From NCBI RefSeq assembly GCF_030930995.1, contig NZ_CP133217.1, forward strand, positions 2,966,001 through 3,030,000: a DNA stretch of 64,000 nucleotides. Reading direction: 5' to 3'. The notes under the pieces were generated by a model. It was not told the origin of the DNA. It searched no databases and saw nothing but the letters and a program-made list of their open reading frames with translations. Each line of letters starts with the position of its first letter. Position 1 is the first letter of the stretch. The translations under genes and the position numbers were made by a program. This DNA is from Thiothrix subterranea (GTDB lineage Bacteria; Pseudomonadota; Gammaproteobacteria; Thiotrichales; Thiotrichaceae). Positions 1-64,000 of the stretch are shown piece by piece.

Positions 1-1308
1 ACCAGCCAAATCAAATACGTGACCGGCATCCCCATTCCCAAAGGCGAATCGTTCCTGCATACGTGGATGGATGTGGGTGTCGGCATTAGCGCAACCAACC
101 TGTACATTTTGGGAATTGCCGCTTTCACCATGCTGTCGGCGTTACTGCTAAAACGCTTTCTGCCCAAAATGCCGCATTTGTTATTTGGTATGGTCATGGG
201 TAGCCTTGCCAGTATCGCCATCGGCGGCGCGGCACACGGTCTTACTTACGTGGGTGAAATCAAAGGGCAATTGCCGCCATTCTCGACGCCCGACTTTTCC
301 CTAGCCTCGTTGAAACAACTCGCTTCTGGCGCATTCGCCGTTGCTTTGCTGGGGCTAATTGAAGCGGTGTCGATTGCCCGCTCGATTGCTACCAAATCAC
401 AGCAACGTCTGGATGGCAATCAGGAATTCGTCGGGCAAGGTTTGTCGAATATTGCAGGCAGTTTCTTATCCAGTTACGCCGGTTCTGGCTCGTTTACCCG
501 TTCGGGGATTAACTATTCTGCCGGGGCAAGAACCCCGTTGTCGGCGGTCTTTGCGGCGATTTTGCTGGCAATCATCGTGTTGCTGGTTGCACCGTTAGCG
601 GCGTATTTGCCGGTCGCGGCAATGGGCGGCATCATTATGTTGGTAGCCTACAACCTGATCGACTTTCACCATATCAAGCACATTCTGCACAGCAGCAAAA
701 CCGAAACGTCGATCCTTGCCACCACGTTTTTCGCCACACTGTTCATGGAGCTGGAATTTGCCATTTACATGGGCGTATTGCTGTCGTTGATCATTTTCCT
801 GATGCGCACCTCGATGCCAAACATTGTGGATTTAGCCCCAAACCCTGCCGAGCCGCGCCACAAATTTGCCGAAGTCAGCGAATACGGGCTGAAAGAATGC
901 CCGCAATTGAAATTGGTGCGGGTGGATATGTCGATCTACTTCGGCTCACTCGACAAAGTACAGCGCGAACTGGCTTGCATTGCCGAACGCCAACACATTA
1001 AGCATGTCCTGATCGTGGGGGAAAGCATTAACTTCATCGACCTTGCCGGGGCAGAAATGCTGATTCAGGAAGCCAAACGTCTCAAATCCGTCGGTGGTGG
1101 TTTGTATTTGCAAGGCGCGAAAAGCAAAGTCTACGATTTCATGGATAGAATTGATTTCGTCGAAGATTTCGGCGCAGGCAATGTGTTTTCCAGCAAAGAA
1201 GCTGCCCTGCAATCGCTGACCAAACGGCTGGATCACAGCATTTGTGCGACTTGCGACAAGCGTATTTTCCGCGAATGTGCGAAGTTACCGGGCGCGAAAA
1301 TGACTTAA
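1..1308 (+). CDS. SulP-family anion transporter with STAS domain (5' truncated by window edge)
   Basis: The reading frame is open from base 1, so the N-terminal part of the protein lies outside the window. What remains has hydrophobic membrane segments (roughly the first 265 residues) with SulP features, including an SFTRSGIN stretch. A cytoplasmic STAS domain follows at about residues 295-400 (FIDLAGAEML is its signature core). SulP proteins move sulfate, bicarbonate or other anions across the inner membrane, and the STAS domain regulates them; the substrate cannot be told from sequence. The last 25 residues carry a small cysteine cluster (CATCDKRIFREC), which is unusual and could bind metal or sense redox state (inference). 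The next gene starts 47 bases downstream on the same strand. Confidence 0.85.
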   Translation, partial: TSQIKYVTGIPIPKGESFLHTWMDVGVGISATNLYILGIAAFTMLSALLLKRFLPKMPHLLFGMVMGSLASIAIGGAAHGLTYVGEIKGQLPPFSTPDFSLASLKQLASGAFAVALLGLIEAVSIARSIATKSQQRLDGNQEFVGQGLSNIAGSFLSSYAGSGSFTRSGINYSAGARTPLSAVFAAILLAIIVLLVAPLAAYLPVAAMGGIIMLVAYNLIDFHHIKHILHSSKTETSILATTFFATLFMELEFAIYMGVLLSLIIFLMRTSMPNIVDLAPNPAEPRHKFAEVSEYGLKECPQLKLVRVDMSIYFGSLDKVQRELACIAERQHIKHVLIVGESINFIDLAGAEMLIQEAKRLKSVGGGLYLQGAKSKVYDFMDRIDFVEDFGAGNVFSSKEAALQSLTKRLDHSICATCDKRIFRECAKLPGAKMT

Positions 1309-1355
1309 CCCAGCAACCCTACTATAATCAAAGCACATTCCACCGGACGCAAACG

Positions 1356-2612
1356 ATGCTGGACTCGACAGACAACCTACTCAAACAAATTGCCCTCGGT
1401 GAAGACTCAACGCTGGAACTGAAAGCCATTGAATTCAAGGGTGCGCACATCTCCGCCCCGCACCGCAACAGCCTTGCCGACGAAATGGCAGCAATGGCAA
1501 ACAGCAACACGGGCGTGATCGTACTCGGCGTGGATGACAAGACCAAAACCATCAGCGGCATCCCCGTGGAAAAAATCGACACCGTAGAAACGTGGGTCAG
1601 GGAAATTGCTAACGACCAAATTACCCCACCGCTCTTGTGCCGGATACGCAAACTTGCCGTACCTTCAGCCACTGGCGGTGAAACAGCCATTATTCAGATC
1701 GACATTCCGCGCAGTCTATTTGTCCACCAAAGTCCGGGCGGTTATCTCTACCGCATTGGCAGTTCCAAACGGCAAATGACACCCGACGCACTAGCACGCC
1801 TATTCCAGCAACGCAGTCAGGCACGGATCATCCGCTATGACGAACAAGCCGTCCCGCAAGCCTCGCTCGACGATCTAAAAACCCCACTATGGCAACGTTT
1901 CCGCTCGCCGTTATCGCCCAAAGATGACCGCGAGTTTCTATCCAAGCTCAAACTGATTACCCGCGACGAAGACTGCAACCTTTACCCCACCGTCAGCGGC
2001 ATTTTGATGGCGACCGACCACCCCGCCGAATTCATCACCAACGCCTACATTCAAGCCGTGGTCTACCGTGGCACAGAGCGCAACGCCGCCTACCAACTGG
2101 ATGCCAAAGACATTCACGGCTCGCTTGATGAACAAATTCGCCAAGCCTGTTTATTTGTCGAACGCAATATGCGCGTGTACGCCATCAAGAAACCCAACCG
2201 CATCGACACCCCGCAATTTTCCCTGAATGCCGTGTTTGAAGCCATCGTGAATGCGGTAGCACATCGGGACTATTCCATTTACGGCTCAAAAATCCGCTTG
2301 CATGTGTTCGCTGATCGGCTGGAACTGTATTCACCCGGCGCAATCCCCAACACCATGACCGTGGATAGCCTGCCCGAACGCCAGTCGGCACGTAATGAAT
2401 TGCTGTGTTCCTTATTGGCAAAATGCCCGATGAATGTCGATGCCTACGGCTCACAACGCAATTTCATCATGGATAAACGCGGCGAAGGCGTACCGATCAT
2501 CCTCACCGAAAGCGAACACTTATCCGGCAAACGCCCAATTTATCGCCTGATTGACGATGCCGAACTGCTGCTGACCTTATTTGCCGCCCCGTCACCCCAC
2601 GGCGACACCTAA
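1356..2612 (+). CDS. AlbA_2/Schlafen-type ATP-binding protein
   Basis: A 418-residue protein. The first 130 residues match the AlbA_2 (divergent AAA-4/Schlafen core) pattern, with TLELKAIEFKG near the start and VIVLGVDD. The C-terminal half carries a GHKL-type ATPase helix (EAIVNAVAHRDYS). Proteins of this build are usually annotated as putative transcriptional regulators or helicase-like ATP-binding proteins; the true function is unknown. An in-frame ATG further upstream (1242) would overlap the SulP gene by 67 bases; ATG 1356 is preferred because the conserved domain starts right after it. The gene converges with recD and the ends overlap by 4 bases. Confidence 0.7.
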   Translation: MLDSTDNLLKQIALGEDSTLELKAIEFKGAHISAPHRNSLADEMAAMANSNTGVIVLGVDDKTKTISGIPVEKIDTVETWVREIANDQITPPLLCRIRKLAVPSATGGETAIIQIDIPRSLFVHQSPGGYLYRIGSSKRQMTPDALARLFQQRSQARIIRYDEQAVPQASLDDLKTPLWQRFRSPLSPKDDREFLSKLKLITRDEDCNLYPTVSGILMATDHPAEFITNAYIQAVVYRGTERNAAYQLDAKDIHGSLDEQIRQACLFVERNMRVYAIKKPNRIDTPQFSLNAVFEAIVNAVAHRDYSIYGSKIRLHVFADRLELYSPGAIPNTMTVDSLPERQSARNELLCSLLAKCPMNVDAYGSQRNFIMDKRGEGVPIILTESEHLSGKRPIYRLIDDAELLLTLFAAPSPHGDT

Positions 2613-4153
2613 GCCTGCAAGCGCTCCTGCAATTGTGATGACGGTGGCGTTACCGTGCGTAACGCCTTCCCCAACATGGCGCGGCTGGCGAGAATGTGAA
2701 TCCCCTGCTTCGCCCGCGTCACCGCCGTATACAGCAATTCGCGCCCTAGCAACGGCAAATCGTCCGCTTCCGGCAAAATCAGCAAGACCCGCGTAAATTC
2801 CGAGCCTTGGCTTTTATGAATCGTCATCGCCCACGCAGTTTCATGCGCAGGTAAACGGATCGGCGCAACCGCGCGGTATTCCCCCGCAGCACCCGCCGGA
2901 AACCACACGCGCAATTCCCCCGCCTCATTCGGCAAGGCAATACCAATATCGCCATTAAACAAATTTTGGCGGTAATCGTTTTGCGTCACCATCACGGGTC
3001 TGCCAACGTACCAAGGACGTTGCGCCCGCTCGTGTGCAGGCAGCAACCGTTGCATCACGCCATCGACCCACGGGTTTAGCCCCTCAACCCCCAGCCGCCC
3101 TTGCCGCAACGGTGTGAGGATGCGCAACGCATTAAACGCATTAAAAATAGCCGCCAATTCACCCGCTTTGACCGCTGCCACATAATCCTGCCACCCCGTC
3201 CGTAACCAGTCCGCATCCAGCCCGGTATAAGCCTCATCCAAGGTGACATCGGCAAACTCGGCAGAAGTCAGCACGTCTAACAAGCGCGTCTCATCCGCTG
3301 CACGGATGGCTTGCGCCAATTGCCCAATCCCATCCGCCTCATTAAAACGGTAGCTGGTTTGTAACAGTGTCATCTGCGCGGCTAACGCCTCCCCGCTGCA
3401 CAAATCCCGAAAAATCGAGCCGGTTTCCACCGAAGCCAATTGATCTTTATCCCCCAGCAAAATCAGCATCGCCTGCGGCGGTACGGCCTCAAACAAATGC
3501 GTCATCAAGGAAATGTCGATCATCGAAGCCTCATCGACAATCACCAGATCCGCAGGCAACGGGTGGTGTGCCGTATGGCGAAACGCCACCCGATTAGGCA
3601 GAAACCCCAGCAAACGGTGCAAAGTACTCGCCTGCTCCGGCATCGCGCCCGTGATCGCTTCACGCTGACGGGTATCGCGAATGGATTCCAACATCCGCAT
3701 CGCTGCTTTGCCCGTCGGCGCTGCCAGCAAAATCCGCGCCACCGGCGTTCCGGCAGCAATCGCTTCCGCCAACAAGCGCGTCACCCGCGTGGTTTTGCCC
3801 GTGCCGGGGCCACCGGAAATGATCATCAGCTTGCCATCCCGCATCCGCGCTTGAATGCACTCGGCAAGGCGTTTTTCATACAACCAATAGCGATACAACC
3901 ACGCATGGGTATCGCTCACAATCAACGGCTTATAATCCCCTTCCCGCCCCACCACCGGCGAATCCAGCAGCTCTGCCACCGGCATATCCAGCAGCGGCAC
4001 AGCAATCACGCCTTCGCGGGTACGCGCACTCACATGCCGCACCAAGGTGGTTAAACCGCGTGCACTTGCACCGCCATCCAGCCGCTTCAGCAAACTGGCA
4101 AGCTGCTCGTCCAGCGGGTGGAAGGGAGAGGAAAGGTGATTCGCAGCCTGCAT
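2609..4153 (-). CDS. recD: RecD-like exodeoxyribonuclease V alpha subunit / SF1B helicase
   Basis: A 514-residue superfamily 1B helicase. Visible motifs are Walker A GGPGTGKT at residues 114-121, the Walker B region VIVDEAS near 206, and motif VI-like AMTIHKSQGSEF near 445, followed by YTAVTRAK. In RecBCD this subunit is the 5'-3' helicase used in double-strand break repair. At 514 residues it is somewhat shorter than E. coli RecD (about 608). No recB or recC is present in the window. The start codon shares its A with the last base of the galU stop (TAATG), so translation is probably coupled to galU. The 3' end overlaps the preceding plus-strand gene by 4 bases, tail to tail. Confidence 0.85.
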   Translation of the reverse strand: MQAANHLSSPFHPLDEQLASLLKRLDGGASARGLTTLVRHVSARTREGVIAVPLLDMPVAELLDSPVVGREGDYKPLIVSDTHAWLYRYWLYEKRLAECIQARMRDGKLMIISGGPGTGKTTRVTRLLAEAIAAGTPVARILLAAPTGKAAMRMLESIRDTRQREAITGAMPEQASTLHRLLGFLPNRVAFRHTAHHPLPADLVIVDEASMIDISLMTHLFEAVPPQAMLILLGDKDQLASVETGSIFRDLCSGEALAAQMTLLQTSYRFNEADGIGQLAQAIRAADETRLLDVLTSAEFADVTLDEAYTGLDADWLRTGWQDYVAAVKAGELAAIFNAFNALRILTPLRQGRLGVEGLNPWVDGVMQRLLPAHERAQRPWYVGRPVMVTQNDYRQNLFNGDIGIALPNEAGELRVWFPAGAAGEYRAVAPIRLPAHETAWAMTIHKSQGSEFTRVLLILPEADDLPLLGRELLYTAVTRAKQGIHILASRAMLGKALRTVTPPSSQLQERLQA

Positions 4154-5064
4154 TACAGCGTTTTCACATACTCTTTCAGGAACGCATTGAAACGCTTGCC
4201 AATGTCACCGTGGCGCGAAGCGTATTCAATATTCGCCATCATATAGCCCATTTTAGAACCGCAATCGTGGCTTTTGCCGGTAACATGGAAGGCGTTGACT
4301 TGGTATTCGCGCATCAGCAAACCGATGGTATCCGTCAGTTGGATTTCATCACCCGCACCCAACGGCGTGCGCTTCAACCAACCCCACGTATGCGGTGCGA
4401 GCACGTAACGCCCGACCACCGCGAGGTTAGACGGTGCTTCACTGACCGCAGGCTTTTCCACAATCGCCGTCATCGGCACGGATTCACCCGCCGTAAGCAC
4501 AACCCCGTTAATGTCCACCACCCCGTAAGAAGACACTTTTTTCATCGGCACAGGCTCGACCATGATCTGGCTGTAGCCGGTTTCGTCATACAATTCCAGC
4601 ATGGCAGCAAGGTTGTCTTTGGTCAGATCGCTGGCGGCATCGTCAATGATCACATCCGGCAATACCACCGCAAACGGCTCATTCCCTACGATCGGATGCG
4701 CACACATAATCGCGTGACCCAAACCTTTTGCCTGCCCTTGGCGGACGTGCATAATGGTCACGTCACGCGGGCAAATCGAACGCACTTCATCCAACAACTG
4801 GCGTTTAACACGCTTTTCCAGCATGGTTTCCAGCTCAAAACTGGTGTCGAAATGGTTTTCGATGGAATTTTTACTGGAATGCGTGACTAGCACGATTTCT
4901 TTAATGCCCGCCGCCACGCATTCATTCACGACGTATTGGATCAAGGGTTTGTCAACAATCGGCAGCATTTCTTTCGGGATAGCTTTGGTGGCGGGCAACA
5001 TGCGCGTACCCAAACCAGCAACCGGAATCACAGCCTTGCGGACTTTATGTTTATTCATGAACAA
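4153..5064 (-). CDS. galU: UTP--glucose-1-phosphate uridylyltransferase
   Basis: A 303-residue GalU (about 300 in the family), making UDP-glucose from UTP and glucose-1-phosphate for cell-envelope polysaccharides. The nucleotidyltransferase signature [19 protein letters not shown] lies at residues 18-36, and [10 protein letters not shown] sits mid-protein. Two ATGs lie close together (5064 and 5058); either is possible. It is the first gene of a two-gene minus-strand unit with recD, and it is divergent from the GntR regulator across a 219-bp intergenic region. Confidence 0.93.
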
Positions 5065-5254
5065 CTGTTTCCTTTGAAATTTAGTAAACTATCAGTGATA
5101 ACTTACGCCATTTTATCACTGTTCTGGTGGCATAATGTCAAAAGTTACCGCTTGGCGGTCAACCCATCAGCACATTCCTCAATAATCGCCATTTTGTCTA
5201 CAAAAGCAAATAAAAACTTCACTTTTTCACCCATAATGTTATTATTTGCAAAAA

Positions 5255-5268
5255 GATTGTCAACAATC
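5255..5268. promoter_or_regulatory. Candidate GntR operator (GATTGT-CA-ACAATC)
   Basis: A perfect 6-bp inverted repeat with a 2-bp spacer, lying 15 bases upstream of the GntR-family start codon in an AT-rich stretch. Many FadR/VanR-type GntR proteins bind TTGT-ACAA-like palindromes, so this is a plausible autoregulatory site for the regulator and the downstream prp operon. The assignment is inference from position and symmetry. Confidence 0.4.
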
Positions 5269-5283
5269 ATCGAGAATAGCACC

Positions 5284-6003
5284 ATGTTAGCACTACACAC
5301 ACCGGAAGGGACACTGGCAGATGTGGCTTCAACGAAATTAACGCAAGCCATTATCACGGGTGAACTCCTTCAAGGACAAAAGTTAAACGAAGCGGAGTTG
5401 GCAGAACGTTACGGTATCGGGCGCGGCCCCTTGCGCGAAGCCTTACGCCAACTCGAAGGAATGCGCTTAGTCAAGCGCATTCCACACGCTGGGGCGCGTG
5501 TCGTGATGCTTGATCGCGACATGATGGCAGATTTGTACGCCGTGCGCGAAGCCTTGGAAGGCATGGCTTGCCGCACCGCCGCCTTGCGGATGACGGACGC
5601 GGAAATTGGCACGCTGCGGCTATTGCTCGAAAAACACGCCGAGCAAATCGAAGCCACCGACGGGCAGATTTATGTCCAAAGCGAAGGCGATTTCGACTTT
5701 CATTACCAGATCGCGCTGGGGAGCCGTAACCAGATGTTGATCGACCTGCTGGCAGGTGAGTTGTACCAATTGTTGCGCATGTGCCGTTACCGCACGAGCC
5801 GACTTTCTGCACGGACTCGCCCTGCCCTGCAACAGCACCGCCATATCGTCGATGCGCTAACGGCGCGTGACGGCGAATTGGCGGAAATTCTCATGCGTCG
5901 CCATATCAGTGGCGCATGGAAAAGTATTAGTCAAATGATGGATGAGGAACATGACAGCAAAACAATCACTTACCCCCGGTCAAAAACTGCGTCAGGCAGT
6001 TAA
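5284..6003 (+). CDS. GntR-family (FCD-type) transcriptional regulator of the prp operon
   Basis: A 239-residue regulator. An N-terminal winged helix (about residues 12-75, with [14 protein letters not shown] as recognition segment) is followed by an all-helical FCD ligand-binding domain (about 90-220). The open frame extends further upstream, but ATG 5284 is chosen because the HTH begins shortly after it and the upstream translation is non-conserved. It overlaps prpB by about 60 bases in another frame, which ties its expression to the methylcitrate genes. GntR regulators of this type often control methylcitrate-cycle operons lacking PrpR; control by a methylcitrate-cycle intermediate is inferred, not shown. 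Confidence 0.85.
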
Positions 6004-6847
6004 CGATCACGCCCCCCTGCAAGTTGTTGGGGCGGTTACTGCCAACAGTGCCATCATTGCGGAAAAGGTCGGGCATAAAGCCCTGTACCTGTCGGGCGGT
6101 GGTGTTGCTGCTTCCTCATTAGGCATTCCCGACCTTGGCATCACTACCCTGCACGACGTGCTGGAAGATGCTAAACGCATCACTGCTGTTACCTCCGCAC
6201 CGCTGCTGGTTGATATTGATACTGGCTGGGGTGGCACGTTCAATATTGCCCGCGCTACTCGTGAAATGATTCAAGCGGGTGTTGCTGGTTTCCACATCGA
6301 AGACCAAGTGATGCAAAAGCGTTGCGGTCATCGCCCCAACAAAGCGATTGTTTCACTGCAAGAAATGGTGGATCGCGTGAAATCTGCGGTCGACGCACGT
6401 ACTGACGACAGCTTCGTGATCATGGCACGTACCGATGCACTCGCCGTAGAAGGAATGCAATCCGCCATCGACCGCGCAATGGCATGTGTGGAAGCCGGTG
6501 CAGACATGATCTTCCCCGAAGCGATGAACAAGTTGGAACAGTACGCGGAATTCACCAGCGTGATTAAAGTGCCAGTACTGGCAAACATTACTGAATTCGG
6601 CGCGACCCCGCTGTACACCACGGCAGAACTATCAGCGGTTGGCGTGCAATTAGTGCTGTACCCACTCAGCGCATTCCGCGCCATGTGCAAAGCGGCTGAA
6701 AACGTTTACACCCACCTGCTGACCGAAGGCACGCAAAAGAACGTGATCGACACCATGCAAACCCGCATGGAACTGTACGACACCATCGGCTATCACGCTT
6801 TCGAGCAGAAACTTGACCAATTGTTTGCCGAAAAAGGCGCTGAGTAA
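5942..6847 (+). CDS. prpB: 2-methylisocitrate lyase
   Basis: A 301-residue PEP mutase/isocitrate lyase superfamily enzyme that splits 2-methylisocitrate into pyruvate and succinate, the last step of the methylcitrate cycle. The catalytic loop KRCGH is at residues 126-130, and [13 protein letters not shown] and [13 protein letters not shown] are typical PrpB segments. Length fits the family (about 296). The start is uncertain: ATG 5942 and ATG 5951 are both in frame and both lie inside the end of the GntR gene. 5951 has an AGGA only 2 bases upstream, whereas 5942 has no clear Shine-Dalgarno. It is followed after 11 bases by prpC. Confidence 0.95.
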
Positions 6848-6858
6848 GAGGAGTACCC

Positions 6859-8007
6859 ATGTCAGAACACACATTACCGAAGCCTAAAAAATCTGTCGCC
6901 CTCTCCGGCACGGCTGCTGGCAACACCGCTATTTGCACGGTTGGGCGCACGGGTAACGACCTGCACTACCGTGGTTACGACATCCTCGACTTCGCCGAAC
7001 AAGCCGAGTTTGAGGAAATCGCCCACCTGATCGTGCATGGCAAACTGCCGAATGCATCTGAGCTGAAAGCCTACAAGCGCAAGCTGAAATCGCTGCGCGG
7101 CTTACCGATGCCAGTCAAACAGGCACTCGAAGCCCTGCCGCCCTCCACCCACCCGATGGATGTGATGCGTACCGGCTGTTCAGTGCTTGGCGCGTGTATG
7201 CCGGAAAAAGAGGACATGCCCGCCGCAGATGCCCGCAATATTATCGACCGCATGATTGCCAGCTTCGGTTCCATGCTGCTGTACTGGTATCACTACGCCA
7301 TCAACGGCAAGGTGATTGAAGTGGAAACCGATGACGAAACCGTCGGCGGGCATTTCCTGCACCTGTTACACGGTGAAACGCCGAGTGAGTCGTGGGTACG
7401 TGCCATGCACACCTCGCTGATCCTGTATGCAGAACACGAATTCAACGCCTCCACCTTCGCCGCTCGCGTCATTGCTGGCACGAATTCCGATATGTATTCC
7501 GCTGTTACCGGCGCAATTGGCGCATTGCGTGGCCCGAAACACGGTGGAGCCAACGAAGCCGCTTACCGTATCCAGACTCGCTACAACAGTGCCGACGAAG
7601 CCGAAGCCGACATCCGCGAGCGCGTTGCCAAGAAGGAAATCGTCATCGGTTTCGGCCACCCGGTTTACACCCTTTCCGACCCGCGTAACGTGGTCATCAA
7701 GCGCGTCGCCAAGCAGTTGGCAGAAGAAAACGGCGACATGAAGATGTACGACATCGCCGACCGTCTGGAAAGCACCATGTGGGAACTGAAGAAAATGTTC
7801 CCGAATCTGGACTGGTTCTCTGCCGTTTCCTACGGGCAAATGGGTGTACCGACCGATATGTTCACACCGATTTTCGTCATTTCCCGCGTGACGGGCTGGG
7901 GTGCGCATGTGATTGAGCAGCGTGAAGACGGCAAGATTATTCGCCCAAGTGCGAATTATGTGGGGCCAGAAAATCTGGTATTTGCGCCGTTGGCAGAGCG
8001 TGGGTAA
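6859..8007 (+). CDS. prpC: 2-methylcitrate synthase
   Basis: A 382-residue citrate-synthase-fold enzyme joining propionyl-CoA and oxaloacetate to 2-methylcitrate. Family segments include [19 protein letters not shown] near the N-terminus, the substrate-binding GFGHPVYT, and [18 protein letters not shown] at the C-terminus. The context (prpB before, acnD/prpF/prpE after) separates it from a housekeeping citrate synthase. A strong ribosome site (AGAGGAG) lies about 7 bases before the ATG. Confidence 0.94.
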
Positions 8008-8023
8008 GGGAATCATCACGATC

Positions 8024-8093
8024 AAGAGGGCGACCAGCCGGTCGCCCCTACGACGATCATTCCCTGTAGGGGCGACCGGCTGGTCGCCCTCTT
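8024..8093. repeat. Intergenic palindrome, 28-bp perfect inverted repeat between prpC and acnD
   Basis: Left arm 8024-8051 and right arm 8066-8093 are perfect reverse complements around a 14-base loop. Each arm is itself partly palindromic (GGGCGACC-AGCC-GGTCGCCC). In the polycistronic mRNA it would fold into a very stable stem, so it may protect upstream mRNA or attenuate acnD-prpF-prpE. Similar GGGCGACC-rich palindromes occur as dispersed repeats in many bacteria. No ORF is seen in it. Confidence 0.85.
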
Positions 8094-8126
8094 AAATACA
8101 CGTTCTCAAGAGGAAATCAGGACATT

Positions 8127-10730
8127 ATGAACACTCAATACCGTAAACAGCTACCCGGCACACAACTGGACTACTTCGATACACGCGCAGCGATCGAAGC
8201 CATCCAGCCCGGCAGCTATGAAACATTGCCGTACACCTCACGTGTATTGGCCGAACAACTGGTACGCCGTTGCGAACCAGACATGCTGACTGACTCGCTC
8301 AAGCAATTGATTGAAGGCAAACAGGATCTGGATTTCCCTTGGTATCCCGCCCGCGTGGTCTGCCACGACATCCTCGGTCAAACCGCACTGGTGGATTTAG
8401 CTGGCTTGCGTGACGCGATTGCCGACCAAGGCGGCGACCCGGCGAAAGTTAACCCAGTCGTTCCAACACAATTAATCGTTGACCACTCGCTGGCAGTCGA
8501 ATGCGGCGGTTTCGACCCCGATGCTTTCGCCAAAAACCGCGCCATCGAAGACCGTCGTAACGAAGACCGTTTCCACTTCATCGAGTGGACGAAGACCGCG
8601 TTCAAAAACGTGGACGTAATCCCCGCAGGCAACGGCATCATGCACCAGATCAACCTGGAGAAAATGTCTCCGGTGATTCAAGCGCGTGAAGGCGTTGCGT
8701 TCCCTGATACCTGCGTAGGCACTGACTCGCACACCCCGCACGTTGATGCACTCGGCGTTATCGCCATCGGTGTCGGCGGTTTGGAAGCCGAAACCGTCAT
8801 GCTGGGTCTGCCTTCCATGATGCGCCTGCCCGACATTATCGGCGTGAAACTGACCGGAAAACGTCAACCGGGCATCACTGCCACCGACATCGTGCTGGCG
8901 ATCACCGAATTCCTGCGCAAAGAACGGGTGGTGTCGGCTTGGCTGGAATTCTTCGGCGAAGGCGCGAAAAACCTCACCATCGGCGACCGTGCCACCATTT
9001 CCAATATGACCCCGGAATTCGGCGCGTCTGCTGGCATGTTCTACATCGACGAACAAACCATCGACTACCTGAAACTGACCGGGCGCGAACCTGAGCAAGT
9101 GGCACTGGTTGAAAACTACGCCAAAACCACGGGCTTGTGGGCAGACGCACTGGTGAACGCCAAATACCCGCGTGTACTGGAATTCGACCTGTCTAGCGTG
9201 GTGCGCAATATGGCGGGTCCTTCCAACCCACACCGCCGTTTGCCAACGTCTGCTTTGGCAGAACGTGGTATTGCGGTGAATCTTGCAGCAGCGCAAGCGG
9301 AAGAAGCAGAAGGCAAAATGCCAGACGGCGCAGTCATCATTGCCGCAATCACGTCTTGCACCAATACCTCCAACCCACGCAATGTGGTTGCCGCCGCTTT
9401 GCTGGCACGCAACGCCAACAAGCTGGGTCTGGTACGCAAACCGTGGGTGAAAACCTCGTTCGCGCCGGGTTCTAAAGTTGCCGAGCTGTACCTGAAAGAA
9501 GCGGGTTTGCTGACTGAACTGGAACAACTCGGTTTCGGTATCGTCGGCTTTGCTTGCACTACCTGTAACGGTATGTCGGGCGCACTCGACCCGGTTATCC
9601 AGCAAGAAATCATCGACCGAGACCTGTACGCGACCGCTGTATTGTCGGGCAACCGTAACTTTGACGGGCGTATCCACCCGTATGCCAAACAAGCGTTCCT
9701 CGCGTCCCCGCCGCTTGTGGTGGCTTACGCAATTGCCGGAACAATCCGTTTCGACATCGAAAAAGATGTGTTGGGTACTGACAAAGATGGCAACCCGATC
9801 ACGCTGAAAGACATCTGGCCTGCTGACGAAGAAATCGACGCAATCGTTGCCGCTTCCGTTAAACCGGAACAGTTCAAGCAAATCTATATTCCGATGTTTG
9901 ATTTGGGCGTGATCGAACAGGCGAAAAGCCCGCTGTATGACTGGCGTCCCATGTCCACCTACATCCGCCGCCCGCCGTATTGGGAAGGCGCATTGGCAGG
10001 TGAGCGCACCCTGAAAGGGATGCTGCCGCTGGCTGTATTGCCCGACAATATCACCACTGACCACTTGTCGCCTTCCAACGCGATCATGATGAACAGTGCG
10101 GCGGGTGAATACCTCCACAAAATGGGCTTGCCGGAAGAAGACTTCAACTCTTACGCAACTCACCGTGGCGACCACCTGACGGCACAACGTGCTACTTTCG
10201 CCAACCCCAAGCTGATTAATGAAATGGCCGTGGTGGATGGTCAGGTCAAACAAGGTTCCCTCGCACGGGTTGAGCCAGAAGGTCAAGTCATGCGCATGTG
10301 GGAAGCGATCGAAACCTACATGGAACGCAAACAACCGCTGATAATTGTGGCGGGCGCGGACTACGGTCAAGGTTCAAGCCGTGACTGGGCTGCCAAGGGC
10401 GTGCGGTTGGCAGGTGTCGAAGCCATCGTGGCGGAAGGCTTCGAGCGCATCCACCGTACCAATCTGGTCGGTATGGGCGTGCTGCCGCTGGAGTTCAAGG
10501 CTGGCGAAACGCGCAAGACTTACGCCATCGACGGCACCGAAAGCTATGACGTGGAAGGTGAGATTTCCCCGCGTGCAACGCTAACCGTGGTAATGCATCG
10601 CAGAAACGGCGAAACCGTGCGGATTCCTGTCACGTGCCGTCTGGATACTGCTGCCGAAGTGCGCGTGTACAACGCGGGTGGTGTGTTGCAACGCTTTGCG
10701 CAGGACTTCCTCGAAGGAGCAGCAGCGTAG
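8127..10730 (+). CDS. acnD: Fe-S 2-methylcitrate dehydratase AcnD
   Basis: An 867-residue aconitase-superfamily enzyme. The [4Fe-4S] ligand cysteines are C411 (SCTNTSNP) and C477/C480 (ACTTCNG). The C-terminal swivel domain shows GSSRDWAAKG and HRTNLVGMGVLP. AcnD dehydrates 2-methylcitrate to 2-methylaconitate and works together with PrpF, replacing the cofactor-free PrpD. The operon indeed has prpF and no prpD. Its TAG stop overlaps the GTG start of prpF by one base (TAGTG), so the two are probably translationally coupled. Confidence 0.95.
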   Translation: MNTQYRKQLPGTQLDYFDTRAAIEAIQPGSYETLPYTSRVLAEQLVRRCEPDMLTDSLKQLIEGKQDLDFPWYPARVVCHDILGQTALVDLAGLRDAIADQGGDPAKVNPVVPTQLIVDHSLAVECGGFDPDAFAKNRAIEDRRNEDRFHFIEWTKTAFKNVDVIPAGNGIMHQINLEKMSPVIQAREGVAFPDTCVGTDSHTPHVDALGVIAIGVGGLEAETVMLGLPSMMRLPDIIGVKLTGKRQPGITATDIVLAITEFLRKERVVSAWLEFFGEGAKNLTIGDRATISNMTPEFGASAGMFYIDEQTIDYLKLTGREPEQVALVENYAKTTGLWADALVNAKYPRVLEFDLSSVVRNMAGPSNPHRRLPTSALAERGIAVNLAAAQAEEAEGKMPDGAVIIAAITSCTNTSNPRNVVAAALLARNANKLGLVRKPWVKTSFAPGSKVAELYLKEAGLLTELEQLGFGIVGFACTTCNGMSGALDPVIQQEIIDRDLYATAVLSGNRNFDGRIHPYAKQAFLASPPLVVAYAIAGTIRFDIEKDVLGTDKDGNPITLKDIWPADEEIDAIVAASVKPEQFKQIYIPMFDLGVIEQAKSPLYDWRPMSTYIRRPPYWEGALAGERTLKGMLPLAVLPDNITTDHLSPSNAIMMNSAAGEYLHKMGLPEEDFNSYATHRGDHLTAQRATFANPKLINEMAVVDGQVKQGSLARVEPEGQVMRMWEAIETYMERKQPLIIVAGADYGQGSSRDWAAKGVRLAGVEAIVAEGFERIHRTNLVGMGVLPLEFKAGETRKTYAIDGTESYDVEGEISPRATLTVVMHRRNGETVRIPVTCRLDTAAEVRVYNAGGVLQRFAQDFLEGAAA

Positions 10731-11908
10731 TGTCCCACGTCCCTCAAATCAAAATCCCCGCCACGTACATGCGTGGCGGCACATCGAAAGGTGTGTTTTT
10801 CAAGCTGACCGACTTGCCGGAAGCGGCGCAAGTCCCCGGCGCTGCACGGGATGCAATCCTATTGCGCGTGATCGGCAGTCCCGACCCTTACGGCAAGCAA
10901 ACCGACGGCATGGGTGGCGCGACTTCCAGCACCAGCAAAACCGTGATTCTGGCGAAAAGCGAGCAACCCGACCACGACGTGGATTACCTGTTTGGGCAGG
11001 TTGCCATCGACAAGGCGTTCGTGGACTGGAGCGGCAACTGCGGCAACCTGACTGCTGCGGTTGGCTCTTTCGCCATCAATAACGGCTTGGTCGATGCCGA
11101 ACGCTTACCGCAAAACGGCATTGCCGTGGTACGCATCTGGCAGAAAAACATCCAGAAAACCATTATCGCCAATGTGCCAATGACCAATGGCGAAGTGCAA
11201 GAAACCGGCGATTTCGAGCTGGATGGCGTGACCTTCCCGGCGGCAGAAGTGCAGGTGGAATTCATCAGCCCGGTGGATGCCACTGACGCGATGTTCCCCA
11301 CTGGCAATCTGGTGGATGAGCTAGAAGTACCGGGTGTGGGTACGTTCCAAGCCACCATGATCAATGCCGGAATCCCCACCGTGTTTTTGAATGCGGCAGA
11401 TATTGGTTACACCGGCTGTGAATTGCAAGACGCTATCAACGGCGATGCCAAAGCGCTGGCGATGTTTGAAACCATCCGTGCTTACGGTGCGGTGAAAATG
11501 GGTTTGATTACGGATGTCGCGGAAGCGGCAGGTCGTCAGCACACGCCTAAAGTCGCGTTTGTTGGCAAGCCCGAAGCTTACGTGTCATCCAGCGGCAAAC
11601 AGATTAATGCGACCGACATTGATTTGAACGTTCGCGCTTTGTCGATGGGCAAATTGCACCACGCGATGATGGGTACGGCGGCGGTAGCAATTGGTACAGC
11701 CGCTGCGATTCCCGGCACCTTGGTCAACCTCGCCGCTGGCGGTGGTGATCGCAGTGTCGTGACCTTCGGACACCCTTCCGGTACGTTGAAAGTGGGTGCG
11801 GCTGCTAGCGCAACCAACGGCGATTGGAAAGTAGAAAAAGTCGTGATGAGCCGCAGTGCGCGGGTGTTGATGGAAGGCTGGGTACGCATTCCCGGTGATT
11901 GCTTCTAG
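10730..11908 (+). CDS. prpF: 2-methylaconitate cis-trans isomerase PrpF
   Basis: A 392-residue protein converting the AcnD product to cis-2-methylaconitate. The start is the GTG at 10730: the conserved PrpF opening (VPQIKIPATYMRGGTSKGVFF, allowing for small differences) begins within a few codons, and a GAAGGAG site lies about 11 bases upstream inside acnD. The long in-frame extension to 10634 is only read-through of acnD sequence. Other family segments are WSGNCGNLTAAVG and GTLVNLAAGGGDR. The stop codon runs directly into a dispersed palindromic repeat. Confidence 0.93.
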   Translation: MSHVPQIKIPATYMRGGTSKGVFFKLTDLPEAAQVPGAARDAILLRVIGSPDPYGKQTDGMGGATSSTSKTVILAKSEQPDHDVDYLFGQVAIDKAFVDWSGNCGNLTAAVGSFAINNGLVDAERLPQNGIAVVRIWQKNIQKTIIANVPMTNGEVQETGDFELDGVTFPAAEVQVEFISPVDATDAMFPTGNLVDELEVPGVGTFQATMINAGIPTVFLNAADIGYTGCELQDAINGDAKALAMFETIRAYGAVKMGLITDVAEAAGRQHTPKVAFVGKPEAYVSSSGKQINATDIDLNVRALSMGKLHHAMMGTAAVAIGTAAAIPGTLVNLAAGGGDRSVVTFGHPSGTLKVGAAASATNGDWKVEKVVMSRSARVLMEGWVRIPGDCF

Positions 11909-11968
11909 TTGGCTTCGACTTCGCTCAGCCAACGGGGACATACGTTCCCTGAGCGAAGTCGAAGGGAA
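11908..11968. repeat. Dispersed double-hairpin repeat (family A), copy 1
   Basis: Two neighbouring hairpins, GTTGGCT...AGCCAAC and GTTCCCT...AGGGAAC, with GACTTCGCTCA/TGAGCGAAGTC in between, so the two halves also pair with each other. Related copies are at 16499-16566 and 18215-18277, and a half copy is at 14693-14718. The element begins within the prpF stop codon and ends just before the prpE ribosome site, so it sits inside the operon transcript. Confidence 0.8.
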
Positions 11969-11990
11969 TATTTTTGAGGAGGAGATTACA

Positions 11991-13880
11991 ATGAGTTACC
12001 AAGCAGAATACGACCGCTCGATGAACGACCCAGAAGGTTTCTGGAAAGAAAAGTCTGAAGCCCTGAAGTGGTTCAAAGCCCCTGAGAAAATCCTGTCGCA
12101 AGACGAACACGGCATTTTCCATTGGTTTGCCGATGGTGAAATGAATACCGCGTACATGGCGCTGGATTACCACGTTGAAAACGGACGTGGCGATCAAGTC
12201 GCGATCATTTACGACTCGCCGGTTACTGACACCAAGAAAACCTACACCTACACCGAATTGCGTGATGAAGTAGCGCTGGTAGCTGGGATGCTGGCAGGTC
12301 TTGGCGTGGAAAAAGGCGACCGCGTTATCATTTACATGCCGATGATCCCCGAAGCGGTGATCAGCATGTTGGCAACCGCACGTTTGGGCGCAATCCATTC
12401 CGTGGTATTTGGTGGGTTTGCTGCCCCTGAATTGGCACAGCGGATTGAAGATGCGCAACCGAAAGTGATGATTTCGGCCTCTTGCGGGATCGAAATCAAG
12501 CGCGTGATTGAGTACAAACCGCTGCTCGACAAAGCGATTGATTTGTCGGCACACAAACCGCAAAGCTGCATTATTTTCCAACGTCCGCAAGCCACTTCTC
12601 CGCTGATTGCAGGGCGTGACCACGACTGGAACGAGTTGATGGCAATGGCTACTCCGGCGGATTGCGTCCCCGTGAAAGGCACTGACCCGCTGTACATCCT
12701 TTACACTTCCGGCACAACCGGCAAGCCTAAGGGCGTGGTGCGTGAGAATGGCGGTCATGCCGTCGCACTGAACTACAGTATGCAGGCGATTTACAATATG
12801 AACCCCGGCGATGTGTTCTGGGCTGCGTCTGACGTGGGCTGGGTAGTGGGTCACTCGTACATTGTGTATGCGCCATTGCTGCGCGGTTGCACCACGATTG
12901 TGTACGAAGGCAAGCCGGTTATGACACCGGATGCGGGTGCATTCTGGCGCATTACCGAAGAGTACGGCGTGAAAGGTTTGTTCTCTGCCCCGACTGCGTT
13001 CCGTGCCATCAAGAAAGATGACCCGAATGCGGAGCTGATCAAGCAATACGATACCAGCAGCTTGCTGACCATCTTCTCGGCGGGCGAACGCCTTGACCCA
13101 CCGACGCAAGAGTGGATGATGGAAAAAACTGGCAAGCCAGTGATCGACCATTGGTGGCAGACTGAAACGGGCTGGGGCATTACTGCCAACCTGCAAGGTG
13201 TTGAGCCAATGCCGGTCAAGCTGGGTTCTTCCACCATGCCGACCCCCGGTTTCAATGTGCAGATTCTGGACGAAAACGGACAGGTGTTGGGCAGAAATGA
13301 ACAAGGCTTCATTGCGCTGAAATTGCCATTGCCACCAAGCTGTTTGGCGACAATTTGGGGCGATGTGGAGAAGTTCAAATCCAGCTATCTGCAAACCTTT
13401 GATGGTTATTATGCCAGCGGCGACGGCGGTTACATCGACGAAGACGGCTATGTATTCGTCATGGGTCGCGTGGATGACGTGATGAACGTGGCAGGGCATC
13501 GTTTGTCTACTGGCGAGATGGAAGAAGTCGTGGGTGGGCATCCGTCTGTTGCCGAATGCGCGGTGATTGCACGCGATGATGACCTGAAAGGGCAATTGCC
13601 AATGGGTCTGGTCGTGCTGAAAACGGGTGCGGATATCGACGAGGAAACCTTGTCGAAGGAGCTGACGCAGATGATCCGCAGTGCGATTGGCGCGATTGCT
13701 TGCTACAAAGAAACGCACATCGTTAAGCGTTTGCCGAAAACCCGTTCGGGCAAGACCTTGCGCAAGAGCTTGCGGCAGATGGTGAATGGGCAGCCGTATG
13801 TGGTGCCTTCCACCATTGATGACGTGACAATTATGCCGGAGATTGAGGCGTTGTTGCGTGAGAAGGGTGTGATCGCCTAA
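11991..13880 (+). CDS. prpE: Propionate--CoA ligase (PrpE type)
   Basis: A 629-residue AMP-forming acyl-CoA synthetase. The P-loop-like YTSGTTGKPKGV begins at residue 238, WWQTETGWG is the A5-type motif, and the hinge GRVDDVMNVAGHRLSTGEMEE precedes the C-terminal domain. The catalytic, acetylatable lysine is K588 in KTRSGKTLRK. The start at 11991 is set by a strong GAGGAGGAG site and matches the usual PrpE N-terminus; the open frame further upstream is only the repeat. It feeds the cycle by activating propionate to propionyl-CoA. Acetyl-CoA synthetase activity cannot be excluded, but the operon context supports PrpE. Confidence 0.9.
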   Translation: MSYQAEYDRSMNDPEGFWKEKSEALKWFKAPEKILSQDEHGIFHWFADGEMNTAYMALDYHVENGRGDQVAIIYDSPVTDTKKTYTYTELRDEVALVAGMLAGLGVEKGDRVIIYMPMIPEAVISMLATARLGAIHSVVFGGFAAPELAQRIEDAQPKVMISASCGIEIKRVIEYKPLLDKAIDLSAHKPQSCIIFQRPQATSPLIAGRDHDWNELMAMATPADCVPVKGTDPLYILYTSGTTGKPKGVVRENGGHAVALNYSMQAIYNMNPGDVFWAASDVGWVVGHSYIVYAPLLRGCTTIVYEGKPVMTPDAGAFWRITEEYGVKGLFSAPTAFRAIKKDDPNAELIKQYDTSSLLTIFSAGERLDPPTQEWMMEKTGKPVIDHWWQTETGWGITANLQGVEPMPVKLGSSTMPTPGFNVQILDENGQVLGRNEQGFIALKLPLPPSCLATIWGDVEKFKSSYLQTFDGYYASGDGGYIDEDGYVFVMGRVDDVMNVAGHRLSTGEMEEVVGGHPSVAECAVIARDDDLKGQLPMGLVVLKTGADIDEETLSKELTQMIRSAIGAIACYKETHIVKRLPKTRSGKTLRKSLRQMVNGQPYVVPSTIDDVTIMPEIEALLREKGVIA

Positions 13881-13899
13881 GAAGACCCTCACCCCCTAG

Positions 13900-13928
13900 C
13901 CCCCTCTCCCGCCAAGCGGTAGAGGGGG
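13900..13928 (+). terminator. Hairpin after prpE
   Basis: CCCCCTCT and AGAGGGGG pair around a 13-base loop, between the end of prpE and the converging small gene. There is no U-tract, so it may be another dispersed palindrome that also limits read-through. Confidence 0.45.
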
Positions 13929-13938
13929 ACAGCTTCTT

Positions 13939-14148
13939 TCAACGAGCGTTTCGCTGTTCTTGGATTCCAGCCATAATGTCTTCGAGACTTAGGCTGTCAA
14001 CCCACTGCTTTCTTTCCTGCGTATAGTCCCCGTGACCTAAGCTGAACTGATTCAGAAACTTGAAAGCATCAACCACCCCTAGCTGTTGAAATAGGATATG
14101 GGTGGCTTTTTGGTTGATTTCAGCAATTGTATGCGCATTTAAATTCAT
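13939..14148 (-). CDS. Small hypothetical protein paired with PIN-domain gene
   Basis: A 69-residue, largely helical protein with no recognised domain; the stretch DIMAGIQEQRNAR closes it. Its ATG overlaps the stop of the upstream PIN gene (ATGA), so the two are almost certainly co-translated. By position it could be the antitoxin of a toxin-first module, but it lacks an obvious DNA-binding motif, so that is inference. It converges with prpE. Confidence 0.55.
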   Translation of the reverse strand: MNLNAHTIAEINQKATHILFQQLGVVDAFKFLNQFSLGHGDYTQERKQWVDSLSLEDIMAGIQEQRNAR

Positions 14149-14585
14149 CGTGCGACCTCAGTGATAAGTTCCAATGGCGATGTAACTTTTGTATTGCCGC
14201 TATTAGCGACTTTGGCTTTTTTCAAAAAATTGTCATCCGTAGTGCAGAAATAATCAACACCTGCACTGATGGCAGAAGCCAAATGCAACGCATCCATAGG
14301 CTTGATGCCTTGTGTCATGAAGACACGGGCAGATTGCTGAATTTCATCATTAACAGTAATTTGCTGGCAGGTAAGGCGTAACATTTCTTCAATGCGACTT
14401 TTTCGATTGGCATCAGAAATTCGCGAAATTTCGAAATCCAGTGCCTCAGATCCGGCGAGCTTCAAGTACTGTTTTTCAACCAAACCCAATATTGTCAAAA
14501 TCGCTTCAGCCTCAACATTGATACGCGGTTGAGTACGGTCGTCCAATGGTCGTTGCAAGCAACAGGTGTCCAAGTAAATAAGCAT
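14145..14585 (-). CDS. PIN-domain protein (putative VapC-like RNase toxin)
   Basis: A 146-residue PIN-fold protein. MLIYLDTCCLQRP supplies the first acidic residue (D6). MDALHLASAISAGVDYF and TTDDNFLKKA supply the later acidic positions expected of a Mg-dependent ribonuclease. It is the first gene of a two-gene unit with the 69-residue protein. Toxin activity is inferred from the family. Confidence 0.75.
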   Translation of the reverse strand: MLIYLDTCCLQRPLDDRTQPRINVEAEAILTILGLVEKQYLKLAGSEALDFEISRISDANRKSRIEEMLRLTCQQITVNDEIQQSARVFMTQGIKPMDALHLASAISAGVDYFCTTDDNFLKKAKVANSGNTKVTSPLELITEVAR

Positions 14586-14692
14586 TATCTGCCAACTCTG
14601 CTGATTTCAAAAATATAGACTGTAGCATTTGATTACACGCGAAGCATCTGATAAAGGCAAGAACAAGAACTATCCAGAGGGCAGCGAGACAC

Positions 14693-14718
14693 GTTCAATG
14701 AGCGTAGCCGAAGGGAAC
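14693..14718. repeat. Dispersed repeat family A, half copy
   Basis: GTTCAATGAGCGTAGCCGAAGGGAAC closely matches one hairpin of the family A repeat, with a shortened stem. It lies about 60 bases upstream of the broken hsdM. Confidence 0.55.
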
Positions 14719-14776
14719 ACGCTATAATCCGCACCCTCTCTTCATTTCGGCACAGGCCAACAAGGATGCTTACCCT

Positions 14777-15424
14777 ATGATCACGGGCGAACTCAAATCC
14801 AAAATCGACAAAATCTGGGACACTATGTGATCAGGCGGTATTTCCAACCCGCTGGTGGTGATTGAACAGCTTACCTATCTGCTGTTTATCAAACGGCTGG
14901 ATGAGTTGCACACCCTCAAGGAAAAACAGGCGAACCGTACACTTAAGCCGCTGGAAAACCCGATTTTCAGTGAGAAACAAGCCGCGTTGCGCTGGTCGCG
15001 TTTCAAAGGCATGAATGCTGAGGTGATGTTCGCCACCGTGCGCGATCAGGTGTTCCCTTTCATCAAAACGCTGGGGCAGAACACGACGGATGCGGAAGCC
15101 ACGCAAAACACCTACAGCCAGCACATGAAGGATGCCATGCTTACCATGCCGTCGCCGCGTGTGTTGTCGAACGTGGTGGATCAGCTTGATAGCATTGATA
15201 TGAGTGATGCCGATACCAAGGGCGATTTGTACGAATACATGCTGGGCAAGATTGCCAGTGCGGGGCAAAACGGGCAGTTCCGCACGCCGCGCCATATTAT
15301 CAAGCTGATGGTGGATATGACCGCGCCTACCCCACAAGATGCGATTTGTGACCCGGCGTGTGGGACGGCGGGGAGCGAAGAGATACCGCCGTTTCTTGTT
15401 CCTCCCCTCATAAGGGGAGGTTAG
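14777..15424 (+). pseudogene. hsdM: Type I restriction-modification methyltransferase HsdM, nonsense and 3' truncated
   Basis: ATG 14777 starts a normal HsdM N-terminus (ITGELKSKIDKIWDTM), but codon 18 is TGA (14828-14830) where the family has Trp (TGG) before SGGISNPL. The frame then continues with HsdM sequence through NGQFRTPRHIIKLMVDM to the SAM-binding motif I DPACGTAG. At about 15375 the homology stops and a palindromic repeat half (15401-15438) supplies the stop. Everything from motif I onward, including the NPPF catalytic motif, is missing, and so is hsdS. The gene cannot make a working methyltransferase. Confidence 0.85.
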
Positions 15425-15438
15425 GTGGGGTTTCTTCA
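15401..15438. repeat. Dispersed repeat family B (CCTCCCCT-AT-AAGGGGAGG), half copy
   Basis: CCTCCCCTCATAAGGGGAGG is a short hairpin followed by TTAGGTGGGGTTTCTT. It closely matches the right arm of the full element inside the phosphoribosyltransferase gene at 52798-52909. It lies exactly at the break point of hsdM. Confidence 0.7.
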
Positions 15439-15448
15439 GGCAGGTCAA

Positions 15449-15808
15449 TCACGCCGCCTGTTTCAGATTCAGCTTGATGTCCAGATCGTCCCAAGGTACA
15501 TACACCAGATCACTGTCATCTTTTTCAATCAGACTGATTTCCTGCATAGCTTTTACGTCCGTATGCGTATTTTTGTAGTCGCGATTGAGAATTTCGGACA
15601 GCTTTTTGATGCTGATATGCCCGTGTTTGCGCAATACTGTCAACAATTCCCAACGTTTGGGAGTGAGGAATGACAAAAAGCCCGTCATGGATTCAAACGT
15701 CAGACGGTTTAAAGGAGCAGCGGCTGCACCACTTTCCCAAACGTTGATCACATCGGCAAAGTCATCGTCCATATCACCGATACTAATGATTAATGTGTTA
15801 TCACTCAT
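15449..15808 (-). CDS. TumA-like winged-helix antitoxin (HVO_A0114 family), orphan
   Basis: A 119-residue protein from the ATG at 15808 (an earlier in-frame ATG at 15832 is less likely). The middle (FLTPKRWELLTVLRKHG, LNRDYKNTHTDVKAM) and the C-terminal LVYVPWDDLDIKLNL match the winged-helix proteins that act as antitoxin to DUF6516/TumE toxins. No TumE-like gene adjoins it: upstream on the same strand is a DUF5615 gene instead. It may therefore be an orphan or have a new partner. It lies between the two broken R-M genes, in the opposite orientation. Confidence 0.65.
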   Translation of the reverse strand: MSDNTLIISIGDMDDDFADVINVWESGAAAAPLNRLTFESMTGFLSFLTPKRWELLTVLRKHGHISIKKLSEILNRDYKNTHTDVKAMQEISLIEKDDSDLVYVPWDDLDIKLNLKQAA

Positions 15809-15847
15809 GTTGTCGTACCTGCTGAATATCAATGCCGCTAAGAATCG

Positions 15848-16192
15848 TTACCCCAGCCCCTCTACCCTGTCGTTATAAACCTGAACCAGTTTATAAGTCT
15901 CGCTCAACAGACACACCTGATCCCATAACTGGCTAAGATGCTGATGAAACTCACGCATTTTCATATTGCCCGTCCTGATATGGATGATTCGGGGCGGTGG
16001 GTCATTCAGCAAGATAAGATCTGAGAAATCAGCATCTTTGGTAACAATCACCAAATTATGTTGTTTGGCGTATTCCCATATTTCACTGTCTTTCATTTCA
16101 TCATCAATGTTGACAACGTGTTCGTACTCTTCACCCGCCCACAGTGAGAAATAACGGGGTAGATTCACGTCAATAAGGTACTTTTTCATCAC
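15848..16192 (-). CDS. DUF5615 PIN-like protein (putative toxin)
   Basis: A 114-residue protein of the Mut7-C/DUF5615 PIN-like group. LIDVNLP near the N-terminus and IVTKDADFSDL give the acidic residues, and PRIIHIRTGNM is typical. It follows the DUF433 gene directly (stop then GTG, with ATG at the second codon, 16189). DUF433-DUF5615 pairs are widespread and predicted to be toxin-antitoxin modules. Ribonuclease activity is inferred. Confidence 0.75.
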   Translation of the reverse strand: MMKKYLIDVNLPRYFSLWAGEEYEHVVNIDDEMKDSEIWEYAKQHNLVIVTKDADFSDLILLNDPPPRIIHIRTGNMKMREFHQHLSQLWDQVCLLSETYKLVQVYNDRVEGLG

Positions 16193-16441
16193 TCAGGCAA
16201 TCTTTCGCAGGGTATAACGCTGATCCATCAAGCGGCTGGCAAACGCAAGGCACGCGGGAATATCCTCAGCTTCCAAGGATGGATGCTGGCGCAAAATCTC
16301 GCTGACGCTTTCTCCAGCACCCAAATAGTCCAATATGGTATGTACCGTAATCCGTTTGCCACGGATGGTTGGCTTGCCATTGCACACATCAGGGTCAATA
16401 CTCACCCTGCCGTAAAGGTAACGAACGTTTTCCAGTGTCAT
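16193..16441 (-). CDS. DUF433 antitoxin-like protein
   Basis: An 82-residue protein with the DUF433 pattern (SIDPDVCNGKPTIRGKRITVHTI at residues 10-32, seen as GKPTIRGKRI) and a helix-turn-helix-like C-terminus. The start is the ATG at 16441; the longer frame upstream runs into repeat sequence. It is first in a two-gene unit with the DUF5615 protein and is probably its antitoxin and autorepressor, by analogy. Confidence 0.75.
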   Translation of the reverse strand: MTLENVRYLYGRVSIDPDVCNGKPTIRGKRITVHTILDYLGAGESVSEILRQHPSLEAEDIPACLAFASRLMDQRYTLRKIA

Positions 16442-16498
16442 ACTTCGTACTCCTGCTATCTGATACCAAGATTGTAACACAAGCGAAGATAACGCAAT

Positions 16499-16566
16499 GT
16501 TCCCTTCGACTCCGCTCAGGGAACGAAAGTGGCACGACCCGTTGGCTGAGCGTAGCCGAAGCCAAC
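16499..16566. repeat. Dispersed double-hairpin repeat (family A), copy 2
   Basis: GTTCCCTTCGACTCCGCTCAGGGAAC followed after a 16-base spacer by GTTGGCTGAGCGTAGCCGAAGCCAAC. This is the same two hairpins as copy 1 but in reversed order. It lies in the shared upstream region between DUF433 (minus) and hsdR (plus). Confidence 0.75.
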
Positions 16567-16658
16567 ACACACCGAAGCCAAGCTCAATCTTTCATCTAAG
16601 CGAATAAGTGGTATTATCTGCCCATTATTCATTTTGCTTGCTGTAATAGGGCTATCAC

Positions 16659-18149
16659 ATGAGCAACTTCGCCTTTCTGCCGAATCAGTTTCAAGACTTC
16701 AAACAAGCAGCACAAAAAGCCGAAAGCCACATTCACGGCGACCCACGCGCCGCCTGTTTCCATGCGCGTTTCGCCCTCGAAGCTGCCGTGCATTGGCTCT
16801 ACCGTTACGACAACACCCTGCGGATGCCCTACGACCACTCGCTCAACAGCCTGTTACACGAGCCGGATTTTCAAAACCTCATTCCGCAGCAACTCTTCCA
16901 TAAAGCCAAAGCCATCCAACGCATTGGCAACCAAGCCGTCCACAACCCCGCGCCCGTCCGCCAACTCGACGCGCTGCAAATGATCAAAGAGTTGCACCAT
17001 ATCGCCTACTGGCTGACCCGCAACTACACCCGTCCCCTGCCCCCAGCCATCGACTGGGATGATGCACTCGTCCCGCGCCCCCTTTCCCCCGATGCAGTTG
17101 TGCCACGCAAGCAACTCGAAGCACTGGAAAAACAGCTTGCCACCGAAAGCGAAAAAGCCCTCAAACAACAGCAAACCGCCGATGCGCTCAATCAAGAGCT
17201 GCAAACCCTGCGCCAGCAACTCGCCGACCTGCACCAACAAGCCGCGCAACAAACCGATACCCACGACTATTCCGAAGCCGACACCCGCGCTTACCTGATC
17301 GACGTGGAAATTCGCCGCGCGGGTTGGTCACTAAACCAAAAGCGCGACCGTGAATATGAAGTTACCGGAATGCCCAACAATCAAGGCATCGGCTACGCTG
17401 ACTATGTATTGTGGGGCGACGATGGCAAACCCTTGGCAGTAATTGAAGCCAAACGCACCACCGCTGACCCCGCCAAAGGCCAACAGCAAGCCAAACTGTA
17501 TGCGGATTGTCTGGAGCAAATGCACGGTCAACGCCCAATCATTTACTACACCAACGGCTATGACACATGGCTATGGGATGACACCCAATACCCGCCACGT
17601 CAGGTCAGTGGTTTCTACAACAAAGCTGCCCTGAGCAGCCTGATCTTACGCCGCAGCAACCGCCAACCACTCGATACCAAGCTGGTAAATGCAGAAATTG
17701 CCGGGCGTTATTACCAAAAACGCGCCATCGGCAGCATCTGCAAACAGTTTGCCCAGTCACGCCGTAAAGCTTTGCTGGTCATGGCAACCGGCACGGGCAA
17801 AACGCGCACCGCGATTGCGCTGGTCGATGCGCTGCAACGTACCAATTGGATCAAGCGTGTATTGTTTCTGGCAGACCGCGTATCACTGGTGAAACAAACC
17901 GCGAATGCGTTTAAAAAGCATTTGCCTGATTCCAGCCCGGTCAATTTGGTCACAGAAAAAGATACCGAAGGACGAGTCTACGTTTGCACTTACCCCACCA
18001 TGATGGGGCTGATTAACGAAACCCAAGGCAAAAGTGGCGAGGCGCGTTTCGGGGTGGGCTATTTCGACCTGATTATTATCGACGAAGCCCACCGCTCGGT
18101 GTACCAGAAAAACCGCAAGGCATTGAAGCGGGGACGAGTGCTTCATTAG
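16659..18149 (+). pseudogene. hsdR: Type I restriction enzyme R subunit HsdR, 3' truncated
   Basis: The 496 remaining codons cover an N-terminal helical domain of DUF4145 type, a coiled-coil linker (about residues 165-215), and the endonuclease core (YADYVLWGDDGKPLAVIEAKRT, a PD-ExK-like arrangement). The first helicase lobe follows, with Walker A ATGTGKT at 376-382 and DEAH at 475-478. About 20 residues after DEAH the frame breaks and ends. A complete subunit of this type is about 1,000-1,100 residues, so the second helicase lobe and C-terminal domain are lost. Without helicase motifs III-VI it cannot translocate DNA. Together with the broken hsdM this is a dead type I system. Confidence 0.85.
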
Positions 18150-18340
18150 GTTCACGCCTGTTTCAAACGCGGGTGCAATTGCTGGCGGCATTGCAGGCTG
18201 CGGCTGGTTCTGAAGTTGGCTTAGACTCTGCTCAGCCAACGGAGAAGAATCGCTCCCTGAGCGGAGTCGAAGGGAACATCATCGACGGCTTGTTTGATGC
18301 GCTGGAAAACACCAGCCCAAAAACCCAGAAAGCTGCTTAA
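18131..18340 (+). pseudogene. Remnant reading frame after hsdR break, carrying a repeat
   Basis: A 69-codon open stretch in a different frame from hsdR, beginning at the break (GTSASLGSRLFQTRVQLLAA...) and ending IIDGLFDALENTSPKTQKAA before a TAA. The middle is the family A repeat (18215-18277), translated in frame. The ends look like protein-coding sequence, probably the C-terminus of a deleted hsd gene, but the parent gene cannot be named from this short piece. There is no start codon of its own. Confidence 0.45.
18215..18277. repeat. Dispersed double-hairpin repeat (family A), copy 3
   Basis: GTTGGCTTAGACTCTGCTCAGCCAAC, a short spacer, then GCTCCCTGAGCGGAGTCGAAGGGAAC. Same layout as copy 1. 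It interrupts the remnant reading frame without breaking it. Confidence 0.75.
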
Positions 18341-18419
18341 GAATCAAACTCCACAGAAGAAACTAGCCCAGCCCCTGTCAAATTGCTATGTTGCGCTGAT
18401 GAAATCAGGAGAATCTTCT

Positions 18420-19196
18420 ATGCCAACAGCGCCCCTTACCGCCAAGCCGCAACCACCCGCCCCCAACGAATGCTGCGAAAGCGGCTGTGACCCCTGCGTG
18501 TGGGACATTTACCGCACCGAATTACAGCAATGGGAGACACAGTGTTTACCGGCTGTTGAAATTGAACCAACCTCCCCCGCCACCGCTGCGGTCATCTGGC
18601 TACACGGTTTGGGCGCGGATGGGCACGATTTTGTGCCGATCATTCCCGAACTGGGTTTGCCGCCCGACCACGGGATTCGGTTTATTTTTCCACACGCGCC
18701 GGAGTTGCCCGTGACTGTCAACGACGGTTATGTGATGCCTGCTTGGTATGACATTTTGGAAATCGACCTCGACCGCAAGGTGGATGTGGCGCAATTACAA
18801 GCCTCCGCCCGCGAGGTGGGCAAGCTGATTGAGCGCGAAATCGCACGCGGCATTCCCAGCGAACGCATTGTGATTGCGGGCTTTTCGCAAGGCGGCGCGG
18901 TGGCGTATCAGGCCGCATTGAGCTACCCCAAACCGCTGGCGGGCTTGCTGGCACTGTCGACGTATTTTGCTACGACCGATACGGTTGTGCTGAATGTGGC
19001 GAATGCGCAATTGCCGATCCACATTTTCCACGGCAAGCAGGACACGATTGTGCCGGATTTGCTGGCGCTCAAGGCGTATCGCTGGCTGCGTGAGCGCGGG
19101 TATGCGCCACATTATTCGGAATATCCGCTGGGGCATAATGTGTTTGCGGAAGAGATAGCGGAAGTGGGTCGGTGTTTGCGGGTGTGGCTGGGGTAA
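18420..19196 (+). CDS. Oxidored-like cysteine-rich domain fused to carboxylesterase/phospholipase
   Basis: A 258-residue protein with two parts. Residues 14-40 (PNECCESGCDPCVWDIY) match the short Oxidored-like N-terminal domain with four conserved cysteines. Residues 52-258 are an alpha/beta hydrolase of the carboxylesterase/phospholipase family, with IWLHGLGADGHDF and a catalytic triad readable as S156 (GFSQGG), D208 (GKQDTIV) and H239 (PLGHNV). It probably hydrolyses short-chain esters in the cytoplasm; the role of the cysteine module is unknown. AGGAGA 7 bases before ATG 18420 fixes the start. Confidence 0.8.
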   Translation: MPTAPLTAKPQPPAPNECCESGCDPCVWDIYRTELQQWETQCLPAVEIEPTSPATAAVIWLHGLGADGHDFVPIIPELGLPPDHGIRFIFPHAPELPVTVNDGYVMPAWYDILEIDLDRKVDVAQLQASAREVGKLIEREIARGIPSERIVIAGFSQGGAVAYQAALSYPKPLAGLLALSTYFATTDTVVLNVANAQLPIHIFHGKQDTIVPDLLALKAYRWLRERGYAPHYSEYPLGHNVFAEEIAEVGRCLRVWLG

Positions 19197-19223
19197 ATAT
19201 AACATTCATGGAGGGAAGTACCG

Positions 19224-19847
19224 ATGGGTATGTTTGATTCACTGATGGCCAAAATCAACGACCGCGATCTTGAGTTGCAAACCAAACGCTTTGAAAACAT
19301 GTTGGGGTGTTATCACCCCGGTGATGCAGTTTGCGGTGCGCCGGGCGGCATTGGTATTTATTTCGACGCGGTAGAACTGGATGCCGACGGTAGATATGCC
19401 TATGAGGATGACAAGATTGCTGCCCGTCACACGGTGTTTGTGGTGCTGGTGCATGGCATTTTCACCGAATACGAGGTGATGGATGGCGCATGGGAACGTG
19501 AAGCCATCGAACGCCGCGTGTGCGAGTTGAAAGACTTGTGGAGCGATACTGCCCGGGTCACGCTGCGCTGGATTGAATTTTTGCGTGACGCTCAGGATGA
19601 AAAAGCCCGATTGCGCGGTTGCATTAATCGCAGCTTGTCGGTGATTGACCATGCACGGCGGTTGCGGGCGGGTGAGGATATGTCTGGTAAATTTACGGCA
19701 CTCTTCGTGCGTGAGGAAGAAAAGCGGCTGGAGGCTGGGGAAGAGGTGTTGGACGTGCTGGAATCGGTGCTGAAAAAACCGGAAGCGGGTAGGTTTTGGG
19801 GGTGTTCGCAGCAGGAGCGGGATGCGTTGGAGGATTATCGGTTGTGA
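19224..19847 (+). CDS. Hypothetical protein, MGMFD-type N-terminus
   Basis: A 207-residue protein of unknown function. The opening MGMFDSLMAKI and the following QTKRF...YHPGDAV weakly recall a group of small phage- and plasmid-associated proteins that start MFD and contain QTK...GD. The C-terminal half is helical and charged. A GGAGGGAA ribosome site supports the start. It lies 27 bases after the esterase, probably in one transcript. Confidence 0.55.
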   Translation: MGMFDSLMAKINDRDLELQTKRFENMLGCYHPGDAVCGAPGGIGIYFDAVELDADGRYAYEDDKIAARHTVFVVLVHGIFTEYEVMDGAWEREAIERRVCELKDLWSDTARVTLRWIEFLRDAQDEKARLRGCINRSLSVIDHARRLRAGEDMSGKFTALFVREEEKRLEAGEEVLDVLESVLKKPEAGRFWGCSQQERDALEDYRL

Positions 19848-19902
19848 ACTATTTGTAACTCTGCCCGTTGGCGTACTTGCTGGCGAATATCTGCCGTTAT
19901 GG

Positions 19903-20217
19903 TCATACGGCTTTTTGCAGCGGAATAGAAGCGATCAGTTGGCGGCGCAAGCCTTCAATTTCCTGACGCAATGCCTTGTTTTCGAGCATTACCTCCTGAA
20001 TACGGCGGGTCATGCTCATCAGTTGCGTCAACGTGGCATCAATCTGCGCCTGAAGTCTGGCAACACCGGTTACTTCTGGAACGGCGGCATACATCGCCGC
20101 CTCCTCTGCGTCCTGTTCGTCGTACCAAGTTTGCAACTGTACCTGCTCCTCAGCGGATAAAGTCATGCCGCGAGTGGCTTTATCGTGTAGTACCCTTCCC
20201 AATTCATTAGAAATCAT
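19903..20217 (-). CDS. Hypothetical coiled-coil protein
   Basis: A 104-residue, mostly helical protein. Residues 52-95 (VARLQAQIDATLTQL... ENKALRQEIEGLRRQL) have heptad leucines typical of a coiled coil. No family is recognised. It lies 36 bases downstream of the Fic gene on the same strand, so it may be the last gene of that unit. Confidence 0.5.
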   Translation of the reverse strand: MISNELGRVLHDKATRGMTLSAEEQVQLQTWYDEQDAEEAAMYAAVPEVTGVARLQAQIDATLTQLMSMTRRIQEVMLENKALRQEIEGLRRQLIASIPLQKAV

Positions 20218-20253
20218 GCTAAGTACCTTTGTTCATTCGTAACATTGAACAGT

Positions 20254-20844
20254 TTACACAGACACCGCAATCCGTTCAAACAAGGCTTGTAACGGCTGCA
20301 AATCACCCGCATACCCCGCGATATTCGCCTCCACCCATTCGCTACGCTCGACCTTTGCCCAATCCAGCCCGAATCCGGCGTTGATTGCCAGCAAATCGAA
20401 GAACAGGCGTTGCGCCCGTCCGTTACCTTCGCGGAAGGGGTGAATCACGTTCAGTTCACAGTAGTAATGTGCCAGCCGTTCCACAAAGGCGGGTAGTGGC
20501 AAACCGACCAGCCAGTTTTCCCCTGCCAGTTTGCCCAACAGCTTGTTGGCTTCGGTTGCAATGTAAGCGGCGGCACAAAAGCGGGTATTGCCCTTGCTGA
20601 GGTCGGTGGAACGCAACTCGCCTGCCCACGGGTACAGGTCTTGGAACAGGTGGTGGTGAATGGCTTGCAAGGCTGGCAAATCAAATACCTGCAAGCGCGT
20701 ATCGAAGGATTCAGCGCGTAGGTAGCTCAACACCGCTTCCGCCTCTGCTAAGGTGCGGCTGTCCTGCAAGCCCAGCTTGTTGACCAGCGTGCTTGTGCCA
20801 CTGTAACAGGCGGGGTCTTCGGCTATCTCATGCTTGCTGGGCAT
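20254..20844 (-). CDS. Fic-domain AMPylase-type toxin (class I)
   Basis: A 196-residue Fic/DOC protein with an intact active-site motif HPFREGNGRAQR at residues 135-146 and a flap region around RSTDLSKGNTRF (78-89). Fic enzymes transfer AMP (or other groups) from a nucleotide to target proteins. The domain has no N-terminal inhibitory helix of its own, as expected for class I Fic proteins held in check by a separate antitoxin. The preceding gene encodes a fitting antitoxin segment and overlaps this one by 17 bases. It belongs to a four-gene-like minus-strand cluster from 22152 downwards. Confidence 0.88.
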   Translation of the reverse strand: MPSKHEIAEDPACYSGTSTLVNKLGLQDSRTLAEAEAVLSYLRAESFDTRLQVFDLPALQAIHHHLFQDLYPWAGELRSTDLSKGNTRFCAAAYIATEANKLLGKLAGENWLVGLPLPAFVERLAHYYCELNVIHPFREGNGRAQRLFFDLLAINAGFGLDWAKVERSEWVEANIAGYAGDLQPLQALFERIAVSV

Positions 20845-21577
20845 AGCGGTCTTTCGTTTGCCGGATCAGGGTTGCCATGCCTTGCGCCGTTGCTGGCAAG
20901 GACAAAGTGGCAATGTCATCCGGTAAGGATAGCCCTTCCAGCCGCAAACTGGCGCGGTAATTGTGGTTACGGGTTGCCTGATAATAACGCTGTTTGCGCT
21001 CATCCGGTGATGGTGCGGCAAAGCTGAGGGTGTTTTGTGCCATGCCATCCAATGTTTGCAAGGTGGCGGTCAGTCTGATCTTTTTGTCTATTTCCGTTAT
21101 GGCTGCCGGGTCGCATTTGTCCAATAACGTGCGGGCATCGTCTACGCTGGAAACGGGATAAAACACGCTATCGGGAGCGAAATAGACCAAGGCTTTTTTG
21201 CGCTGTTTCAAAAACGCCAACACATTATTGAATGAACCGGGGCTTTTACCATCCCACAGCACAAAGCCGTAATCGGCAAGCTGCGCCATTGCTTTATCTT
21301 TTTGGGTGTAAAAGGCGCGTCCGGTTATATTGGCATCCACACTGATGTGTTTGACAGGCCAGTTACCCAGATTATTGCGGCAAACATTTCCGGCACAAAA
21401 TACCGTGACGTGAGGGTATTGCAAGGTCGTCAGGTGTTTTTGCAATGCCTTGTCTGCGCCGTTGGCATCGCCCACCACAATGGCAAACTGTTTATCAATG
21501 ATGTTTTGCAAACGTGCCAGTATGACGTTGTTCAAACGGGTAATGGTGATTGAGCCTGACAGGAATACCGTGGTCAT
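20828..21577 (-). CDS. SLOG-like Rossmann domain fused to YhfG-type Fic antitoxin
   Basis: A 249-residue protein with two parts. Residues 1-150 look like a SLOG-superfamily nucleotide-binding domain: FLSGSI at the first strand, VVGDANGADKA (34-44), and GFVLWDGKSPGSFNNV (104-119). Residues 192-249 resemble YhfG, the antitoxin partner of E. coli Fic (RKQRYYQATRNHNYRASLRLEG), and contain the Fic-inhibition motif [S/T]xxxE[G/N] as S210-LRL-E214-G215. The fusion suggests an antitoxin whose grip on Fic is tuned by a nucleotide ligand (inference). It overlaps the upstream PRTase by 4 bases and the downstream fic by 17 bases. Confidence 0.75.
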   Translation of the reverse strand: MTTVFLSGSITITRLNNVILARLQNIIDKQFAIVVGDANGADKALQKHLTTLQYPHVTVFCAGNVCRNNLGNWPVKHISVDANITGRAFYTQKDKAMAQLADYGFVLWDGKSPGSFNNVLAFLKQRKKALVYFAPDSVFYPVSSVDDARTLLDKCDPAAITEIDKKIRLTATLQTLDGMAQNTLSFAAPSPDERKQRYYQATRNHNYRASLRLEGLSLPDDIATLSLPATAQGMATLIRQTKDRYAQQA

Positions 21578-22152
21578 CGTTTACTCCGGGTTTTGGTCAT
21601 TACCAGCACAAAAACATTTTTCACCTTGGCTTGTTGATACAGAATATCGGTGGCAACAGTCAGAGTTGAACCAGAACGGTAAAGATCATCGAGCAACAGG
21701 ATATTCTTTCCAGCCAGATTAGCTTTGGGATTTAATGTCAGGGAGGTTTTCAGCAAGGCTTGGCGTTCTTGCGGGTCATCAACGTTTTTCAGTTCTTGTC
21801 CGCCCGTTTGCTTTTGCAGGACATTATCCAGCACTGGCACATTGATCCGCTTGGCTAAGGCTTGGGCGATTGCCAGCACGGGTTGAATCTTGCGCTGCTT
21901 GTTGGTGGATGGCACAGGAATAATGGCATCCATCGTTTCCAGCCCCTTGTACTTGCCGAGCCTATCGACAATCTGCCCCACGACTGACGCATCACCCTGA
22001 TATTTCAGGCGATACAGTAACTCGCCCATCTCGCTGCGGGTGGTCTGCCAAGAATCGTGACCATGCTCATCCACGCCCATGTACACGCTGTCCAGCGTAT
22101 GCACGTCGTAGGCAAAGCCACGTTTCCAGTTACCTTTCAGTTCGATGGTCAT
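21574..22152 (-). CDS. ComF-like phosphoribosyltransferase
   Basis: A 192-residue type I phosphoribosyltransferase-fold protein. ILLLDDLYRSGSTL at residues 151-164 is the PRPP-binding loop, and LLYRLKYQGD and AIIPVPSTNKQR are ComF-like. The N-terminal zinc ribbon of typical ComF is absent; an opening segment with WKRGFAYDVHTLDS takes its place. It is the first gene of the overlapping unit with the SLOG-YhfG protein and Fic. In competence, ComF-like proteins work beside the SLOG protein DprA; here the pairing may instead supply or destroy a nucleotide signal (inference). Confidence 0.8.
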   Translation of the reverse strand: MTIELKGNWKRGFAYDVHTLDSVYMGVDEHGHDSWQTTRSEMGELLYRLKYQGDASVVGQIVDRLGKYKGLETMDAIIPVPSTNKQRKIQPVLAIAQALAKRINVPVLDNVLQKQTGGQELKNVDDPQERQALLKTSLTLNPKANLAGKNILLLDDLYRSGSTLTVATDILYQQAKVKNVFVLVMTKTRSKR

Positions 22153-22245
22153 TCAGTCAACATTTGTGATATTTGAGACTCAAAGAGTAGCAGTTCAGGT
22201 AGGCAACTCCAACCGAATATTTCACAAGAGACAGTGATCAAAAAA

Positions 22246-22255
22246 TGATATATCA
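22246..22255. promoter_or_regulatory. Small palindrome in the divergent promoter region
   Basis: TGATATATCA is a perfect 10-bp palindrome in the AT-rich 140-bp space between the PRTase operon (minus) and the TIGR02391-type gene (plus), 38 bases before the latter's start. It is a possible operator or part of a promoter; no binding protein can be named. Confidence 0.25.
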
Positions 22256-22292
22256 TCACAATTTATGATAATTAACATAGGAAAACAAAACA

Positions 22293-23087
22293 ATGGATGA
22301 CAAAATTGACTTAAACAAATATCAGGAAATTAGTCGCACCAAGGGGCTTCCCCCTATATGCCCTATCCGTGATTTTTGTCAGAGACGAGCAAAAACGCTT
22401 TTTCACTTTACTTATGCTCATACTAAAAATAACAATTATGCCGAGCTTGAAGGAAAGCTCATAGATACCACCAAGAAAATCAATGAAGCTGGCACGCCAT
22501 TTGAACACTATTCAAATAATCGCGACTTAAGATACTTCTATAATGCTTGCCCTGAAGTTAACTTATTCGACGATGGTTATTCATTAGTCAGAAACTATGC
22601 TATTAGCTCTGGAACATGGGATAAAGGCTGTCCAGATTTTCATACTTTGACATATAAGCACTTTTCTACTTGCACCGAATACAATCAATTCACTTACATG
22701 CAAACATCACCCGAAAAAATGCCAGACATGATACATTTTGATGACGCTCTAAAGTTAAAAATCGAAAAACTCATGGTTCATAAAGAATACAATTCTGCAA
22801 TAAGAGAAAGCTTTGTATATTTGACCACAACAATAAGAAATAAATTTCAAATCAACTCTCAAATAGATGGCACCGAGCTAATAAATGAAGTCTTCGGCAA
22901 AAAAGGAGAATATGTAGCACTTGATGATAAAAAGAAACAAGCATATCGAGACTTATTATCGGGATTTTATGGAGTTTATAGAAATAAATATGCTCACCAT
23001 GATATACAAGCAGACTTCCATGAGATTAAAGCAATCATTGAAATGATAAACACACTTGCATTTGAAATCAGAGCCATGCAAACTTAA
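22293..23087 (+). CDS. TIGR02391 (Ymh)-type C-terminal domain protein
   Basis: A 264-residue protein with strongly AT-rich codon use compared with its surroundings. The C-terminal half (from about residue 150: AIRESFVYLTTTIRNK, LINEVFG, DLLSGFYGVYRNKYAHHD) matches the TIGR02391/Hypoth_Ymh family, which occurs in defence islands and resembles HEPN-like proteins; the RNKYAHHD segment recalls the Rx4-6H signature. The N-terminal half carries cysteine pairs (PPICPIRDFC, PDFHTL...FSTC). A role in phage defence or RNA cleavage is inferred only. AGGAAA upstream supports the start. Confidence 0.6.
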   Translation: MDDKIDLNKYQEISRTKGLPPICPIRDFCQRRAKTLFHFTYAHTKNNNYAELEGKLIDTTKKINEAGTPFEHYSNNRDLRYFYNACPEVNLFDDGYSLVRNYAISSGTWDKGCPDFHTLTYKHFSTCTEYNQFTYMQTSPEKMPDMIHFDDALKLKIEKLMVHKEYNSAIRESFVYLTTTIRNKFQINSQIDGTELINEVFGKKGEYVALDDKKKQAYRDLLSGFYGVYRNKYAHHDIQADFHEIKAIIEMINTLAFEIRAMQT

Positions 23088-23104
23088 TAGCATAATTAAA
23101 TATA

Positions 23105-23128
23105 TCCCTGCTAAAACAATAGCAGGGA
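23105..23128 (+). terminator. Hairpin after the TIGR02391-type gene
   Basis: A perfect 9-bp stem TCCCTGCTA / TAGCAGGGA with a 6-base AAACAA loop, 18 bases after the stop codon. The U-tract is weak. Confidence 0.5.
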
Positions 23129-23142
23129 CTAAATCAGGATAT

Positions 23143-23232
23143 TACCGATAACTATCTACACTCGGGAAAGAATATGCCAAATTTCGATTACCATACACAT
23201 ATCCAACCCGATTCACGCCAGATCAATACTTC
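23143..23232 (-). repeat. Diverged duplicate of the gcvP 3' end (left direct repeat)
   Basis: These 90 bases align without gaps to the last 90 bases of gcvP plus stop (26233-26322), about 80% identical by eye. On the minus strand they still read ...SGVNRVGYVYGNRNLAYSF and PSVDSYR-stop, against [17 protein letters not shown] and PSVDSYR-stop in gcvP, with TGA replacing one Trp codon. With the gcvP end it brackets the DUF2290-helicase cassette, as an integrating element that targets a gene's 3' end would leave. Confidence 0.85.
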
Positions 23233-23264
23233 ATCATTAAATTCATAATATATTAACAAAATAG

Positions 23265-23930
23265 TCAATCATGTTTTAACCCAATAACACGATTACAAAC
23301 TAAGTTACGCAATGCTTTGTTTACCGAATGGCTTCGGGCACTTGGCTGAAAACTCATATTACAGTCTGTGATTAAATCGGAAATAAACTCAACAAATGCT
23401 AGTGGAGTAGGAAAAAAATCAGACGGTATTCTTAGATTACCTATGCCACCAAATTGTAGATGAGATACCTCATGAGAAGTCACCTCTTTATCAAAGTCAA
23501 ATCTGACATGAGAAGTATTAGGTGGAACAATACCTGTTCTTTCAATCTCTTCGACAATATTCAATAAATACTCAGAAAGACTTTCATCATTCGCATCTAA
23601 ACAAGCTTCAGCCACTCCATATATGTCTTCTTTCTTACAATTACTTGAAATAGGTCTAGGATAAAATGCCGCCCTAGCCTTATTTAAACCGTCGCGACCA
23701 AACTCATAATAAAATTGAAAAAATGATCCATCTCTCAAAAGATAAGAATATTGATGATGATCAATCAACCACTGATACTCAACTGGATAATACTGATCTT
23801 TAAAAATACCACATTTATACCCACGCCAAGAAACAAGTCTATCAGATGATAATACCAAATCAGACTGCAAACAATCCGACAGTAAATTCTTAACAAACTC
23901 CAGACTTTGACTTATATCTGCAACTCTCAT
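23265..23930 (-). CDS. DUF2290-family protein
   Basis: A 221-residue AT-rich gene. FGRDGLNKARAAFYPRP in the first half and HLQFGGIGNLRIPSDFFPTPLAFVEFI in the second (recognisable in parts such as HLQFGG and RIPSDF) match the DUF2290 family, whose function is unknown. Its start overlaps the stop of the upstream helicase by 4 bases, so the two proteins are made together. The pairing with a helicase and the AT-rich island location suggest a defence role (inference). Confidence 0.6.
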   Translation of the reverse strand: MRVADISQSLEFVKNLLSDCLQSDLVLSSDRLVSWRGYKCGIFKDQYYPVEYQWLIDHHQYSYLLRDGSFFQFYYEFGRDGLNKARAAFYPRPISSNCKKEDIYGVAEACLDANDESLSEYLLNIVEEIERTGIVPPNTSHVRFDFDKEVTSHEVSHLQFGGIGNLRIPSDFFPTPLAFVEFISDLITDCNMSFQPSARSHSVNKALRNLVCNRVIGLKHD

Positions 23931-26143
23931 TTGTCAGATCTTTTGATAGCGTCAAGAACGTATTTTTTCAAAGACTCATCACCAAGGATTGTACTTAACG
24001 CTCGTTGAATTTCATCTAACTCACGATCACTTTTTCTCAATAGATTTCTACTACTTTTGACGGTTTCTGCATCTGGACATATAAACTCAAAAAATGGAAA
24101 ATCTCTTTGAATAGAATCAATCTCTCTTTGTAGCTTTTCAATACCATTCCCATTCCCAGAAACAAAACACCATCCACGAGAACGAGTAGCAGCAACAAAA
24201 AAAGCATTTCTACCTCTTAAAGTAAAATCATTCGCAACCACTTGAGCATTTACAACAAAAACAATATTGGCTTCATTTCCTTTCGCTCTAAATGGAGTGG
24301 TTATTGTCACAAAACCTTCTGGCTTAAAAACATCAGAACTCTCAATATAGCCAGGAATAACTGAAGGAATTCCTTGCTGAGTTAGAATCCTTTGAATATC
24401 AAACATTGATGTTTTATTATTACCCGAAAGCAAATTAACAATAATAATTTCTTCAGGCTTAACATTTTGCTCAACGAGCAGCGACCGAATATCTTTCGAT
24501 ATATTAACCAGCTCATCACTCCAGTTCTTATGTGCTTGGAATTGAACCAATGATAAAGGATCGCGATTATAAGTTCTCAGTAAACTTTCAAGAATATTTT
24601 TACTATTTTCATCTTTTCTTTTAATTTTAACCTGATCACCAGCAGCAATTGAAATTCTTTCAGGCAATAAAACCGAATAACCTATTGCCTCCCAGTCTTT
24701 CGAGTTGTAAAACATCTGTGTAATTTGCCCATACAAGCCCAATGCAATTCCATGCGCCATCATCAGTACTGGCCTAGGTGTTCGATAACAATTTGGCAAA
24801 ATAAAATCTTTTTTAATCCCTCCTGCATATTCTCCTTCTAATTCTTCATTTTTAATATTTGGATTACCAAAGGCATCTTTCCCAAACAACTCTTCTGGTT
24901 CCTTTATTAAGGAGTCTTTTAATGATTGAAACTCATCATACGCCCAGACTATACGTTTTTTCCCATCGACTGTTTTTGTAATTCTAAAGATTAACTCAAA
25001 AACCTCCTCTGGAAAATCCTGTGCTTCATCAATTAACACCAAATCATAGATTTCTTCAAAGCGAGAGTTTAATTTATTTATCAAATCACCATAAATAACC
25101 TTAAGTGGATCACTATCTTTTCCTTTCACCTCATTAAAACCCAAAGGAATTATCCCATAGCGAGCACATAATTCTGAATAAAGTCCTTTTCTAGCCTTGC
25201 CGCCCCAAGCATGTAACACATGAAGTGAACCATCGAAATCTGGAGCTTTTTTAGCTTCTGATGAATAATACTTTGTGATTAACGATTGAACTTGAGAATA
25301 CAAACTTTGAGTATTAAAGAGATATAAAATCTTAAAGTTTTCGAATTTTTTATGTGTAATTGCTGCCTTTAAAGATAATACTATGGTCTTACCCGTACCT
25401 GCCAAACCTCGAATTCGTTGAGGCCCATTGGGGAGTTGCATAGAAATAGCACGCTGAGCATCATCTTGTTTAAATGTTGTTTTTAATGACATTTGAATAA
25501 AGTCATTAAAAGACTCTGGATCGGCATCTACTGAATACCTAATAGGCTGTTGATAAATAAATGTTCCTTCGAGTAAGGAAATTACTTTATCCAGCTCCTC
25601 ATCCTGACAAGAAACTGTACTCAAAGAGTCAATATAAGAATCAAATCCCTCAAGACTACAAACATCAACTGCATATTCTGAAAGACTAGAATTAGCATTA
25701 AGACTATCATCATCATTTTTACAGAACACTATCACACTATGTACTGGAATTTTTAATTTTCGAGTCTTTCTATCATACAAACGAATGTCGTTTTTCAATC
25801 GACTAATAATTTCTTCTTCATATATTTGAAGAACAAGACTGCGTGACAATATAGTCTGACCATTATCAAGCTGCCAGAAATCTTGATCCTGTTGCACAAG
25901 AACAGCGTCAAGCCTCTCTTCTAAAACATCAATTGCAACAACACCATGTTCTTTTGTAATAAGCAAGAATGATGGAATATCCTCCTCTCTTGCTCTTCCA
26001 AGATTAGTCAATCTGTATGTTAAATAGCCATGAAAATCTGCAAACTTATGCTCTAATCGTTTTGCAAATAAAAGATGAGCTGGCTTATTTTCCAACTCTA
26101 AAGAACCAGCCCAGAAGTGGAAGGTTTTTTGAGGAGATGACAT
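23927..26143 (-). CDS. UvrD/Rep-like helicase with N-terminal nuclease-related region
   Basis: A 738-residue SF1A-type helicase. The first 200 residues resemble a NERD-type nuclease-related domain (FLLITKEHGVVAIDVLEE). Walker A GLAGTGKT is near residue 245, DEAQDFPEEVF near 372, the motif IV region NCYRTPRPVLM near 450, and the C-terminal motifs are TTPFRAKGNEANIVF and FFVAATRSRGW. It is AT-rich and out of character with neighbouring genes. It is the first gene of a two-gene unit with DUF2290, which lies downstream and overlaps it. The function is unknown; likely nucleic-acid surveillance or phage defence. Confidence 0.75.
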   Translation of the reverse strand: MSSPQKTFHFWAGSLELENKPAHLLFAKRLEHKFADFHGYLTYRLTNLGRAREEDIPSFLLITKEHGVVAIDVLEERLDAVLVQQDQDFWQLDNGQTILSRSLVLQIYEEEIISRLKNDIRLYDRKTRKLKIPVHSVIVFCKNDDDSLNANSSLSEYAVDVCSLEGFDSYIDSLSTVSCQDEELDKVISLLEGTFIYQQPIRYSVDADPESFNDFIQMSLKTTFKQDDAQRAISMQLPNGPQRIRGLAGTGKTIVLSLKAAITHKKFENFKILYLFNTQSLYSQVQSLITKYYSSEAKKAPDFDGSLHVLHAWGGKARKGLYSELCARYGIIPLGFNEVKGKDSDPLKVIYGDLINKLNSRFEEIYDLVLIDEAQDFPEEVFELIFRITKTVDGKKRIVWAYDEFQSLKDSLIKEPEELFGKDAFGNPNIKNEELEGEYAGGIKKDFILPNCYRTPRPVLMMAHGIALGLYGQITQMFYNSKDWEAIGYSVLLPERISIAAGDQVKIKRKDENSKNILESLLRTYNRDPLSLVQFQAHKNWSDELVNISKDIRSLLVEQNVKPEEIIIVNLLSGNNKTSMFDIQRILTQQGIPSVIPGYIESSDVFKPEGFVTITTPFRAKGNEANIVFVVNAQVVANDFTLRGRNAFFVAATRSRGWCFVSGNGNGIEKLQREIDSIQRDFPFFEFICPDAETVKSSRNLLRKSDRELDEIQRALSTILGDESLKKYVLDAIKRSDK

Positions 26144-26190
26144 CAGATGACCTCAATTTTCTATTTTATAAAGATATTTGTCACTTTACT

Positions 26191-26222
26191 GGTAATGAGT
26201 GTAACAATCCACACCCATTACC
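26191..26222 (-). terminator. Hairpin downstream of gcvP
   Basis: GGTAATGAGTGT and ACACCCATTACC pair (12 bp, one wobble) around an 8-base loop, 10 bases past the gcvP stop. There is no strong U-tract; it may end the gcv transcript before the helicase promoter region. Confidence 0.4.
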
Positions 26223-26231
26223 ATCTTTCTT

Positions 26232-29090
26232 CTACCGATAACTATCCACACTCGGACAAGAACACACCAAATTCCGATCCCCATACACATTATCAATCCG
26301 GTTCACGGTAGGCCAATACTTCGCCGTCGGGCTAACACCCTGCGGGAACACCGCCTCGGTCTGGCTGTAAGGGCGTTCCCAAGCATTCACCAAATCATCC
26401 AGCGTATGCGGCGCATTCACCAGCGGATTATTGTCCGCAGGCCACACGCCCTCCTGCACCTTGCGAATCTCTTCCCGAATCGCAATCATCGCATCGCAAA
26501 AACGGTCAAGCTCCTCTTTCGGCTCGGATTCGGTCGGCTCGATCATCAGCGTACCCGCCACCGGAAACGACATGGTAGGCGCGTGAAAACCGTAATCCAT
26601 CAAGCGTTTAGCGATGTCGGACTCATCAATCCCCGAAGCCGCCTTCAACGGACGAATGTCGATAATGCACTCATGCGCCACCCGCCCATTCGCCCCCCGG
26701 AACAGCACCGGATAATGCTCAGCCAAGCGTTGCATGATGTAATTGGCGTTCAAAATCGCCATCTCGGTCGCCCGCTGCAAACCCGCCGCGCCCATCAACT
26801 TAATGTACGCCCACGAAATCGGCAAAATCGCCCCACTCCCATACGGAGCAGCCGACACCGCACTATTCCCCAGCGCAACCCCATCCGGCGGAGTCACCGC
26901 ATGGCTGGACAAAAACGGTGCAAGGTGAGCCTTCACCCCAATCGGCCCCATGCCAGGGCCACCACCGCCGTGCGGAATCGCAAAGGTCTTGTGCAAGTTC
27001 AAATGCGACACATCCGACCCCATCTTGCCCGGTTTCGACAAGCCCACTTGCGCGTTCATGTTCGCGCCATCCATGTACACCTGCCCACCGAACTGATGCA
27101 CAATGTCGCAAATTTCCACGATGTCCTGCTCAAACACCCCATGCGTAGACGGATAAGTCACCATCAAGCACGCCAAATTCGCCGCGTGTTTTTCCGCCTT
27201 GGCACGCAAATCCGCCACATCCACGTTACCGTTCGCGTCGCACTCGACCACCACCACCTTCAGGCTCACCATCGCCGCCGATGCCGGATTCGTACCATGC
27301 GCCGAACTCGGAATCAAACACACATCCCGATGCCCCTGCCCCATGCTCGCCTGATAACGGCGGATCGCCACCAACCCCGCGTATTCGCCCTGCGCCCCCG
27401 AATTCGGCTGCATCGAAATCGCATCATAGCCGGTGATTTCCACCAACCAATCCTCCAACTCCTTGATCATGGCGCGATAACCCACCGTCTGCTCCTGCGG
27501 CGCAAACGGGTGAATATCCGCAAACTCTGACCAAGTAACCGGCATCATTTCCGTGGTCGCATTCAACTTCATGGTGCAAGAACCCAACGGAATCATCCCA
27601 TGCGCCAACGAGAAATCCTTATTCTCCAAGCGCTTCAAATAGCGCAACATCTCCGATTCCGAATGGTGCGAGTTGAACACCGGATGTGTCAAGAACTCGC
27701 TAGTACGCTGGTAGCCGGATGGAATCCCGCTGAAACCTTCCGCGACAACCGCAGCATCCAGCGCATCCACATCCAAACCGTGACCTGCCCCCAGCAACAC
27801 ATCGAATAACTCAGCGATGTCAGCACGGGTTTTGCGCTCATCAATACTGATACCGATATTGCTGTCGGAGAAATGGCAGAAGTTGATCGTAGGGTGGGAA
27901 GAAGCGGGGGCATTGACCACCGTCAGCGTGTCGAACCAAGTGTCATTCAACAGTTGAACACCCTTCTGCTGCAAACCCTTAGCCAGAATATTCGTCAACC
28001 GATGAATCCGCCCCGCAATCGTCTTCAAGCCCGCTGCACCATGATACACCGCATAAAACCCCGCCATATTCGCCAGCAACGCCTGCGCCGTACAAATATT
28101 GGAAGTCGCCTTCTCACGACGAATATGCTGCTCACGGGTCTGCATCGCCATCCGCAACGCCTGCTTGCCATGACTATCAATCGAAATCCCGATCACGCGC
28201 CCCGGCATGGTGCGCTTAAACGCATCCTTCACCGCAAAAAACGCCGCATGAGGCCCGCCGAAACCCATTGGCACGCCGAAACGCTGTGAGTTACCAACCA
28301 CAACATCCGCGCCCATATCCCCTGGTGCTTTCAACATCACCAACGCCATCAAATCAGATGCTACACATACCAAGGCTTTTTGCGCGTGCGCCTGCTTGAT
28401 CAATGCTTCAATATCAACGACTTCGCCCGTGGTGCTAGGGTATTGCAGCAACACACCAAACACTTCCTGCCCCGCCAACTCGGTATACGGGTTGCCGATC
28501 ACCAGTTCAAAGCCGAAGTGTTCCGCACGGGTTTTCAGCACGTCGATAGTTTGCGGATGCACGTCCGCACCCACAAAAAATTTGTCCGATTTGAGCTTGT
28601 TGGAACGCTTGCACAACGTCATTGCTTCCGCTGCCGCCGTCGCTTCATCCAACAACGAGGCATTGGCAATGTCCATGCCCGTCAAATCCGTGACCATTTG
28701 CTGGTAATTGAGCAAGCCCTCTAGCCGCCCTTGGGAAATTTCCGGCTGGTACGGCGTATACGCAGTGTACCAACCGGGGTTTTCCAGCACATTACGCAAA
28801 ATGACCGGCGGCACAACCGTATCGTAATAACCCATACCGATGTACGACTTGGCAACAATATTTTGCCCCGCCAGTTGCTTGAGGTAAGCCAACGTTTCGG
28901 CTTCGGAACGGCTGCCATCAATCGCCAACGGTGCTGGCAGGCGAATGCTCGCAGGCACAGTGCTATCAATCAGCACATCCAGCGACTCCGCGCCCACGGT
29001 TTGCAGCATCGCCGCAGTATCCGCCGCGCTGGGACCAATGTGGCGGGCAATAAAATCGTCGTGTTGTTCAAGTTCGTACAAGGTTGTCAT
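26232..29090 (-). CDS. gcvP: Glycine dehydrogenase (decarboxylating), P protein
   Basis: A 952-residue homodimeric-type P protein, fused N- and C-halves (about 950-960 in the family). The PLP lysine lies in [18 protein letters not shown], and ARHIGPS opens the protein. It decarboxylates glycine and passes the aminomethyl group to lipoyl-GcvH. It is last in the gcvT-gcvH-gcvP operon; the 20-base gap from gcvH fits polycistronic expression. Its 3' end has a diverged duplicate at 23143-23232. Confidence 0.97.
26233..26322 (-). repeat. Right direct repeat = 3' end of gcvP
   Basis: This is the functional counterpart of 23143-23232 and encodes the true C-terminus and stop of GcvP. The repeats have the same orientation and are 3.1 kb apart. 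Confidence 0.85.
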
Positions 29091-29109
29091 TTGGGGTATC
29101 TGCCTTTAA

Positions 29110-29496
29110 TTACTCGTCACATTCCGCTTTGTATGCGTCTGCATCCATTAATTCGCCCAGCGCGTCTTCATCGTCCACGCGCATCACGAACAACCAACCG
29201 TCGCCGTAAGGGTCAGAATTGATCAACTCAGGCGAATCTTGCACCGCTTCATTGCTTTCAAGGATGACACCGGGAACAGGCGCGTAAATATCGGAAGCTG
29301 CTTTGACCGATTCCGCTACCGCACAACCGTCTTCTGCACCGAATTCCGTGCCAACTTCCGGCAAATCAACGTGTACCAAATCACCCAGCAACTCTTGCGC
29401 GTGATCAGTAATACCGACGGTCACAGTGCCGTCGCCGTTGTCGCGTACCCATTCGTGGGATTTGGTGTATTTCAAATCGGATGGAACATTGCTCAT
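29110..29496 (-). CDS. gcvH: Glycine cleavage system H protein
   Basis: A 128-residue lipoyl carrier. The lipoylated lysine is K65 in [13 protein letters not shown], and KYTKSHEWV near the start is typical. It shuttles the aminomethyl group between GcvP and GcvT. It lies 18 bases downstream of gcvT. Confidence 0.97.
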
Positions 29497-29513
29497 AAAT
29501 AACTCCTAAAAAC

Positions 29514-30596
29514 TTAATTTAAAACAGATTTGCCATTGCGGGCGAACACGGGTTTCACCACTTTGGCGGGATGCAATTTGCCACGAATATCGACCTCGCA
29601 AGTATCGGTACAGCTTGCTGGCACACGTGCCAACGCAATTGCTACGCCAAGTGTAGGCGAAAAAGTACCGCTGGTGGTTTCTCCGTCACCACCATTGCAT
29701 ACCACTTTCATATGACTGCGCAATACGCCCTTGCCTTCCAGCACCAGCCCGACGAATTTTTGCGGCACACCTGCCGCTTTTTGTGCTTCTAACGCACTAC
29801 GCCCGATAAAGTTGCGGTCTTCCGGCTGCCAGCCGATTGTCCAGCCCAAACCTGACACTAATGGAGAAGTGGTTTCGTCCATGTCTGTGCCGTAAAGGTT
29901 CATGCCCGCTTCCAAACGCAAGGTATCGCGTGCGCCCAAACCGATCGGCTTAATGCCCGCCGCCAGCAGCGCATCCCACACTTTGTGGGCTTGTGCATTG
30001 GGGAACATCATTTCAAAGCCGTCTTCGCCGGTGTAACCCGTGCGGGCAATGAACCAGTCGTTGACGAATGCGCCGTAGAAGGTTTTCAGCGGTTCAACGA
30101 TAGCCACTTCATCCGCAGGCATAATGCCCAGCACTTTGGCGCGTGCATTCGGGCCTTGCGCTGCGATCATCGACAGGTCATCACGTTCGGTCAGGGTTGC
30201 GTCGAAATTGGCGATTTGTTTTTGCATCCACGCAATGTCTTTGTCGCGAGTGCCAGCATTGACGACGATGCGCCATTGGGTATCCGTGATGAAATACACG
30301 ATCAAATCGTCAATCACCGTGCCTTCGGGGGTCAACATGCAGCTATACAGCGCCTTGCCGGAATCTTTCAGCTTGTCGACGTTATTGGCGAGCAGGTATT
30401 GCAGGAAAGCTTTGGATTGCGCCCCCACGAGGTCGAGGATGACCATGTGCGATACGTCAAACATGCCCGCGTCATTGCGGACTTGGTGGTGTTCTTGCAG
30501 TTGTGAGCCATAGTGGATGGGCATTTCCCAGCCCGCGAAATCGACCATTTTCGCACCGGATTCAAGGTGCTTGGCGTAAAGTGCAGTACGTTGCAT
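29514..30596 (-). CDS. gcvT: Glycine cleavage system T protein (aminomethyltransferase)
   Basis: A 360-residue protein (about 364 in E. coli) transferring the methylene unit from GcvH to tetrahydrofolate. Typical segments are [36 protein letters not shown] and [15 protein letters not shown]. It is the first gene of the operon, directly behind a tandem glycine riboswitch and terminator, so glycine should switch the whole operon on. Confidence 0.97.
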
Positions 30597-30622
30597 TAAG
30601 GTTCTTCCAGTTTAACAGGCAC

Positions 30623-30657
30623 AAAAAAAGGGCGGCAAGCCGCTAAGCTTGCCGCCC
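30623..30657 (-). terminator. Riboswitch-linked intrinsic terminator upstream of gcvT
   Basis: Read on the minus strand, an 11-bp GC-rich stem (GGGCGGCAAGC / GCTTGCCGCCC, 6-base loop) runs straight into seven U's. It lies between the second glycine aptamer and gcvT, where an expression platform is expected. Confidence 0.9.
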
Positions 30658-30842
30658 CTCTGTCCGTTTACCTGAGAGATTCCTTGTTCGGAAACAAGTT
30701 ACTACCCTTCGGTGAGTGCATCCGCACTGCTCTCCAGAGTCAGATCTAGTACTGCCAGTCCTTTTGCCTGAGCGTTTCCGGGCGGAATTGCGCCTTCGGC
30801 GGTTGCGGCGACCTTGCGGTGTGCAACACTCTCCTGCCAGTG
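30658..30842 (-). promoter_or_regulatory. Tandem glycine riboswitch
   Basis: On the minus strand, aptamer I (about 30842-30755) opens CAGGAGAGTG and ends AAACGCTCAGGCAAAAGGACTG. After a short linker, aptamer II (about 30745-30660) opens TCTGGAGAGCAG, contains ACCGAAGGG and ends TCTCAGGTAAACGGACAGAG. These are the conserved GGAGAG and CTCAGG-AAA-GGACAG elements of glycine riboswitches. The terminator that follows suggests transcription control, ON with glycine. Confidence 0.93.
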
Positions 30843-30942
30843 TTTACTGAATGCAGGGGATTGTAGCGGATGCAGTGCAGCAACTAAAGCACCATTTACG
30901 CCTGACAGGTAAAACCAGTAAAAAGGAAATCACTGTAGTAAC

Positions 30943-31158
30943 CTAGTGTTGAACCATCGGCGTAATCCCGGTCTGCCGCCCTTGCTTGTCGTAGTTGTAT
31001 AACAATGTGCCTTTTTGCACGCTAATGCTCTGCGCGTTATAAGCCTTCAAACCGTCAGTGGGCAAACGACTGGGCGCTGAAATAGAGGTCACTGCTTCGC
31101 CATTTTGGTCATAAATATAAATTAATGTACCGCGCTGCACGGCCTTGCTGATCGCCAT
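30943..31158 (-). CDS. Small protein with two VQxGTLxYxYDxxG repeats
   Basis: A 71-residue protein with two near-identical 14-residue units, VQRGTLIYIYDQNG (7-20) and VQKGTLLYNYDKQG (47-60), each likely a beta hairpin, joined by a loop with SAPSRLPTDGLKAYN. No signal peptide. GGGAG 8 bases before the ATG supports translation. Function unknown. Confidence 0.55.
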   Translation of the reverse strand: MAISKAVQRGTLIYIYDQNGEAVTSISAPSRLPTDGLKAYNAQSISVQKGTLLYNYDKQGRQTGITPMVQH

Positions 31159-31375
31159 ATGGTATCTCCCTATGTGGTGTAAGTATTTCGTTAAAATTTT
31201 CGGTAATTCTATCTCTATTGATAGGGTATCATATAACTCTTATTGGTCATTGACTTAAGTCAAGCGGATTTCACCCCAGAGTGAATTTCCATACCATTAC
31301 CGCAGTATATCCGACCAACGGTAGAGTTCAGTTAAGCTGTTATGACACCGATATTAACCATTATGGGAAAAATAA

Positions 31376-31978
31376 ATGATGCAACGTACCCTACCCTTTG
31401 TTTGCAACACCGTTCTCAGCTTCGCCCTGCTTTCCGGTACCGCCATGGCGGATTGGGTGCTCGACAATACGCAATCTGCGCTGTATTTCGTCTCGATTAA
31501 GAAAGACCATATTGCCGAAACCCACACCTTCAAAACCCTCTCTGGTGGAATTACCAAAGCCGGACAAGGTTCTTTGAACATTGATTTGGCAAGCGTCAGC
31601 ACCAATATCGACATCCGCGATCAACGGATGCGCGAACAATTGTTTGATACCCAAAAGTTTGCGACGGCAAGCGTCAGTGTGGATTTGAGCAAAACCGGTG
31701 TAAAACCGGGCATCCAAACCGTTAATGTCACGCTGGATTTGCATGGCGTGAAAAAAGAAATTCCCGCCACCGTTGCCATCACCGAAGTCGGCAACACCGT
31801 GCAAGTGACCACCGTTGCCCCGATTGTGTTGAATGCAGCGGATTTTGACCTAGCTGCTGGTGTCACTGCCTTGCGGGAAATCGCGGAATTGCCCAGCATC
31901 AGCAATGCCGTGCCTGTCACTTTTTTCCTGAATTTTGTGAAACCGGCTGAAGCTAAAACGCCACCAAACCCCGCGTAA
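31376..31978 (+). CDS. YceI-family periplasmic protein
   Basis: A 200-residue protein with a signal peptide (about residues 1-25, cleaved after TAMA) and a YceI lipocalin-like domain (WVLDNTQSALYFVSIK at the start, DLHGVKKEIPATV later). YceI proteins bind isoprenoid-like lipids in the periplasm. The 3' end overlaps the converging pqiC-like gene by 26 bases, so both C-termini are read from the same DNA. Confidence 0.85.
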   Translation: MMQRTLPFVCNTVLSFALLSGTAMADWVLDNTQSALYFVSIKKDHIAETHTFKTLSGGITKAGQGSLNIDLASVSTNIDIRDQRMREQLFDTQKFATASVSVDLSKTGVKPGIQTVNVTLDLHGVKKEIPATVAITEVGNTVQVTTVAPIVLNAADFDLAAGVTALREIAELPSISNAVPVTFFLNFVKPAEAKTPPNPA

Positions 31979-32531
31979 TCTGATTAGCCAAATCCGCCAG
32001 CAAGCCGCTTTGCGCTTTGACCAACCCCGTCACCCCCGCTTCCGGGGTTTGGCGGGTCAACATCAGCGGCTCTGTAGCAAAAATTTTTCCGTCATTACCC
32101 GCCTGAAGTTGCCACACTCCACGCAACCACGCTTTGCCCCCCGGTGTGCCGTCAAACTGATCCAGTTTCACCACCACTTGATATTGCGGCGTTTGACTGA
32201 GTTCCCAAGGCACGGTTTGCACCCGTGTGGCAGGCAAACGGCTTTGCAAGTGTTGGGCTAAGGTGCGTTGGAATTCATCTTCCAACTGCCCGCCCCATAA
32301 ATGTGTGTCGGAGACTTCCAAAGTCGTCGCATCTTTGCGAATCACCATGCCCTCGCGATCCAGCAAAGTAGGCAAGGTAATCGGGCCTACACCCACGCTC
32401 TTGAGGGATGCTGTCACCACCGGCACGGCTGCACTCCCCATATCCGTTGATAGCGTGTGATATTGCGTCGGCGTGTTGGAACAAGCACTCAACATCACCA
32501 ATATCCCGCAAACAAACCATCGTTTCATCAT
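31953..32531 (-). CDS. pqiC: PqiC-type outer-membrane lipoprotein
   Basis: A 192-residue lipoprotein with signal peptide and lipobox (VMLSAC, acylated Cys16 or so) and the ABC-type transport auxiliary (PqiC/LptC-like) domain, seen as VGVGPITLPTLLDREGMVIR and LWGGQLEDEFQRTLA. PqiC is the outer-membrane partner of the PqiB needle. It is the last gene of the pqi operon, 8 bases after pqiB. Confidence 0.85.
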   Translation of the reverse strand: MMKRWFVCGILVMLSACSNTPTQYHTLSTDMGSAAVPVVTASLKSVGVGPITLPTLLDREGMVIRKDATTLEVSDTHLWGGQLEDEFQRTLAQHLQSRLPATRVQTVPWELSQTPQYQVVVKLDQFDGTPGGKAWLRGVWQLQAGNDGKIFATEPLMLTRQTPEAGVTGLVKAQSGLLADLANQITRGLVAF

Positions 32532-32539
32532 GATTTTCC

Positions 32540-34195
32540 TTACTTGCCGCGCAGCAATGAACTGGGTTGGCGTTGCAACGTTTCGGTCAAACTGCGTAAA
32601 GCACGGGAAGCAGCGGTCACTTCTTCCAGCATCTCTTGCAACTGGTGTTGTGTCGGGGAATTTTGCGCAGTCAAACGGTCAATCTGCCCCATCGAACCTT
32701 GGATTTTTTGCATGGTATTGCTCAAATCCTGACTGATTTTGTTAACATCATTGGTCATGCTGGGCAGGGTATTTTTATCCACGGTTTTAAGCGTTTCTTT
32801 AGCTGCTTTAACCGCCTGTTCTGCTTCTGCTAATACCTTATTGAGGTTATCCACGGTTTTATCCAATTTACCGCTATTCACCAGCTTATTAATGCCTGCC
32901 AAGGTTTCATCGAGGCTTATCATAATGTCGGCAGCTATAAACGGTAACTCTTCAAACGCCGTTCCGGTGGTTGGAAACTCACTGTAAAACTGTGTCGCTT
33001 TAATAGAGGCCGGTGGCGGATCGGTTTCCATGCTCAGCGTAATTACTTTTTGCCCGGTTAGAAAACTCACTGTATCCAGTTTGGCACGCATCCCTTTTTC
33101 TACCAGTTTCCGCATCGCGATTTCACCCGTTTCTTTGGTGAGAGACTCATCAAAGTATTGCGGTTGAATATATACCAATACAGGAACTCGCACATCCAAT
33201 GAATCTTTATCCATTTTCATCTCAATGTTTTCGACTTTACCAATCGGCAGCCCCTGAAATTCCACGTCTGAACCCACATCCATGCCACGCACAGAACCAT
33301 CAAAATACATCACGTAATACAACCGGGTCGCGTATTGCTTTTCCTGTGAATCCGCATAATTGCGGTGCAATACAAAAGTATCGCCCTGTTTGCTGACTTC
33401 CCCCCCTGCAACCCCGGCTGGCGTTTCAAACGCAATTCCCCCGATTATAACGGAAATCAGCGATTCCATGCGAAACTCGGCCCCGGTCGAATTCATATTA
33501 AGTTCCACCCCACTGGCATTCCAGAAGCGAGTATTATCATGCACATATTGAAAGTAAGGGGCGCGAATAAACAATTCCAGTTGCACTCGGTCTTGATTAT
33601 CCAATAATTCGTAGTCGATCACTTCACCGACTTGCAACTGCTTGTAAAATACCGGCGCTCCCACATCCATGGAACCCAATGAATCTGACATTAAGAAAAA
33701 GCGTTTACCGTCTTCGGCGGGTGCAATCACCGGCGGGCGTTCTGCTCCTTTATAAAAGCTCTGATCATCGTTATCGGTTCCGGGGTCCATTCCAATATAA
33801 GAACCCGAAAATAAGGTTCCCAAGCCCGATACACCCGAACGGTTCACACGCGGGCGTACTACCCAAAAACTGGCATTCGTCCCTAAATGGCGTCCGATTT
33901 CTTTATTCAGCTCAATAATGGCTTCAATGTATTTCAGCTCATTATCCAATTTAAGTTTTTTAACTTTACCGACGGTTACGGCTTTATAACGTACTTCGGT
34001 TTTACCCGGCTCAATGCCTTCTGCACTGGAAAACTGTACCGTTATTGTCGGCCCGCGCTCATACCACGCTTGAAATAATAACCAGAAACCAATCAATAAC
34101 GCCGCCAACGGAATTAACCATACTGGCGAAGGCCAACGCTGCTCACGCAACTCCACATCCGGCAGGTTGTCAGCAAACCCCTTATTTTCATTCAT
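32540..34195 (-). CDS. pqiB: PqiB-type MCE lipid-transport protein
   Basis: A 551-residue protein with one N-terminal membrane helix (about residues 23-45, WLIPLAALLIGFWLLFQAW) and three MCE domains (beginning near TITVQFSSAEGIEPGKTEVRYK, then VGAPVFYKQLQVGEV, then RGMDVGSDVEFQGLPIG). A long C-terminal coiled coil follows (about 420-530). Such proteins form periplasmic tunnels that move phospholipids between membranes. Start overlaps pqiA by 4 bases. Confidence 0.9.
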   Translation of the reverse strand: MNENKGFADNLPDVELREQRWPSPVWLIPLAALLIGFWLLFQAWYERGPTITVQFSSAEGIEPGKTEVRYKAVTVGKVKKLKLDNELKYIEAIIELNKEIGRHLGTNASFWVVRPRVNRSGVSGLGTLFSGSYIGMDPGTDNDDQSFYKGAERPPVIAPAEDGKRFFLMSDSLGSMDVGAPVFYKQLQVGEVIDYELLDNQDRVQLELFIRAPYFQYVHDNTRFWNASGVELNMNSTGAEFRMESLISVIIGGIAFETPAGVAGGEVSKQGDTFVLHRNYADSQEKQYATRLYYVMYFDGSVRGMDVGSDVEFQGLPIGKVENIEMKMDKDSLDVRVPVLVYIQPQYFDESLTKETGEIAMRKLVEKGMRAKLDTVSFLTGQKVITLSMETDPPPASIKATQFYSEFPTTGTAFEELPFIAADIMISLDETLAGINKLVNSGKLDKTVDNLNKVLAEAEQAVKAAKETLKTVDKNTLPSMTNDVNKISQDLSNTMQKIQGSMGQIDRLTAQNSPTQHQLQEMLEEVTAASRALRSLTETLQRQPSSLLRGK

Positions 34196-34824
34196 GCCTG
34201 CGCTTCCTCTTGCTGGGCAATATCCCAGATCAAGTGCTCATCTAATGTGCGAGCAGCAAACATGGTTAACACCACCACCGCCGCAAACGACAAACTGCCC
34301 AGATTTGCATCAACCCGTGCCAAATTTCCAAATTGTACCAATCCGGTCAAAATCGCAATCACAAACACATCCACCATAGACCAACGCCCCACGTATTCGG
34401 TGATGCGATACAAACGCATCCGATCATATTGCCGCCAACGTGAACGCCGTTGAATGCTGATCAACAAAAAACTCAAGGTAAACAATTTCAATAAAGGCAC
34501 GACAATACTCGCCACAAACACAATCAATGCCAGCGGCCACTGCCCCGCTTCCAGCAAATGATACACCCCGGTAATAATGGTGTCAGGCTGCCCTGCTCCC
34601 AACATATACACGCTCATAATCGGCAACAAATTGGCTGGAATATACAGAATCGCAGCAGCAATCAACAATGCCCAAGTCACTTCCACGCTCGTAGACTGCT
34701 GTGCTAATTTCACCCGCGCCCCACAACGCGGGCAATGCATGACCTCAAAACGCTTTAATTGCGTGGGCGCATGACTCAAACAACCACAGACGCGGCATTG
34801 CAACAACGCCTTGTGCTTAATCAT
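34192..34824 (-). CDS. pqiA: PqiA-type membrane protein, second copy
   Basis: A 210-residue protein with an N-terminal zinc ribbon (CRVCGCL ... CPRCGARV) and four predicted membrane helices. It corresponds to the C-terminal half of E. coli PqiA, which has two such units in one chain; here the halves are separate genes. The 8-base overlap with the upstream copy and 4-base overlap with pqiB imply tight coupling. Confidence 0.85.
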   Translation of the reverse strand: MIKHKALLQCRVCGCLSHAPTQLKRFEVMHCPRCGARVKLAQQSTSVEVTWALLIAAAILYIPANLLPIMSVYMLGAGQPDTIITGVYHLLEAGQWPLALIVFVASIVVPLLKLFTLSFLLISIQRRSRWRQYDRMRLYRITEYVGRWSMVDVFVIAILTGLVQFGNLARVDANLGSLSFAAVVVLTMFAARTLDEHLIWDIAQQEEAQA

Positions 34825-35434
34825 TATTTTTCTCCAACGCTCGCCATACGCTGAAAGGATCCAATAATGCGGTGGCGGCGGTCATCGTCAGAATCAGCCC
34901 TGCAAATGACCAGAAAGCAGCCCCCACAATTAAAGTCGCTAAATCGCCTAGTTTTACCACCGCGACCAGCACCCCCAACATAAAGACTTCCAACATTCCC
35001 CACGGTTTGAATTCACGCATCCAGCGGAATAAAAAAATCGCCATACTTGGCTCCCAACGGTAGCGAATCGTTAAGACCACCATCAATAACGTCAGCAATT
35101 CAAAAACGGGAAATACGATAATATTGAGGACAATCAACCCTGCCACGACAGGGTAGCCTTGATCCCAAAATGCCAGACTCGCCCCCAGCAAATGCAATTC
35201 CTGCTCCGCCCCTTGCGCACGCAAGCCCAATAGCGGAAACACATTGGTCAATACAAACAACGTCAAACCAGCCAAGGTCAATGCCAGCACTGAATCCAAC
35301 ATACCGGGGCGATTGCGGTATAACACAGCACCACAACGGCTGCAATTGGCGGTTTTACCGGGCGCAATCGCGTGATAACGGTGTAATTGACCGCATTCTT
35401 GGCAAGCAATGGACTCGACTTCCGGCATTATCAT
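34817..35434 (-). CDS. pqiA: PqiA-type membrane protein, first copy
   Basis: About 205 residues with a zinc ribbon (CQECGQL ... CSRCGAVL) and four membrane helices, corresponding to the N-terminal half of PqiA. The start is uncertain: ATG 35434 (or 35428) suits the domain, while the ATG at 35488 would add a non-conserved tail overlapping the ATP-grasp gene. It lies 34 bases after that gene on the same strand, so the graspetide genes and pqi may share a transcript. Confidence 0.8.
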   Translation of the reverse strand: MIMPEVESIACQECGQLHRYHAIAPGKTANCSRCGAVLYRNRPGMLDSVLALTLAGLTLFVLTNVFPLLGLRAQGAEQELHLLGASLAFWDQGYPVVAGLIVLNIIVFPVFELLTLLMVVLTIRYRWEPSMAIFLFRWMREFKPWGMLEVFMLGVLVAVVKLGDLATLIVGAAFWSFAGLILTMTAATALLDPFSVWRALEKNND

Positions 35435-35468
35435 TAACAATCGGCATAAAAAATCTTGCCTGATTATA

Positions 35469-36359
35469 TCATTCTTGCAATAGCCCAAGATACGTTAGCA
35501 AAGCATCGCTCAATGCACCGGCGGCGACCTGATCAAATCCTGCAAACATTGGGTTAGTATTGATCTCCAAAAACTGCCACTCCCCCGTATGCGGGTCAGT
35601 TTTGAAATCAGCCGCTGCGAAATCCAGCCCTAAATGATCCGACAAGCACGCCAGTTTTTCCACCAAATCACCCGGCACATCCACCACCTGCATCCGAGTA
35701 GCGGACGCTGAACGGTAATCCAATGCTTCCGCCTGAATCAGAAAGCCAAACCAAGCGTTACCAATACGAAATACCCGCAATTCCGGCGAAGCTAAACGCC
35801 GTTGCACAATCTGCGGGTAAGCCAGTATGTTATTACCCGTGATTTCATGCGCTGCCAACGGGGTACAGTAAGCGCCGCCCGTCACGGGTTTAGCCACCCA
35901 CTCCCCGTGTTCATGCAACTGCGCCAGCGCGAAAAGGTCGTTGCTGACATACGTATCAGCAACGTTAAACCCCATGCTCAACGCCAAGCGCAACATATAG
36001 GGCTTATTAACCCCGCCACACGGCAGGAACCGCCGATTACACAACGCAATATCCGGCGAACTTAATAGCCAGCCGGATACGCTAACAAACCATTCACGCG
36101 CTGCTGAATTATCTTGCGCATTGTTGCTCTTCAGGTAAGCAAACACATCCTGTCGGATAAATGCTGCCGATACTGCGACTTCCTTGTCGTCATCCAGCAA
36201 ACGGTTGCGGTGAATATCCCAATGCAAACGCGGCGAACCCGATTGCCCTGTGAGCAAACAATGCACGGGAATATCATGCAATGCCGCCCGTTTCAGCAGA
36301 CGTACCAATTGAGGGTCAGTGTCACCGCCTGCCAATAGCAATCGGGGCTTTATTGTCAT
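35469..36359 (-). CDS. ATP-grasp ligase, probable graspetide synthetase
   Basis: A 296-residue ATP-grasp enzyme of the MvdD/RimK-like type. Visible are the nucleotide-binding lysine segment WVAKPVTGGAYCTPL, the ELRVFRIG strand, the metal-binding AAADFKTD and FLEINTNPMFAGFD. The size and the FLEIN...MFAGFD ending resemble peptide ligases that form omega-ester or amide rings in precursor peptides. The gene directly upstream, 12 bases away, encodes a protein ending in two TTxxxxEE cores, the plesiocin-type substrate motif; this is the main evidence for the assignment. It probably links Thr hydroxyls to Glu carboxylates (inference). Confidence 0.75.
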   Translation of the reverse strand: MTIKPRLLLAGGDTDPQLVRLLKRAALHDIPVHCLLTGQSGSPRLHWDIHRNRLLDDDKEVAVSAAFIRQDVFAYLKSNNAQDNSAAREWFVSVSGWLLSSPDIALCNRRFLPCGGVNKPYMLRLALSMGFNVADTYVSNDLFALAQLHEHGEWVAKPVTGGAYCTPLAAHEITGNNILAYPQIVQRRLASPELRVFRIGNAWFGFLIQAEALDYRSASATRMQVVDVPGDLVEKLACLSDHLGLDFAAADFKTDPHTGEWQFLEINTNPMFAGFDQVAAGALSDALLTYLGLLQE

Positions 36360-36371
36360 GGTTGAATCACC

Positions 36372-37355
36372 TTATTTGTAATCGTGATGCCCACCGTCTT
36401 CTTCGCCAATTGCCAATGTGGTCACAATCGGGGCATCCACTGGCGGCAAACCACCGTCTTCCTCACCCAGTGCTAAAGTTGTGAATTGCGGTTCTGGCTG
36501 AAAATTGCTAATGGTGTAGCCCATTTCCTCGTCGGCTATTTGGAAGCTTTGATCAATATAAATCGACGTTGGCAAACCGTACTGCTTGTCGTAGCTGACA
36601 TCAACCTTAGCCGCACCGCTCTTGATACCCTGCTCCACCAAATTAAACAAACCATCCGCATTCAAATTGTAAATAGACTGCTTATTTGTTTGGCGGTCAT
36701 CAGGGAGCAACTCACCGGTATCCGCATAAGTAGCCGACTTCACGCTCCCGTCACGTACTTCAATATTAATCGGGCGGATAGCATCACCCCGACAGAAGCA
36801 ATTGCGCTGCAAGGTAAACGAATAATCGTCAATATCCAGCGAATCCCACTTTTTACGGTTCGCGTCCAACTGTTGTTGCGCGTCTGAGCCTGTGGAACCA
36901 CCCGCATTAATCGCTTTCACATCCCGTGCGGTCAATTTCTGCCGCGAAATTTCCCCACCGGTAATACCGCCGGAAATGACCAAGGTATCGCCCGCACTGA
37001 GCTTGCCATCCTTTTTACTATCCAGCACTTCGTAACTCAACGCGCCTTTAATATCGAAACGTTCGCGCACCGCTTTATCTTGCTGCCGCGTCAATTGCAG
37101 CGGTTTAGGTTGCGGCCTGGGTGGCTCAGTCGTGGGCAATTTATCACCAATTACCTGAATCAACTGCATAATGAGCTTAATTAGGGCTTCATTATCGCCT
37201 TTTCCAAATGTGTTGTTGCCTGACTTGCTTTGAATGGCTTTCACCGCATCGCCAAGCACGCTAGTAGCAGTCGCCAGCGTCTGGGCTGAACTGCTGCTGC
37301 TTTGATTAGCGGCCTGCGTCGGCTTGATGCCACTGCTCTGTGTTATCCCTGTCAT
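36372..37355 (-). CDS. Large graspetide precursor with DUF6174 domain and two TTxxxxEE cores
   Basis: A 327-residue protein whose tail carries TTLALGEEDGG (residues 292-302) and TTLAIGEEDGG (312-322), exactly 20 residues apart. Both match the TTxxxxEE core repeat of plesiocin-class graspetides. The remainder is far longer than a usual leader: a Ser/Gln-rich start, an EF-hand-like loop (DSKKDGKLSAGD, about 117-128), and a DUF6174-like domain (about 165-285) with NCFCRGD and YGLPTSIYID. No signal peptide is evident. GGAGGA 8 bases before ATG 37355 fixes the start; the frame further upstream is discarded. The adjacent ATP-grasp gene is the predicted modifying enzyme. Confidence 0.75.
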   Translation of the reverse strand: MTGITQSSGIKPTQAANQSSSSSAQTLATATSVLGDAVKAIQSKSGNNTFGKGDNEALIKLIMQLIQVIGDKLPTTEPPRPQPKPLQLTRQQDKAVRERFDIKGALSYEVLDSKKDGKLSAGDTLVISGGITGGEISRQKLTARDVKAINAGGSTGSDAQQQLDANRKKWDSLDIDDYSFTLQRNCFCRGDAIRPINIEVRDGSVKSATYADTGELLPDDRQTNKQSIYNLNADGLFNLVEQGIKSGAAKVDVSYDKQYGLPTSIYIDQSFQIADEEMGYTISNFQPEPQFTTLALGEEDGGLPPVDAPIVTTLAIGEEDGGHHDYK

Positions 37356-37560
37356 CGTGAATCCTCCAGTGTTAGGGTATATGCCCAATTTAGCATGTCT
37401 CATTCTTCGCGCTTGGACGGCCAGTACCGATTATCTTCAGACGGGCAGACATTTTTCTCTTATGAGCGGCAAGGCTAAGCGCTACACTTGAACCCATCGC
37501 CAATATGCTTTACAACACAACCTACTCGTCAATTTCGCCTTAATCGCTTTTGGAGGACAC
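37356..37560. promoter_or_regulatory. Divergent promoter region between precursor and helical-repeat gene
   Basis: A 205-bp non-coding stretch separating the minus-strand graspetide genes from the plus-strand operon that starts at 37561. Both starts have good ribosome sites (GGAGGA each). No clear operator palindrome was found. Confidence 0.4.
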
Positions 37561-39738
37561 ATGGCAACCCGCGAAGAACTCAGCGCACAAGCATCCGCCT
37601 GCAACGATGCAGAATCCTACGCCGCCCTTGCTAAACAAGCCGCAGCCGAACCCGCCGACCTAGACTACGCCAAAGAATTGCTGGCAAAAGGCGAATCCAA
37701 CTGCTCCTTCCCCGCGCATTACGTCGCCGTTGCAGAAGGCTATGTGGCAGTTGGTGATAACGACAAAGCCGCTGCTTTGTACGACGAAGCTGCCGATGGC
37801 TGCTTTGATGCCAAAGAAAAAGCCGAAACCGGTTACAGCATTGCCAAATTCCTCGGCAACCGCGACAAAGGTCGTGCATTGTTGGAAGAAGCCATCAGCG
37901 AAACCACCAATACCACCGAATTACTGTCTTACGCCGGTTACGTGCAAGACGCGCTGCAAGATAACGCGCTTGCCAACAAACTGTTCAGCAAAGTCACTGC
38001 CAACTGCAAAAGCATTGCCGACTACCAGAAACTGGCAAGCGACATTAAAAACAGCGGCAACCCTACCACCGCGCTGATGGTCTTCAAAAAAGCTGCACCT
38101 TCCAGCAGCGAAACTGCCGATGTGGTGAGCTTCGCCAAGGGTTTGAAAGACCTGTTCGGCGATGACAAAGAAGTTGCCGCAACGCTTGCCGATGCCGAAA
38201 GCAACTGCATGTTCCCGGCGCAATTCGTCACACTCGCAGGCGGTTTCATGAACCTGCTGGGTGATAAAGACAAAGCCGAAGACTTGTTGGAACAAGGTAA
38301 AAACTTCGCCATGAGCGGTGAAGAAAACCTCGATCTGGCAACCGGTTACGCCAGCTTGCTGAACGATCAAGCCACCGCTAAAGATATGTACGGTGTTGCC
38401 CTGAACGAATTCAGCGGCAAAGAAGACCTGCTGAAACTCGCCAGTGCCGTTGCCGCCAACATGGATGACAAAACCATCGCGGGCAAAGCTTACGACAAAC
38501 TCGCCAGCAAACTCAGCACCCCTACCGATTTAGCAATGTTGGCAAAAGCCGTCAACGATAACCTCGGTGACAAAGACCGCGTTGCCAGCATTTACGCTGC
38601 TGCGGAAAGCAAAGCCACTAACGCTGCCGCCTTGGTATCACTCGCAGGCGAAGTCAACGCCAACCTGCAAGACCCTGCCAAAACCAACGCGCTGTACGCC
38701 AAAGCGGTTGACGCTTGCAAAGTTTACACTGACGCAACCAGCATCCTCGAAGCATTGGCGAAAAACCCAGCCGATGCCGCACTTGCCGCGACCTCCCTGC
38801 AAAAAGCCTTGGAACTGACCGAAACCAACGCACAAGTGTTAGACGTAGCGCAACGCGCACAAAAACTGACGCCGGGCGACAATACCGTGGTCATTCAGGC
38901 TCTCGACAAAGCCGAAGCTAACGTCAGTTCCCTCGATGAAATGCGCAAACTCGCCAATGCCTCCAAGCAATTGCTGGCGGATGATGCCGAGCGCAACGAC
39001 CGCATCAGCGGGAAGCTGGCAAAGCGTGAAGCCAGCCAAGCGCGTTACACCGAATTCCAAAATCAGGAAAAAACCCTGACGCGCCCCAACCAGTTCATTG
39101 CACTGGCAGGTGCAGTGGTCGAAGAACTGGAAGACACCTCCTACGCCAGCCAATTGCTGACCACGGCGGAAGAAAAGATGCAGGAAGCCGGTACATTCAG
39201 CTTTGCGGCTTACCAGCCACTGATCGTTTCCGTCGGCAATCTGGTGAAAGACAAAGCATGGTTAGCCCGTTTGCTCGACTTAGCCGCTAACAACAGCAAT
39301 ACCTTTGCCCAAGTGCGCAACCTCGGCGAAACCGTCAGCAAGCAACTCAGCGACACCGAGTTTGGTAAAACTTGGACGCAGCAATTCTACGCCGCGCAAC
39401 TGGAAAAGCTGGATGCCAGCAACGCCAGTACTTTCGAGTACAACAAGCTTGCCAAAGCGGTGAAAGAGCATTTGGATGACGATGCGCAAGCGCAAACCAT
39501 TCTGGACAAAGGCGAAGCCAAAGCTCAAAACCATTTCCACTTTGCTTACATGGCAGAACTGGCGCAAAAATGGGGCAATAGCAGCAAAGCCGAGAGCTTG
39601 TACGCCAAAGCCACCGCCGCGTGTCAGGATGCCAGCCAGCAACGTGAATTGGCGGATTTGATGCGTAAAGCGGGTGTGGTGAGCACACTGGCGCAAGCGG
39701 CAACGCCAAGTCAGGGTGGCAAAGGCACTTATTGGTAA
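37561..39738 (+). CDS. Large acidic helical-repeat (TPR-like) protein
   Basis: A 725-residue, acidic, almost entirely helical protein built from about 18-20 degenerate units of 35-40 residues. These recur as paired helices such as DKAAALYDEAADGC, DKAEDLLEQGKNFA, KTNALYAKAVDAC and SKAESLYAKATAAC. The arrangement resembles TPR/Sel1-like solenoids used as protein-interaction scaffolds. No signal peptide or catalytic motif. A GGAGGA site precedes the ATG. It is followed after 40 bases by the papain-like protease, so it may be a scaffold or substrate in that unit (inference). Confidence 0.65.
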   Translation: MATREELSAQASACNDAESYAALAKQAAAEPADLDYAKELLAKGESNCSFPAHYVAVAEGYVAVGDNDKAAALYDEAADGCFDAKEKAETGYSIAKFLGNRDKGRALLEEAISETTNTTELLSYAGYVQDALQDNALANKLFSKVTANCKSIADYQKLASDIKNSGNPTTALMVFKKAAPSSSETADVVSFAKGLKDLFGDDKEVAATLADAESNCMFPAQFVTLAGGFMNLLGDKDKAEDLLEQGKNFAMSGEENLDLATGYASLLNDQATAKDMYGVALNEFSGKEDLLKLASAVAANMDDKTIAGKAYDKLASKLSTPTDLAMLAKAVNDNLGDKDRVASIYAAAESKATNAAALVSLAGEVNANLQDPAKTNALYAKAVDACKVYTDATSILEALAKNPADAALAATSLQKALELTETNAQVLDVAQRAQKLTPGDNTVVIQALDKAEANVSSLDEMRKLANASKQLLADDAERNDRISGKLAKREASQARYTEFQNQEKTLTRPNQFIALAGAVVEELEDTSYASQLLTTAEEKMQEAGTFSFAAYQPLIVSVGNLVKDKAWLARLLDLAANNSNTFAQVRNLGETVSKQLSDTEFGKTWTQQFYAAQLEKLDASNASTFEYNKLAKAVKEHLDDDAQAQTILDKGEAKAQNHFHFAYMAELAQKWGNSSKAESLYAKATAACQDASQQRELADLMRKAGVVSTLAQAATPSQGGKGTYW

Positions 39739-39778
39739 GCGGCGTGATGAACACATCGTGCCATGAGGTATTGCACTC

Positions 39779-41155
39779 ATGAAACCCCGTAGCCATCAAG
39801 TTGGCGGCTGCCGGGTTGGGGCTGTCCCCACGGATGCCAAACGCCGTAAAATTGGCCGTTCTGCCGCGAAACCGTTGCCCGCTAAAGTTGACCTACGTCC
39901 GTATTTGACTGAGGTTGAGGAACAAGTGGGCAACAGTTGCGTGGCGAATGCGTGCGCAGGTGCGTATGAATACTTGGCTAAACGTCATTTGGGGGAATCC
40001 GCTGATGTCAGCCGCTTGTTTATTTATTACAACGCCCGTTATGAAGACGATGACATCGAGAATGACGACGGCACATCCATGCAATCGGCGATCGAGGGAT
40101 TAAAGAAGTACGGTGCGTGCCACGAAAATTTGTGGCCTAACGACACAGACTACATTACCGAAGAACCGGCGGCGGAAGCTTATGAACACGCCGCCAATTT
40201 CAAAATTGCCGAAGCTGAATACGTCGAAACGGATTTGGATTTGTATCGCCACACCTTGGCAGAAGGCTACCCCATTGCGTTTTGCTTGAACACCTTCTCT
40301 TCGTTTGATGAAGCAACCGACAACCGTGGGCGCGTCCCTTTACCAAAAAAGACCGAGCAGGTACGCGAAGAACACGGCTGGCACGCCATGCTTTGTGTTG
40401 GCTATTTAGACAAAGATAAGATGTTCATCGTGCGTAATTCTTGGGGCAATGAATGGGGCGACAATGGCTATTGCTACATTCCCTACAAATACGTGATTCA
40501 CGCTGAACTCAACGGACATGATACTTGGGTCGTCAAAGCGGTTGAGGACTTGGATTTTAATGCTGACATTGAATCCGAAGATGACAGCTCTTACTTTGCG
40601 GAAGATGGCGCAATCCAACTGTTCGATTTCTATGTTGCCACGGATGCGGTTGAGGATTTCTCTACGGCATTGGAAGCATTGTGTGAACAATATGCCAATG
40701 AAGAAGCATTCTATTTCGACTACGAAGAAAGCGAAGAAGATGGCATCACTTACGCCATTATCAGCAACTTCGACATCTCGTTGGATGACCCTGAAACGTT
40801 CTTGGAAGCGCTGGATACGTTGTGCAACGAATGGGCAGACGCTGAAAATTACGCTTTCAGCATAGAAGGTTACGACGATGATGATAGCGAAGCCGCTGCC
40901 GCACTGACTTTAAGTGATTTCTATATCTACACCGACAACGTTGAAACCGTCGCCGCAAAAATTGAAAAATTATGCGCCAAACACACGACTGACGATGATT
41001 ACACGCTTGAATGGGAAGAGAGCGAGGATGAAAACGGTGCTTACCTTGGATTTTCAACCTTTGAAATCACACCAGATGATGAAGAAGCATTTTTAGCCGC
41101 ACTGGAAACACTTTGCGAAAAACTATCCAACGATAACGGTTATAACTGGGAATAA
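39779..41155 (+). CDS. Papain-like (C1 family) cysteine protease with acidic C-terminal repeats
   Basis: A 458-residue protein. Residues 37-255 are a papain fold with an intact catalytic set: Gln49 and Cys54 in QVGNSCVANAC, His202 in HGWHAMLCVGY, Asn220 in VRNSWGNEWGDNGY. There is no signal peptide, so it is likely cytoplasmic, and no classic long propeptide. Residues 285-458 hold four acidic half-repeats with the pattern F-D/E-I-x2-DD-x-E-x-F-x2-ALE-x-LCE. The stop overlaps the start of the next gene by one base (TAATG), coupling the protease to the helicase. Its targets are unknown; the nearby graspetide precursor is one candidate (inference). Confidence 0.8.
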   Translation: MKPRSHQVGGCRVGAVPTDAKRRKIGRSAAKPLPAKVDLRPYLTEVEEQVGNSCVANACAGAYEYLAKRHLGESADVSRLFIYYNARYEDDDIENDDGTSMQSAIEGLKKYGACHENLWPNDTDYITEEPAAEAYEHAANFKIAEAEYVETDLDLYRHTLAEGYPIAFCLNTFSSFDEATDNRGRVPLPKKTEQVREEHGWHAMLCVGYLDKDKMFIVRNSWGNEWGDNGYCYIPYKYVIHAELNGHDTWVVKAVEDLDFNADIESEDDSSYFAEDGAIQLFDFYVATDAVEDFSTALEALCEQYANEEAFYFDYEESEEDGITYAIISNFDISLDDPETFLEALDTLCNEWADAENYAFSIEGYDDDDSEAAAALTLSDFYIYTDNVETVAAKIEKLCAKHTTDDDYTLEWEESEDENGAYLGFSTFEITPDDEEAFLAALETLCEKLSNDNGYNWE

Positions 41156-44040
41156 TGCAGATACTACTTTACAACGAACTGAATCCTGACAAAATCACCG
41201 GCTTCCGCAAATGGCGCTCTTTCATCGAAGCCGATGATCTCAAGTCCGCTGACGTCAAAAAAATCGGTGACAACTTATACCGAGCGCGGCTCAATCGTAG
41301 CGACCGTTTGCTGCTGGCTTTCTACCACTACCAAGACCAACGTTACGCATTGGTGCTGGAATACCTAAAAAGCCACGATTACGCCGGATCACGCTTCCTC
41401 AGTCACGGCGCGGTCATCGACGAAGACAAAATCCCCGCACTCGAACACATCCCAGATGATGCACCCAACCTTGCCTACATCAATGCCCAGCACGGGCGTT
41501 TCAATCTGTTGGATAAAATCATTTCGTTTGATGACACCCAGCAAGCCGTTTTCGAGCTACCGCCACCGCTGGTGATCATTGGTTCGGCAGGCAGCGGTAA
41601 AACTGCGCTGACACTGGAAAAGCTCAAAGCCTGCCCCGGCGATGTCTTGTACGTCACCCTATCGCCGTATCTGGTGAAAAATTCCCGTGACTTGTATTAC
41701 GCCCATGGCTACGAAAACGCGCAACAGCACGTCGATTTCCTCTCCTTCCAAGAATTTCTCGAAAGCATCCAAGTACCCAGTGGCAAACCGATTCACTTCC
41801 GCGAATTTGCGCAGTGGTTCAGCCGTTTACCGCGCACGCCTATTAAAGATGCGCATAAACTGTTCGAGGAATTCAAAGGCGTCATAACCGGGCCATCGGT
41901 TGACAGCGCTTACCTCAGCCGGGATGAATACCTCAACTTAGGCATCAAACAGTCCATTTTCTTGGAAGACGAACGCCCAGTTGTTTACGATATTTTCAGC
42001 CGCTACCTGACTTTTTTGCAGGAAAACCAGCGTTACGACAGCAATATTCTCAGTCATCAATACTTAGAACGGGTTGCACCACGCTACGATTTCGTGGTGG
42101 TGGATGAAGTGCAGGATTTAACCAACATCCAGCTTTTCCTCATTCTCAAAACCTTGCGTGATCCCACGGGATTTTTGCTGTGTGGCGATTCCAACCAAAT
42201 CGTGCATCCCAACTTTTTCTCGTGGAGCAAGCTCAAAAGCCTGTTTTACACCCACGGCGAATTGCAGGCAGATGTCGATTTAATCCGTATCCTTAGCACC
42301 AATTACCGCAATTCCCCACAAGTCACCGCGCTGGCAAACCGGATTTTGCTGCTCAAAAATGCCCGGTTCGGCTCGATTGACCGCGAAAGCAATTATCTGG
42401 TACAAAGCAACGGGCATGTGCAAGGCGATGTGGTATTTCTGCAAGACCGCGATAATATCCGCCGCGAACTCGATGCCAAAACCCGCAGTTCCACCCGTTT
42501 CGCCGTGGTGGTCATGCACCCCGAACAAAAAGCCGAAGCGCAACAACATTTCAACACGCCGCTGGTATTCTCGATCCAAGAAGCCAAGGGGCTTGAATAC
42601 GACAATATCATCCTCTACAACTTCCTGAGTGCAGAAAACAAACGCTTCCGCGAAATCAGCGCAGGTGTGACTCACGCCGACCTGCAACAAGACCTGAGTT
42701 ACGCCCGCGCTAAAAACAAAACCGATAAGTCGCTGGAAACCTACAAGTTTTACATTAACGCACTCTACGTTGCCCTGACACGTGCTGTGCGTAATTTGTA
42801 CTGGATCGAGGCCGAATCCAAACAACACGTGCTGGATTTGCTAGGCTTGCATGATGCGCAAGAGACACTCAATCTCGCTAACCAAAATTCCAGCCGCGAA
42901 GAATGGCAGCGCGAAGCCCACAAACTTGAATTGCAAGGCAAGCAAGAACAAGCTGACCGCATCCGCCAAGAAATTCTCCAGCAACAAAACCCAGATTGGG
43001 CAGTTTATACCGGCGAAACCTTGCAGCAATTGCACACCCAAGCCATTCAGCAGGGCGATAAAAAAGCCCGGCTGTCACTGTTTGAAGTCGCACTGGTATA
43101 CGAAGACCGGCAATGCCTACGCGATTTAATCAAGGTTGAGTTCAAACCTGCACGGCATCCTGCCAATGGCATCAAGCAATTACAGCAGAAATATTACCTG
43201 CCTTATCAGCTTAAAAATCCAGTGGCTTTGCGCAACCAGCTCAATAAATTTGGCGTGGATTTCCGCAATCCGTTCAACCAAACCCCGCTGATGGTGGCGG
43301 CTTGGCTGGGCAATTCAAGCTTGATTAATGAGCTGGCGGCACTCGGTGCCAAGCCGGAATACGTGGATAATAACCACTTCACTGCGTTTCAGATTGCCTT
43401 GCAACAAGCCAGCAAAGACGAAAAGTACGCCAAACACCACCTTGCCAGCATTTACCGGCAACTCGCCCCCGACAGTTTAAGCATTCAAATTGATGGCAAA
43501 TTATTAAAACTCGACCAGCACAGCATGGAATTTTTCCTGCTCAATCTAATGATTGCGCTGTTTTACCGCGCCCTGCCTCTTAAAATCGGTGGAAACGGTG
43601 GCTTTGGTACGCAAGACATTATTGACGCAGTGGCACATTTCCCACCGGATATATTAAGCCCACAACGCAAACAACGCGCCTATATTTCCAGCATTTTCTC
43701 GAAAAACGAGATGTACCGCGACGACCGTTACAACCGCAAACTGTTCTATCGGGTGCGCCAAGGGCATTACCTGTTCAACCCTAGCCTCATGTTGAAAGTG
43801 GAAGGTGAGTGGGTCAATATTTACGACATGCTGGATCTCGACAAGTTGGCTTACCACCCCGCCGATACCCCGGATTGGTGGAGCGAGCACGATCAAGCCC
43901 GCTGGGACGCTTGGCTGGATGCGGGACGCGACCACATTAAACACCAGCTTCAGCAAGTGCGCACCGCCATGCTGAATGACGCACTCTCGATGTTAAAATC
44001 CCTGTGCGAACAAGAGTTGCGCAAGATTCAGGACAGTTAA
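41155..44040 (+). CDS. RelE/ParE-like N-terminus + UvrD-type helicase + ankyrin-like protein
   Basis: A 961-residue multidomain protein. Residues 1-85 resemble a RelE/ParE toxin fold (LKSADVKKIGDNLYRARLN, RLLLAFYHYQDQRYALVLEYLKSHDY). A UvrD-like helicase follows: Walker A GSAGSGKT at 143-150, VVVDEVQDL near 317, ILSTNYRNSPQV, SIQEAKGLEYDNIILYN and NALYVALTRAVRNL. Then comes a charged coiled coil (about 575-610), an ankyrin-like pair (NQTPLMVAAWLGNSSLINELAALGA, about 700-750), and an uncharacterised C-terminus. It is translationally coupled to the protease. Together they look like a protease-helicase conflict module; function unknown. Confidence 0.75.
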   Translation: MQILLYNELNPDKITGFRKWRSFIEADDLKSADVKKIGDNLYRARLNRSDRLLLAFYHYQDQRYALVLEYLKSHDYAGSRFLSHGAVIDEDKIPALEHIPDDAPNLAYINAQHGRFNLLDKIISFDDTQQAVFELPPPLVIIGSAGSGKTALTLEKLKACPGDVLYVTLSPYLVKNSRDLYYAHGYENAQQHVDFLSFQEFLESIQVPSGKPIHFREFAQWFSRLPRTPIKDAHKLFEEFKGVITGPSVDSAYLSRDEYLNLGIKQSIFLEDERPVVYDIFSRYLTFLQENQRYDSNILSHQYLERVAPRYDFVVVDEVQDLTNIQLFLILKTLRDPTGFLLCGDSNQIVHPNFFSWSKLKSLFYTHGELQADVDLIRILSTNYRNSPQVTALANRILLLKNARFGSIDRESNYLVQSNGHVQGDVVFLQDRDNIRRELDAKTRSSTRFAVVVMHPEQKAEAQQHFNTPLVFSIQEAKGLEYDNIILYNFLSAENKRFREISAGVTHADLQQDLSYARAKNKTDKSLETYKFYINALYVALTRAVRNLYWIEAESKQHVLDLLGLHDAQETLNLANQNSSREEWQREAHKLELQGKQEQADRIRQEILQQQNPDWAVYTGETLQQLHTQAIQQGDKKARLSLFEVALVYEDRQCLRDLIKVEFKPARHPANGIKQLQQKYYLPYQLKNPVALRNQLNKFGVDFRNPFNQTPLMVAAWLGNSSLINELAALGAKPEYVDNNHFTAFQIALQQASKDEKYAKHHLASIYRQLAPDSLSIQIDGKLLKLDQHSMEFFLLNLMIALFYRALPLKIGGNGGFGTQDIIDAVAHFPPDILSPQRKQRAYISSIFSKNEMYRDDRYNRKLFYRVRQGHYLFNPSLMLKVEGEWVNIYDMLDLDKLAYHPADTPDWWSEHDQARWDAWLDAGRDHIKHQLQQVRTAMLNDALSMLKSLCEQELRKIQDS

Positions 44041-44042
44041 TT

Positions 44043-44948
44043 GTGATCAATTACAAACATTTGTATTACTTTCGTGAAGTAGCCACCTTGGGCAGCATTG
44101 TGCGTGCCTGCGAAAGCCTAAACCTGACTCCACAAACCATTAGCGGGCAATTGCAACTGCTGGAAGAATCCCTCGGCGTCAAACTCTTCCGCAAACAGGG
44201 CCGTAATCTGGAACTCACCGATGCAGGGCATACCACGCGGCGTTATGCTGATGAAATTTTCCAATTAGGCAGTGCCTTGGAACAAGCCTTGCAAACCCAC
44301 CCTTCCGGGCAGGCACGCTTGTTTCGGGTTGGCATCGTCGATGTTGTACCTAAAACCATTGCCTACAAACTGCTCGAACCGGCAATGCTGCTCAGCCCGC
44401 AAATTCACATTGTGTGCCACGAAGGACCCTTACCTGACTTACTGGGGGAACTTGCCATGCACCGTATTGAGCTGGTAATTGCGGACAAACCGCTTCCCAA
44501 CACGCTGCCAATCAAAGGTTTTTCACACCGCTTGGGGTTCAGCAGCATTAGCTTTTTTGCGCACACCACGGTGAAAGCAGGCTTACAGGGTAAATTCCCA
44601 GAATGCTTAAACAATGCGCCCCTGCTGATTCCGAGCGAAGGCACGTCAGTGCGCAATGAACTCATGAATTGGTTTCATCAGCAGAAAGTGCAGCCGAATA
44701 TTATTGGAGAATTTGACGATAGCGCTCTGATGCGAGCGTTTGGTTTTGGCGGAGCGGGTATTTTTGTCGCGCCCTCAGTACAGGAAGATACGTTCACCCA
44801 AGAGCCGGATATTCATTGCATTGGGCAAGCCGACGGGGTAATGGAACAATTTTTTGCGATTTCGGTGGAACGGCGGATTAGCCATCCTGCGGTCTTGGCA
44901 ATTACCAAGAGTGCGCAGGACTGGCTACAGCCTAAAGCCAAGGCTTAA
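44043..44948 (+). CDS. LysR-family regulator, NhaR-like
   Basis: A 301-residue LysR-type regulator starting at GTG 44043 with INYKHLYYFREVATLGSI, the NhaR-like opening; the length equals E. coli NhaR. The HTH lies at residues 20-40 (ACESLNLTPQTISGQLQLLEE), followed by a ligand-binding domain. NhaR responds to sodium, but no nhaA is adjacent here. It lies two bases after the helicase gene and converges with terB, so it may belong to either neighbourhood. A longer start at 44004 would overlap the helicase. Confidence 0.8.
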   Translation: MINYKHLYYFREVATLGSIVRACESLNLTPQTISGQLQLLEESLGVKLFRKQGRNLELTDAGHTTRRYADEIFQLGSALEQALQTHPSGQARLFRVGIVDVVPKTIAYKLLEPAMLLSPQIHIVCHEGPLPDLLGELAMHRIELVIADKPLPNTLPIKGFSHRLGFSSISFFAHTTVKAGLQGKFPECLNNAPLLIPSEGTSVRNELMNWFHQQKVQPNIIGEFDDSALMRAFGFGGAGIFVAPSVQEDTFTQEPDIHCIGQADGVMEQFFAISVERRISHPAVLAITKSAQDWLQPKAKA

Positions 44949-45404
44949 TTACAAACCGAAATCGTCCGCCGGAACACCCAAGTCACGGCAAATTTCACGC
45001 ACGACTTGCTTTTCCTTGTCATCAAACGAACCGTCGGCACTGCCGATTGCCATGCAAACGCGCACCATTAAACGTGCTGCATCGGGTTTGCTACGCAGCT
45101 TGCCGATCATTTTCAGGGCTTCGGCTTTACCGATTTCGTTATCAAATTCAAAGTTTTCGGTCACTTTGTTAAACACTGCAATCACGTCTTTGGTTTCAAA
45201 GACTTTCAATTCATCCGATTGCTGGATGAATTTCATCATCTTTTGCTTTTCGGACGCATCAATACTGCCATCCGCTGCCGCGACTAAACCGCAACCGGCA
45301 ACACAGGCTTCCATGAATTCGCGGTTTTTGAATTTACCAATTTCAGCGGTTAATTTAGCACGGGCTTCGCCAGCTTTTTCTTTCAAACTATCAAAAAATG
45401 ACAT
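44949..45404 (-). CDS. terB: TerB-family tellurite-resistance protein
   Basis: A 151-residue helical protein with two acidic metal-binding loops (LVAAADGSIDASEKQKM and MAIGSADGSFDDKEKQV), as in TerB. AAGGAGA precedes the ATG. It is the last gene of the minus-strand ter arm. TerB is thought to sit at the membrane with TerC and TerD proteins in a calcium-dependent stress complex. Confidence 0.92.
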   Translation of the reverse strand: MSFFDSLKEKAGEARAKLTAEIGKFKNREFMEACVAGCGLVAAADGSIDASEKQKMMKFIQQSDELKVFETKDVIAVFNKVTENFEFDNEIGKAEALKMIGKLRSKPDAARLMVRVCMAIGSADGSFDDKEKQVVREICRDLGVPADDFGL

Positions 45405-45422
45405 AAATAATCTCCTTACAAG

Positions 45423-46463
45423 TTAGGCTTCCGCCAATAATTTCTTTTTGTGACGCAGTGAAGACACAATCGACAACACAATAAACGTCACACCAATCAA
45501 ACCAGTAATGACTTCGGGAATATGGTAATGAATGCTAAATAGCATGATAAACGCCAACGCACCAATACCATAATGTGCACCGTGTTCCAGATAAATGTAT
45601 TCATCCAAAGTGCCTTTGTGTACCAAATGCACGGTCAGGGAACGCACAAACATCGCGCCAATTGCCAGACCCAACATAATAATGACGACATCTTTGGTAA
45701 TCGCAAACGCACCAATTACGCCGTCAAATGAGAACGATGCATCCAATACTTCCAGGTATAAAAAGCCTGCTAAACCGTTACGTTTAACGCTTTTAACAAC
45801 CGCTTCGCCTTCCGCTTCGTCTTCAAAAAACACGTCTAAGCTGCTGACCGCAATGTATAACACCACACCAGCCAAACCAGCCACCAATACGGTTAAACGG
45901 GTTTCATCACTAATCGGCAGGAATTCTTGCAATAAAAACAACATAATTAAGGCTAACAGCACGCTAATCACGTCGAGCTTGCCCATGGCACTCATGCGTT
46001 CTTCAATAGCATGAATCCAGTGAACATCCTTTTCGTTGTCGAACATAAAGCTCAAAAACACCAACAATAAGAACATGCCACCAAACGCGGCAATACCCGC
46101 ATGGCTTTCCATCAAATGGCGGGAATATTCATCCGGGTTATTCAACGCCATGCTCATGACATCAATCGCGCCCAGCCCCGTCGCCACCGCCACAATCACA
46201 ATCGGGAACACTAAGCGCATCCCGAATACCGCAATCAGAATACCGACGGTTAAAAATAGCTGTTGCCATTTTTCATCCATTTCTTTGAGGACGGAGGCAT
46301 TCACGACCGCATTATCAAATGACAGGCTCACTTCCATGACGCCTAACACTACCACCAAGAAAATAGCCGTGGCTATCCCCATTGAAGTGGTCGCACCCCA
46401 CCAAATAGCCAATCCTACACACAAGAAGGTGACTAAAAACGAATATTTAAAATCCTGAAACAT
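45423..46463 (-). CDS. terC: TerC-family integral membrane protein (DUF475)
   Basis: A 346-residue protein with about nine hydrophobic helices and the acidic intramembrane motifs of TerC (EVSLSFDNAVVNASVLKEM and EVLDASFSFDGVIGAFA). TerC proteins are membrane anchors of the Ter complex and have been linked to metal-ion handling. It lies 18 bases upstream of terB. Confidence 0.92.
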   Translation of the reverse strand: MFQDFKYSFLVTFLCVGLAIWWGATTSMGIATAIFLVVVLGVMEVSLSFDNAVVNASVLKEMDEKWQQLFLTVGILIAVFGMRLVFPIVIVAVATGLGAIDVMSMALNNPDEYSRHLMESHAGIAAFGGMFLLLVFLSFMFDNEKDVHWIHAIEERMSAMGKLDVISVLLALIMLFLLQEFLPISDETRLTVLVAGLAGVVLYIAVSSLDVFFEDEAEGEAVVKSVKRNGLAGFLYLEVLDASFSFDGVIGAFAITKDVVIIMLGLAIGAMFVRSLTVHLVHKGTLDEYIYLEHGAHYGIGALAFIMLFSIHYHIPEVITGLIGVTFIVLSIVSSLRHKKKLLAEA

Positions 46464-46494
46464 AGGGTTAACACTTTAGTTAAGGACAAACAAA

Positions 46495-46520
46495 ACAGGC
46501 ATCTGTCACGAGATGCCTGT
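46495..46520 (-). terminator. Hairpin between terD and terC
   Basis: A perfect 10-bp stem ACAGGCATCT / AGATGCCTGT with a 6-base loop, followed on the minus strand by TTTTGTTTG. It is probably a partial terminator that lowers terC-terB expression relative to the terD genes. Confidence 0.7.
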
Positions 46521-46558
46521 CAAATCATAAGTGCATTGCTAACAATGCCTTATGCTAT

Positions 46559-47137
46559 TTAGCCAAGATTAACGCCCATTGAGGCAGCCATCGGGCCTAA
46601 ACCACCGGCAAAACCTTGACCAACTGCTTTGAATTTCCAGTCAGCATTATGGCGATACACTTCACCAAACAGCATAGCCGTTTCCACGCTGGCATCTTCT
46701 GACAGGTCATAACGGGCAATTTCAGTATTATCCGCCGCATTCACCAAACGGATATACGCATTGCTAACTTGCCCAAAGTTTTGACCACGTGCTTCGGCAT
46801 CATGAATAGTGACAGCAAATACCAATTTCTTAACATTTTCGCCCATGCCTGCAAGGTTCAATTTCACCTGTTCATCATCACCAGCACCTTCGCCGGTTTT
46901 GTTATCACCCAGATGTTCGACATTGCCGCACGCAGATTTCTTATTGTTGTAGAAAATAAACGAGTCATCGGACAATACTTTACCGTTTTCGCCCAACATA
47001 AATGCGGAGGCATCCAAGTCAAAGCCAGCACCATCGGTCGCACGGGTATCCCAACCCAAACCAACCAATACGCCGGTTAAACCAGGGGCTTCTTTGCTTA
47101 AAGAAACATTGCCACCTTTTTGTAAACTAACAGCCAT
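46559..47137 (-). CDS. terD: TerD-family calcium-binding stress protein
   Basis: A 192-residue TerD/TerE protein. [44 protein letters not shown] and [20 protein letters not shown] carry the acidic calcium-binding positions. GGAG precedes the ATG by 8 bases. It is closely related to the next upstream gene (tandem duplication). Confidence 0.93.
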
Positions 47138-47175
47138 TGTAAAACTCCATTATCTTCAGTATTTAATAAAAAACA

Positions 47176-47754
47176 TTAACCAATTTGAATGCCATATTGG
47201 TCACACATCGCTTTTAAACCGCCCGCATAACCTTGCCCCACGGCACGGAATTTCCATTCCTCGTTATGGCGGTACAACTCACCGAACACCATCGCGGTTT
47301 CAGTGGAATAATCTTCTGCCAAATCGTAGCGCACAATTTCCGTGCCGGTAACGTCATTGACCACGCGAATGAATGCATTCGCGACTTGTCCAAAATTCTG
47401 CCGACGAGCATCAGCATCATGGATTGTCACGGTGAAAGCCACTTTCGTAATGTCGGCAGGCACTTTGCTTAAATCCACTTTCATGGATTCGTCATCGCCA
47501 TCGCCTTGCCCGGTACGGTTATCGCCAGTGTGTTCAACGGAACCGTCGGTAGATTTCAATTGGTTATAGAAAATGAAATCCGCGTCACCACGCACTTTGC
47601 CCGTCGCGGTCAACAAAAATGCACTGGCATCCAAGTCAAACGCAGAACCATCGGTACTGCGCTCATCCCAGCCCAAGCCGATCAGAATTTTAGTTAAACT
47701 GGGATCAGTTTTGCTTAAGGAAAGGTTGCCACCTTTTTGTAAACTTAACGCCAT
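47176..47754 (-). CDS. terE: TerD-family calcium-binding stress protein
   Basis: A 192-residue paralogue of the preceding protein with the same layout ([62 protein letters not shown]). A strong AAGGAGG site lies 7 bases before the ATG. The TerD versus TerE name is arbitrary here. Confidence 0.92.
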
Positions 47755-47796
47755 GATTTGCCTCCTTAGTGAATTTTCTTAACTGTTATACATCAA

Positions 47797-49014
47797 TTAT
47801 TTAGCGCCTGCCCGCCAGTTTAAACCCCAATGGTAGGTTTGATCCATTTCCTGATGCCCACGGAAATAACGCACTTCGCGGTTAACCTGCAATGCGCCAT
47901 TGACATTTTCCAGCAACACCACCGCACACATGCCCAGCGAATTACTGCCTTCGGTCAAGCGAATTTCTAACGGGGGTTCATTCGGCACATAGATGGTCAC
48001 AACGCCATCGGTTTGTGCCCAGTTCGGCGCACCTTCGTAGATAAAGGCATACACCAGAATCCGTTTGAAGGTTTGCCACTGCTGCCCGTTGATATGCAGC
48101 CATTCGCCTTCAGAAATCGCGCCCGTGCGGTCATCGCCTTTGAGTTCGATGTAAGGGTCACTGCGGAACGAACCAAAGCGGTTGCCGAGGGCTTGAATGG
48201 CGCTGATTGTGCCGTCACGCTGCTCGTACAAACAACCCACATCCAGATCCATGCCTTTATTGCTGCCGCCGCCGAACAAGCCGCCCAGCAAACCGCCACT
48301 TTTCGCAGCCGGTGCTTGACCACGATTCCAGTTCAGGTTGATACGAATTTCGCCGAAGCCTTCGGTCTTTTTTTCCAGACTGACACGCGGCTTGGCTTTA
48401 TCCAGCGTCACTTTGCTCAGGGAAATCGGTTTTTTCGCAGGCGCAGGTGGTGGTGTTACTGGCGGTGCAGCCGCTGGTGCAGGGTCACTGATTTCCACCC
48501 CGAAATGTTCCGCCAAGGGCTTTAAGCCGCCCGCGAAACCTTGCCCAACCGCACGGAATTTCCACTGCCCTTGGCGTAGGTACAATTCGCCCAGAATCAG
48601 TGCCGATTCAACCATACCCTTAGCAGGCAAAGTGGCTTGCAATACCGCTTGCCCCGCCGCGTTTTTCACAGTGACTTGCAAACTGGTGAATGCGCCGAAA
48701 TTGGTGCGGTTTTCGTGAATGGTGGCGGTGAATGCCACCTTTTCTGTGCCTGCCAACACAGTCGGCAAATCCACGCTGAATTCAGCACGACCCGCACTAT
48801 TGCCGACAAACGCCACACTGCCATTGCCGGGGCGCGGTTGCCCGTAAAACACCATGTCATCATCGCCGCGCACTTTGCCGGTAGCAGTCAGGACAAAGGC
48901 GGAAATATCCACCTCTGCCCCACTGACTTGGGCAGGCGATAGCAGGACTTCAACGTGCAGTTTTTCACGCGGTACAGGGCAATTTGCCCCGGCAACCAGT
49001 TGGGTCACTGACAT
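47797..49014 (-). CDS. terA: Two-domain TerD-family protein (TerA-like)
   Basis: A 405-residue protein. Residues 1-185 are a TerD domain ([22 protein letters not shown]). A proline-rich linker follows (about 187-205), then a second domain (about 210-400) with ISLSKVTLDKAKPRVSLEKK, MDLDVGCLYEQRDG and DDRTGAISEGEWLHI, typical of TerA. AGGAG precedes the ATG. It lies 10 bases after the terZ-like gene. Confidence 0.88.
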   Translation of the reverse strand: MSVTQLVAGANCPVPREKLHVEVLLSPAQVSGAEVDISAFVLTATGKVRGDDDMVFYGQPRPGNGSVAFVGNSAGRAEFSVDLPTVLAGTEKVAFTATIHENRTNFGAFTSLQVTVKNAAGQAVLQATLPAKGMVESALILGELYLRQGQWKFRAVGQGFAGGLKPLAEHFGVEISDPAPAAAPPVTPPPAPAKKPISLSKVTLDKAKPRVSLEKKTEGFGEIRINLNWNRGQAPAAKSGGLLGGLFGGGSNKGMDLDVGCLYEQRDGTISAIQALGNRFGSFRSDPYIELKGDDRTGAISEGEWLHINGQQWQTFKRILVYAFIYEGAPNWAQTDGVVTIYVPNEPPLEIRLTEGSNSLGMCAVVLLENVNGALQVNREVRYFRGHQEMDQTYHWGLNWRAGAK

Positions 49015-49024
49015 CGCGTTACTC

Positions 49025-49624
49025 CTAGAGTGCTGCCAATACCGCAGGCATCATGTCGTTGGCGACTGCGCCCGCCGTTGGCGTGCCGACCGCTTTCATT
49101 TCCCAACCTGCACCGTTACGGCTCACAATCGCCATAACCACACCCGTGTGTGCGCCTTTGTCGGACAGATTGAATTTCGCCATTTCGGTGTTATTGCTGT
49201 CATCCACCAAACGGCAGAATGCACCACCGACTTCATTGAAGGTTTGCCCACGGAACGAGCAGACGGTGAACGCCAGATACGCCACATTGCCCGGTAAACG
49301 GGTCAAATCGACGAAAATCACTTCATCATCGCCCGAACCTTCGCCGGTCAGATTGTCACCGGAGTGGCGAATTGAACCGTCACGGCTTTCCAATTGACGA
49401 AACCACACCACATCCAGCAGGTTTTTTTGTGCATCCAGCAACAGGCAGGAAGCGTCCAAGTCGATATCTGCCGCAGCGCCACCGCCAAACATGCTACCAA
49501 AGAAACCGCTTTTTTTCGGTGCTTCTGCCGGATCCCAGCCCAAGCCCATGCGTACTTTACTCAAGCCACCGCCACCGGTTTTTTCCAGCGAAATGCGTTG
49601 ACCTTTGCTTAAACTTACAGCCAT
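49025..49624 (-). CDS. terZ: TerD-family protein (TerZ-like)
   Basis: A 199-residue TerD-domain protein with a glycine/phenylalanine-rich insert (KKSGFFGSMFGGGAA, about 35-50) and the acidic core ADIDLDASCLLLDA and SGDNLTGEGSGDDEVI. ATG 49624 is chosen over 49636 because GGAG lies 7 bases upstream of it. It is the first ter-type gene of the minus arm, 91 bases downstream of the ATP-grasp gene. Confidence 0.88.
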   Translation of the reverse strand: MAVSLSKGQRISLEKTGGGGLSKVRMGLGWDPAEAPKKSGFFGSMFGGGAAADIDLDASCLLLDAQKNLLDVVWFRQLESRDGSIRHSGDNLTGEGSGDDEVIFVDLTRLPGNVAYLAFTVCSFRGQTFNEVGGAFCRLVDDSNNTEMAKFNLSDKGAHTGVVMAIVSRNGAGWEMKAVGTPTAGAVANDMMPAVLAAL

Positions 49625-49715
49625 GAGAATCTCCATCCTTTTGTATTGTTGAGTGACAACATCTTAGAGAGTCACTCAAATGCAAGCAACACTCACCCAG
49701 AATTGTCAGGTTATT

Positions 49716-50741
49716 TCAGCTTAACGGTTGCAACACCACGGGAGTACTGACTTCGCTGACTCGCAAGCCGTAACGCAGCGGCGCAATGTTTAGGGTTTCC
49801 CCTTGCAAGTTTTGCAGGAAAACCTCTGCCAGATTCACTCCAGCCATACACGCCATGCCAAAGCCACCGGATGGACGCGGGTTGATTTCGAGCAAACGCG
49901 GCTCGCCTGCCGCGTTCGCCTTGAATTGAATATTGAACAAGCCATTCAAGCCGTAATACACGGTCAAACGTTCAACCATGCCTTGAATAGCAGCGTTATT
50001 GTCGATTTCCTGCCCGTATCCTGCTTGCGGATGCTTTTTGCGTTGAATCGCGCATAACAACTGCCCGTTACGCCCCGCACAATCCACGCTCCATTCCTCA
50101 CCGGGCAAATGTTCCATCACCAGCAATTCGGGGAATGTCGGCGTGTGTACCATGCCTGCGCGTAATTCTGCCAGCGGAATTTCGTATTCCACACCATCCA
50201 GCAAATGCGTAATGCTGTCGCGTTGCGTATCCAGAATGCGGAATCCCAATCCAAACACCGATACTGCCGGTTTTACACACAAAGCCGCGTGATACTGCGA
50301 GAGTTCCGCCACCGCCTGATCAAAACCGTTGCTATCCGTCACCGCGATACACGCCATCACTGCTGCCACGCTAAACGGCACAGTGCGGTAAAACTCCCCT
50401 TTGTGATTCAATAAAGTCAGCGTTTCTGGGGACGCAATCGCGATCACCTGCGTTCCCACCTGCGCAAAATCGGCTTGATGACGCACTATCAACACCGCTT
50501 CCTTGGCAGGCCAGAAATAATCTATGCGATGCTGTTGGCAAAAGTTCAAACACCAATCCAAATAAGCGGCCCCCACTAAACCCGGCGGTTCGTGCCAGGC
50601 TTCATCGGCTGCCAAAAATACCGAAGCCGCCGGATTGGTATGCGTCGAAACGATGGTAACACCCTGCCCCACACGGGCTTGGCGAAGGTTATTGAATACC
50701 GCAGTAATGCTGGAAAATGTCTTATTGAACCAAATACGCAT
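49716..50741 (-). CDS. ATP-grasp protein of the Ter cluster
   Basis: A 341-residue ATP-grasp enzyme. ALCVKPAVSVFGLGFRIL, LLVMEHLPGEEWSVDCAG and RLLEINPRPSGGFGMACMAG show the nucleotide- and metal-binding regions. Ter clusters of this type typically carry an ATP-grasp ligase beside PRTase, HAD and HpcH enzymes, a set proposed to make a nucleoside-like compound. The substrate is unknown. Confidence 0.82.
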   Translation of the reverse strand: MRIWFNKTFSSITAVFNNLRQARVGQGVTIVSTHTNPAASVFLAADEAWHEPPGLVGAAYLDWCLNFCQQHRIDYFWPAKEAVLIVRHQADFAQVGTQVIAIASPETLTLLNHKGEFYRTVPFSVAAVMACIAVTDSNGFDQAVAELSQYHAALCVKPAVSVFGLGFRILDTQRDSITHLLDGVEYEIPLAELRAGMVHTPTFPELLVMEHLPGEEWSVDCAGRNGQLLCAIQRKKHPQAGYGQEIDNNAAIQGMVERLTVYYGLNGLFNIQFKANAAGEPRLLEINPRPSGGFGMACMAGVNLAEVFLQNLQGETLNIAPLRYGLRVSEVSTPVVLQPLS

Positions 50742-50875
50742 GGTATGCCCTGTTTAGAATTGTAGTAATGATGACCCGCGTTAGTATGCCCGATTCTCCG
50801 CAATAAATTCAGGCATTTTCACCCAAATTCTTGCTATCATACTGCCCATAATCATCCAGCTCGGTAACAATAATT
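50742..50875. promoter_or_regulatory. Divergent promoter region of the two Ter arms
   Basis: A 134-bp non-coding space between the ATP-grasp gene (minus) and the TerD-protease gene (plus), the only place where both arms can be jointly controlled. No clear operator is visible. Confidence 0.4.
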
Positions 50876-52009
50876 ATGATGAATTTACCCCTAGGAGCAA
50901 ACCTGCCACTGACCGGCAACCGCTGGACAGTCGCCCTCACCTTTCCGCACGACATCCGCCACGATTTAGGGCTGGCCGTGTTGCCCGTGAATGAAGCCAA
51001 ACAGTTAGTCATTCCCCCGCAATTAGCCCACGCCAACGCCACCGAATGGGCAAGCGCCAAGCTGAATGACGCAGGCACGAGCTACACCCTGACACTGGAT
51101 ACCAGCGTGTTATCCAATCCCAACATTACCCGTTTGTGCGTAGTGCTGTACCGCTACGGCGCACGCGGGCCGGTGAATGTCGGCAGCAATGTCAGTGTGC
51201 AAATGGATGACGTTTTCAGCCACAGCATTGCACTGGGGGACATGCAAGCCTCCGCGCTGATTGCCGCCGAATTTTACCAGCGAGCGGGGCAATGGAAAGT
51301 ACGTGCTCTGGCAGAAACTTCCGCCTACGGCCTTGCCGCCTTGGGGCGCAGAATGGGCATGGAGGTGGATGAAAGTTCACCCTTCAACACCCCAAACAAC
51401 CCCGAGCGCCAACCCGGTAACTGGACAGGCACAGCCTTTCTGGTTGCCCCGAATGTCTTCATGACCAACGCGCATGTGGCAGACGGCGCAAGCCGCATTC
51501 GCCTGAGTTCGCTGCAAGGCAATCTCGATGCCGAACCCATTATCAGCGACAGCACCAACGATCTGGCCTTGTTGCGGGTAGCAAGCCCCAGTCATCTGCA
51601 ACCGTTGCCGTTTCGCAGCAGCGGTGTTGGTTTGGCGCAAAGCATCACCACGCTGGGCTATCCGCTCGCAGGCTTGATGGGCAGCGGCATTCAAGTCACG
51701 CAAGGCGTTATTTCCGGCCTGTTTGGGGCGCACAACGACATTCGCTTACTGCAATTCACTGCCCCCATTCAACCCGGTTCCAGCGGTAGCCCCTTGCTGG
51801 ATGAAACGGGCGCAGTGTCCGGCGTGGTATCGTCCACCTTCACCCATGCGCAGAACATGAATTTTGCCATCCGTCACAGTTTGGCGATTGCATTAATGGA
51901 AGCGGCTAATATCCAATACAACCTACAAAGCAGTGCGCAAACGCTGTCAGCCGCACAAATGGTGACGCAAACCCAAAACGCCATCTGGCGTGTAGAATGC
52001 GCCAGCTAA
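50876..52009 (+). CDS. TerD domain fused to trypsin-like serine protease
   Basis: A 377-residue fusion. Residues 1-165 form a TerD-like domain (LYRYGARGPVNVG, LIAAEFYQRAGQWKVRALAE), diverged and lacking several acidic residues. Residues 180-350 are a trypsin/DegP-like protease with the triad His200 (TNAHVADGA), Asp229 (STNDLALLR) and Ser303 (QPGSSGSPLL). There is no signal peptide, so it should act in the cytoplasm, presumably brought to Ter complexes by the TerD domain (inference). Two ATGs lie in tandem at the start. Confidence 0.87.
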   Translation: MMNLPLGANLPLTGNRWTVALTFPHDIRHDLGLAVLPVNEAKQLVIPPQLAHANATEWASAKLNDAGTSYTLTLDTSVLSNPNITRLCVVLYRYGARGPVNVGSNVSVQMDDVFSHSIALGDMQASALIAAEFYQRAGQWKVRALAETSAYGLAALGRRMGMEVDESSPFNTPNNPERQPGNWTGTAFLVAPNVFMTNAHVADGASRIRLSSLQGNLDAEPIISDSTNDLALLRVASPSHLQPLPFRSSGVGLAQSITTLGYPLAGLMGSGIQVTQGVISGLFGAHNDIRLLQFTAPIQPGSSGSPLLDETGAVSGVVSSTFTHAQNMNFAIRHSLAIALMEAANIQYNLQSSAQTLSAAQMVTQTQNAIWRVECAS

Positions 52010-52030
52010 ATAACTACCAACGGATTTTTC

Positions 52031-53236
52031 ATGCAAATCAATGTCGCCCTCGAACAGGGTACGCTCAACCTGACCATCGAATCCGGCACACATTCGCCGG
52101 ATGAACTCTTCGGCTTTGCGCAACGCCGCAACCCGAAACGCGCTTTTCTGTTTGTCTCCAAAGTGTTGGGCAGGCACATTCCGGTATCGCCAGCGGTCAT
52201 GCGCAACGCCACGGATACCCTTGCCGCGCAAATCCCCGCTGACTTGCCGGGGCCAGTCGTCGTCATCGGCATGGCAGAAACCGCGATTGCTATGGGTGCG
52301 GGTGTACAACAAGCCCTCAGCCGCAGCCGCGACGACACGCTGTACCTTTGCACCACGCGCCACCCGCTGGACTTGCCGATTTTGGTCGAATTCCGCGAAG
52401 AACACAGCCACGCCACCCAACAAGTGCTGCACCTACCGCAACACGCCGCCGATGTCGAATTGCTACGCACGGCACGTACTTTAGTGTTGGTCGATGACGA
52501 AGCCTCCACCGGCAAAACCTTCGCCAATTTGCTGGAAGCGTTGCAATGTGCCGGACTGGATCAGTTTGAACACATCGTTGCCGCGACCCTCACCGACTGG
52601 TCGGGCGGTGCTGCCGCTGAACGGTTGGGAGAACGCGCTATTGCCGTTTCACTGCTATCTGGGCATTGGAACTGGCAAGCCAATGACGCGCCCCCGCCGG
52701 AAATGCCGCAAGTCGATGTTTTAGGCACGGGCGAATGGCACGCCAACCCTGCCAATGATTGGGGACGGTTGGGCGTGCGTGAGCATCCAACGCCAGAGAA
52801 GAAACCCCTCCCCAACCCTCCCCTTATCAGGGAAGGAAGCAAGAAAGACACCGCCACCACCTCTTGTCCCTCCCCTGATAAGGGGAGGCTAGGAGGGGTT
52901 TCTTTCTTCAACAACATCACCCCCGGCGAACGCATCCTAGTCCTCGGTACGGGCGAATTCGTCTGGCCACCCTTCTTACTCGCAGAACACCTAGAACAGC
53001 AAGGTGCAACCGTGCATTTCAGCGCGACCACCCGTTCACCGATTGCCTTGGGTCACAGCATTCAACACCGCTATTGCTTGCACGACAATTACGGGCAAGG
53101 CATTGCCAACTTCCTCTACAACGTCGTGCCTGAAAATTACGACCGCATCCTATTGTGCAGCGAACCACCCGCACATTTGCTGGATAAAGAGCTAATCAAC
53201 GTCTTGAACCCCACCTGTGTGGAGTTCTACCCGTGA
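52031..53236 (+). CDS. Phosphoribosyltransferase-TRSP protein of the Ter cluster, with in-frame repeat insertion
   Basis: A 401-residue protein. The N-terminal PRTase_2 domain (about 1-245) has VVVIGMAETAIAMG and the PRPP loop LVLVDDEASTGKTF. The C-terminal TRSP domain (about 300-401) has its namesake residues in TTRSPIALGHS. Between them, residues 256-293 are encoded by a 112-bp palindromic repeat (52798-52909) that keeps the frame open, so the linker is about 37 residues longer than it should be. The stop overlaps the GTG start of the HAD gene (GTGA). It probably makes or salvages a ribose-linked compound with the next three enzymes. Confidence 0.83.
   Translation: MQINVALEQGTLNLTIESGTHSPDELFGFAQRRNPKRAFLFVSKVLGRHIPVSPAVMRNATDTLAAQIPADLPGPVVVIGMAETAIAMGAGVQQALSRSRDDTLYLCTTRHPLDLPILVEFREEHSHATQQVLHLPQHAADVELLRTARTLVLVDDEASTGKTFANLLEALQCAGLDQFEHIVAATLTDWSGGAAAERLGERAIAVSLLSGHWNWQANDAPPPEMPQVDVLGTGEWHANPANDWGRLGVREHPTPEKKPLPNPPLIREGSKKDTATTSCPSPDKGRLGGVSFFNNITPGERILVLGTGEFVWPPFLLAEHLEQQGATVHFSATTRSPIALGHSIQHRYCLHDNYGQGIANFLYNVVPENYDRILLCSEPPAHLLDKELINVLNPTCVEFYP
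52798..52909. repeat. Dispersed repeat family B, full copy inside a coding region
   Basis: An inverted repeat. The left arm 52798-52836 (GAAGAAACCCCTCC...GGAAGG) pairs imperfectly with the right arm 52869-52909 (CCTCCCCTGATAAGG...TTTCTTC) around a 32-base loop. The right arm matches the half copy at 15401-15438. It is translated as the linker of the PRTase-TRSP protein. Confidence 0.82.
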
Positions 53237-53967
53237 AGCCCTTATTACTCACCGATTTGGATGACACGCTGTTTCAAACTGCCCGCAAAATGCCAGCGGA
53301 TGCGGATAAAATCCCCGCCGCGCAAGGCAAAACCAGCGACAGCGGGAGCTTTATGCACCCTTGGCAACACGATTTCATCCACTGGGCGCTGGACTGTATG
53401 ACCGTGATTCCTGTAACCGCACGGGGAATTGCCTCTTTCAAACGTGTCCACCTGCCCTTCCAGCATGGCGCAGTGTGCGTACACGGTGCTGCCATCCTGA
53501 CCCCCGACGGTCAGGTGGATGCAGCATGGCATTCTCATATCCAGCCGCAACTTGCCGCTTATCAGGAACGCTTACCAGAAATGTTGGCAACGGCGCTGCA
53601 AATCGGTGAAACGCTGGGGTTATCTTTACGCGGCTGGCTGGAATCGGTAGAAGACACCGCAGCGTATCTGGTGATCAAGAGTAATACCGCCAGCACCGCA
53701 GACCTCCAGCAACTGCTGCACAGCTTACGTGAAACCCTTAACTTGCAAGGCTTCTACACCCACATGAATGGCAACAACTTGGCGCTGCTGCCCAATTTCG
53801 TCAATAAACGTGCCGCAGCAGCGGAAATTCTCCGGCGATACACGGCTGAACACGGGCGCACCCCGGTATTCGGCATGGGCGATAGCGTGTCGGATTTGGG
53901 GTTCATGCGCCTGTGTGACTTCGCTGCGTTCCCACCGAACACACAAATTTGCAGGCAGTTACCATGA
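53233..53967 (+). CDS. HAD-family hydrolase of the Ter cluster
   Basis: A 244-residue HAD phosphatase. The catalytic DLDDTLF motif is at residues 8-14, VIPVTARGIASFKR is motif II, and GMGDSVSDLGFM near the C-terminus is motif IV. It starts with GTG overlapping the PRTase stop by 4 bases and ends overlapping the StiP gene by 4 bases. It is expected to dephosphorylate a sugar- or nucleoside-phosphate intermediate. Confidence 0.87.
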   Translation: MKPLLLTDLDDTLFQTARKMPADADKIPAAQGKTSDSGSFMHPWQHDFIHWALDCMTVIPVTARGIASFKRVHLPFQHGAVCVHGAAILTPDGQVDAAWHSHIQPQLAAYQERLPEMLATALQIGETLGLSLRGWLESVEDTAAYLVIKSNTASTADLQQLLHSLRETLNLQGFYTHMNGNNLALLPNFVNKRAAAAEILRRYTAEHGRTPVFGMGDSVSDLGFMRLCDFAAFPPNTQICRQLP

Positions 53968-55037
53968 ACCCAAGCCAAGGTTTTCACGGCTCGTATGCTG
54001 CCCACGATGTCACGTTTCTGTTGCGGCAAATCGTGATGGAAACCACGCCCGTGGAGGAAAAGGAACGCCTGATTCAGAGCGGGCAACGCCATTATTCCGA
54101 AATGCTGACGCTGGAATCGCCGCCTTCCGACGCGCATCAAACCTTGTTCGAGCAAGCACTGGACGATGGGCTGGAACGCCTTGCCCGTGAAGTGCAAGCT
54201 TTGGCACTGGCCTTGCAGCAACGTCGCCCAAACCGCCCGATTGTGCTGGTGAGTTTCGTGCGGGCGGGTGTGCCGTTGGGCGTATTGCTGCTACGTGCCT
54301 TGCGCGAATTGGGAGTGGAAAGTGAGCATTACGGCATCAGTATTGTGCGTGACAAAGGCATAGACCAAGCGGCAGTGGACTGGATTGAGCAACGCCATGC
54401 CTTCGCTGACATTGTGTGGGTGGATGGCTGGGTCGGAAAAGGGGCAATTCATGGCGAATTACAACGCTCGTTAGGCAATCGTTACCCTGATGGCGAAATT
54501 CCCTTAGTGGTCTTGGCTGACCCAACCGGCAAAGCATGGTTATCCGCTTCCGGGGAAGATTGGCTGATTCCGTTTGGCGTTTTAGGCTCGACCGTTTCCG
54601 GCTTGGTGTCGCGCTCGATTTTACGCGAGGATGGCGGCTGGCACGCTTGCGTCAATTATGCGCATTTGGCGGAATACGATGTTAGCCAGCAATTCGTCGA
54701 TACCGTGGATGCTTGCCGTTGTCGTCAGCAAAGTATCACGGCGGCAGATTGGGCGGATGCGTTGCGCCACACCCTGCTGGCGCAATCACAAGCCACCATT
54801 GCACAACTAGTTGAAACCTATGACATTACCAACCTTAACCGCTTGAAACCGGGGATTGCGGAAGCCACCCGTGCGGTCATGCGGCGCGTGCCAGAACACA
54901 TTTTGGTGCAGCGCCTCGATGACCCGAATATCCGCTTATTACGCCATCTTGCCGAATCGCGGGGTATTCCCCTGCAAACGGTTGGGGATGGGCTTGCGCC
55001 ATACCGTGCGATAACCATAATCAAGAAGACCACATGA
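53964..55037 (+). CDS. StiP-family (PRTase/PELOTA-like) protein of the Ter cluster
   Basis: A 357-residue protein from ATG 53964. VLVSFVRAGVPLGVLLLRAL and HYGISIVRDKGID are the PRTase-like core, and IVWVDGWVGKGAIHGEL carries the phosphate-binding loop. The family is annotated as cysteine protease StiP or PELOTA-linked PRTase. All junctions in this arm overlap by 4 bases (ATGA). Its biochemical role is unproven. Confidence 0.82.
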   Translation: MNPSQGFHGSYAAHDVTFLLRQIVMETTPVEEKERLIQSGQRHYSEMLTLESPPSDAHQTLFEQALDDGLERLAREVQALALALQQRRPNRPIVLVSFVRAGVPLGVLLLRALRELGVESEHYGISIVRDKGIDQAAVDWIEQRHAFADIVWVDGWVGKGAIHGELQRSLGNRYPDGEIPLVVLADPTGKAWLSASGEDWLIPFGVLGSTVSGLVSRSILREDGGWHACVNYAHLAEYDVSQQFVDTVDACRCRQQSITAADWADALRHTLLAQSQATIAQLVETYDITNLNRLKPGIAEATRAVMRRVPEHILVQRLDDPNIRLLRHLAESRGIPLQTVGDGLAPYRAITIIKKTT

Positions 55038-55987
55038 CCACACGAATTTCCCCTTATCAGTTAGGCGCAACCTTATACATGCCAGCAACACGCCCCGATT
55101 TGCTGGAGGTGATTTTACGGCAGAAAATCCCTGATCTACGCTCGATGGTGATTTGCCTCGAAGACGCAGTGCGTGAGGATGAAGTCGCTGCCAGCTTGAC
55201 TAACCTGCAACACTGTTTGCACGAACTGCGCGGGCAAGAGCGCGACGTACCGCTGGTATTTATTCGTCCCCGTCATCCGCAGATGGCGCATAAGCTATTG
55301 GCGGTGCAAGGCATTGAGTGCATTGACGGTTTTGTGCTGCCCAAGTTTGATAACCAGTCGTTTGCGGCTTGGTATGCGGTGGTGCAAGCTGCGCCCGCGC
55401 ACTTGCTGTTTATGCCCACGCTGGAAACGGCGCAAGTATTGGATGCGCTGGCAGTACGCGAATTGTGCGAACGTTTGCAAGACGAGGGGATTAAGTCGCG
55501 GATATTGGCATTGCGGATTGGTGGTAACGATTTGTTGTCATGCTTGCGCTTGCGTACTCACCATGCTCATACTTTGTACGATGGCCCCTTGGGGTATGTG
55601 GTGGCGATGTTGGTGACGCATTTTGTTCCGGCTGGTTTTCACTTGACTGCGCCAGTGTTTGAATATTTTCAGGATCACACCATCTTGCAAGCCGAATTCC
55701 AGCGCGATTTGCTGCACGGCTTGGTGGGCAAAACCGTGATTCACCCCAGCCAGATTGCGGTGATCCATCAGGCGCTGAAAGTCGATAGCCGTGATTACGA
55801 AGCAGCGTTGCGGATTCTGGATGATGCCATGCCTGCGGTATTCCAGTTTGAGGGGGCAATGTGCGAACCGGCGACGCATCACCATTGGGCGGTGCAAGTG
55901 ATGGAACGTGCCAAGCATTTCGGCTGCCATTTGCACGCAGTGGCAGTGGATGAGGGGATGGAGAAAGAGTGTGCGGCGTTGTATTGA
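55034..55987 (+). CDS. HpcH/HpaI aldolase-citrate lyase-like protein of the Ter cluster
   Basis: A 317-residue TIM-barrel protein. YMPATRPDLLEVI, MVICLEDAVREDEV, FIRPRH, ALRIGGNDLLS and GKTVIHPSQIAVIH match the citrate lyase beta/HpcH family, with metal-binding acidic residues in LEDAV. It is last in the plus-strand Ter arm and directly followed by a long palindromic repeat. Confidence 0.85.
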   Translation: MTTRISPYQLGATLYMPATRPDLLEVILRQKIPDLRSMVICLEDAVREDEVAASLTNLQHCLHELRGQERDVPLVFIRPRHPQMAHKLLAVQGIECIDGFVLPKFDNQSFAAWYAVVQAAPAHLLFMPTLETAQVLDALAVRELCERLQDEGIKSRILALRIGGNDLLSCLRLRTHHAHTLYDGPLGYVVAMLVTHFVPAGFHLTAPVFEYFQDHTILQAEFQRDLLHGLVGKTVIHPSQIAVIHQALKVDSRDYEAALRILDDAMPAVFQFEGAMCEPATHHHWAVQVMERAKHFGCHLHAVAVDEGMEKECAALY

Positions 55988-56118
55988 GAATTCTGTCTGA
56001 ACTGGGATTCACAAGATGAAAGGATTAACAGGATTGAAGAGTTACCACTACTCGTTGTCCGAAGCCATTCCCCATCCTGCTAATCCTTTCATCCTAAAAA
56101 TCCCAGTTCAGACAATTC
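55988..56118. repeat. Long imperfect inverted repeat (family C) between hpcH-like and IclR genes
   Basis: The left arm 55988-56034 (GAATTCTGTCTGAACTGGGATT...AAAGGATTAACAGGATTG) and right arm 56073-56118 are near-perfect reverse complements around a 38-base loop. The right arm runs into the IclR gene and supplies its stop codon. It probably acts as a two-way terminator for the converging genes. Confidence 0.85.
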
Positions 56119-56869
56119 CCCCCAACTGCGCCGAAATCGCCTTCCCCGCCGCCTGCACCGCCTCCACCCACGCCATCTGCCGCCGCTCCATCGGGGCAGA
56201 TACCGACAGCCCCGCCACAGCCCTACCCGTGCTGTCATAAATCAGCACGCCAATGCACCCTACGCCGATTTCCGCCTCTTCATTATCCAGCGCGTAACCC
56301 TGTTGCGCCGCTTGCTGGCAAACACTCAGCAATTGCGGCAAGGTCGACAGCGTGTTGCGGGTATACGCCGGTAAATTGGTGCGCTGCGCATAGCTGCGAA
56401 TATCGTCATCACTGCCCACCCCCAACATTAGCTTGCCGACGGCGGTAACGTGCAGCGGCGCACGGCTGCCCACCACTTGTTGCACGTGCATCATGCGGTT
56501 CGGCGTGGCTTTTTCGATGTACACCACCACGTCACCTTCGCGCAACGTGAGGTTGACCGACTCGTTCAATTGATCGCGCAAGGCTTCCATGTAAGGCAAC
56601 GCCACCGAACGCAAGTCGATCTTATTGTGCAAACGTACCCCCAATTGCAACAGGTGAATCCCTAATCGGTAGCGCCCCGCCGGATCACGTTCCACAAAAC
56701 GATTGTCGATCAGGGAACTGAGGATGCGGTGCGCAGTGGAAGTATGTAACCCCGTTTCCGCGCTCAACACTTTGAGGCTGATCGGTTCAGGGTAACGGGC
56801 GATGGCATCAAGCAACGCGGCGGCGCGGTCGATGACTTGGATACGGGTGGTGTCGGTGTCTGCTTTCAT
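56108..56869 (-). CDS. IclR-family transcriptional regulator
   Basis: About 253 residues. The N-terminal winged helix (AALLDAIARYPEPISLKVLSAETGLHTSTAHRILSSL region, residues 12-50) is followed by an effector domain (VTAVGKLMLG, GYALDNEEAEIGVGCIGVLI). ATG 56869 is preferred; a TTG at 56887 is possible but has no ribosome site. It is divergent from the transketolase-like gene across a region with three putative operators, so it probably represses that operon and itself. The last codon and stop lie within the inverted repeat. Confidence 0.87.
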   Translation of the reverse strand: MKADTDTTRIQVIDRAAALLDAIARYPEPISLKVLSAETGLHTSTAHRILSSLIDNRFVERDPAGRYRLGIHLLQLGVRLHNKIDLRSVALPYMEALRDQLNESVNLTLREGDVVVYIEKATPNRMMHVQQVVGSRAPLHVTAVGKLMLGVGSDDDIRSYAQRTNLPAYTRNTLSTLPQLLSVCQQAAQQGYALDNEEAEIGVGCIGVLIYDSTGRAVAGLSVSAPMERRQMAWVEAVQAAGKAISAQLGGIV

Positions 56870-56885
56870 GGCAACAGTATAGAAC

Positions 56886-56997
56886 AATTTCCCACAATGT
56901 GAGAACTAACAATCAATACTTTCACATTGCGGTTTTAAACCTACAAAAACAGTTACTTGGTGTGATTGTCATTGCATTTTCCCACAATGTGAAAATT
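56886..56997. promoter_or_regulatory. Three putative IclR operator sites
   Basis: Two near-identical sites, AATTTCCCACAATGTGAGAA (56886-56905) and ATTTTCCCACAATGTGAAAAT (56976-56996), plus an inverted partial site CTTTCACATTGCGG (56919-56932). The third site is nearly palindromic (ATTTTC...GAAAAT). They lie between the divergent IclR and transketolase-like genes, about 70-180 bases before the latter's start. Binding by the IclR protein is inferred from position. Confidence 0.6.
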
Positions 56998-57067
56998 ACA
57001 CCGTATTGCGATAAATAACACAGGGACTTATGGTTAGCGCATAGCAACACATTCAGGAGACACGACC

Positions 57068-59269
57068 ATGACTGCACCCACTTTCTGCGAAGGCATCTTG
57101 CATTTCGGCGCACCGTCGAGCGCGTTCACGCAATACGGCGCGAGTTCCGCGATTGCTGCCGATCAAACCGCGATCACCGAAATCAACGACCAAGCCGTTT
57201 ACCAATGCCGCTTAATCGTTGATGCCTTGCGCTATACCACGCTGCAATTGTGCGCCTCGAAAGAATCCGGGCATCCCGGTGGCTTTGCCAGTTCTGCCGA
57301 TGCTTACGCGGCGTTGGTACTGTTGGGGCATACCAATATCGTCACGGAAGTGGGACATCATGCACCCGGTTTTTACAGCGCGATGTTCCTCGACGGCTCG
57401 CTGGAAGACATGGGCATTCATACCATGAACGATTTGCAAGCCCGTTTCCGCGAACGTGACGGCTTGTTGGGGCATTTGTCCGGCGCAATTCCGGGCTTGC
57501 TCGCTCCTGCTGGCCCCTTGGGTCAAGGGCAGCATTTTGCAATAGCGGGCGCGTATTTGAACCGTGACAAGCTGTTCCCCTGCACCATCGGCGACGGCGG
57601 TTTGGGTGAACCGTATATTTTGTCGGCATTCAAGCACTTCCACACCAGCTACCCCGATGTCACCAATTTCTTGCCGGTCTTGGTGTGGAACGGTTTCAGT
57701 CAGGAACACCATTCGATGGTGTCGCTGATGAGCAATGCGCAAATGCGGGATTACTGGAAAGCGCACGATTTCGGCAATGTGGTACTGATCGACGCGAAAG
57801 ATTTCGACGACGCAGGGCAGGAAGGCGCGTATGTGGATAGCACCCTGTTCAGCGATGCGGCGCGGACTGCATTTACCCGTGCGGTGTTGGAAGGTGCGCA
57901 AGCCGCCGCCAATAGCGCGATGAGTGGCACGATGTCGGTACTGATTATCAAGCAAATCAAGGGTTCGGGTATCCACATTCACGGCGCAAAGTCGCACAAC
58001 CTTTACCCCGGTGACACGGTGCAAAAACCCGCGATTGCCGCCGCCTTGGAAAAAGGCGCACTCACCCCCGCCGCGTGGGAGTTGGTACGCACCACGATGC
58101 AACGTGCCGGTGGCGGTTCTGCCAGCCGCACGGTCGTGACCGAATTTGAACGCGCCCTGCCGGATGCCAGCAACTTGCCACGGCAAGATTTCGCGGTTGG
58201 TGATAAAGCCGTACCCGCAACCGCTATGGGGCACATGGTGGCAGAACTCGGCAAGCGTGACCCGCTATTCGTCGTCACCAATGCCGATGGCAACGAAGCC
58301 TCGAACATGAAAATCATCAACGATGTATTGAAAATCCGCCACCCGACCGTTGACCCGCTCTACAACCAAAGCCCGACGGGGCAAGTGTACGAACCGCTCA
58401 ACGAAGACGCTTGCGCCGGATTCGCCGCCGCCTTGGCACTGTTTGGCGGGCGTTCGCTGTGGTTATCGTATGAAAGTTTCGCCATCAACGGCTGGCCGAT
58501 TGTGCAAACCGTGGGTCAGGCTATGGCAGAATTGCGCCGCAAAACCCCCGCCGTCGTGACCATGTTTACCGCTGGCGCATTGGAGCAAGGGCGCAACGGC
58601 TGGACGCATCAACGCCCCGAAATCGAAAACTACATCGGCGGGCAAATGCGCAACGGTAACGTTTACCTGCTGTATCCGGCGGATGCCAATATGATCCAAG
58701 CGGCTTACGGCTGGGCGGTGGAACAGGTCAATAAAAACATCAGCATTATTGCCTCCAAGTCGCCGCTGACGGTTTACACCACGCCTTCGCAAGCCAACGC
58801 CGCGATTGAGCAAGGCGCGGTCACGCTGTACGAATCGCGGGACAGCAGTTGGGAAACCATCGTGTTTGCGGTCACAGGCGACATGATTTACCAGCCGGTA
58901 TTTGAGGCGAAAGACAAGCTGGAAGCGGCGGGCTATCGGGTACGCATTGTGTGCGTTGCCAATCCGCGCCGCTTGTACCGGGCTGCCGATGTCGCTTGGC
59001 AACACAGTTCCGAGGCGGATGGCGCATTCATGAGCGACACCGATTTCCACGGGCTGTTTGATGGCGATGCGCTGATCGGGGTTAGCGGCGGCGGCACGAT
59101 TGCGCTCGAATCCGTGTTGTTACGCAGCCGTGCGCCCAAGCGTGACCTGTTCGGCTGGCAACGCGGCGAAACCACCGCCAGCGCCAACGAACTCATGGCT
59201 TACAACGGCATTACGGCGGATAACTTGACCGCGTGTGCGCTCGGCATGGTAGGTGAGGCGCATGAATAA
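57068..59269 (+). CDS. Transketolase-like enzyme (xylulose-5-phosphate-type)
   Basis: A 733-residue thiamine-diphosphate enzyme with transketolase-type domain order: LQLCASKESGHPGGFASSADAYAAL, GLLGHLSGAIPGLLAPAGPLGQG, then a pyrimidine-binding domain with PLNEDACAGFAAALALFGG. The signatures differ from classical transketolase and the protein belongs to a less-studied branch, sometimes annotated as a xylulose-5-phosphate enzyme; the reaction is not certain. AGGAG precedes the ATG. It is followed with an 8-base overlap by a four-carbon acid sugar kinase, pointing to a sugar-acid catabolic or C2-unit pathway under IclR control. Confidence 0.75.
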   Translation: MTAPTFCEGILHFGAPSSAFTQYGASSAIAADQTAITEINDQAVYQCRLIVDALRYTTLQLCASKESGHPGGFASSADAYAALVLLGHTNIVTEVGHHAPGFYSAMFLDGSLEDMGIHTMNDLQARFRERDGLLGHLSGAIPGLLAPAGPLGQGQHFAIAGAYLNRDKLFPCTIGDGGLGEPYILSAFKHFHTSYPDVTNFLPVLVWNGFSQEHHSMVSLMSNAQMRDYWKAHDFGNVVLIDAKDFDDAGQEGAYVDSTLFSDAARTAFTRAVLEGAQAAANSAMSGTMSVLIIKQIKGSGIHIHGAKSHNLYPGDTVQKPAIAAALEKGALTPAAWELVRTTMQRAGGGSASRTVVTEFERALPDASNLPRQDFAVGDKAVPATAMGHMVAELGKRDPLFVVTNADGNEASNMKIINDVLKIRHPTVDPLYNQSPTGQVYEPLNEDACAGFAAALALFGGRSLWLSYESFAINGWPIVQTVGQAMAELRRKTPAVVTMFTAGALEQGRNGWTHQRPEIENYIGGQMRNGNVYLLYPADANMIQAAYGWAVEQVNKNISIIASKSPLTVYTTPSQANAAIEQGAVTLYESRDSSWETIVFAVTGDMIYQPVFEAKDKLEAAGYRVRIVCVANPRRLYRAADVAWQHSSEADGAFMSDTDFHGLFDGDALIGVSGGGTIALESVLLRSRAPKRDLFGWQRGETTASANELMAYNGITADNLTACALGMVGEAHE

Positions 59270-60587
59270 CACCGCACTCACCAAAATCATTGCCATTGAC
59301 GACGACCCGACGGGTTCGCAAACGGTACACAGTTGCCTGCTGCTGACCCGCTGGGATGTCGCCACCTTGCGGGAAGCCTTGCACGATGACGCACCGTTGT
59401 TTTTCGTGCTGAGCAATACACGCGGGATGGATGCGGCGAGTGCGGCAAGCGTGACGCGGGAAATTTGCGTCAACTTGCGGGAAGCCTTGGCGCAAGCAGC
59501 GGCTGCGGGTGTAATGATTCAACCCGTGGTGGTCAGCCGTTCGGATTCGACCTTGCGCGGGCATTATCCAGTGGAAACCGATGTGATCGCGGCGGAACTG
59601 GGGCCGTTTGATGCGCATTTCCTTGTCCCGGCGTTTTTTGAAGGCGGGCGCATTACCCGCGATGGCACGCATTATTTGCTGGTGGATGGCGAGCCTGTTC
59701 CCGTGCATGACACCGAGTTTGCCAAGGATTCGGTGTTTGGGTTCAGCACCGCCTTTTTGCCGGATTATGTCGCGGAAAAAACGGGTGGGCGCATTCCCGC
59801 CAGCGCGGTGCAACACTTCGGTTTGCAAGACGTGCGCGGCGCATTGGGGGAACGGTTGCAGGCGTTACACGATAATGTGTGTTGCGTGGTGGATGCGGAA
59901 CAGCAAAGCGACTTGGATCAGTTTGCGCAGCAAGTGTTGGCGGCGGCGCAGACGGGCAAGCGGTTTCTGTTTCGCAGTGCGGCGAGTTTGCTGACCGCGT
60001 TTGCCGCCTTGCCACCGCAACCCGTTGCTCCGGCATCAATGGCGCAATTTGTACGCAATGGCAAGGCAGGCGTGGTATTGATGGGGTCGCACGTCGGCAA
60101 ATCCACCCTGCAATTGCAGTATTTGCTGGCACATAGCGATGTGTTGCCGCTGCATATCGACCTTGAGCAATTGGTGGCGGATGAAGAGGGATTGTTTGCG
60201 GATTTGCAAGCGCAGTTGCAGGCGGCGAATCAGCAGAATCGTGGCGTGGTGTTGTACACCAGTCGTGGCGAAAAGCAGTTTGCCAGCAAAGCCGAACGGC
60301 TGGCGTTTGGGGATCGGGTTGCAGCGTTTTTGGTGCGATTGGTGCAACACTTGCCTGCGGACATTGGCTTTTTAATCAGCAAGGGTGGGATTACCTCGAA
60401 TGATACTTTGAGCAAAGGGCTGGCGTTGCGTACTGCGCGGGTAGTGGGGCAAATTCGGGCGGGGTGTTCGGTGGTGATCTGCCCCGATGATCATCCGCGT
60501 TTTCCTAAGCTGCCGGTGGTAATTTTTCCCGGCAATGTGGGGGGGGATGAGGCGTTGGCAGAGGTGTATGGTTTGCTCAGTCATTAA
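59262..60587 (+). CDS. Four-carbon acid sugar kinase (DUF1537 family)
   Basis: A 441-residue kinase of the OtnK/DtnK type. The N-terminal substrate domain shows AIDDDPTGSQTVHSCLLL and VVSRSDSTLRGHYPVE. The C-terminal nucleotide-binding domain shows FLISKGGITSNDTLSKGLALR and VIFPGNVGG. Family members phosphorylate threonate, erythronate or related sugar acids. ATG 59262 has GGTGAGG directly before it. The gene overlaps the transketolase-like gene by 8 bases; the usual partner dehydrogenase/decarboxylase genes are absent. An IS lies 10 bases past its end. Confidence 0.85.
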   Translation: MNNTALTKIIAIDDDPTGSQTVHSCLLLTRWDVATLREALHDDAPLFFVLSNTRGMDAASAASVTREICVNLREALAQAAAAGVMIQPVVVSRSDSTLRGHYPVETDVIAAELGPFDAHFLVPAFFEGGRITRDGTHYLLVDGEPVPVHDTEFAKDSVFGFSTAFLPDYVAEKTGGRIPASAVQHFGLQDVRGALGERLQALHDNVCCVVDAEQQSDLDQFAQQVLAAAQTGKRFLFRSAASLLTAFAALPPQPVAPASMAQFVRNGKAGVVLMGSHVGKSTLQLQYLLAHSDVLPLHIDLEQLVADEEGLFADLQAQLQAANQQNRGVVLYTSRGEKQFASKAERLAFGDRVAAFLVRLVQHLPADIGFLISKGGITSNDTLSKGLALRTARVVGQIRAGCSVVICPDDHPRFPKLPVVIFPGNVGGDEALAEVYGLLSH

Positions 60588-60597
60588 TGAAGCGATT

Positions 60598-62062
60598 CAG
60601 CAATTCTCATTTTGCCCCTCACCCAATAAAATGGCGTAAACTAGACCTATCCCATTGAGATCTGTTCCGGGAGGTGAAGTCAATGAGCTACCCAACCGTT
60701 ACTGCTGCTGCGCTAACCGCACCGCTCACGTTTGCGGGTATCGTGGAGCAATTGCGCGATACATTCCGCGCCTTCCCCGACTGCCGCAAACCCGGCAATA
60801 ATACCCGCTATACCTTGGAGGATGCGGGTTTGAGTGCCTTTTCGGTGTTTTTCATGCAGTGTGCGTCCTTTCTGGAATACCAGCGGCGCATGGCGGAGAA
60901 CCAAGAGCGGAGTAATGCACAGACGTTGTTCGGTGTTCATGCCATTCCCTGCGACAATCAAATTCGCCATTTGCTGGATAGCGTGCCGCCGTCAGCCGTT
61001 GCGCCTGCTTACCGTTATCTTTTCAATGGGTTGCAACAGAATGGTTATTTGGATACGTGGCGGGTGCATGACTACGGTTATTTGTTGGCACTGGATGGGA
61101 CACAGCATTTTTCGTCATCGCACATCCATTGTGAGCAGTGTTTGACGAAGACGCATCACAACGGGACAGTCACCTACTCACACCAAGTGCTGACCCCGAT
61201 TTTAACCGCACCCGATAAACCGCAGGTGATCCCGTTACCGCCAGAGTTCATCAGCCGCCAAGATGGGCAAACCAAGCAAGATTGTGAAATCAACGCCGCT
61301 AAACGCTGGCTGGCTCAGTGGGGCGCGGATTACATCCCGCTGGGCATCACGTTTCTGGGGGATGATTTGTATTGTCACCAGCCCTTTTGCCAAGCCGTCC
61401 TGGACGCTGGCGCACAGTTCATTTTCAACTGCAAACCCACTTCCCACACGACCTTATATGAAGAGTTGGAAGGGCTAGAGAAAATCGGCGCGATACGCAC
61501 CCATCTTGTACAGCGGCGGATGGGAAAGCATTCTGTCACGGATACCTACCGTTTTGCGACGCAGATGCCCTTACGTGATGGGGACGATGCCCTGCGTGTC
61601 AACTGGTTCAGCCTCACGAGTGTGCGTGATGATGGTAAGTGCTTATACCATAACGATTTCGCCACCTCTCACCCTATCACCACCGGCAAGGTCGTCGATC
61701 TTGTGAAGGCTGGGAGGTGTCGCTGGAAGATTGAGAACGAAAACAACAATACCCTGAAAACCAAAGGCTACCACTTTGAACACAACTTCGGGCATGGGCA
61801 GCAACACCTCGCCAACTTGTTGGCCGCATTAGTGTTATTGGCTTATCTCGTCCATACCGTGATTGACTTGATGGATGAGCGTTTCCGAACTTTACTTCAG
61901 AAAGTGGGGTCACGCGAACGTTTGTTCGATGACATCAATACGCTCACGACCTTTTTGTGCTTCAAAAGTTGGACGGCTCTGCTGGATTTTATGCTCGTCG
62001 GCTTAGAGCGGCGGCATCATGCGGATGAGATTGAGCAGTGGGTGGTAAAATGAGAATTGCTG
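60598..62062 (+). mobile_element. Complete insertion sequence (1,465 bp), ISNCY-like
   Basis: Perfect 16-bp terminal inverted repeats CAGCAATTCTCATTTT (60598-60613) and AAAATGAGAATTGCTG (62047-62062). The element is flanked by a 10-bp target duplication TGAAGCGATT at 60588-60597 and 62063-62072. It encodes a single transposase whose stop codon lies inside the right inverted repeat. The intact ends suggest recent insertion. Family naming (ISNCY-like) is from the protein look only. Confidence 0.92.
60683..62053 (+). CDS. DDE transposase of the insertion sequence
   Basis: A 456-residue transposase. LALDGTQHFSSSHIHCEQC holds the first catalytic Asp, FLGDDLYCHQPFC the second, and CRWKIENENNNTLKTKGYHFEHNF the Glu in a Y/R-x2-x-E signature as in IS4-superfamily enzymes. 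GGGAGG 8 bases before ATG 60683 fixes the start. The frame is uninterrupted. Confidence 0.9.
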   Translation: MSYPTVTAAALTAPLTFAGIVEQLRDTFRAFPDCRKPGNNTRYTLEDAGLSAFSVFFMQCASFLEYQRRMAENQERSNAQTLFGVHAIPCDNQIRHLLDSVPPSAVAPAYRYLFNGLQQNGYLDTWRVHDYGYLLALDGTQHFSSSHIHCEQCLTKTHHNGTVTYSHQVLTPILTAPDKPQVIPLPPEFISRQDGQTKQDCEINAAKRWLAQWGADYIPLGITFLGDDLYCHQPFCQAVLDAGAQFIFNCKPTSHTTLYEELEGLEKIGAIRTHLVQRRMGKHSVTDTYRFATQMPLRDGDDALRVNWFSLTSVRDDGKCLYHNDFATSHPITTGKVVDLVKAGRCRWKIENENNNTLKTKGYHFEHNFGHGQQHLANLLAALVLLAYLVHTVIDLMDERFRTLLQKVGSRERLFDDINTLTTFLCFKSWTALLDFMLVGLERRHHADEIEQWVVK

Positions 62063-62145
62063 TGAAGCGATTACCCTACATTTGCCCTGTTATTTTTCCA
62101 TAGTATGATTGAGGTTTTACCTCATTTAGTAGAGAACTTTGACGC

Positions 62146-63327
62146 ATGACCGTGAAATCTTTCCACCCCCCCGTTCGCACTCTCATGGGGCCTGGCCCTT
62201 CTGACGTTAGCCCGCGTGTGCTGGGGGCAATGGCTCGCCCGACACTGGGGCATCTTGACCCGATGTTCGTCGGCATGATGGACGAAGTGAAAGCGATGCT
62301 GCAATACGCTTTCCAAACCAAAAATGAGCTGACGATGGCGGTGTCGGCGCCCGGTTCTGCGGGCATGGAAACCTGCTTTGTGAATCTGGTTGAACCGGGT
62401 GATAAGGTCATCGTCTGCCAAAACGGTGTATTCGGCGGGCGCATGAAGGAAAACGTCGAGCGTTGCGGCGCAACCGCGATCATGGTGATGGATGACTGGG
62501 GCAAGCCGGTTGACCCGAACAAAGTGGAAGCTGCACTCAAGGCAAATCCTGATGCCAAAGTCGTGGCGTTTGTTCATGCGGAAACTTCCACAGGTGCGCA
62601 ATCCGACGCACAAACGCTGGTGAAATTGGCGCACGATTACGGTTGCTTGACCATCGTGGATGCGGTCACTTCATTGGCAGGTACACCGCTGAAAGTGGAT
62701 GAGTGGGAAATCGACGCGATTTATTCCGGCACGCAAAAATGCTTGTCGTGCGTCCCCGGCATTTCCCCGGTGAGTTTCGGCGAACGGGCGATTGAACGCA
62801 TCAAAAACCGCAAAACCCCGGTGCAAAGCTGGTTCATGGACATGAATCTGGTCATGGCTTACTGGGGCGGTGCGGGCAAACGCGCTTACCACCACACCGC
62901 TGCGGTCAACACGTTGTACGCGCTGCACGAATCACTGGTGATGTTGCAGGAAGAAGGCTTGGAAAATTCATGGGCACGTCATGCGCGTAACCATCAAGCC
63001 CTGAAAGCCGGTATCGAAGCAATGGGCTTGCGGTTTGTGGTGGATGAAGCTTACCGCTTGCCACAACTGAACTCCGTCACCATCCCTGAAGGTGTGGATG
63101 AAGCGGCGGTACGCACTGCCCTGTTGAACGATTACAGTCTGGAAATCGGCGCGGGCTTGGGCGCATTGGCAGGCAAAATCTGGCGCATTGGCTTGATGGG
63201 CTTTGCCAGCAATGAGAAGAACGTGCTGAATTGCTTGGGCGCGTTGGATGCTGTGCTGTCCGGCATGAATGCGCAGATTAATAGCGGTGTTGCGGTGCGG
63301 GCGGCAAAGCAGGCTTTCGCCAAATAA
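62146..63327 (+). CDS. Alanine/serine--glyoxylate aminotransferase (class V)
   Basis: A 393-residue class V aminotransferase. The opening LMGPGPSDVSPRVLGAM, the SAPGSAGMET cofactor site, TIVDAVTSLAG, and the PLP lysine in YSGTQKCLSCVPGISPV are typical of alanine- or serine-glyoxylate aminotransferases. It turns glyoxylate into glycine, which could feed the GcvTHP system encoded 32 kb away. It follows the transketolase-kinase pair and was probably one transcript with it before the IS inserted between them (inference). Confidence 0.88.
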   Translation: MTVKSFHPPVRTLMGPGPSDVSPRVLGAMARPTLGHLDPMFVGMMDEVKAMLQYAFQTKNELTMAVSAPGSAGMETCFVNLVEPGDKVIVCQNGVFGGRMKENVERCGATAIMVMDDWGKPVDPNKVEAALKANPDAKVVAFVHAETSTGAQSDAQTLVKLAHDYGCLTIVDAVTSLAGTPLKVDEWEIDAIYSGTQKCLSCVPGISPVSFGERAIERIKNRKTPVQSWFMDMNLVMAYWGGAGKRAYHHTAAVNTLYALHESLVMLQEEGLENSWARHARNHQALKAGIEAMGLRFVVDEAYRLPQLNSVTIPEGVDEAAVRTALLNDYSLEIGAGLGALAGKIWRIGLMGFASNEKNVLNCLGALDAVLSGMNAQINSGVAVRAAKQAFAK

Positions 63328-63347
63328 CCAACCTCAATCTCCATCCC

Positions 63348-63375
63348 GTAGAGACGCAAAATCTTGCGTCTCTAC
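63348..63375. terminator. Bidirectional hairpin between converging genes
   Basis: A perfect 12-bp stem GTAGAGACGCAA / TTGCGTCTCTAC with a 4-base loop, at the junction of the aminotransferase and the Fic-family gene. It overlaps the Fic stop by a few bases. Such GAGACGCAA palindromes also occur as dispersed repeats. Confidence 0.65.
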
Positions 63376-64000
63376 CGCGCACTAGACCACCGCTCCCACT
63401 CCGAAGGGCGCAGCCCATAACGCGCTAACACGCCCTCATGCAGCCGCCGCAATTCCTCAATCAGCAAGGCTTGCACTTCCTGACGTTCCGCCACGTCAAC
63501 CGTTTGCACTGCTTGGCGGATCATGTCTAGCGGGTCAGTGTTGGGCGCAAGCACCACTTCCCGAATCACACGCTTAATCAGCTCCCGATAGCGCAGCCGT
63601 AGCGGGTCGGGTTCAGTCAGATTTTGTTTAAGCGCAATGTATTCTTGGGTCGAACGCTCATACGCCCACACGAACACATCCCGCAACAATTCCACGCGGG
63701 TCATTTCGTAAACACCCAAAACAGCTTGGCTGTAAGCCGCTTCCGGCACATCCAAAAAGGTCAACGGACAAAGATTATGCTGCAACAGTGACAGGTTGGC
63801 AGCCAGCCGCGAGGTGCGCTTATTCACATCCGCAAAGGGTTGCAAATAAGGCAGATGCACCATCACGAAAAATGCCTGTTCAAACGGGTCAGTGATCTGA
63901 TTCGCTTTATCCAACACTTGATCAAACTGGATGGCAATCTGTGGCGGGACATCCAGCGGGCGAAACGTACTGTGGCTAATTTCCACTACATGTTGGCGCA
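63372..64000 (-). CDS. Fic-family protein (5' truncated by window edge)
   Basis: The frame remains open to base 64000, so only the C-terminal ~208 residues are in view; the GTG at 63986 is not the true start. DPFEQAFFVMVHLPYLQPFADVNKRTSRLAANL contains the Fic helix, but the usual HPFxxGN is QPFADVN: the catalytic His is Gln and the Gly is Val. This is typical of a large group of Fic proteins with a variant site, so AMPylation is doubtful. The helical C-terminal region (VFVWAYERSTQEYIAL, RYRELIKRVIREVV) is family-typical. Confidence 0.82.
   Translation of the reverse strand, partial: RQHVVEISHSTFRPLDVPPQIAIQFDQVLDKANQITDPFEQAFFVMVHLPYLQPFADVNKRTSRLAANLSLLQHNLCPLTFLDVPEAAYSQAVLGVYEMTRVELLRDVFVWAYERSTQEYIALKQNLTEPDPLRLRYRELIKRVIREVVLAPNTDPLDMIRQAVQTVDVAERQEVQALLIEELRRLHEGVLARYGLRPSEWERWSSAR

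Follow-up and report, generated by a model that had tools for sequence, protein, structure and literature searches.

Graspetides and their precursors

Plesiocin, a group 2 graspetide of the PlpA/PlpB system, has the core TTxxxxEE. It is described as consisting of several units with two esters each (PMC12291112), as needing a single ATP-grasp enzyme (PMC8939145) and as rising in potency with the number of its units (PMC13097080). The graspetides characterised at the time of one survey were, by its account, all protease inhibitors (PMC8939145), and the microviridin B precursor, when fully modified, is reported to inhibit elastase with its leader still on (PMC11672978). In fuscimiditide, by the account given, the enzyme seems to be contacted by no more than a short stretch of the leader (PMC13003496), and one graspetide synthetase is reported to cyclise engineered substrates that hold whole proteins (PMC12291112). 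The candidates of the survey were at most 150 aa long, as stated there, and its clusters mostly of that size, so graspetide-protein fusions could escape it (PMC8939145); long precursors with repeats are mentioned for graspetide groups 34 and 35 (PMC13097080).

A locus of Thiothrix subterranea, within an analysed stretch of 64,000 nucleotides (the window), shares with plesiocin a single ATP-grasp enzyme and a repeated core in which two Thr precede two Glu. Unlike in plesiocin, the cores are borne by a 327-aa protein with a DUF6174 domain, an EF-hand-like block and, in some relatives, RTX repeats, and the 296-aa ligase is of a clade seen only in this family. Corallotide (group 15) is like it in having an unusually large precursor with repeated motifs, and unlike it in the Lys isopeptide links at KxxxD motifs, in an oxygenase and in its Corallococcus origin, as far as its description goes (PMC13097080). 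The locus is a graspetide (omega-ester) locus of new architecture. The literature searched, with subscription journals thinly covered, yielded no mention of DUF6174 and, among the papers listed, none of Thiothrix and graspetides together; two listed papers pair Thiothrix with RiPP.

The locus and its substrate protein

The two genes, the parts of the first and one neighbour are:

36372..37355, minus strand: precursor or substrate protein of 327 aa, with DUF6174 and two C-terminal cores (open reading frame and translation)
37200..37355, minus strand: Ser/Thr/Gln-rich N-terminal segment, residues 1-52 (sequence, model and hydropathy)
37140..37199, minus strand: Leu/Ile-rich amphipathic helix, residues 53-72 (predicted, pLDDT about 45-60)
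36906..37106, minus strand: EF-hand-like block, residues 84-150 (profile match to the block of untailed DUF6174 proteins)
36495..36872, minus strand: DUF6174 domain, residues 162-287 (Pfam PF19671)
36450..36482, minus strand: core 1, TTLALGEEDGG, residues 292-302
36390..36422, minus strand: core 2, TTLAIGEEDGG, residues 312-322
35469..36359, minus strand: ATP-grasp ligase of 296 aa, presumed graspetide synthetase, starting 12 bases past the precursor stop
37561..39738, plus strand: neighbouring divergent gene, whose 725-aa product gives weak TPR matches below threshold

The open reading frames, their coordinates, the two motif copies 20 residues apart and the 12-base gap are as given in a first-pass annotation of this DNA, and its DUF6174-like domain is PF19671, matched at 145.8 bits against a cut-off of 23.8 (E 9.9e-43). 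That annotation had also set the precursor apart from the short ones of the plesiocin type, which its 327 aa with DUF6174 bear out. A ribosome-binding-like GGAGG precedes the start ATG at 37355. Compared with six controls, the window protein has no strongly hydrophobic start; its residues 23-45 are modelled as a helix with low confidence (AlphaFold), and the predicted helix of residues 53-72 is a candidate recognition or export element. The EF-hand-like loop named in the first-pass annotation is visible by eye at residues 112-123 (DSKKDGKLSAGD), but at E<=1 the window protein matches no Pfam model for EF-hands or RTX.

Conservation of the pair

The ligase was searched for in 63 genomes of the family, and the neighbourhoods were examined in all 20 genomes with a match. 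Fifteen of these form one close clade, with 55-100% identity (98% between the ligases of the window and Thiothrix caldifontis), and five are distant, with 23-31% identity over about half of the protein. The ligase adjoins a DUF6174 protein bearing between one and four cores in 14 of the 15 close loci. At the fifteenth, L035 of genome G059, the precursor has 151 aa, three cores and a helix like that of the others; DUF6174 is absent from it while helix, cores and ligase are kept. Among the distant loci, L041, L042 and L039 have short precursors with three, five or six cores, L040 has a precursor with a different repeat, and at L043 no precursor is visible beside the ligase. The proposal of a graspetide locus with a DUF6174-bearing precursor, which its authors had made dependent on the tails being conserved beside the ATP-grasp gene, is supported by the 14 of 15 loci in which they are; the RTX-bearing versions, the untailed protein family and the locus without DUF6174 are additions to that first reading.

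The 63 family genomes were also searched, without regard to homology, for DNA that encodes TTxxxGEEDG, with the backwards pattern as control. This gave 46 matches in 17 of the genomes, every one in a candidate precursor, and none for the control. The ligase search had already found 15 of these 17 genomes. In genome G039 there is a second ligase locus with a TTxxxGEEDG precursor, and in G023 the contig ends within such a precursor, with no ligase seen. Three close-clade genomes (G048, G061 and G062) were missed because their single cores are without the DGG part. A class-wide sample of 369 genomes gave six matches, against three for the backwards control, in three genomes: that of the window, G045 and G224, the last with one short precursor that has no DUF6174 and lies on a 4.5-kb contig with no ligase. 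In the same sample no member of the close ligase clade turned up outside the family, the best E value besides the window genome being 3.8e-16. Viral contigs held no relative of DUF6174 or the ligase, and plasmids none of the precursor, with distant ligases in 14 plasmid records. Among the genomes searched, the architecture of DUF6174 with cores is confined to Thiothrix and a second genus of the same family.

From the DUF6174 side, the family and class searches with a local model gave 140 matches, reduced to 93 ORFs (some cut by contig ends, and with unequal flanks) by removing 47 repeats; these included the distinct untailed genes L025 and L150, and the result is unchanged by them. Cores are present in 14 of the 93, and these are the very 14 that adjoin a close-clade ligase, at distances of 1-545 bases. 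Fisher's test gives 7e-17 for the association of cores and ligase, a value that overstates the case since the rows are related; no exception was seen. Genome G057 (L134) has a DUF6174 gene at the same place and no ligase, and was counted as untailed, with a run of N just after DUF6174. Such constancy would also be expected if DUF6174 were a partner or chaperone of the ligase in cis, the fused equivalent of the partner protein that rosaritide requires; partner-dependent graspetide synthesis is described (PMC13097080), and 14 of the 15 loci retain DUF6174. That role is nevertheless improbable, as the locus without DUF6174 keeps ligase and cores, and 79 of the 93 DUF6174 ORFs, those without cores, have no such ligase within 2 kb in the genome stretches compared; two of the coreless ones, S8 proteases with DUF6174, lie about 4 kb from a ligase.

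Cores and ligase

Two or more copies of TTxxxxEE arose in 5 of 200,000 shuffles of the window protein. One copy alone means little, because a single one is present in one other of the 160 window ORFs of at least 100 aa; what is taken as decisive is conservation. The close clade has 36 copies (35 under a pattern requiring three residues after EE). In all 36 the second Thr, the Gly at position 6 and both Glu (positions 7 and 8) are invariant while their codons vary; the first Thr is replaced once, by Ser, and D9, G10 and G11 vary slightly. Position 3 is Leu in 23 copies, Met in nine, Lys in three and Gln in one. When the ten TT/GEE codons of the window were compared with those of ten relatives, nine comparisons showed no amino-acid change and 0-6 silent changes, the exception being L032, whose one core aligns badly (4.5 amino-acid changes at core codons). 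This is taken to show that the cores are under selection. L032, L037 and L038 have a single core with an altered DGG part. The core tail was modelled by AlphaFold without structure, at a pLDDT of about 30; searched against the PDB, the 43-aa tail gave weak protocadherin matches only (best E 0.056) and A2 gave no match.

The window ligase has no Pfam match at E<=1, and its matches to graspetide-maturase models are below the cut-offs (TIGR04187, E 1.3e-21, 77 of 350 bits). A profile of its clade matches six distinct PDB sequences, all ATP-grasp ligases of the graspetide-synthetase kind. The best match, at 1.6e-19, is 7drm, titled ATP-grasp protein, which we take to be PsnB; the others are AMdnB (7m4s), an MvdD-like protein (9bou), CdnC (7mgv) and the ATP-grasp ligases 5ig8 and 5ig9. 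Microviridin-type synthetases are among the matches. The earlier naming of an ATP-grasp ligase 12 bases downstream is borne out. The motifs KPV-x-GG, LDYR, DFK and EIN are invariant across 15 aligned ligase sequences.

The two genes would form a protein-modification module, in which the ligase would join two Thr to two Glu side chains in each TTxxxGEE unit to give nested ester rings, or hairpins. That it makes Thr-Glu ester rings as in plesiocin is, judging from motif and enzyme, very probable. The RTX and EF-like parts point to surroundings rich in calcium, so one could imagine that the tail escapes cross-linking by this ligase, its acidic repeats binding calcium or a surface while the ligase acts elsewhere. 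This is most unlikely, given that tail and ligase co-occur in 14 of 14 tailed DUF6174 proteins, that the second Thr, the Gly and both Glu are the invariant residues, and that the ligase matches known synthetases.

A probable older protein with a tail

Four DUF6174 proteins without cores (L117, L079, L119 and L072), with no such ligase in the stretches compared, have the same plan as the tailed protein: a polar start rich in Ser, Thr, Asn and Gln, a Leu-rich helix, an EF-hand-like block and DUF6174. Aligned with hhalign, the EF-like blocks of the tailed and untailed sets match at 99.6% (pairwise E 1.8e-23) and the Leu-rich helices at 86.6%, the latter figure being 54% between tailed proteins and short precursors. 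Pfam EF-hand models do match one relative, L118, and the tailed proteins of L036, L037 and L038 have no EF-like block. RTX repeats are present in four tailed relatives (L033, L034, L037 and L038), with Pfam confirmation (PF00353) in L033 and L038, the two checked.

The first-pass annotation had spoken of a leader of about 290 residues. Much of that segment is homologous to proteins that have no cores, so that the word leader does not apply to it in its ordinary meaning; with a similar helix and EF-like block in untailed relatives, it probably existed as a protein before the tail was acquired. DUF6174, the N-terminal helix and the EF-like block would then be the older architecture, with no disposable leader, and the comparison of sequences indicates that the tail was probably grafted onto it. 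In a DUF6174 tree the 14 tailed domains fall in one weakly supported group (45/82), together with the gene of G057 and two unsure rows; the tailed state takes four changes, at least one of them forced, which is compatible with one or several origins. L035 lies inside the DUF6174 group in the best ligase tree (91/90, not starred), so its missing DUF6174 would be a loss, and the tail-bearing scaffold was probably lost again once there.

A tail retained or released

Whether the long N-terminal part is an unusual leader or the tail is cross-linked in place had been left as alternatives, and the comparative evidence leans to the second. If the locus were that of an ordinary plesiocin-like RiPP with an oversized leader, a protease would free small inhibitors by severing the first core from DUF6174 and the cores from one another, and DUF6174 would merely carry or solubilise them. 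Short precursors with the same cores exist in the same family, and these distant relatives look like precursors of ordinary released peptides. The locus without DUF6174 keeps cores and ligase, so the scaffold is not needed for cores to be encoded, nor perhaps for them to function, which counts against a tethered tail. GG follows 29 of the 36 close-clade cores, making trimming after cores possible, and the Pro-rich linkers could also be cut. Peptidase genes lie within about 4 kb in five of the 15 loci: one of the C1 family about 2.4 kb off in three (the window, L026 and L032) and one for an S8 protease about 4 kb off in two (L027 and L044).

To set against this, the untailed homologues show that the N-terminal part can exist as an independent protein; none of the 15 close-clade precursors has a double Gly in the 20 residues before the first core; and no peptidase or transporter gene common to the 15 loci was found. 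In 13 of the 14 tailed proteins the first core begins only 5-7 residues past the last conserved DUF6174 motif, and that domain is under strong constraint, with 31 silent changes against five amino-acid changes between the window and L026. Release of small peptides is a serious alternative, though a rather doubtful one, and because of the untailed homologues, the short spacing, the missing pre-core GG and the lack of a common peptidase or transporter, we lean towards a tethered multi-headed inhibitor protein. In that preferred reading the tail would stay attached, and the finished product would be a protein, exported or at the surface, to which between one and four heads that inhibit serine proteases are tethered; the choice of protease may depend on the residue at position 3 of each core (Leu, Met, Lys or Gln). 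The chain as a whole, from cross-linked hairpins tethered on a DUF6174 protein to an exported inhibitor, is put forward tentatively, at slightly under an even chance.

Export and neighbouring genes

The highest ten-residue mean of N-terminal hydropathy is 0.24-1.92 in 14 precursors against 2.15-3.15 in the controls, six DUF6174 lipoproteins or proteases, and by this hydropathy of the starts no signal peptide was seen in the precursors. The RTX repeats of the four tailed relatives suggest export as a protein and, being in some relatives only, hint at type I secretion (ABC/HlyD/TolC). With no common secretion gene and no signal peptide seen, export is a guess.

ORFs of at least 100 aa around the 15 close loci were clustered, and besides the TPR-like gene no neighbour cluster is present in more than six of them. 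The TPR-like gene adjoins the pair in nine of the 15 and was considered as a third component; it is also found near pqiA-type genes without the pair in L135-L137 (G062, G054 and G058), and its position is therefore read as a common chromosomal one, the gene probably not being part of the system. Transporter-type genes occur in four of the 15 loci (L029, L034, L035 and L036). Downstream at L034 are genes for a GGDEF protein, an ORF without match and an ABC transporter, and near L029 there are MacB- and HlyD-type genes; the kinds differ from locus to locus, and these were not accepted as the export system. In two related genomes the graspetide pair has pairs of MacB_PCD/FtsX permease genes as its immediate neighbours (L035:4458-7002 and L036:8731-11275). 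These permeases resemble LolC/LolE, and were tempting given the LolA-like fold described below; they were set aside as their cluster is in two of the 15 loci only.

In the window the C1 gene is at 39779-41155 on the plus strand, adjoins the TPR-like gene and encodes a papain-family peptidase with an acidic, repetitive C-terminal half; its relatives are those of L026 and L032. At 46559-47778 on the minus strand there are two tandem related proteins, TerD-like by eye.

Elsewhere in the window genome (C2:3637580-3640933, L025) is an S8 subtilisin-like protease with a C-terminal DUF6174. Such proteases are present in 11 of 16 genomes of the window's genus (ten by motif, L025 by Pfam). As a linked gene this protease was rejected, being about 4 kb away in L027 and L044 and far away in the window genome. 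It has a domain in common with the presumed inhibitor and is a candidate target or relative.

A predicted LolA-like fold for DUF6174

AlphaFold models, built from three sequences, have a mean pLDDT of 58.9 for the whole protein and 73.0 for the DUF6174 domain alone. Foldseek found nothing below 0.001 with either model, the best E values being 1.0e-3 and 5.2e-3, to LolA and LolA-LolB entries. Nearly all the upper rows of VIA-align are LolA, LolB, RseB/MucB, LprG or LppX; the best match is MucB (6in8), with a Z of 7.2 and an rmsd of 3.9 over 119 residues, and the second model reaches a best Z of 6.5. DUF6174 is like these proteins in its predicted alpha-beta half-barrel, and unlike them in being shorter, with Z under 8 and identities of about 4-16% in the listed rows. 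With such middling values the modelled resemblance to the LolA/LolB/RseB fold is a lead without functional meaning. It is conceivable, though held with some doubt, that a LolA-like protein, folded and perhaps able to bind lipid, has ester-linked hairpin inhibitor heads installed on it in situ by the ligase and is exported intact.

Related precursors and wider relevance

Short precursors that start like MxGIFNYxVP and have cores like TTLALGEEDGG were seen in two families (L039, L041, L042, L217 and L218, with L222 in the other family). They share the near-identical cores and, in several, a Leu-rich helix before them; they differ in having no DUF6174 and another N-terminal motif. The ligases of L039, L041 and L042 are 28-31% identical to that of the window over about half of the length, and L218 and L222 are short contigs without a ligase on them.

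If the tail stays on, graspetide synthetases would modify full proteins in nature, which in the account available is so far achieved by engineering only (PMC12291112), and graspetide chemistry would here serve to modify a protein rather than to make a small peptide. DUF6174 gains its first testable setting, and a two-gene system of this kind might be able to equip a protein with cross-linked hairpins at its end.

Three further loci merit mention. At L040:7503-9030 (G039) a distant ATP-grasp gene is accompanied by a precursor that starts MSGIFNYQVPGR and ends in the repeat VTLATFESPSYNWP / NTLATFEAPNFVWP, possibly a different graspetide core to judge from its sequence. At L043:5809-8596 (G042) another distant ATP-grasp gene follows a DegP-like protease (Trypsin_2 and PDZ) by about 350 bases, with no TTxxxxEE precursor seen at the locus. 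Finally, four large proteins are encoded in tandem at L144:5186-14900 (G038). They contain DUF6174-like copies, and their Leu-rich helix is C-terminal or nearly so, with a polar tail after it in three of them, which mirrors the arrangement seen at the N-terminus.
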